From IMG/VR virus record IMGVR_UViG_3300036828_000073, positions 1 to 24,124 of that record: DNA of 24,124 bases; one strand, 5' to 3'. The notes below the pieces were generated by a model. It was given only the letters and a program-made list of their open reading frames with translations. It was not told where the DNA came from and made no database searches. The first letter of the stretch is position 1. Each line of letters starts with the position of its first letter. Positions 1-24,124 of the stretch are shown piece by piece. A program made the translations under genes and the position numbers. Source of the stretch: a virus.

Positions 1-542
1 CCCGGATTCTTGGCGTCGGTGCGCCGGGTTAGCTCCCGGCTGACCACCGCGGCGTCGCGCTCGGCTCCCTCAAACAGCATCTGCTTGAGCTTGCGTCTGG
101 CATATATGACTTTCAGGGTGTCTCTGGCGCTGCCTACGGCTGGATCCTGTTCCATCTGCGCCCGCACCCAGGTGACGGCTTCGGAGACCCTTTCGGGTTT
201 GTTGGCCGTCATGTAGAGGCCCTCCAGCTTGCGGACCTCGGCGTCGGCGTAACGCTCGCGGATGTCCTCGACCGCCATCTGGTTCTGGAAGAAGTCCGAC
301 CAGCGGGTCAACTGCACGAACAGGTTCATGAGTTGCTTATCGGTCAGGTCATCGAGGTCCTCGGCCAGCTTGGGCAGACCGAACTCTGGTTGCTCAGGCT
401 CGGCGATCCCCAGTTCGTGATAGACGTCGTACCGCACGCCGCTCACCGTTCTGGCCCACGCCGCCGTTTCGGCCAGACTCAGCGGCCTTTGCCGCGTCAA
501 CCGCCGTCGAGCGGTGGAGGAGGAGCTTCCGTTGTCGTTCAC
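1..542 (-). CDS. Hypothetical protein, truncated by the window edge (C-terminus missing)
   Basis: This minus-strand frame is open from a GTG at 542 to the left edge, giving 180 residues without a stop. The start is chosen because AAAGGA lies about six bases upstream of the GTG. The protein is helical and charged, with DDLTDKQLMNLFVQLTRWSD near residues 65-85 and ARRKLKQMLFEGAE near the visible end. I do not recognise a catalytic motif. It is the last visible gene of the recombination group, directly downstream of the Cas4-like nuclease. The nuclease frame runs 149 bp into it, and the tail of the nuclease looks like out-of-frame sequence there. A helper of recombination is possible from context only. 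Confidence 0.6.
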   Translation of the reverse strand, partial: MNDNGSSSSTARRRLTRQRPLSLAETAAWARTVSGVRYDVYHELGIAEPEQPEFGLPKLAEDLDDLTDKQLMNLFVQLTRWSDFFQNQMAVEDIRERYADAEVRKLEGLYMTANKPERVSEAVTWVRAQMEQDPAVGSARDTLKVIYARRKLKQMLFEGAERDAAVVSRELTRRTDAKNP

Positions 543-1458
543 CGCCAGTCCTTTCGTAGCGTTGGCAATCGGCGCAACCATCGAAGGGGCAGTCCGGGAT
601 CTTGCCGCCCTGGAGGGCCATGACGATCTGGCTGGCCCAATCCAACCGGTCGGCGATGCGCTCCTCCCGGTACTTGACCACCATCTCCTTGGTTCTCTGG
701 TTCCACTTGCATTCGTACAGGAAGATCTCATCCTTCGGTGCGCCCATGTAGCTGTACAGGTGCGCTTGGCGGATGTGTGAAGGGAAGGGCACTCGGATGG
801 AGTCCCATAGAGCGTCATAGTCCAGGAACTCGCGATTCTTCCCGTTGATGTTGAACTTGTGAGTGTGATCAGCGATCAGTCGTGGCGCTTCAAAACGCAG
901 GGTGTTCACACCAATCGACTTGATCTCGATCACCGCGCTGTCGCCGTCCAGGCCGTCGGCGTGCCCGGCCATCATCAGGCTGGGCCGGTGGAGGGGCACC
1001 TCGTCGTAGCGCAGGAACTGCCGCCCGGACCCGCACTCCTCGCAGTGGTCGGGAGAGGTGGCCCACCAGGCGTGCTTGCAGTTCATGCAGTAGTACACGC
1101 CTTTGAGTCGCCCTAGATTCCAAATCCGGCTCTGCCATTTGCGGTGGATCTCCTTGCCCTCATCGAAGATCATCCGCATCTGCCAGTGGGTCACCGGCCC
1201 CTCGGCGCTCGGCCTATGCCCGGCCAGGCGGTGGTAGCTAGCCCTCGGACACCATTCCGAATGCGACATCTCCGAAGGGTGCAGCACATCCTGCCGTCGC
1301 TCGGAGTCGTCGTCTCTGGTCAATAAGGCCCTTTGAATGTCGCCAAGGAGCCGGGTCTCGCGCTTGCTTGTTTCTAACAATGCGCGCAAGTTGGCGTCGA
1401 TCACGGGACGTCGCGGTGTTGATTGAGACGATCTTGCCTGCGTTGAGGGCCGCTTCAC
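394..1458 (-). CDS. Cas4/AddB-like PD-(D/E)XK exonuclease with Fe-S cysteines and an inserted zinc ribbon
   Basis: This is probably a DNA exonuclease acting on phage or host DNA ends. The core reads GHADG (D168) followed by IEIKS (E178, K180), the PD-(D/E)XK signature of the RecB/Cas4 family. One cysteine in LHPSEMSHSEWCPR (C70) and three near the C-terminus (C290, C295, C298) fit the four-cysteine iron-sulfur arrangement of Cas4 and AddB. An extra C-x2-C...C-x2-C ribbon (C124, C127, C139, C142) sits between the N-terminal helices and the catalytic strands. The GTG start overlaps the resolvase stop as GTGA. Recognisable sequence ends near residue 303; the last 50 residues overlap the next gene out of frame and look like shadow sequence. 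The N-terminal 70 residues overlap the WhiB frame. Confidence 0.85.
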   Translation of the reverse strand: MKRPSTQARSSQSTPRRPVIDANLRALLETSKRETRLLGDIQRALLTRDDDSERRQDVLHPSEMSHSEWCPRASYHRLAGHRPSAEGPVTHWQMRMIFDEGKEIHRKWQSRIWNLGRLKGVYYCMNCKHAWWATSPDHCEECGSGRQFLRYDEVPLHRPSLMMAGHADGLDGDSAVIEIKSIGVNTLRFEAPRLIADHTHKFNINGKNREFLDYDALWDSIRVPFPSHIRQAHLYSYMGAPKDEIFLYECKWNQRTKEMVVKYREERIADRLDWASQIVMALQGGKIPDCPFDGCADCQRYERTGGERQRKLLLHRSTAVDAAKAAESGRNGGVGQNGERRAVRRLSRTGDRRA

Positions 1459-1747
1459 GATGCCGTTCCCGTTTGATCCGGCGGCGCTCCCTTTCTGAAC
1501 ACCCGCCCCAAACGCCCCACTTCTCCCCGTTGTTCAGGGCGTAGTCGAGACACTGGTCGAGGACTGGGCACTGCCCTGGGAAATCCGGGTGAGTCCCCAG
1601 GCACACCGACTTGGCCTCGTTGACCTGGCCGTTGTGCTGATGGTCGGCGAAGAACAGGTTGGCGTTGTTGTGTCCACAGCTTCCGAGGCACTTGGCTTGG
1701 GTATACCAGTCGGGTCGTCGCCGCTCGTAGACCGGCGGCAGGGCCAT
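1238..1747 (-). CDS. WhiB-like regulator in a frame overlapping both neighbours
   Basis: The frame from ATG 1747 gives 169 aa. It carries clear WhiB features: C20 and/or C24, then AKSVC (C49), CPV with C60, C66, LDYAL, and the GVWGG turn at residues 78-82, followed by a basic ERERRRIKRER stretch. WhiB proteins hold a [4Fe-4S] cluster and bind the housekeeping sigma factor to alter transcription. The usual C-x2-C before PV is stretched here to C-x10-C by about eight extra residues (LGTHPDFPGQ). No good ribosome binding site precedes the ATG, so it may be reached by coupling or frameshifting from the resolvase. The frame covers the last 97 codons of the resolvase ORF, and its own last 73 codons overlap the nuclease start. 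The family call is firm; the gene limits are not. Confidence 0.75.
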   Translation of the reverse strand: MALPPVYERRRPDWYTQAKCLGSCGHNNANLFFADHQHNGQVNEAKSVCLGTHPDFPGQCPVLDQCLDYALNNGEKWGVWGGCSERERRRIKRERHREAALNAGKIVSINTATSRDRRQLARIVRNKQARDPAPWRHSKGLIDQRRRLRATAGCAAPFGDVAFGMVSEG

Positions 1748-2066
1748 AGCTACGTCTATGAGCAACCAGTTCGTGATAGTCGCTCTCGGTAAGGACCACG
1801 AAATGTTCTCCCGATAGCTCAAATCCGAGAACTGGGAGTCGAGACTCGACCAGCGCATGCCTGCGTAGTTGGCGGAGGTCGTCAAACTTGAGCGTGATGG
1901 AGCGTCGATTGTCGGTGCGCTTGAACTCGACCAGTTCCCACTCGGTGCGACCGTCGTGCTTCCGGTCCCATCTAGCACCTGATCGGGGGTTACGAGTTCC
2001 CCCAAATCGGTCCATGCCCTTCTGCTCTTGCCGCCTGGACCTCATCAGGCGGTCACCGACTGTCAC
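1455..2066 (-). CDS. Holliday-junction-resolvase-like PD-(D/E)XK endonuclease
   Basis: Residues 20-105 resemble small phage or archaeal Hjc-type resolvases. They show GGTRNPRSGARW with S29, then D38 and VEFKRT with E47 and K49, a helical DDLRQLRRHA segment and a closing strand FVVLTESDYHEL. The predicted role is cutting branched recombination or replication intermediates, which fits its place directly after recA. GTG 2066 overlaps the recA stop as GTGA. The domain seems complete by about residue 107. The remaining 96 residues are rich in Arg, Pro and Gly and lie over the WhiB coding sequence in another frame, so they may be a non-functional tail. The ORF nevertheless ends exactly in a GTGA overlap with the nuclease start. 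Confidence 0.75.
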   Translation of the reverse strand: MTVGDRLMRSRRQEQKGMDRFGGTRNPRSGARWDRKHDGRTEWELVEFKRTDNRRSITLKFDDLRQLRRHALVESRLPVLGFELSGEHFVVLTESDYHELVAHRRSYGPAAGLRAATTRLVYPSQVPRKLWTQQRQPVLRRPSAQRPGQRGQVGVPGDSPGFPRAVPSPRPVSRLRPEQRGEVGRLGRVFRKGAPPDQTGTAS

Positions 2067-3166
2067 TTCTTGGTCCTAGCCAATCGCCTGGCAGGACGTT
2101 TCTGTTCCTCGGGGCGCTTGCCCTTCGTCGCAACCTCTAGTACATCACTGCGTAACTTTTCCTGCAACGTTAGGTCCCACCTGACCTGCTCCTCCAGGGC
2201 CGAACGGCCATGCCAGGAATCCTCGCCCAGGTGGTAGTAGCCCCCTTTGACGTCGAGGATCTCGTAGTAGATGGCCAGGGTGACCACCTCTTTGGACGGG
2301 TCGTAGCTGCCGGGCGGGATGTGAAGCTCGTTGTGGTCGAAGTAGAAGTCGAAGCTGGCCACCCGCTCCGGTGGGTAGCTCTTGTTCTTTTTTGTCAGGC
2401 ACTTGATGGCGATGCCGACCTTGCGCTGGCTGCGTTTCTCCCCCTCGGTGAGCCAGTCGTCGCGCTTCAGTTCGACCCTGGTGTTGTACCAGTAGTTCTT
2501 GGCCCGGCCCCCAGGGGTGGTGCGCGGATCGCCAAACATGATGCCGATCTTTTCCCGCCACTGGTTGACCATGAAGCAGGTGACCGGACGGTCGGTCTCT
2601 ACCAGGGACCGCTTCATGGCTGTGTACGCCTTGCGGAAAAACTTGCCCATGAGCCGGGCCACCTGACCCACCTGCTGGTCGTCCATGGTCCCCTCGGTCT
2701 CGGTGACCGGCGAGAGAGCCGGGAGGCTGTCGATAACCAGAGCATCGACGCTCCTACTTTCTAGAACCCTCACCGCGGCGTTGGTGGCCTCCTCCAGGAT
2801 GTTGGTCTGCATGACCACGATCCGGCCTGGGTCACAGCCGAGGGCCTGTGCCCACTCCGGCACGAACTCCTCCGCCGCGATCCAGAACACGGTCCACTTC
2901 GGATCTCGCGCCTGCTGGGTGGCGATGGTCTTCAAGATGATGGTGGTCTTGCCGGAGGACTCGTCACCGTAGATCTCGTGCCAGGCGTTGACTGTCCAGC
3001 CCCCGCCTAGGGCGGTGTCGAGCGCCAGAGAGCCAGAGGAGATCCGAGGGATGTCGGAGAAGCGGATCTGACTGCCCCAGACCACAGTCTCCGGGCCGTA
3101 CTCAGCGTTAATCTCTGCCATCACCTCTAGGACCGCCTTGTGTTGGTCCGGGGGTGGCCTGGTCAT
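2063..3166 (-). CDS. recA: RecA-family recombinase
   Basis: A 367-aa protein with the full RecA ATPase core. Walker A is GDESSGKTT at residues 67-75, preceded by LDTALGGGW, and Walker B is ALVIDSLPAL. The segment VNQWREKIGIMFGDP, followed by TTPGG, matches the loop and switch region of bacterial RecA, which supports RecA over RadA or RecA-like helicases. It would coat single-stranded DNA and drive strand exchange for phage recombination and repair. ATG 3166 overlaps the upstream stop as ATGA, and its stop overlaps the resolvase start as GTGA, so the three genes are translationally coupled. The C-terminal tail (RPEEQKRPARRLARTKK) is basic, unlike the acidic tail of E. coli RecA. Confidence 0.93.
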   Translation of the reverse strand: MTRPPPDQHKAVLEVMAEINAEYGPETVVWGSQIRFSDIPRISSGSLALDTALGGGWTVNAWHEIYGDESSGKTTIILKTIATQQARDPKWTVFWIAAEEFVPEWAQALGCDPGRIVVMQTNILEEATNAAVRVLESRSVDALVIDSLPALSPVTETEGTMDDQQVGQVARLMGKFFRKAYTAMKRSLVETDRPVTCFMVNQWREKIGIMFGDPRTTPGGRAKNYWYNTRVELKRDDWLTEGEKRSQRKVGIAIKCLTKKNKSYPPERVASFDFYFDHNELHIPPGSYDPSKEVVTLAIYYEILDVKGGYYHLGEDSWHGRSALEEQVRWDLTLQEKLRSDVLEVATKGKRPEEQKRPARRLARTKK

Positions 3167-3411
3167 TTCTTCTTCTTGGGGCTGCTGATCTCGATGTCGG
3201 GATACTTCTTGCCAACTGCCGCCCGGACCTGCTTCTTCTCCGCCGGGGTGCCGTGTTGGGACACGCGAGCCAGAGCGTTGCGGCCCCGCTTCTCGGTGTC
3301 GATGGGGTAGTTGCCAGACTCCTTCTTGGCCGAGGCGGTCTTGGCCTTCGACGGTACGGCGAAGTCACTCTTGGGCAGGCTGGCCCGTTTCTTCGATGTG
3401 ATGTCAGCCAT
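3163..3411 (-). CDS. Small basic phage protein (NALARVSQHGTPAEKKxVRAAV type)
   Basis: An 82-aa lysine-rich protein. The central segment YPIDTEKRGRNALARVSQHG, followed by TPAEKKQVRAAV, is a motif I know from many actinophage and capsid-region proteins, where it is often a domain of unknown function (I believe DUF6582; not checked). The N-terminus LPKSDFAVPSKAK is also typical of that group. It ends in four lysines, and its stop overlaps the recA start as ATGA. ATG 3411 follows the stop of the 41-aa gene by two bases. Molecular role unknown; nucleic-acid binding is plausible from charge only. Confidence 0.8.
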   Translation of the reverse strand: MADITSKKRASLPKSDFAVPSKAKTASAKKESGNYPIDTEKRGRNALARVSQHGTPAEKKQVRAAVGKKYPDIEISSPKKKK

Positions 3412-3413
3412 GG

Positions 3414-3539
3414 CTATTTCTTCTTGGCTGCGGTCTTCTTGGCCGGTGCCTTCTTGGCCTTGTCGTCCTTGTTCTCATCACCCTTCTTGCCGAACGGTTT
3501 GGCTTGCTTGCCTCCGAACGGCTCTTTCTTAGTGGCCAT
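3414..3539 (-). CDS. 41-aa lysine/alanine-rich peptide with a histone-tail-like C-terminus
   Basis: A short gene starting at ATG 3539 with a strong GGAGG seven bases upstream and ending at TAG 3414-3416. The product starts MATKKEPFGGKQAKPFGKKG and continues DENKDDKAKKAPAKKTAAKKK. The K/A/P repeats resemble the DNA-binding tails of H1-like bacterial proteins such as HupB, so nucleic-acid binding is a reasonable inference. PFG occurs twice (PFGGKQ, PFGKKG). It overlaps the end of the upstream wHTH gene by 11 bp. The strong ribosome binding site and tight packing argue that it is real despite its size. Confidence 0.7.
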   Translation of the reverse strand: MATKKEPFGGKQAKPFGKKGDENKDDKAKKAPAKKTAAKKK

Positions 3540-3927
3540 TACTATTCCTCCTTCGTCTTTCTACTGTTTCTGCTACTCCATCGAGTCGTTCCAGAAAGGC
3601 TGCTCGATGAGCCTCCCAGGCTGGATTGACGATCCACACGATGGCCTCGTAACCGCTCTGAGTCAGGCGAGTGCGCCCCGAGGGTGTAATCGGAGGAATG
3701 TTGCCTGGCCAGTGGGGACGATATAGATCATTCGGGTCGTCGTTAGCTAGGTCGGTAAAGCGTGGACTCATACTCTGGTGTTTGCTCCCGCTCAACTGCT
3801 CAGCTTCTTCGCAGGTGATCCCGTCGGGCATGCTTTCGCAGACAAGTTGGAAGGCTCTCGCGCGCATGGGGGGTAGGTACTCCTGGATACTTGCCCATAC
3901 TTCACGGGATGTTCTCCGCACCCTCAC
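3529..3927 (-). CDS. Winged-helix DNA-binding protein
   Basis: A 132-aa protein. Residues 13-95 look like a winged helix: VWASIQEYLPPMRARAFQLV, then GITCEEAEQLSG, a candidate recognition helix KHQSMSPRFTDLA, and a wing ending in RTRLTQSGYEAIVWI. The last part is typical of a phage wHTH family in which the wing ends xTxSGxxAxVW. The C-terminal 35 residues are helical and basic. The GTG start sits right after the upstream TAA, with a weak purine-rich stretch before it; GTG 3921 is an alternative. It may regulate this operon or act in replication; neither is shown by the sequence. Confidence 0.7.
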   Translation of the reverse strand: MRVRRTSREVWASIQEYLPPMRARAFQLVCESMPDGITCEEAEQLSGSKHQSMSPRFTDLANDDPNDLYRPHWPGNIPPITPSGRTRLTQSGYEAIVWIVNPAWEAHRAAFLERLDGVAETVERRRRNSNGH

Positions 3928-4137
3928 TTAAGTCGCCTTGCCTTTTTTGCTCATGGGCTTGCGTCCCGACTCCCTGGTCTCTGCCGCCTTCTCGGCCATC
4001 TGATGACGGCGTTTCGGCCCCTGGGCCGAGGCGTTGGAAATCGCCGCCGCCCTGGACTTGGAGTAGCCCTCCTTCTTCAGGTCCTCGTACATCTTCGGTT
4101 TCTTGATCGACGGGCCTGGGTCTTTACCTCCGGGCAT
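3928..4137 (-). CDS. Small phage protein of the EGYSKSRAAAISNASA type
   Basis: A 69-aa basic protein. GPSIKKPKMYEDLKKEGYSK followed by SRAAAISNASAQ matches a common small actinophage family (LRDEGxSKEKAARIANA pattern; I believe DUF7218, unchecked). The rest is lysine- and arginine-rich and ends SKKGKAT. ATG 4137 is preferred over the in-frame GTG at 4143 because GGAGGAG sits six bases upstream of the ATG. Its stop directly abuts the wHTH GTG. Function unknown. Confidence 0.75.
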   Translation of the reverse strand: MPGGKDPGPSIKKPKMYEDLKKEGYSKSRAAAISNASAQGPKRRHQMAEKAAETRESGRKPMSKKGKAT

Positions 4138-4139
4138 GG

Positions 4140-4337
4140 TCACTCCTCCACGTAGAAGTTCTGTTCGTCATTTGGGCACTCCTCACGAAGCGTCACCAGG
4201 CATCGTTTGACGCTGGCGTCACTGGTCCCGAATGCCTCTGTCTGGTGACCGCAACGCAAACACGTCGCGGTCACGCCTTCGATCTCGGTGTAGTCGCCAT
4301 CCAGGAGGGTCTCGTCTACTTCGCACTCCACCCTCAC
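4140..4337 (-). CDS. Small zinc-binding phage protein (CLRCGH)
   Basis: A 65-aa acidic protein with CLRCGHQTEAFGTSDASVKR and a downstream CPNDEQNFY. The two cysteines of CLRC plus those of RCL and ECPN could bind one metal. The pattern VECEVDE...GVTATCxRCGHxTExFGTS is familiar from many actinophage hypothetical proteins. GTG 4337 is chosen because it overlaps the upstream stop as GTGA; an in-frame TTG at 4352 is the alternative. It belongs to a run of small genes downstream of polA. Role unknown. Confidence 0.75.
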   Translation of the reverse strand: MRVECEVDETLLDGDYTEIEGVTATCLRCGHQTEAFGTSDASVKRCLVTLREECPNDEQNFYVEE

Positions 4338-4816
4338 CGGACGTTGCCCCAATCGAAGTCACTGGTTACGTTCGGGTCGGTTCCGAACTGGCTCTGACCA
4401 CCGGGGTTGTCGGTGCGGGCCGTAGCTACTGGCCCGGAACTAGTCAGCCCCACCGCGTTGAGCAGAGTGCCCGACTGGGTGAACAGGTCGCCGTTGTAGC
4501 CACAGTCGGTGCAGAGCGGCGCGGCCTCGGTATGTGCCCACCGACGCTTGAAGAAGTTGGAGCCGCCACAACCAGGGCATTGGCCGACCTTGCCCACGTT
4601 GGCTGGCGCTTTGGTCACGTAGCCCTGACGCTGAACCTGGTTGTAGCTACTGTCGCCATTGCCCCCCGACTGCGCTTCTCCTACCACCTCCTGGCGTGGC
4701 CCGGTCGGGGGGTACTGCGGCTCCCACCGCACCGCCGGGCCAGGAGTTTGCTGCTCGGGCCGCTGGTTGATCATCCCTCCCAGGCGGCGCTGCCACCAAC
4801 CGCTGTTGTCACTCAT
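4334..4816 (-). CDS. Zinc-ribbon protein with a long disordered N-terminus
   Basis: A 160-aa protein. The first half is rich in Gln, Pro and Gly and probably unstructured. Residues 79-107 hold a zinc ribbon, CPGCGGSNFF...PLCTDCGYN (C-x2-C and C-x2-C). The C-terminus is Gly/Ser/Thr rich and ends FDWGNVR. It starts seven bases after the polA stop with GTGAGG just upstream, and its stop overlaps the next gene as GTGA, so it is co-expressed with polA. Similar ribbon proteins are found near the replication genes of actinophages; DNA or RNA contact is likely but unproven. Confidence 0.72.
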   Translation of the reverse strand: MSDNSGWWQRRLGGMINQRPEQQTPGPAVRWEPQYPPTGPRQEVVGEAQSGGNGDSSYNQVQRQGYVTKAPANVGKVGQCPGCGGSNFFKRRWAHTEAAPLCTDCGYNGDLFTQSGTLLNAVGLTSSGPVATARTDNPGGQSQFGTDPNVTSDFDWGNVR

Positions 4817-4823
4817 CGTTGCC

Positions 4824-6806
4824 TCACTTGCACTCAGCCCAGTTGTTGCCGACGCTGATATTGACCTCTAGGGGGACGTCCAGTACTGGACTGGAGTCGA
4901 GACGGACGTCCTCCATGGCTACGCGCACTAACGGTAAGACCTCGGCTACCTCGTCCTCGGCCACCTCGATGATGAACTCATCATGGACCTGAAGGATTAA
5001 CTGGGCATCGAAGTCCTGGAGAGCTTTATGTACTTGTACGATTGCGATCTTGGCTATGTCAGCAGCGGTGCCCTGGATCGGGTGGTTGACCGCCTGGCGT
5101 TCGGCATAGCCTCGTTCACCCCAGTCTTGGGACCTGATCTGAGGCAGACGGCGCTTGCGCCCGTACAGCGTCTCGACGTAGCCGTGATCCCAGCAGAACC
5201 GCTTGACCTTGCCGCCCCACCGCTTCACGCCGGGGTAGGCCGCGTGCCAGGCGTCGTAGACCTTCTGGGCCTCTCGCTCAGGGATGCCCGACATGTCCAT
5301 GATCCGACCCGGCCCGCCCTCAAAGCTGAGGTTGAAGTTGCTGTTCTTGGCGATGGCCCGCTGCTCGCCGGTCACCTTGGGCTCCGGCACCTTGTAGATC
5401 AGGCTGGCCGTCTGGGTGTGCAGGTCCAGGCCGTGCTTGTAGGCGTACATCAGCAGTCGGTCCTTGGTCTGGTGGGCCAGAATCCGTAGCTCGATCTGGC
5501 TGTAGTCGGCCACGATGAGCTTCTTGCCCGGTGGGGCCGTGAACAGGCGGCGCACCATGGTGGCCTCAAAGGTCTCCTTGTAACGGGCCGGGATGTTCTG
5601 GAGGTTCGGGGCCGAACAGGAGAGCCTGCCGGTCTTGGCCACGGCCTGGTTGAAGCTGGCCCGGATCCGGGAGTCCTCATCGATGTGGGGGATGTAGCCG
5701 CTGATGTACGTCGACTCCAGCTTCAGTACCTCCCGGTAGTCCAGGATGGCCTTGGCCACCGGGCTTCTCTTGGCCAACACGGCCAGCGTCCCGGCGTCAA
5801 CCGACCGTGCTCCCTTGTCAGTGAGCTTGGGGCAGCGCAGCTTCTTGACGTCGTAGAAGTAGGTGGCCAGCTTCTGGGTGGACCGCAGATTGACCTCGCG
5901 CGGATCGGGCCAGTCATCGCCGATCAACCGTTTGGCGTTGGTCTCGGCCTCATCTCGCTGGTTCTCCAGTTCTGGACGTAGGCGACGGAACTCGCCGACG
6001 TCGACATAGGCCCCGGTTTGACGCATGTCCATCAGCACCCCCAGGACATCCATCTCCAGGTCGAGAAGCTCCTTCAGCCGCCTCATCTTCTGGCTGGAGT
6101 ATCGGGGCCGCAGCTTCCACCACAACATCCACGCCCACTTGGCGTCGAGGGCGGAGTACCGCACTGCCTCATTCCAGGGAGCGGTGTACGCCTGCTCGCC
6201 CAGCTTCTCGGCGTACTCATAGTTGAAATACCGCTTGGTCAGTTCCCCCAGCTTGTAGCTGTACCCATTCTCGTTGAGTAGGAAGACCAGCATCAGGGTG
6301 TCGCCATACGGCGGCGGTGGGATCTGCCAGTCGTAGTACTTGGCTATCGACAGCAGGTCGAAGCTGACGTTCTGGTTGATCTTGCGCCGGTCGGAGAAGA
6401 ACAGCGGTTCCAGGGCGTCGAAGACGTTGGTGTGATCTAGCTGGGGCCGTGGGTCAGGGTGGCCGCAGGGTATGACATCACAGCGCCCTGGACCGGCGAG
6501 GCTGATCGACCACACCACGTTGGTCCGGGCGTCCAGGGCGGGCTTGTCTTTCTCCGCCGCCAGGCGGCATACGTCGGAGCACCACACCCGACGGTGTGCT
6601 GGTAGTCGGCGACCGCATGCCTCACAGGGCTTGGCGTCTGACCTGAACTTGGTGTTGCCTTTCTTCTCGGCTACGGCATCGAGCGCCCTGACCGGGCGAC
6701 CTTTTCTGGTCTCGATGTCGAAGCTGAACTCACCGAACCGTTCGTAGTCCGCGACGAGGTGCTTGAGATCCTCGACGCTTTGCACGGTTCTGGTTGGTAA
6801 TGTCAT
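4824..6806 (-). CDS. polA: DNA polymerase I (family A) with 3'-5' exonuclease and an inserted zinc finger
   Basis: A 660-aa replicative family-A polymerase lacking the 5'-3' exonuclease domain, as is usual in phages. Proofreading motifs are complete: FDIET (D30, E32), QNVSFD (D150) and YSALD (Y217, D221). Polymerase motif A is DYSQIELR (D434), motif B has K487 and F491 with F495 where Pol I has Tyr766, and motif C is QVHDE (D609). F491 predicts discrimination against dideoxynucleotides, as in E. coli Pol I. Odd feature: residues 34-95, between ExoI and the next strand, carry C61-x2-C64-x11-C76-x3-C80, a probable zinc finger. ATG 6806 has GAGGATCA upstream. Two strong hairpins separate it from the preceding gene. 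Confidence 0.96.
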   Translation of the reverse strand: MTLPTRTVQSVEDLKHLVADYERFGEFSFDIETRKGRPVRALDAVAEKKGNTKFRSDAKPCEACGRRLPAHRRVWCSDVCRLAAEKDKPALDARTNVVWSISLAGPGRCDVIPCGHPDPRPQLDHTNVFDALEPLFFSDRRKINQNVSFDLLSIAKYYDWQIPPPPYGDTLMLVFLLNENGYSYKLGELTKRYFNYEYAEKLGEQAYTAPWNEAVRYSALDAKWAWMLWWKLRPRYSSQKMRRLKELLDLEMDVLGVLMDMRQTGAYVDVGEFRRLRPELENQRDEAETNAKRLIGDDWPDPREVNLRSTQKLATYFYDVKKLRCPKLTDKGARSVDAGTLAVLAKRSPVAKAILDYREVLKLESTYISGYIPHIDEDSRIRASFNQAVAKTGRLSCSAPNLQNIPARYKETFEATMVRRLFTAPPGKKLIVADYSQIELRILAHQTKDRLLMYAYKHGLDLHTQTASLIYKVPEPKVTGEQRAIAKNSNFNLSFEGGPGRIMDMSGIPEREAQKVYDAWHAAYPGVKRWGGKVKRFCWDHGYVETLYGRKRRLPQIRSQDWGERGYAERQAVNHPIQGTAADIAKIAIVQVHKALQDFDAQLILQVHDEFIIEVAEDEVAEVLPLVRVAMEDVRLDSSPVLDVPLEVNISVGNNWAECK

Positions 6807-6820
6807 TGATCCTCGGTGGT

Positions 6821-6871
6821 GAGGGGGAGGCCCTATTGGTCAGACGGCGGTTCTGACAGGGCCTCCCCCTC
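6821..6871 (-). terminator. Long GC-rich hairpin directly upstream of polA (terminator or riboregulator)
   Basis: GAGGGGGAGGCCCT (6821-6834) pairs perfectly with AGGGCCTCCCCCTC (6858-6871). Inside it, GTCAGA (6839-6844) pairs with TCTGAC (6852-6857) around a 7-nt loop, leaving only a 4-nt bulge. That is 20 paired bases. On the transcribed strand no U-tract follows; instead come about 14 bases and the polA ATG. It could be a U-less terminator, an attenuator or an RNA-processing site. Confidence 0.7.
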
Positions 6872-6875
6872 CTAA

Positions 6876-6915
6876 GGGCCGGTGGACGCCGAAGCGGATA
6901 GCGTCCCCCCGGCCC
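6876..6915 (-). terminator. Second hairpin immediately after the stop of the ssDNA-binding-like gene
   Basis: GGGCCGG (6876-6882) pairs with CCGGCCC (6909-6915), and GGACGC (6884-6889) with GCGTCC (6901-6906), around an 11-nt loop with a small internal loop. It begins two bases after the stop codon of the upstream gene (TGA, 6918-6920). Only four bases separate it from the 6821-6871 hairpin, so the two fill almost the whole gap. Probable terminator or mRNA 3'-end stabiliser. Confidence 0.65.
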
Positions 6916-6917
6916 GA

Positions 6918-7604
6918 TCACTCGGTCGCCATGTCGGCGACCTCTTGCAGTTCTTTCCGACTGGATACCTCCAGTGAGGATTCGTCCCAGAGCTTGCTCA
7001 TGAACTTGGCGATCTCGTCCTCGCTGAGGGCCTTGAAGTTCCAGTCCTCCTCCAGGTCTCGTACCTTGACCGGACGGATCTGGGTGCGCTTGTTCTTGTC
7101 GCCGATCATGGAGATGGCGAAATAGCGGCCCGCCAGTGGTTCCTTTTTGGCGTAGTCGTTGAGGGCATCGGTGATGGTCAGGCCGCACTCGTAGGTCCAA
7201 TGGACCGGCACGTCCCCGCTGAGGGCCAGGATGTTGAACCGCACCCTGGCGGTCGGGGTGTCGACCTCATCCAGAGGGCAGTCGTCCTGGGAGCAGATAT
7301 AGCTCTGCTTATGGCCGCGGGGAACCCAGTCGCACCAGTGCTGTAAAAAAGAGGCATACGGATCATCTTCTAAAAACATGATCAGTGCTTCTTCGTCGGG
7401 GACCTTGTAGAGCTTGGCCCACTTGGAGGGGGCGTTGGCCTTGGTCCTTTGGTATCCGCCCCAGCCTTTGGCTACGGCCAGGTCGCTGTCGTCGTCGGCC
7501 TCATCACGCGGGGCGGAGCGGCCTCGGTCTCGATGGAGCCGCCGGGGCCGCTCCTCTTCGTAATCCTCCGCTTTTCGTGGACTGCGAACCAGTCTTCGTG
7601 GCAT
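6918..7604 (-). CDS. Conserved phage protein, possible single-stranded DNA-binding protein
   Basis: A 228-aa protein. The first 45 residues are basic and disordered. The core has GWGGYQRTKA, then IMFLEDDPYASFLQHWCDW, CSQDDCPLDE and ARVRFNILALSG, then AGRYFAISMIGDKNKRTQIR with a long acidic helix to the end. The pattern of an IxFLxDxPxxxxxxHW segment, a CP pair and a FNxxxL strand is familiar from actinophage replication modules, where such proteins are sometimes called ssDNA-binding. I infer that role from pattern and context only. ATG 7604 is chosen for AAAGGA about six bases upstream; an in-frame upstream start at 7652 is rejected. The first 101 bp overlap the end of the preceding gene. Confidence 0.75.
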   Translation of the reverse strand: MPRRLVRSPRKAEDYEEERPRRLHRDRGRSAPRDEADDDSDLAVAKGWGGYQRTKANAPSKWAKLYKVPDEEALIMFLEDDPYASFLQHWCDWVPRGHKQSYICSQDDCPLDEVDTPTARVRFNILALSGDVPVHWTYECGLTITDALNDYAKKEPLAGRYFAISMIGDKNKRTQIRPVKVRDLEEDWNFKALSEDEIAKFMSKLWDESSLEVSSRKELQEVADMATE

Positions 7605-7893
7605 GGTGTTTCCTTTGTGTTTGTGCAGGTGTTTGCAGGTAGTCCTCAGCAAGGTTGGGGCTGATCTCTGACCATTCGGCGACGGTCTCCAGTTCTTCCC
7701 TGGCGAGCCGGTCGACCTCGATACTGAGTGCGGCCCGCATCTGATCGATGAGCCGTGGCCGTTGGTTGGATTCAGCCCAGTCGTGGTCGTTGTAGCCGAT
7801 GTCGAAGTGGCTGATCTCTGCGCCTACCTCTACTTGGCAGGTCTCGTATTCCCTGACTCTGATGATGAAGCGGATGTGCTTTGACAGCTTCAC
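7504..7893 (-). CDS. Small hypothetical phage protein
   Basis: A 129-aa protein. Residues 1-90 look structured: KLSKHIRFIIRVREYETCQV suggests a beta strand, followed by an acidic helical part (LIDQMRAALSIEVDRLAREE). The last 34 residues are basic, Pro/Arg rich and overlap the start of the next gene out of frame by 101 bp, so they may be a dispensable tail. GTG 7893 is preferred: it overlaps the upstream stop as GTGA and has GGAAGGA six bases upstream. ATG 7899 lies too close to that site. Function not recognised. Confidence 0.62.
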   Translation of the reverse strand: MKLSKHIRFIIRVREYETCQVEVGAEISHFDIGYNDHDWAESNQRPRLIDQMRAALSIEVDRLAREELETVAEWSEISPNLAEDYLQTPAQTQRKHHATKTGSQSTKSGGLRRGAAPAAPSRPRPLRPA

Positions 7894-8354
7894 ATCCATT
7901 CCTTCCACGCGGCCATGACCCTCTGGGTGAACTTGGTGTGTTGGACGCGAGGTGGCCTCTCGTTAAGCAGGCCCTCCTCCTGTGCTATCCGGGCGATGCC
8001 TTCGATCTGGGTGCGGCTCCACAGCCGTCTGCCCGCGTCCCCACGAGTACCGGCCAGTGGCGGTGTCTGATATTTGGACTTCGGTAGCCAGCCTTTGCGG
8101 ATCCAGGCCCTGACGGTCACCGAGTCTCGACGCAGAGCTTTGGCCAAAGAGCCGGTGGGGAACATCTCTATATCGGCCTCACGTCCGTCTCGGAACTTGA
8201 CGTGCTTGCTCCAGGGTCGGGCATCCCAGGACTCGTCGGCCTTGGCCTGGACCCGCTCCTCCTTGACGCGCTCACGGCGTACATGCGGAGACTCCCGGCG
8301 CTTGCGCTTGGAGCCGGGGTAGTACTCGTCCTGGAGACCGCCGAACGCCTGCAT
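7890..8354 (-). CDS. MerR-like helix-turn-helix DNA-binding protein
   Basis: A 154-aa protein. The first 60 residues are strongly basic. Residues 62-128 resemble an excisionase/MerR-type winged HTH: FPTGSLAKALRRDSVTVRAW then IRKGWLPKS, and a second part RRLWSRTQIEGIARIAQEEG with the RxWS/T wing typical of the family. It probably binds a specific DNA site and acts as a regulator or accessory factor. The start shares one base with the upstream stop (TGATG). The stop overlaps the next gene as GTGA. No effector domain is visible. Confidence 0.78.
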   Translation of the reverse strand: MQAFGGLQDEYYPGSKRKRRESPHVRRERVKEERVQAKADESWDARPWSKHVKFRDGREADIEMFPTGSLAKALRRDSVTVRAWIRKGWLPKSKYQTPPLAGTRGDAGRRLWSRTQIEGIARIAQEEGLLNERPPRVQHTKFTQRVMAAWKEWM

Positions 8355-8830
8355 CAGTTGACCGGCTTGTCGTTGTCGTCCAACAGGATGAGGCTGTAGT
8401 TGATCGACTGGGGGAACATCCGGCTCAGTTCGTCGTCGGTGATCTTCTTGTCGTAGTAGGCGGCGTGGACCTTGCCTTCATCAAGCTGGGGCACGTACTC
8501 GACGCACTCGTCCCAGATCCCCTTGGCTCGGAGGATCTCCTCGGCAGCGGTCGGATTCAACCCGGTGGTGACTGAACGCTGGGCCTTCAGCTTGCAGATC
8601 TTCCGAAGACTGACCGGCTCCTCCAGATCAAGAAAAATGGATCCACTGGTTGGGTCGGTTATACCGAACCTCTCCACGATTTTCTTGAGGCGATCTTTGC
8701 CAGCATTCAACTGCTTAGTGATCAACTTAGACTGGTCCTTGATCCCCCACCAGCCCTCAACCTCGTGGGCCAGCCACGCCAGATCCAGCGATTCCTGTTC
8801 ATGTTCTTCTCGGCGGCGTAGTCGCGGCAT
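8354..8830 (-). CDS. Conserved hypothetical phage protein
   Basis: A 158-aa charged protein. It begins with a long helical region (EEHEQESLDLAWLAHEVEGW...KDQSKLITKQLNAGKDRLKK). It then has a strand-rich part FLDLEEPVSLRKICKLKAQR and a C-terminal segment AAEEILRAKGIWDECVEYVP followed by DDELSRMFPQ. The layout of a helical leader, a short beta region and EILxxKGLWDxCVExVxxLxExKV matches a hypothetical family often seen in actinophage genomes. No catalytic residues are evident. No clear ribosome binding site precedes ATG 8830. It marks the high-GC side of the boundary with the low-GC block to its right. Confidence 0.7.
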   Translation of the reverse strand: MPRLRRREEHEQESLDLAWLAHEVEGWWGIKDQSKLITKQLNAGKDRLKKIVERFGITDPTSGSIFLDLEEPVSLRKICKLKAQRSVTTGLNPTAAEEILRAKGIWDECVEYVPQLDEGKVHAAYYDKKITDDELSRMFPQSINYSLILLDDNDKPVN

Positions 8831-8892
8831 ACCCGAAGAGTAACGCTGCCGCCTTCAGTTAAAGGGTCTATGCGGAAAGTTCTGACAGGTTT

Positions 8893-9234
8893 TTAATGAC
8901 CGTATGTGCTGACTACAAAAGCCGGTATTCCCTGAGTCTCTGCACGTTCCAGGAGCTTCTCGGTGTCCCGGTTGTGACTCAGCCGGTCCATGAAGGCGAT
9001 GACAATGTTCGGACTGCCCAGGTCCTTGACGCGACGGTGCTCCAGGTGCCGGAACCCGACGACTTCGTGTTCCAGCCCCTGGAGCGATCCGTTGTCCAGG
9101 ATGATGATGGTCTCTGACCACTGGCGTCCCTGGGTATTCAAGCCTTCCAGCAGACAGCGGAGGATGTAGGTGTCATCGGTGAGGTGGGAACCGCAGAAGA
9201 GATACTTGGGACCGTACCGAGTCAGAGGGCGCAC
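8893..9234 (-). CDS. SLOG-fold (YspA/DUF2493-like) protein
   Basis: From GTG 9234 the product is 113 aa. It opens with a strand YLFCGSHLTDDTYILRCLLE that looks like the (V/C)xGSRxxxD start of YspA/DUF2493 proteins. It then has IIILDNGSLQGLEHEVV, where the family usually has a glycine-rich HGxAxGAD loop. It closes with IVIAFMDRLSHNRDTEKLLE and GIPAFVVS, matching the family pattern VxAFxxxxxxGTxxxxxxAxxxGIPxxV. SLOG proteins bind nucleotides or nucleotide-derived ligands and occur in several defence and stress systems. The degenerate loop makes ligand binding uncertain. GTG 9261 is an alternative start. First gene on the left side of the low-GC block. Confidence 0.6.
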   Translation of the reverse strand: MRPLTRYGPKYLFCGSHLTDDTYILRCLLEGLNTQGRQWSETIIILDNGSLQGLEHEVVGFRHLEHRRVKDLGSPNIVIAFMDRLSHNRDTEKLLERAETQGIPAFVVSTYGH

Positions 9235-9596
9235 TCTTTGCCCAGGTGATCTCCTTCCCACTCAAGCAATGCGTCTGCCCAGTCATACCTACGATCTGGC
9301 TTCTGATAACAGAGAGTCATGCGATGCTCCTTCAGAGCGAGCCGAAGCTCCTTCAGAGAGTCAGCGAACCACGCCAGCAGATCGTCTTTGTCGTAGGTTG
9401 TCTCGTACTTGTGTCCGAAGTCAGCTTCCCTCAGCACGACCAACTGATCCCCTTGCCAGTAACTGTAGTAATCCCTGAGGTTCTCTCCTCGGTAGCCGTG
9501 GGTGACGTAATACTCCATCATCTCCAGCCGTTCCATTCTGCTTCTGGCGCGCAGAGCCTGCGGAGTAAGTGCCTCTGATCCATACTGGTCGATCAT
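9222..9596 (-). CDS. Hypothetical protein in the low-GC block
   Basis: A 124-aa protein rich in Tyr, Trp and charged residues, for example MEYYVTHGYRGENLRDYYSY and DDLLAWFADSLKELRLALKE. It is mostly helical with no metal-binding or nucleotide-binding motif I can recognise. It starts at ATG 9596 with a modest AGGAC upstream and overlaps the start of the SLOG-like gene. Its link with that gene is positional only. Confidence 0.6.
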   Translation of the reverse strand: MIDQYGSEALTPQALRARSRMERLEMMEYYVTHGYRGENLRDYYSYWQGDQLVVLREADFGHKYETTYDKDDLLAWFADSLKELRLALKEHRMTLCYQKPDRRYDWADALLEWEGDHLGKECAL

Positions 9597-9630
9597 GGCT
9601 TCGTGTCCTGTCGGTGTGGGGATGGGACGG

Positions 9631-10281
9631 TCAAAGAACCCGGCGTTTTTGGCGACGTATCGTCACCAACTCTGTGTTCTCCCACTTCTCCCGGTTTCTT
9701 TCCCGTTCCGCTTCCGTCTTCAGGATCCTTTGTAAATCCTCACCCTGGAGTGGCCGTTCTTCACGATGACGACAGCGGCGACAGAAACGACTCTCGTGGT
9801 GATCAGCCGCGTACGTGGGTTGCCATTCTGTCCAATCATGCCCGGCGCGCTCGCACTCGTCTTTATCGGCTTGTTGTTTAGCCTGCCGCATCTCCAGGTA
9901 ACGTTCCTCAGACATCTTCCGGAGTTCTGACAGCGGGATGTCCGAGTGGGCCTCAACCATTTCCTTGGCGAACAAGTAAGAGTTAGATCCTGGGAAGTGA
10001 TGCCTTCCCAAATAGTCGCTGATCCTGGACGCCGCCCACAATGGATCATTACCCACAGCTTCTTCAACCTCGACCATGCTGTGGCGATCAACGCTGGCCC
10101 AGATCTCTTTCTGACCCACCCCCGACACCATTCGGTACACCGTGACACTGACACGGTCGGGATTCGACTCGTCTGCAACCCAATGCCAGCGATGAGCATC
10201 AAGAGCCTTGCGGTGCTTCTCCTCCAGCTTCATGGCCCCTGTTGCCAGAAGCGCTTCAGTCTTCGTTTGCTTAGGACTCAT
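9631..10281 (-). CDS. Hypothetical zinc-ribbon protein
   Basis: A 216-aa protein. The central part (residues 60-130) is helical. Residues 144-172 contain CERAGHDWTEWQ...SRFCRRCRHRE, a C-x3-H...C-x2-C arrangement common in phage proteins with the GHxWxxW...RxCxRC motif, likely binding zinc. The C-terminal 40 residues are a charged helix. It overlaps the upstream gene by 11 bp. No clear ribosome binding site precedes ATG 10281; ATG 10233, with AGGGG close upstream, is an alternative. Function unknown; the fourth zinc-ribbon-type protein of this window. Confidence 0.65.
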   Translation of the reverse strand: MSPKQTKTEALLATGAMKLEEKHRKALDAHRWHWVADESNPDRVSVTVYRMVSGVGQKEIWASVDRHSMVEVEEAVGNDPLWAASRISDYLGRHHFPGSNSYLFAKEMVEAHSDIPLSELRKMSEERYLEMRQAKQQADKDECERAGHDWTEWQPTYAADHHESRFCRRCRHREERPLQGEDLQRILKTEAERERNREKWENTELVTIRRQKRRVL

Positions 10282-11383
10282 CTGCGTGAGGGGGTGGATT
10301 CATTTCGACTACCTCACCGGGTTCCTCTTCTGGCTCGTAGTTCATTTTCTCTAGTTCATCACCTTCTACCACCGGGAATGGTCGTGGCCGTAGAAGCTGA
10401 AAGTCCTTCACCGTCGTGGGTTCCTCGAAGTAAAATCGGCACCAGGCCTCAAATAGGCACGCCATGCGTTTGACTTCCCCGATGGGACGGAATCTTTGAT
10501 CTGGCTGTCGATTCTTCGGTGTGGTCGGGCCTATGCTTCGTATCTCTTCGTCATAGTCCTGCAATGCCTGGAAGTAATCGTGAAGTGATACACAAGGATC
10601 TTCGTCCTGGGCGAGAGAGGTCGCAGGTTCCCTTCTAAGACTCTGTATGTTCATAAAGAACTTCTCGCACGCTGTCGGGTCGATATTGTACAAGACGTAC
10701 CAAGCAACATTGAACTGGGTGGGCGAGAGGTAAGCTGTCTTGATACGGACGTGTTGTTCGACAACGTCTTCTATGTCGGGGTACTTCCTCAGCAGTGCCA
10801 AGGCTTGAGCATTGCTTGGCGCGACGTAGTACCGTTCCTCACGGTGAACGTACCACCACAATAGTCGGAGAGTGGCGGCTAGAGATTGGGCATGGGCGTC
10901 ATGACCGTGGATGGTTAAATAGTGCGCCAGGCTTCTAACGATCTGCTGATCGGTAACGTCCTGCACACCTTGACCAACCTTTTCGGGAAAGACAGACAGC
11001 ATTACAGGCATCGGGATGTTGGTCCTTTGTACGGCTAGGCATCGGTGCTGGCCGTTGATACCTTCTATCTCTCCGAGAATGTCTCTCCACATCAAGGCAA
11101 GACTGTCTGAACTGAAGTATGCGTTTCCGGTTCGCAAGTCACTCATAAGACGAGACAAACCTGCCTTGACCGGTTTGCGATTATTTTTGAACGTGTTGAG
11201 AATCTTCCTTGACAGTTCGGCTGTGAGCCACACTGTGCCACTTAATGTAGACGGACCATTCCAGGAACCATCCGGGTTTAGGTTGCCAACCGGATAGAGA
11301 CGTATACCCCAGTCGTCCTCAATGACCTTACGGAGATCGGGGGGGTAATCATCCGGCGAGGTAGTGGCAGTCTTGGCAGGCAT
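10271..11383 (-). CDS. NGQHR-motif (ParB/DndB-like superfamily) protein
   Basis: A 370-aa protein. The key feature is EGINGQHRCLAVQRTNIPMP followed by VMLSVFP, which matches the (D)GQHRxxA motif of ParB-like, DndB and DGQHR-domain proteins, with Asn in place of the first Asp. Around it are WLTAELSRKILNTFKNNRKP, a dGxWF-like segment (RTGNAYFSSDSLALMW) and a helical C-terminal half. The last 25 residues are acidic. Such phage proteins are usually annotated ParB-like, but nuclease or partition activity is not shown here. ATG 11383 is preferred because AGGAG lies ten bases upstream; it is only one base from ATG 11392. Low GC compared with flanking replication genes. Confidence 0.68.
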   Translation of the reverse strand: MPAKTATTSPDDYPPDLRKVIEDDWGIRLYPVGNLNPDGSWNGPSTLSGTVWLTAELSRKILNTFKNNRKPVKAGLSRLMSDLRTGNAYFSSDSLALMWRDILGEIEGINGQHRCLAVQRTNIPMPVMLSVFPEKVGQGVQDVTDQQIVRSLAHYLTIHGHDAHAQSLAATLRLLWWYVHREERYYVAPSNAQALALLRKYPDIEDVVEQHVRIKTAYLSPTQFNVAWYVLYNIDPTACEKFFMNIQSLRREPATSLAQDEDPCVSLHDYFQALQDYDEEIRSIGPTTPKNRQPDQRFRPIGEVKRMACLFEAWCRFYFEEPTTVKDFQLLRPRPFPVVEGDELEKMNYEPEEEPGEVVEMNPPPHADES

Positions 11384-11400
11384 TGTGGACATTCTCCTTT

Positions 11401-12507
11401 TCAGTTGGTCCTGGATTCCCAGGCAGTCGCGAAGTCACTCAGATTCTTGATTGCGATGCGTAGACGCCAGATACTGAACTGGACAGAGCCGTTATCGATC
11501 TCATCAATCATAGATACGAGACTGATGTCCGCTCTGGCGAAGTCCTTCTCCACTCCGTACAGCTTGTCGCGGTATTGCCTCACCAGAGCGCGTTCCTGCT
11601 CTTCCTCGGCTTGCTTGGCAGAGGGTTTCCGAAAGGTTGGTGTCGTGTTTCTAATGGATCCCCTGGGCTGTGACCTGGACGTGCCCCTGGTGGTTTCAGT
11701 CTTTGGCTCGGTCTTTGGCTCGGTATAAGTTCCGCGTGAAGTGGAGACCTTCTTGAAGTCGTAACCCGTCAACCCGACCTGCTTGGCTCCATCCGCTGTC
11801 AGGAAGTGAATGAGCGCCCGCCTCCCGCTACGTGTTTCTCGCCACATGCCGGTCACAGTGATCCATCCAGCATCAACCAGGTTCGTCATAACTCGTCCAA
11901 TGGACTGGTGGTTGATGCCGGTGATCTCCTTGACCTGATCGGCAGTAAGGCCGTCATCCTGTTCAGCCGCCTCGATCAAGGCGTCCAGGGCAAATCCTTG
12001 CTGGGTTTGCGCTTTCGGAACTGTCAGAGGACCCTCTTTGACCCGGCGTTTCCAGGCCACAGCCGCCGTCGCGACGGACTTCCCTGCCGTGGTCGCTTTG
12101 GTCACGACAGCCTCCCGTTCTTTGGTGTTGGTGACTGTGCCCAGGAGGTTGTGGTAGCCCATGAAGGTCTGGTGAGTCCTATAGGACTCACCTCCTGTTT
12201 CTCCCTTCTGACCTGGGCTGTTGTGTTTCTGAGATCGGATCTGAAGCCATTTCTGCCCGTACTCCTTCCACACTCTGGCGGCACGGCTGACGAAGCTCTG
12301 GCTTCGTCCCATCTCGCTGGCGAGGGATCGGGTGGACATGCCACCGTCTACGAGTTCCGCGACTAGCTGTCCACCTCGCCAACGGTCATCGTCAGCCTCG
12401 GTGCTGGTGCGTTGGGCGGCGGTGTCCTTCCGGTCTGCCTCGTTGAAATAATCACGGGCACGAGTGGCCGACGTGATGACTTCCTCGACCGGTTTTAGTG
12501 TAGCCAC
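11401..12507 (-). CDS. DNA-binding protein with two HTH domains
   Basis: A 368-aa protein. Residues 40-88 have GMSTRSLASEMGRSQSFVSR, a helix-turn-helix like those of ParB or Cro-type proteins. Residues 175-245 have LTADQVKEITGINHQSIGRV followed by MTNLVDAGWITV and a basic wing (RSGRRALIHFLT), a winged-helix. Between them lies a Lys/Thr-rich helical part and after them a linker with a PKTE repeat encoded by a 12-bp tandem duplication. GTG 12507 has AGGAAG seven bases upstream. It is the first gene of the low-GC block in the direction of transcription and directly precedes the NGQHR protein, so the two may work as a pair. Regulator or segregation factor; not decided by sequence. Confidence 0.72.
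   Translation of the reverse strand: MATLKPVEEVITSATRARDYFNEADRKDTAAQRTSTEADDDRWRGGQLVAELVDGGMSTRSLASEMGRSQSFVSRAARVWKEYGQKWLQIRSQKHNSPGQKGETGGESYRTHQTFMGYHNLLGTVTNTKEREAVVTKATTAGKSVATAAVAWKRRVKEGPLTVPKAQTQQGFALDALIEAAEQDDGLTADQVKEITGINHQSIGRVMTNLVDAGWITVTGMWRETRSGRRALIHFLTADGAKQVGLTGYDFKKVSTSRGTYTEPKTEPKTETTRGTSRSQPRGSIRNTTPTFRKPSAKQAEEEQERALVRQYRDKLYGVEKDFARADISLVSMIDEIDNGSVQFSIWRLRIAIKNLSDFATAWESRTN
11699..11722. repeat. 12-bp tandem duplication inside the HTH gene
   Basis: GTCTTTGGCTCG occurs twice in a row (11699-11710 and 11711-11722). On the coding strand it produces the repeated residues PKTE in the linker after the second HTH domain. A slippage-type duplication in a flexible region. 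Confidence 0.9.
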
Positions 12508-12623
12508 GGCGATTCTTCCTTTCTCGGAGACTGTTTGTTCCCAATATCATCCCATGAGGGGCGAGGACGGGAACCGGCTCGGCGGCGTGTCACCGGACCG
12601 ATCATCGCGCTGTCTCTCTCACG

Positions 12624-12644
12624 ACTTGCCCCTTGGCGGCAAGT
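12624..12644 (-). terminator. Short hairpin downstream of the SNF2 helicase gene
   Basis: ACTTGCC (12624-12630) pairs with GGCAAGT (12638-12644) around a 7-nt loop, 13 bases after the helicase stop. No U-tract follows on the minus strand, so termination is only possible. It lies in the 149-bp gap before the low-GC block, which otherwise shows no clear promoter. Confidence 0.35.
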
Positions 12645-12656
12645 TCCTGGAGATTT

Positions 12657-14207
12657 TTAGACTTCATGGGTCCCAACCCACGCAGAGAGACTCTGGAGGT
12701 CCAGGCTGAGTCGGCCCTTCCGGCTTATGCCTTGGCCGTCGACCACCGCGTCGGCCACCCGCTTCTTCTGCTGGAGGAGATGATGTTGGTACTCCTCGAT
12801 ACTCCCGGAGACCTGGAGGGACAACAATGTTACCTGGGGGAAGACAGATGATAAACGTATGATTCGGCTCTGTCTCTGGGCGAAGGCTCCTCCGCTCCAT
12901 GGCAAGTCATAGCTGAACAAATAGTTGGCTTGGGGCAAATCCAAGCCGACACCACCGGCATCGGAAGAAAGAAACAGCCGGGTGTCGGGATCGGCGGCGA
13001 AGGTCTGCTTAGCCAGGTCACGGTTCTTCTGTGAGACCGCCCCGGAGAAGATCACCGACTTGGTCATGGTGGCCGTGGCCGTGGCCAGCAAGTCGAGCAT
13101 CGTCCGAAAAAAACTGAAGATTACGATCTTGCTGCGCGGATCTGCCGACAAGATGCTGCATATAAGTTCGACCAGGACGTCGAGCTTCGGCGTCTTGGTC
13201 AAACTGTCCAGCCGCCCGGCGGCATACAACTCGTCGGCGTACTCCGACCCGCCCCGCCCTTTTAGCTCGCCCCTGTATCGCGCCGCCGAGATCCGCAGAA
13301 GCTCGGGATGATCGCAGATCATGCGGAGAGCCAACAGCTTGGCCATGATCCGGCCCCTGGCCTCGCCCTGGTCTTCGCCGTGGTAGAAGCTGTTGAGCGA
13401 AAAGTTGCCCCAGGTGTTGACGGCCTCGGCCACGTCAGCCTCCAGGTCATGGACCACCCGGCGGTAGAGCCGGGCGGCGGCGGCATCCAGTTCGATTGGT
13501 ACCACTTCCTCGCTGACGGCGGGAAGCTGGTCGGCCACCTGCGCCCTGGTGTGGCGCACCATGTGCTCCGACAGCAGCCGGTGCAGCGTGGGCAGGTTGC
13601 GGTACTGCTTGGGACGGCCCCAGTGATCTCTGACGATGAAGGCCCGGTCGAAGGTCCGAAAGTCGCCCAGGACGCTGGGATCGACCCAGGCCATGATCGA
13701 GAAGGCTTCCTCAGCCCGGTTCTCGATGGGCTGGCCGGTCAACGCCCACTGGTACTCGGCCCGCAGCCGCTTGATCTTCTTGCTTCGCTTCGGCTTGAAG
13801 TTCTTGAACCAGGTGGCCTCGTCGCAGACCACGTAGTCCCTGGGCAGCTTGCGGATGACCTCCCAGTCGAGGACCAGAAGCTCGGGGTTGAAGATCAGGT
13901 ACTCGGCCCCGCCCTCCATGTACTGGTGGTAGCAGTCCTGGCGCTGGCGGGCGTCGCCGGAAACCACGAGCACATTGGCGTCAGGGGCGAACTCCTCGAT
14001 CATGTGCCGCCACTGAAGTTTGAGACTGGCCGGGGCGATGACGAACCCGGCCGCGATCTCCTCGGCCTCGATCAGCCGCTCGACGGCGGCGATCACCACC
14101 ACCGTCTTGCCCAGGCCCATCTCCATGGCCAGCAGGATCTGGCGCATGTCGACCATGCGCTCTACTGCTGTCTCCTGGAAGTCGTAGAGCGTCCCTTTGA
14201 ATGTCAC
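12657..14207 (-). CDS. SNF2/helicase superfamily II ATPase
   Basis: A 516-aa motor protein. Motif I is EMGLGKT (29-35) after a Q-motif-like YDFQ. Motif Ia is IAPASL and motif II is DEAT (129-132) instead of the usual DEAH. Motif III is ALTGQPIEN, motif V SSDAGGVGLDLPQA and motif VI QRQSRIIR. This order is that of SNF2/RapA-type proteins, which translocate on double-stranded DNA; phage members are common beside primase genes. It may remodel nucleoprotein or help fork progression. GTG 14207 overlaps the primase stop as GTGA, so the two are coupled. The usual GR pair of motif VI is SR here. Confidence 0.9.
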   Translation of the reverse strand: MTFKGTLYDFQETAVERMVDMRQILLAMEMGLGKTVVVIAAVERLIEAEEIAAGFVIAPASLKLQWRHMIEEFAPDANVLVVSGDARQRQDCYHQYMEGGAEYLIFNPELLVLDWEVIRKLPRDYVVCDEATWFKNFKPKRSKKIKRLRAEYQWALTGQPIENRAEEAFSIMAWVDPSVLGDFRTFDRAFIVRDHWGRPKQYRNLPTLHRLLSEHMVRHTRAQVADQLPAVSEEVVPIELDAAAARLYRRVVHDLEADVAEAVNTWGNFSLNSFYHGEDQGEARGRIMAKLLALRMICDHPELLRISAARYRGELKGRGGSEYADELYAAGRLDSLTKTPKLDVLVELICSILSADPRSKIVIFSFFRTMLDLLATATATMTKSVIFSGAVSQKNRDLAKQTFAADPDTRLFLSSDAGGVGLDLPQANYLFSYDLPWSGGAFAQRQSRIIRLSSVFPQVTLLSLQVSGSIEEYQHHLLQQKKRVADAVVDGQGISRKGRLSLDLQSLSAWVGTHEV

Positions 14208-15091
14208 CAGAACGCCGCCAGGGTGCTGTCCTCTAGCCCGGCGCGGATCTGATTGGCCGATAGTTCGCCGGGGTCTTTCCCTTTGAGGGCGTTGCTGTAG
14301 TTGAAGACGGTGATCGGGATGCGATGATGCCAGTGCTCGGTGAGCAGCCGCGTGGTCTCGTTGCGACCGGCTTCATCGTTGTCGAGGGCCAGGACCAACT
14401 CATCGAAGCGTTCGATGATCAGCCGCATCTGGCTATCGCTCACCCCGGCCCCGAAGCTGGACATGGCCGCGTAACCCAGGCCGTCAAGGTAGGCGGCGTC
14501 GAGAGGGCTTTCGACCAGCACCACCTGGGGGCTGTACTGGACCACCTGGACGCCGAACAGGGTCAACGATTTGCGGATCCCCGGCGGGCGGTTACGGACC
14601 CACTCCGCGGTCTTGGCCTGATAGCCCCATAGCTCGCCCAGAGGCGAGTAGATCGGACAGATCCACGCCGACTCCTCGGGATCCCAGCACAGCCCGAACC
14701 GATCTATGGCTTCCCGGCGTAGATGGCGGCGCTTGATGGCCCGCTCCGGCGGCTTGGTGAACTCGGCCAGCTTCGCCTCCAGAGTGGCGCTGGCGACCGG
14801 CGGCTCCCACTTCTCCTCGGTGTCTTCCAGGTCGATGTCGAAGCGACGGATCAGTTGATGGGCGTCCCACAGTCCCAGGCGGGTGGTGTCCATGACCAGC
14901 TTGATCAACGACCCGCTGTAATCGCAGGAGAAGCAGTGGTACATGCCGGTACGTCTATTGACAAAGAAGTGTCGGGGCCGGTGTTCACGCTCCCCGGTGC
15001 GGCGCTCATGCAGAGGACAGCGCGCGCCAATCTCGACTTCCTTGGGCTGTAGGTCTTCTAGACCGATGTGCTCTAGGAGATCCTCAATCAT
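14204..15091 (-). CDS. DNA primase with CHC2 zinc and Toprim domains
   Basis: A 295-aa primase. The zinc domain has CPLH (C25, H28) and YHCFSC (C53, C56). The Toprim fold shows VVLVESPLDAAY with E194 and ALDNDEAGR with D237 and D239, the metal-binding triad. This makes RNA primers for the phage fork. It is about half the size of bacterial DnaG and lacks the C-terminal helicase-binding domain, as in many phage primases. ATG 15091 overlaps the helicase stop as ATGA and its own stop overlaps the SNF2 gene as GTGA. Residues between the zinc and Toprim parts (85-180) are helical. Confidence 0.92.
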   Translation of the reverse strand: MIEDLLEHIGLEDLQPKEVEIGARCPLHERRTGEREHRPRHFFVNRRTGMYHCFSCDYSGSLIKLVMDTTRLGLWDAHQLIRRFDIDLEDTEEKWEPPVASATLEAKLAEFTKPPERAIKRRHLRREAIDRFGLCWDPEESAWICPIYSPLGELWGYQAKTAEWVRNRPPGIRKSLTLFGVQVVQYSPQVVLVESPLDAAYLDGLGYAAMSSFGAGVSDSQMRLIIERFDELVLALDNDEAGRNETTRLLTEHWHHRIPITVFNYSNALKGKDPGELSANQIRAGLEDSTLAAFW

Positions 15092-16350
15092 GCGTCGTCG
15101 GTGTCGTCCATGTCGTCGGAGTCGAAGTCGACCTCGGTCTCAGTAATGGAACCACGCTCAAGGTCCAGAGCTAAGCGCACGTCCCGGCGCGGGCAGTTCC
15201 TCGCCGCCACGATCCGCAGCATGATCTCCTTGTCCGAGATCTCGCCGTGCTCCTTGATCTCCTCGACCCCGAAGATCACGTCTGAGTCCTGGGCGAAGCT
15301 GCTGGAGTAGCCGATGGAGTTGAGGGTGAGCCGACCTGAGCGCGCCTTGGACTCCAACGCCTGCGTGGTCTGGACGATAGGGATGTCCGACCGCTGGGCC
15401 AGCCGCTTGAGGGACCGGGTGATCGAGGTGAGCGCCTGCGGCGAATGCGGTTCCACCCTGGGGATCTCGCAGTCCATTAGGTAGGTGCCGTCCACGAACA
15501 CCACGTCCGGTCGGTACTGGGCGATCTTCGCCGCCAGGCCGGAGACGGTGGTGGTGGACGACGGGTCATGCACGAACGTCATGGGCGGGTAGTCCTCCAG
15601 GCCGTGCATCATCCGATTGAGATTGGTCTTCTCGTCGGGGCGTATCTTCCCGTTCTGGAGCCGGGTCAGGCTGATCCCGGCCCGCAGCGCGTCGTGGCGG
15701 GTGGACTGCTCCTGGGTGCTCATCTCAAAGCTGGCGAACAGCGTGGAGTGCCCGGCGGCGTTGACGGCGATGTTCATGCACATAAGCAGCATCGATTTGA
15801 ATCGCTTCTGGAATCCGACCAGGGTGATCAACTGCTCGCGCTGGAGACCGCCGGTCGCCAAGTCCATGGTGGGGAACCCGGTCGGCAATCCGAGGATGCC
15901 GGGGCTGCGAGCTAGCCGGTCGTAGTAGGCCAACCGTTCCTCCGTCGTCTGGGTCAGGTCCTCGTCGCGCAGGTCGGCGATCTCGGTGTGGAGTCCCTCC
16001 AACGACGAGTTCAGGATCTTGATGGCTATATCGGCGTCGCCCCGGCGCAACGGATCCTTGATGGTGTCGAGCATCTCGTTGACCATGGCGAACTGGCGCT
16101 GACTGCGAAGCTCGCCCAGGTAGTACTCCAACGGCTCCGGCGTGGCGATGAGCGCGTAGGCCGGGAACTCGTGGCGGAAGGCGTCGGTGCCCGGCGTGAC
16201 CCCGTACTCGGTCCAGTGGTGGAGCATCCAGCGGAAGACCTCGGCGTTGTCGGTGTCCATAAAGAAGGACGCACCGACACGGGCCTCCACCAGGGCGTCG
16301 AGGCCCCCCACCTCGATTACCTTGCTCAAAATGGCCCACTCGATGTCCAT
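15088..16350 (-). CDS. DnaB-type replicative helicase with an unusual Walker A
   Basis: A 420-aa RecA-fold hexameric helicase. The N-terminal domain (1-130) is helical, followed by LPTGFPTMDLATGGLQREQL, the DnaB-family lead-in. The P-loop is GFQKRFKS (179-186) with Phe where a Gly normally precedes Lys. Then come LFASFEMS with the catalytic-type Glu, DVVFVDG (Walker B) and IVQTTQ (sensor). ATG 16350 is chosen because MDIEW begins the conserved sequence and the ATG shares a base with the upstream stop (TGATG); the open frame upstream to 16644 is Arg/Pro-rich shadow of the neighbouring gene. The C-terminus is very acidic. It unwinds the fork with the adjacent primase and loader. Confidence 0.88.
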   Translation of the reverse strand: MDIEWAILSKVIEVGGLDALVEARVGASFFMDTDNAEVFRWMLHHWTEYGVTPGTDAFRHEFPAYALIATPEPLEYYLGELRSQRQFAMVNEMLDTIKDPLRRGDADIAIKILNSSLEGLHTEIADLRDEDLTQTTEERLAYYDRLARSPGILGLPTGFPTMDLATGGLQREQLITLVGFQKRFKSMLLMCMNIAVNAAGHSTLFASFEMSTQEQSTRHDALRAGISLTRLQNGKIRPDEKTNLNRMMHGLEDYPPMTFVHDPSSTTTVSGLAAKIAQYRPDVVFVDGTYLMDCEIPRVEPHSPQALTSITRSLKRLAQRSDIPIVQTTQALESKARSGRLTLNSIGYSSSFAQDSDVIFGVEEIKEHGEISDKEIMLRIVAARNCPRRDVRLALDLERGSITETEVDFDSDDMDDTDDA

Positions 16351-16793
16351 CAGGGATGCTGATCTCGTCCGGTGAGGTGGAAGCCCTGCGGCCCGAAGGC
16401 CCAGCGTTGGGATTCCAGCCCGTAGTACACCCGTACCACGTCGGCCATGATCGGCAACTGGCGTCCCAGGTCCTCGGCCGAGGACTGGAAGACATAGCGC
16501 ACCGGCCAGTTGTTGTCGAGGGCCAGGCGCGACACGGCCTCGGCGAAGGCGGGCGGTCGGGTGGTGACGACCAGGTCGATCCTCAGGTTGGTGGTGGCCA
16601 GCAGGGACCACATCCACTTGAAGGCCATCTGGTTGAGGTCCCACCGCTTGACCGCTCGGTCGTAGGCCCCGGTGTGGTGGTCAAGCCATTCAAGCTGGCG
16701 CACGATGCGGTGATCAGGCAGGCGAGCGACGGTCCCCTCCCATACGAAGATGATCCGTTGCTGAGCCTGGTTGCCTAGCTGCCCTTTTTCCAT
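16350..16793 (-). CDS. Hypothetical protein, possibly HAD-like
   Basis: A 147-aa protein between the loader and the helicase. The first strand FVWEGTVA loosely resembles the DxDGT start of HAD phosphatases but lacks the Asp residues. RIDLVVTTRPPAF could match motif II, and ADVVRVYYGLESQRWAFGPQ, followed by GFHLT, recalls the end of some phage HAD-like proteins. If it is a HAD protein it is probably catalytically dead. It overlaps the loader gene by 19 bp and touches the helicase by TGATG, so it is part of the same operon. Its place suggests an accessory role at the replisome. Confidence 0.6.
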   Translation of the reverse strand: MEKGQLGNQAQQRIIFVWEGTVARLPDHRIVRQLEWLDHHTGAYDRAVKRWDLNQMAFKWMWSLLATTNLRIDLVVTTRPPAFAEAVSRLALDNNWPVRYVFQSSAEDLGRQLPIMADVVRVYYGLESQRWAFGPQGFHLTGRDQHP

Positions 16794-17395
16794 CGGTAGT
16801 CGGTCCCGTCCACCCAGATGATCTCGGTGGCCTCCATGAGCAAGCTGGTCAAGCCCACGGTGTAACGCTCGTCCAGTTCCTCAAAGCTCTTGTTGGTGGT
16901 GACCAGGCTGGGCAGTCCCCGGTCGTATCGACTCTTGATGGTGTCGAAGAACTCGTTCTGGGACCAGCCCGACTCGGACTGGAACTCCCGGCCCACGTCA
17001 TCGAAGAGCACGAAGTCGGTGCTCCGCTTCGACACCCCTTTGATGATGCGGATGTGCTGGCGGGCCTTGATGTACTCGTCTTCGATCTCCTCGTTGCCGC
17101 CGCGCAGGGAGTGCGAGAGACCGAACATGTCCTTGTGTAGCCCGACGTAAGTCGATAGCTCGATGGCCTCGATGCGGTAGCCCCGCCCCTGGGCCTCGTT
17201 TAACACGATGCTGGCCAGCAGGGTCTTGCCCACACCAGTGGGGCCGAGGAACATTAGTCCCCTGCCGCGAAGACGGTTGTCGTCCAGGTTGGTGAGGTAC
17301 CCCTTGATTATCTCGGCGGGGATCTCTTGCTTCTCGTTGAAGACCTGGAAGTTGTTGATCGTCTTGTCCCGGAAGGGGGCGAAGGTCGTTCTCAC
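16775..17395 (-). CDS. DnaC/IstB-like helicase-loader ATPase
   Basis: A 206-aa AAA+ protein. Walker A is GPTGVGKT (51-58), Walker B is FVLFDDVG (about residues 128-135), and sensor I is SLVTTNKS. The short N-terminal part before the P-loop and the GRGLMFLGPTGVGK lead-in match DnaC-like loaders. It would place the downstream DnaB-type helicase on the origin. GTG 17395 overlaps the WhiB-like stop as GTGA and has a very good AGGAGG five bases upstream. Sequence after sensor I includes RYTVGLTSLLMEATEIIWVD. Confidence 0.88.
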   Translation of the reverse strand: MRTTFAPFRDKTINNFQVFNEKQEIPAEIIKGYLTNLDDNRLRGRGLMFLGPTGVGKTLLASIVLNEAQGRGYRIEAIELSTYVGLHKDMFGLSHSLRGGNEEIEDEYIKARQHIRIIKGVSKRSTDFVLFDDVGREFQSESGWSQNEFFDTIKSRYDRGLPSLVTTNKSFEELDERYTVGLTSLLMEATEIIWVDGTDYRWKKGS

Positions 17396-17784
17396 AGTTC
17401 CTCCTCTGGTAGGCGGCGCTTATGGACACCCTGACGTGCCCGCTTGCGGGCCGCGGCCTTGGCCGCGTTCTGAGCGAAGTTGAAATCTCTGCGTGGGTCG
17501 GCGTACTTCTCCCGGCCCTCAGCGATCCGGTGCCGTCGGTCGGCGGTCATCATGGCGAAGATCCCGTACTCCAACTCGCGGTCGTGAGCCAGGGACCAGC
17601 GGGTGCAGGCCCGGAACAGTGGGCAGGTGGCGCACAGTCTCTTGGCCATCTGCTGTTCGACCAGATCGTCACTGAAGAAGAGCCACGCCACCCCCTTCCA
17701 CTTGATGCAGTTGCGTCGCGGGTCGCTCAGGAAATCCTCACTGGGTGGCCGCTCGCCGCCGTAGAGCCAGAGTGGTGTGGTCAT
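17392..17784 (-). CDS. WhiB-like transcription regulator
   Basis: A 130-aa WhiB-family protein. The four cluster cysteines are C26, C51, C54 and C60 (C-x24-C-x2-C-x5-C), with WLFFSDD before the CATCPLFRAC core. The usual GVWGG turn appears as YGIFAMM. A basic Ala/Lys/Arg C-terminus follows. WhiB proteins bind a [4Fe-4S] cluster and the host sigma factor; phage copies such as TM4 WhiB are known to interfere with host WhiB2. ATG 17784 is fixed by GGGAGGAG just upstream. It lies second in the leftward operon and overlaps both neighbours by 4 bp. Confidence 0.9.
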   Translation of the reverse strand: MTTPLWLYGGERPPSEDFLSDPRRNCIKWKGVAWLFFSDDLVEQQMAKRLCATCPLFRACTRWSLAHDRELEYGIFAMMTADRRHRIAEGREKYADPRRDFNFAQNAAKAAARKRARQGVHKRRLPEEEL

Positions 17785-18617
17785 GGTCTCCTCCCTAACC
17801 AATACTCTGCATCCCCCATGTGACGGTCTCGGGTGGGCGGCTGGCTGATCCAGTAGTCACGGCCCCGGCGGCGGTTGTCGGGGTTCTTCTTCCGCTGGGC
17901 GTGGACCAGCTTTATGAGTTCTTCTCGCCGAGAGATGAACACTTGCCAGGCTGGGCGTCGTGATCGTCGGCACCACAGCGGATGCTTGACGAACTCCAGC
18001 ATCATCAGCCGGATGAATGGTGTGTCTATCTGGTAGTCCCACTCCAGCTTCTTGACCTGGCTGCACAACGCTTGCCAGTACATGTTTCTGGGGATGGTCT
18101 CCAGGTCATGGTTCTCAACCAGGCTCGGGAAGAAATCTCTGCACAGTTTCACTCGTGGTCCAGATGGTCTGAAGGCAGGTTGAACTGCATTTTGGGCAGA
18201 CCCCTCCATTCCCCCAAGAGCTTCGTAGCTAGCTATCATTCGGCTCGCTGCGCTCGCCTCACCGAAAACCGGAGAGTTCGCGTCCTCGGCATCCAGTCGC
18301 TGCGCGACTAGACTGCCTCCTTCGCGCCCGGCTGCGCCGGGGTGTGCGGAAATCTCTGGGGAAAGTTGTTTTTCGACTAGGAGTCGAAACCCTCCGTCCA
18401 CCCTCTCCACGGCGTCCGAATCAAGCAGGCCCTGTACGACATCCGAGGCTTGGCGGATGCCAAGTCCTCGACCGCGGCTGACAAGGTTGTCTAGGTCGGC
18501 CCGATCCCCCAGCCAGGTCCCTGACCTGCGCCTTCTGAACACCTGAGTCACGAACCCGTGGACGTCATCGAAGATGGCATCCGAACCAGGGCCGCGTAGT
18601 CTCAACCCTTCGTCCAT
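17781..18617 (-). CDS. Putative replication initiator: winged-helix protein opening the leftward operon
   Basis: A 278-aa protein. Residues 10-75 suggest a wHTH: FDDVHGFVTQVFRRRRSGTW, LVSRGRGLGIRQASDVVQGL followed by LDSDAVERV. Residues 85-150 are a low-complexity linker whose DNA holds several small hairpins. The C-terminal part (RNMYWQALCSQVKKLEWDYQ, FIRLMMLEFVKHPLW, then a basic helix) is not a family I can name. Being first before a loader, helicase and primase, it resembles the position of lambda O-type initiators; this is an inference from order. ATG 18617 has AAGGGG eight bases upstream; GTG 18641 is less likely. Its stop overlaps the WhiB-like start as ATGA. Confidence 0.62.
   Translation of the reverse strand: MDEGLRLRGPGSDAIFDDVHGFVTQVFRRRRSGTWLGDRADLDNLVSRGRGLGIRQASDVVQGLLDSDAVERVDGGFRLLVEKQLSPEISAHPGAAGREGGSLVAQRLDAEDANSPVFGEASAASRMIASYEALGGMEGSAQNAVQPAFRPSGPRVKLCRDFFPSLVENHDLETIPRNMYWQALCSQVKKLEWDYQIDTPFIRLMMLEFVKHPLWCRRSRRPAWQVFISRREELIKLVHAQRKKNPDNRRRGRDYWISQPPTRDRHMGDAEYWLGRRP
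18239..18341. repeat. Cluster of short TGC-loop inverted repeats in the initiator gene
   Basis: AGTCGC-TGC-GCGACT (18295-18309) and CCCGGC-TGC-GCCGGG (18327-18341) are perfect 6-bp stems with the same TGC loop. A third GCTGCGC lies near 18248-18254, between TTCGG (18239-18243) and CCGAA (18262-18266). They fall in the low-complexity linker of the putative initiator. Possible origin or RNA structure. Confidence 0.4.
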
Positions 18618-18696
18618 ACTCTCATCCCCTTGATCAGCCACCCTGAACGGGGCGCTGATCTATCGCTTTAGCCGGTTACCGCCAGCCGAGACCAGC

Positions 18697-18710
18697 GGTG
18701 ATTGATCACC
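18697..18710. promoter_or_regulatory. Palindromic operator candidate over the leftward promoter
   Basis: GGTGAT-TG-ATCACC is a perfect inverted repeat with a 2-bp centre. It overlaps the -10 element (18708-18713) and probable start site of the leftward promoter, a position suited to repression. No second full copy was found nearby; TTGATCA also occurs at 18630-18636. Confidence 0.5.
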
Positions 18711-18736
18711 ATGCACCCAAAGACGCGGCGTGTCAA
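18708..18736 (-). promoter_or_regulatory. Leftward promoter candidate for the replication operon
   Basis: On the minus strand, a perfect TTGACA (18731-18736) is followed after exactly 17 bp by CATGGT (18708-18713), a weak -10. The predicted start near 18701 leaves a leader of about 80 nt before ATG 18617. Leftward actinophage early promoters often have a consensus -35 with this spacing. Confidence 0.6.
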
Positions 18737-18785
18737 GCCCCAAATGAACGGGACGGCACTGCCATTATTTCCGCTATAGGGGGTG

Positions 18786-18799
18786 TCGCTATTTAGCGA
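18786..18799. promoter_or_regulatory. Palindrome TCGCTA-TT-TAGCGA
   Basis: A perfect 6-bp inverted repeat with a 2-bp centre in the divergent region, about 50 bp upstream of the leftward -35. The same spacing and arm length as the 18697 palindrome suggest a dimer-binding site, but with a different sequence. Confidence 0.4.
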
Positions 18800-18969
18800 G
18801 TTTCCTCAAGTTGCTCGGTGTACCTATCCGTACATAGCGTGGTATGCAACTTCTACGTCCCCCTTTCCGTCGGCTCCGCCAGGACGGGGGCCTGACCAAG
18901 ATTTACCATCACCGGTGGTCGGGGTCAAGAGGTGCATAAGAAAAGATCCACTGTTTTGGTCCGAGTCTC

Positions 18970-18986
18970 TGTTGATTTTTTCAACA
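18970..18986. promoter_or_regulatory. AT-rich inverted repeat upstream of terminase
   Basis: TGTTGA-TTTTT-TCAACA, a perfect 6-bp inverted repeat around five T residues, 46 bp before the terminase start. It could be an operator or a small hairpin in the terminase leader. Confidence 0.35.
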
Positions 18987-19031
18987 AGTGTGGTCGGGGG
19001 GCGTGGCCTGGCTGTTCCTAGCCTTTGATGG

Positions 19032-20672
19032 GTGACATACGTGGGCGATCCGGCCCTGGGGGAAGAGGTCGCCGACGACGATCTGTCCGAGGATCTGGCC
19101 GAATACGCCCCCGTCGTGCTCGATCCCGGCGACCAGCAGTTCGTCCAGCGATTGGTCGACAAGGTCTGGGATTTCACCGTCATCTTCTCCGGCATGGAGA
19201 TGTTTCCCTACCAGGCGGCGCTCGGGCGGCGGATCATCGAGTCGGTGATCTCCGGTGACGGGGCCACCATCACCGGGGAGCTTTCCCGCCAGTCCGGTAA
19301 GACAGAAGTGGTGGCAAATGTCGCGGCCAGCCTGATGATCCTGCTGCCCCGTCTGGCCGAGATGTTCCCGGAGTTTGAGCCGCTCCAGAAGTTCGCCAGG
19401 GGCGTCATGATCGGTTGCTTCGCCCCGGTGGAACAACAGGTCGAGACTTTGTTCGGCCGGGTGGTCGACCGGCTCACCAGTGAGCGCGCCCAGGAGATGC
19501 TGGAGGACCCCGACATCGATGATGGGGTGCGGGCCGGATCGCGCAAGGTAAAGCTGAAGAAGTGCCAGAGCTTCTGCGCCATGCAGACGGCCAACCCCAG
19601 GGCCAAGATCGAGTCGAAGAGCTACCACGTCATCTTCGTGGACGAGAGCCAGTCGGTGGACGAGTACGTGCTCAACAAGTCGATCAGCCCCATGGGGGCC
19701 TTCTACCTGGCCACCATGGTCATGACCGGCACCCCCGACGTGGTGAAAGGCGTGTTCTACAAGACCATCCAGCACAACAAGCGCATGGAGCTACGCCGGG
19801 GTGGCAGGAAGAACCACTACCGCTTCGACTGGAAGTACTGCGCCCGGTTCAACCGCAACTACGCCTCCTATGTCCGGGGCGAGGCCATGCGTACCGGCGA
19901 GGACTCCGACGAGTTCCGGCTCAACTACAAGCTGGAGTGGCTGCTGGAGCGGGGCATGCTCATCACCGAGACGCGCCTGGACGAGCTTGGCGATCCCACC
20001 ATGCCCATCGTCCCGGCCTACTGGCGCAGCGCCCTCATCGGTGGCATCGATTTCGCCCGCAAGATGGACTCCACCGTGGTCACCATCATGTGGGTGGACT
20101 GGGACCGCCCCGACGAACTGGGCTTATACGACCACCGGATCCTCAACTGGCTGGAGATGCACGGTGAGGAATGGGAGGAGCAGTACTTCAGGATTTGTGA
20201 TTTCCTCAGCAACTACTCGGTGGTAGCCCTCGGGGTGGATGCCCAGGGCGTCGGCGACGTGGCGGCTGACCGACTCAAGCGCCTGCTGCCGAACATCCAG
20301 GTCGAGCCGCTGTCGTCGCAGATCGCCGACCAGTCTCTGCGCTGGAAGCACCTCCAGCAGTTACTCCAGCGGGGCCTGTTGTCCTGGCCCGCCCACCCCA
20401 AGGCCCGCCGCACCAAGACCTGGAAACGGTTCCGCCAGCAGATGATCGACGTGGAGAAGAAGTACCAGGGGGCGCATCTACTCGTAGAAGCGCCCAACGA
20501 AGCCGGGGTCCACGACGACTACGTGGACAGCCTGGCCTGCGCCACCATCATGTCCAGGACCCTGATGATCCCGGAGGTCGAGATCTCCACCACCCCCTGG
20601 ACGGCGTCGCCCAGACCTAGCCGCCCACCGCGTCGCCCAAGACGCCAGCAAGCGGTGACAGGACGTCGCTGA
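19032..20672 (+). CDS. Terminase large subunit
   Basis: A 546-aa DNA-packaging motor. The ATPase has Walker A SRQSGKT (85-91) after GATITGEL, and Walker B VIFVDESQ (D204, E205) with the MVMTGTP coupling segment. The nuclease domain shows GGIDFARKMD (D340), ALGVDAQG and HDDYVDSLA, the acidic residues of the RNase H-like fold. It cuts concatemers and pumps DNA into the capsid through the portal encoded downstream. The tail is basic and Pro/Arg rich, and its last 56 bp overlap an opposite-strand gene. GTG 19032 lacks a good ribosome binding site; GTG 19041, preceded by GGTGA, is an alternative. No small subunit is recognisable in the window. Confidence 0.95.
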   Translation: MTYVGDPALGEEVADDDLSEDLAEYAPVVLDPGDQQFVQRLVDKVWDFTVIFSGMEMFPYQAALGRRIIESVISGDGATITGELSRQSGKTEVVANVAASLMILLPRLAEMFPEFEPLQKFARGVMIGCFAPVEQQVETLFGRVVDRLTSERAQEMLEDPDIDDGVRAGSRKVKLKKCQSFCAMQTANPRAKIESKSYHVIFVDESQSVDEYVLNKSISPMGAFYLATMVMTGTPDVVKGVFYKTIQHNKRMELRRGGRKNHYRFDWKYCARFNRNYASYVRGEAMRTGEDSDEFRLNYKLEWLLERGMLITETRLDELGDPTMPIVPAYWRSALIGGIDFARKMDSTVVTIMWVDWDRPDELGLYDHRILNWLEMHGEEWEEQYFRICDFLSNYSVVALGVDAQGVGDVAADRLKRLLPNIQVEPLSSQIADQSLRWKHLQQLLQRGLLSWPAHPKARRTKTWKRFRQQMIDVEKKYQGAHLLVEAPNEAGVHDDYVDSLACATIMSRTLMIPEVEISTTPWTASPRPSRPPRRPRRQQAVTGRR

Positions 20673-20877
20673 TAGCACGGTTCATCTTGTTGGCCGCTCC
20701 GGCGATGAATGGCTCTGTCTCCGACTTGGCGCGCGAGCGGGCGGAGGCGGCACCTAGTTGCGTCGAGTAGGGGGTCACCGCCTGATGCAGGTCGGCCTGC
20801 GCCGGGCCGTCGCCCGATGAGGGTACGGTGCCCGTCGCCCTTTCCATCGCCGTCTGCGCCGCCCAGGTGTCGCTCAT
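20617..20877 (-). CDS. Lone leftward hypothetical gene within the structural module
   Basis: An 86-aa product starting MSDTWAAQTAMERATG, with a serine- and alanine-rich middle and a C-terminus NKMNRAISDVLSPLAGVLGD that looks like an amphipathic helix. No family is recognised. The plus strand here has no plausible gene, and the composition of this frame is protein-like, which supports it. Its end overlaps the terminase end tail to tail by 56 bp. A TATGAT hexamer lies six bases before ATG 20877 with no ribosome binding site, which suggests a leaderless transcript. It could be a regulator or virion protein; nothing decides. Confidence 0.55.
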   Translation of the reverse strand: MSDTWAAQTAMERATGTVPSSGDGPAQADLHQAVTPYSTQLGAASARSRAKSETEPFIAGAANKMNRAISDVLSPLAGVLGDAVGG

Positions 20878-20883
20878 GGGCAA

Positions 20884-20916
20884 ATCATATTGCAATCTAA
20901 GTGAGTTGATCACTTA
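20884..20916 (-). promoter_or_regulatory. Leftward promoter with overlapping inverted repeat
   Basis: On the minus strand TATGAT (20884-20889) is a 5/6 match to a -10 element. The -35 area is covered by TAAGTGA (20898-20904) and TCACTTA (20910-20916), a perfect 7-bp inverted repeat with a 5-bp spacer, and has only a poor match to TTGACA. Such an overlap fits repressor or activator control. Confidence 0.5.
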
Positions 20917-20936
20917 ATGGCGTAGTACCGGGTGGT

Positions 20937-20955
20937 CGCATTGGCAGAAAATGCG
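20937..20955 (+). promoter_or_regulatory. Inverted repeat in the leader of the 21,000 gene
   Basis: CGCATT (20937-20942) pairs with AATGCG (20950-20955) around a 7-nt loop, 44 bases before the next rightward ATG. Possible hairpin or operator; no clear -10/-35 pair was found beside it. Confidence 0.3.
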
Positions 20956-20999
20956 GTGGCTAGCCTTTCGTATTAACCGGTTACAGAAGGAGTTTCACC

Positions 21000-21401
21000 A
21001 TGAGTCTTGCCCCGGAACCGCAGTTCCCAGAGAGGGGTAGGTACGCCTATGACGAGACCATGGGTCCCAACAGCCCCGGTGGCCGTGGTCCGCTCCGCTT
21101 TGAAGAGGGGTTGGCCACCGACACCGATCTGCCCAGGGACTTCACACGAGGAATGACCGAGTTCATGGTCTCGGCTCCAGGGCGCATCAACCACGTCGAC
21201 CCCAACACCCAGTTCAAGATGCCGGAGGAGACCATGGCGGAGCGCGCCCACGTCGGCTCGGCCGCGTGGATCGACGCCCCCACCATGCTCGGCGAGTTCG
21301 CCCACGGCAGCTTCACCGACCAGGCCGAGGTCCGCTACGAAGAGGTGGTCCGCAACGGGGCCATCCAGAAGAGGCGGGCACCCGAAGTCGTCAGCGACTG
21401 A
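21000..21401 (+). CDS. Hypothetical protein of the structural module
   Basis: A 133-aa protein starting at ATG 21000 with AAGGAG seven bases upstream. It is Pro/Gly rich at the N-terminus (FPERGRYAYDETMGPNSPGG) and has a folded-looking middle (DFTRGMTEFMVSAPGRINHV) and an end AEVRYEEVVRNGAIQKRRAP. No family recognised. It begins the second part of the rightward module, after the lone leftward gene, and is followed after 3 bp by the next gene. A virion or assembly role is inferred from its neighbours only. Confidence 0.68.
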   Translation: MSLAPEPQFPERGRYAYDETMGPNSPGGRGPLRFEEGLATDTDLPRDFTRGMTEFMVSAPGRINHVDPNTQFKMPEETMAERAHVGSAAWIDAPTMLGEFAHGSFTDQAEVRYEEVVRNGAIQKRRAPEVVSD

Positions 21402-21404
21402 GCC

Positions 21405-21794
21405 GTGGCCGAGGAGGAGCCGGAGGAGTTCCGGCACACCCACTGGTACGACCCGATTGGTTGGGATCGCTTCGATCCTCGTCCCCACCCCGGTAGCGGA
21501 ACCATCAGCCCCGGCTCCCCCGTGCAACGTGTCGGGGCCATGGGTCCGGGCCGGGGTGGGGGCAAGCTCGGCTTCATCCACGTCCGCGACCAGTTCGGCA
21601 ACAACCAGTCGGTGGCCAGGGGGAGCCTCAAGTCCAAGAACAAGTACTCGGCCGAGATGGCGAAGGAGAAGGAGGGGATGATCAACCCGCCGTCGCGCTT
21701 CAATCATCCCGAACTCAACGAGCAGGCCGAGGCCATCCACGAGCAGTACTTCCATGACCGGCGCGGCGAGGGTCGCCGGGACCGGCCGATGTAA
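21405..21794 (+). CDS. Hypothetical protein of the structural module
   Basis: A 129-aa protein from GTG 21405, three bases after the previous stop, without its own clear ribosome binding site, so translation is probably coupled. It is acidic at the start (EEEPEEF), then His/Trp/Asp rich (HTHWYDPIGWDRFDPRPHPG), Gly rich in the middle, and charged at the end. The segment LGFIHVRDQFGNNQSVARGS may form strands. It shares a base with the next start (TAATG). Function not recognised. Confidence 0.65.
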   Translation: MAEEEPEEFRHTHWYDPIGWDRFDPRPHPGSGTISPGSPVQRVGAMGPGRGGGKLGFIHVRDQFGNNQSVARGSLKSKNKYSAEMAKEKEGMINPPSRFNHPELNEQAEAIHEQYFHDRRGEGRRDRPM

Positions 21795-23173
21795 TGGCTC
21801 GTCGTACTGCCAGTGTGGAGTGGGACGCCAGCAAGGCCCCGCCGACCGAGGTCAAGAAGGCCCGTAACGCGGGACGCCAGTTCGGCCAGACCAAGGTCTC
21901 CCAAGCCGCAGCCAGACGGGCCACGCGGGTGGCCGAGGTGGCCACTCAGACGCGGGCGTCAGTGCGCCGGAGGGCAGGCTGGGAACGTAGTACCGAAGGC
22001 CAGAAGCGCACCCGTGACGTGGTCGACTACGCCACTGAACAGCACAACAAGCTGGCCCGTGAACGACCCGAACTCGGCCTCACCCCCCAGAAGCGGTTGA
22101 AGCTCAGTCCCCGCCAGGCGTACGAGCATTACGGCTTCGGTGAGCACCCGGTCGGTCCCACCATGCACGACGTGCAGATACCGGGTCTGGAGGATCCGCA
22201 CGCTCTGCCCCGACCCAAGCGGTGGGAGGAGCACACCCCGCGTGAACGCGAGGACATCGCCAAGCGGGTCAAGGCCAAGAGCGGAGCGACCCCGGAGTCC
22301 ATGGAGCGCGCCTTCGGTTCGCAACTCGACCAGGGCTACCTGCGCGCCCGCCAGGCCGGGGCCAACGAGCCACACTCCCAGAACTTCTACACCCACGGCG
22401 AGGCAGCGGAACGGCTGCGGACCACCAGCCGTCGCGAGAACGTGCCGCTAGGCCTGGTGGCCGCGGTCAACGCCGACACCTCCCCCAACATGAAGTTCAA
22501 ATACCAGTACAAGAGCGGCCAAGTCCGCTACCCCAACGCAGAGCAGGCGGAGCACATCATCAACCAGGTCGGAGCGGGTAAGCGCCCAAGCTCGGTCACC
22601 AAGAAGGGGCTGAGCGGTCACGCCCTCAGCGGGTTCGACACCAACTTCAAAAAGGCAGTCAAGCGCGCCCACCAGGTGATCCGTCACGGCAAGTCCGTCT
22701 CGGAGACCTACCTGGGCACCGGCACCGGATCCGGCTTCGGCCCCAAGACCGCGGCCTACCACAACGCCTGGCTGACCGGCACCCCCCAGTTCTTCGTCTC
22801 CGACGTCCACAGCGGCGGTGGCGGAATGCTCCCCCACCTCAACGCCGGGAAGCCCCTGCTGCTCGATGAGAAGGGCAACGTCCGCAAGCGGTCCAGTGGC
22901 AAAGAAGCTCGTGACAAATCGGAGCGGGAGAAAGCCATAGAGACCTCCGGCTTCCACGCCATGTCCGACTACGCCTCCCGCCAGGCGATGGAGAAGCGAG
23001 GACTCAGCCGGATCCCCCAGGCCCAGGCCACCCAATGGGGAGAAGAGCAGATCCGCCGTCACGAGACAGCCACCGATCCACGGGTGAGGGCAGCGTTCCC
23101 CAGCCACGAGCAGGCGTATCCGTCCATCGCTCATCCCGCCCAGATCCATCCCGACCAACAGAGGTTGTTCTGA
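21794..23173 (+). CDS. Phage protein with a DNA-glycosylase-like (HhH-GPD) motif, DUF7178-like
   Basis: A 459-aa protein. The first 110 residues are basic and helical. The middle has VPLGLVAAVNADTSPNMKF, then a FDTNFKKAVKRAHQVIRHGK segment, then GFGPKTAAYHNAW and FFVSDVHS. The order A(V)xAxxSP, N..KA, GxGPKTxAxxxN, VxxDxH is one I know from a phage family (I believe DUF7178, unchecked). It also resembles the helix-hairpin-helix plus catalytic Asp of endonuclease III-type glycosylases (GVGRKTA...VDTHV). The C-terminal 110 residues are charged. It lies two small genes before the portal, so it may be a virion or packaging protein that touches DNA. ATG 21794 shares a base with the previous stop. 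Confidence 0.65.
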   Translation: MARRTASVEWDASKAPPTEVKKARNAGRQFGQTKVSQAAARRATRVAEVATQTRASVRRRAGWERSTEGQKRTRDVVDYATEQHNKLARERPELGLTPQKRLKLSPRQAYEHYGFGEHPVGPTMHDVQIPGLEDPHALPRPKRWEEHTPREREDIAKRVKAKSGATPESMERAFGSQLDQGYLRARQAGANEPHSQNFYTHGEAAERLRTTSRRENVPLGLVAAVNADTSPNMKFKYQYKSGQVRYPNAEQAEHIINQVGAGKRPSSVTKKGLSGHALSGFDTNFKKAVKRAHQVIRHGKSVSETYLGTGTGSGFGPKTAAYHNAWLTGTPQFFVSDVHSGGGGMLPHLNAGKPLLLDEKGNVRKRSSGKEARDKSEREKAIETSGFHAMSDYASRQAMEKRGLSRIPQAQATQWGEEQIRRHETATDPRVRAAFPSHEQAYPSIAHPAQIHPDQQRLF

Positions 23174-23403
23174 TGTCCTACATCCAAAACGTTCCCGTCG
23201 AGTACATGGACGTCCAGTCGCTGTGGAACGACCGGCGCGATCCGCACGCCAACCCCATGTCTAAGTCGCCTCGCCGGGAGGAACCGCGAGGGAAAAGCAA
23301 CGGTATGGCCAAGGCCGTCGAGGACCTGTTTCACCCCGGTGCCGAGGACACCAAGGCGAGCTACAAGCTGGCCGACAAGCGGCTCTACGAAGGACAGAAG
23401 TGA
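23173..23403 (+). CDS. Small hypothetical protein
   Basis: A 76-aa protein. ATG 23173 shares a base with the previous stop (TGATG) and begins MSYIQNVPVEYMDVQSLWND; an open frame extending upstream to 23035 is out-of-frame shadow of the glycosylase-like gene. The middle is basic (SKSPRREEPRGKSNG) and the end, MAKAVEDLFHPGAEDTKASY, is helical. It overlaps the next gene as GTGA. Function unknown. Confidence 0.68.
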   Translation: MSYIQNVPVEYMDVQSLWNDRRDPHANPMSKSPRREEPRGKSNGMAKAVEDLFHPGAEDTKASYKLADKRLYEGQK

Positions 23404-23585
23404 CGACGACCGAGTCGAACTTGACCTGGTTGCAGCCCCGCCGTGCAGCAATGGCGGCGTCATCGTCGTCCCAGCAGTACAAGCAGGCCCAGGCTCGTGC
23501 CGCCCAGGCCATTGCTGTCCGTAAGCGTCTCCCCCGCACGCAGCAGGACTTCTACCAGCAACGGCTGACCACGCCACCTCGATAG
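23400..23585 (+). CDS. Small Gln/Ala-rich hypothetical protein
   Basis: A 61-aa protein. GTG 23400 overlaps the previous stop as GTGA, and the stop TAG is directly followed by the portal ATG. The sequence is rich in Gln, Ala, Ser and Arg (SSSSQQYKQAQARAAQAIAV), probably one helix with flexible ends. No family recognised. Tight packing on both sides supports it as a gene. Confidence 0.6.
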   Translation: MTTTESNLTWLQPRRAAMAASSSSQQYKQAQARAAQAIAVRKRLPRTQQDFYQQRLTTPPR

Positions 23586-24124
23586 ATGGCCATTCAGTTC
23601 CAGTCGCCTAGCTATCGGGCGGCAAGCTCAGACCTAACTATTCAGATCAGTCCGCTCGGTTTGGTCGAGCTAGCTGACGAAGAGTTTGAGGTCCACGGGC
23701 CGCGCCTGAACCGCTACGCCATGAACTGGGCCTTCTACCTCGGCTACCACTGGGCGCAGCGCCCCGATCTGGGTGAGCCGCAGTTGACGTTCAACTACAC
23801 CAGGGCGTTGTCGGACTTCACCACCAACTTCGTCTTCGGCAAAGGCGTCGGCTTCCGCTCGCCGTCGGCCACCGCCGCCATCGTGCCCACCCGGCTGCAA
23901 CGGATCTGGGAGGTGGACAACAAGAAAGAGTCCTTGCTGTGGGAGTCCGGGGCCATGGGATCGGTGACCGGTGACTGCTTCGTGAAGGTGGCCTACGAGG
24001 AAGCGTGGCAAGATCCTTCGGGGATGCCACATCCGGGCAGGGTGCGGATTTTGCCCCTTAACTCTGCGTTCTGCTTCCCGGAGTGGCATCCCCACGATAG
24101 GAATCGGCTGATCCGGTTCAAGCT
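23586..24124 (+). CDS. Portal protein, truncated by the window edge (C-terminus missing)
   Basis: The frame from ATG 23586 runs open to the right edge for 179 codons. It shows FNYTRALSDFTTNFVFGKGV, LWESGAMGSVTGDCFVKVAY and GRVRILPLNSAFCFPEWHPH, followed by DRNRLIRFK. This series is typical of actinophage portal proteins of the SPP1-gp6-like type. Portals form the dodecameric ring at one capsid vertex where terminase docks and DNA enters. The order terminase, small genes, portal is common in tailed phages. The start directly follows the previous stop. Capsid protease and major capsid protein would be expected next, outside the window. Confidence 0.9.
   Translation, partial: MAIQFQSPSYRAASSDLTIQISPLGLVELADEEFEVHGPRLNRYAMNWAFYLGYHWAQRPDLGEPQLTFNYTRALSDFTTNFVFGKGVGFRSPSATAAIVPTRLQRIWEVDNKKESLLWESGAMGSVTGDCFVKVAYEEAWQDPSGMPHPGRVRILPLNSAFCFPEWHPHDRNRLIRFK

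Follow-up and report, generated by a model that had tools for sequence, protein, structure and literature searches.

Gene Content and Organization of the Locus

The virus record IMGVR_UViG_3300036828_000073, analyzed here over its full 24,124 bases (the window), carries a recA gene, a resolvase gene, a WhiB frame, and a nuclease gene consecutively on its minus strand (Table 1). The TGA of recA overlaps the GTG of the resolvase gene as GTGA, and the resolvase frame crosses the WhiB domain before it reaches its own TGA at 1457-1455. The initial annotation had placed the resolvase gene at 2066-1455, with a GTGA shared with the nuclease start, and had followed the open WhiB frame to 1238, a position inside the nuclease gene; all of these assignments were confirmed. 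Its figures for the overlaps, 293 bp and 221 bp, hold provided that WhiB starts at 1747. That start is too far downstream: because the WhiB frame is open beyond 1747, up to a TTG at 2005, its overlap with the resolvase gene amounts to 551 bp. So delimited, the frame measures 768 bp and is overlapped throughout, by the resolvase gene (551 bp), the nuclease gene (221 bp), or both (4 bp). The WhiB gene is predicted, on this reading, to lie wholly within the ends of its two neighbors, with each stretch of its DNA read in two frames.

Table 1. Features of the recA-resolvase-WhiB-nuclease block in the window.
Feature	Position	Strand	Evidence or remark
recA/UvsX-like recombinase gene	2063..3166	-	Pfam RecA, E 2.6e-52
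Holliday-junction-resolvase-like gene	1455..2066	-	PHROG_2002, E 1.5e-11, residues 8-105
WhiB-like gene, from candidate start TTG 2005, 255 aa	1238..2005	-	Pfam Whib, E 3.8e-16
Probable WhiB start TTG	2003..2005	-	SD-like AGAAGGG at 2023-2017
WhiB domain	about 1750-1440	-	Preceded by an N-terminal extension lying over resolvase codons and followed by a C-terminal one over nuclease codons
GTGA (nuclease GTG start and resolvase TGA stop)	1455..1458	-	24/24 loci
Cas4/RecB-type exonuclease gene	394..1458	-	phrog_2506, E 6.5e-24

The folded part of the resolvase comprises residues 1 to about 105 (2066 to ~1750) and is followed by a tail (residues ~105-203) that lies over the WhiB domain. The PHROG_2002 match, which identifies the protein as a phage Holliday junction resolvase, is confined to the core domain; a Pfam search with the resolvase gave no match, and a PDB search with the resolvase profile found nothing. 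In the structural model, which is of low confidence (pLDDT 45), the sole structure predicted past residue 102 is one short helix. The nuclease matches phage exonuclease families, with phrog_2506 assigning it to the Cas4/RecB-type phage exonucleases, and Cas4 models match it weakly, below the cut-off. At its 3' end (394-560), the nuclease gene in turn shares DNA with the following gene (conserved, DDLTDKQLMNLFVQLTRW...), which is read in another frame, and synonymous changes in the nuclease are also low over this overlap (ratio 0.66, P = 3e-4).

Conservation of the Arrangement in Related Loci

Scans of viral contigs yielded 24 relatives with the complete arrangement, or 25 loci counting the window; because two of the 25 are near-duplicates, 24 loci (window included) were used for comparison. 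Alignment of these homologous loci, a check proposed in the initial annotation, showed that the block recurs with equally long overlaps at about 50-80% protein identity, and that gene order and relative frames are identical throughout. In every locus the WhiB frame is without a stop between resolvase codon ~24 and nuclease codon 59, and the resolvase frame is without one up to the GTGA of the nuclease start; upstream of that start, the nuclease frame contains many stops. A megablast search of the region against a phage collection gave no match, and a pattern scan of genome contigs returned 47 matches, none of them a relative. The arrangement belongs to a family of uncultured soil phages.

Among the options raised by the initial annotation, three genes sharing DNA in three frames is supported. 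Another option, indels in the assembly that fused separate frames, is ruled out because divergent loci from many metagenomes, 24 in all, show the same frames and overlaps, and we assign it next to no probability.

Avoidance of Stop Codons in the Overlaps

To set an expectation for stops, synonymous codons were resampled with each locus's own codon usage. The resolvase tail should then contain 1.4-5.4 stops per locus and the first 59 nuclease codons 1.1-3.1; in both segments, 0 were found in any locus. Over the resolvase tail, none of the 483 at-risk WhiB codons, those able to create a stop in the second frame, ends in T, compared with 153 of the 1,406 other codons of the segment. Nuclease codons 1-59 follow the same pattern (0/264 at-risk codons ending in T versus 132/773 others), and the avoidance is gone in codons 60-90 (25/122 versus 52/454). 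recA, which served as a control, shows no avoidance of stop-creating codons.

Where the WhiB frame runs over the resolvase gene, A is never the last base of an at-risk Leu/Ile/Val codon (0/200 versus 29/176). The L/V G3-before-A test was not significant over the whole resolvase core and gave 0/32 versus 38/297 (P = 0.036) over its last 82 codons. When changes were counted by parsimony on the tree, so that relatedness was included, WhiB over the resolvase tail showed 1 change against 20.0 expected (P = 4.3e-8), nuclease codons 1-59 showed 0 against 6.6 (P = 1.3e-3), and the WhiB frame over the resolvase gene, with few columns, showed 0 against 10.7 (P = 2.3e-5). Judged from these codon patterns, selection has kept the long overlaps free of stops.

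The open tails might instead be a chance shadow of GC-rich coding sequence, maintained without selection. The composition of the resolvase tail, which equals the expectation from random synonymous WhiB codons, agrees with such an origin; the stops expected in each locus and found in none of the 24, together with the avoidance of T in at-risk codons, do not. We consider a chance shadow very improbable: the avoidance tests refute it, unless an unrecognized nucleotide-level bias is confined to this segment.

Synonymous Rates and Residue Constraint

Synonymous rates in the resolvase frame are normal to about codon 62 (columns 25-62 included), drop to 0.56 of the expected changes in columns 63-104 (P = 5e-5), and then collapse where the WhiB domain begins. 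A ratio of 0.41 in columns 76-88 is not relied on, as this interval was picked after the data had been seen. The WhiB frame is near normal over its domain (ratio 0.89, P = 0.027), and the nuclease is normal from its first codon except in columns 32-48 (ratio 0.59, P = 1.5e-4). Synonymous sites are also frozen in nuclease columns 89-106 (about 1200-1145, around RMIFDEGKEIH; ratio 0.42), where no overlapping gene is known. Because these columns are equally low, we treat synonymous deficits as weaker evidence than stop avoidance.

The initial annotation had taken the overlapping tails for shadow sequence. For the resolvase tail, with its random composition, this description stands, and residue-level constraint there is almost absent. 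It fails in part for the WhiB ends, both of which deviate from random synonymous composition and each of which carries one short conserved WhiB-frame motif over the neighboring gene. W52, F59, and P220-W221 are invariant, and L62 is kept in all or nearly all loci; such residues are fixed through rare codons of the neighbors, for example Leu CTT and Phe TTT. All of the 24 loci hold P220-W221 by using Leu CTT (5% usage), and the C-terminal motif PW-x-x-SK-x-LI is dual-coded with nuclease alignment columns 32-48. These patterns argue for some dual-coding constraint on the WhiB extensions. At the WhiB ends, stop avoidance and the synonymous deficit together indicate that both frames are under selection; in the resolvase tail, the signature of dual coding is limited to stop avoidance.

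The WhiB Protein

The Pfam Whib match covers residues 14-90 of the 1747-1238 reading, and a search of the PDB with the WhiB profile returned WhiB matches (E 1.8e-15). GVWGG is unchanged in 24 of 24 loci, as the family profile demands, and the alignment contains the four invariant cysteines of the WhiB family (C106, C135, C146, and C152); in the near-duplicate locus L005, Arg replaces the first of them. The four conserved cysteines presumably bind an Fe-S cluster. Their spacing at 1603-1550 is C-x10-C-x5-C in 24 of 24 loci, the usual spacing in WhiB proteins being C-x2-C-x5-C. The predicted structure of the full WhiB protein is of low confidence (pLDDT 41). A second WhiB-like ORF is present in the same record at 17392-17790 (Pfam Whib, E 4.3e-9).

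Translation Starts and Alternative Routes to WhiB

In 21 of 24 loci, a TTG preceded by an SD-like AAGGGG heads the stop-free WhiB stretch. The predicted duplex with the anti-SD averages -7.2 kcal/mol over the 24 loci against a background of -2.4 kcal/mol, the strongest of the sites tested, although the SD-like AGAAGGG lies over resolvase Lys-Gly residues whose conservation forces part of the motif in any case. The TTG is absent from three of the 24 loci, and in L008 the first standard start lies well downstream. We infer that the TTG at 2005 is the best candidate for the WhiB start; a GTG at resolvase column 34 was rejected, as it has no SD-like site. At the nuclease start, GTG precedes an A in 24 of 24 loci, and the WhiB frame reads this GTGA as part of Arg-Glu/Asp codons. 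The SD-like site of the nuclease is weak (-3.6 kcal/mol), which agrees with a start that is coupled to the resolvase stop.

Translation of WhiB could alternatively begin at 1747 or in its vicinity, perhaps from a non-standard codon, with the upstream frame untranslated. An ATG is present at 1747 in the window, the domain proper begins about there, and the normal synonymous rates of resolvase columns 25-62 fit an untranslated upstream frame. Yet many loci have no conserved start codon at this position, stops are avoided upstream of it, and a W and an F/L upstream of the domain are conserved in the WhiB frame through unusual resolvase codons, all of which make a start at 1747 unlikely.

The third option of the initial annotation, a programmed frameshift, would in its +1 form fuse resolvase to WhiB near the conserved TATCACGAACTGGTT. 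At this motif, coding constraint does pass abruptly from the resolvase frame to that of WhiB, and several loci (L015, L022, L027, L035, and L057 among them) have no ATG, GTG, or TTG near the WhiB domain. However, TATCACGAACTGGTT is mostly dictated by the resolvase residues YHELV and is missing in L049, and no slippery codon pair is conserved. In a frameshifted gene, the second frame is needed only past a conserved shift site; the WhiB frame is stop-free, and partly constrained in its residues, for about 80 codons upstream of TATCACGAACTGGTT. A frameshift at the junction is disfavored because it would not need the WhiB frame to be open upstream, and we hold it to be improbable. A frameshift far earlier, near resolvase codon 24, is possible. 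A +1 shift at CACGAACTGGTT, considered at first, was abandoned in view of the stop avoidance upstream.

Relatives with Other Arrangements

In the contig L033 and in the Streptomyces phages BRock, LuckySocke, and GiJojo, the same genes lie end to end or overlap shortly. The three Streptomyces phages resemble the window in having resolvase, WhiB, and Cas4 exonuclease genes in the same order and orientation, at about 35-46% identity; they differ in that their genes, as annotated, abut or share a few tens of bases, no whole gene is overlapped, and WhiB is without long extensions. Two further loci (L066, 3875-5353; L121, 3581-5050) encode the WhiB domain and the Cas4-type nuclease as one fusion in a single open frame. 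Such fusions hint at an Fe-S domain of WhiB that may act with the nuclease, not as a transcription factor.

Because some relatives have end-to-end genes and two others an in-frame WhiB-nuclease fusion, the long double overlap looks derived within this clade; probably the resolvase and WhiB genes lost their stops, and WhiB acquired a start farther upstream. The initial annotation had held that homologs with simple end-to-end genes would speak against gene sharing; such homologs do exist, in distant relatives only and apparently as the ancestral state, and the 24 loci keep the long overlaps.

Discussion

We consider it likely that three same-strand genes in three frames are each translated from their own start. 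The resolvase would be coupled to recA through GTGA, and WhiB would start within the resolvase gene, with TTG 2005 the best candidate, and be overlapped over its full length. Because the nuclease GTG overlaps the stop that ends resolvase-frame translation, the most likely role of the stop-free resolvase tail is to carry ribosomes to the nuclease start by translational coupling; WhiB, for its part, would have gained its N- and C-terminal extensions by overprinting its neighbors. More tentatively, and at somewhat less than even probability, we propose that the unconstrained tail of ~95 codons has been selected only for ribosome transit through WhiB, and that WhiB grew new functional segments at both ends.

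Same-strand nested or overlapping genes are known from phages, as in lambda Rz/Rz1 and phiX174 D/E and A/B/K. There, as in the window, one stretch of DNA codes in two frames and genes have been overprinted; the window differs in that two different neighbors together cover the entire length of a conserved gene for a cellular-type domain, and in that one of the overlapping tails is stop-free without residue constraint. GTGA and ATGA stop-start overlaps accompany translational coupling, and the recA/resolvase and resolvase/nuclease junctions are both GTGA. Unlike such coupled genes, the resolvase arrives at the nuclease start by way of a tail, about 95 codons long, that crosses another gene. We interpret the arrangement as a natural, selected long overlap that is of a known kind and unusual in form.

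Long same-strand overlaps in large DNA phages are easily taken for annotation error, and gene callers that bar long overlaps would shorten or overlook the WhiB protein. A survey gave 185 nt as the largest overlap common to different virus families (PMC7017920). The overlaps of 551 and 221 bp are common to phages with protein identities down to about 50%, and the relatives with plain and fused genes provide reference states. In an actinobacteriophage cluster, a WhiB gene lies within 10 kb of a Cas4-family exonuclease gene, a matter of genomic context only, and the part of that report consulted mentions no gene overlap, unlike the window (PMC8612146). The conserved cysteines suggest that WhiB in these phages is an Fe-S protein that may work with the surrounding recombination genes, and the locus offers a testable case in which coupling and overprinting would hold a frame open without fixing its residues.
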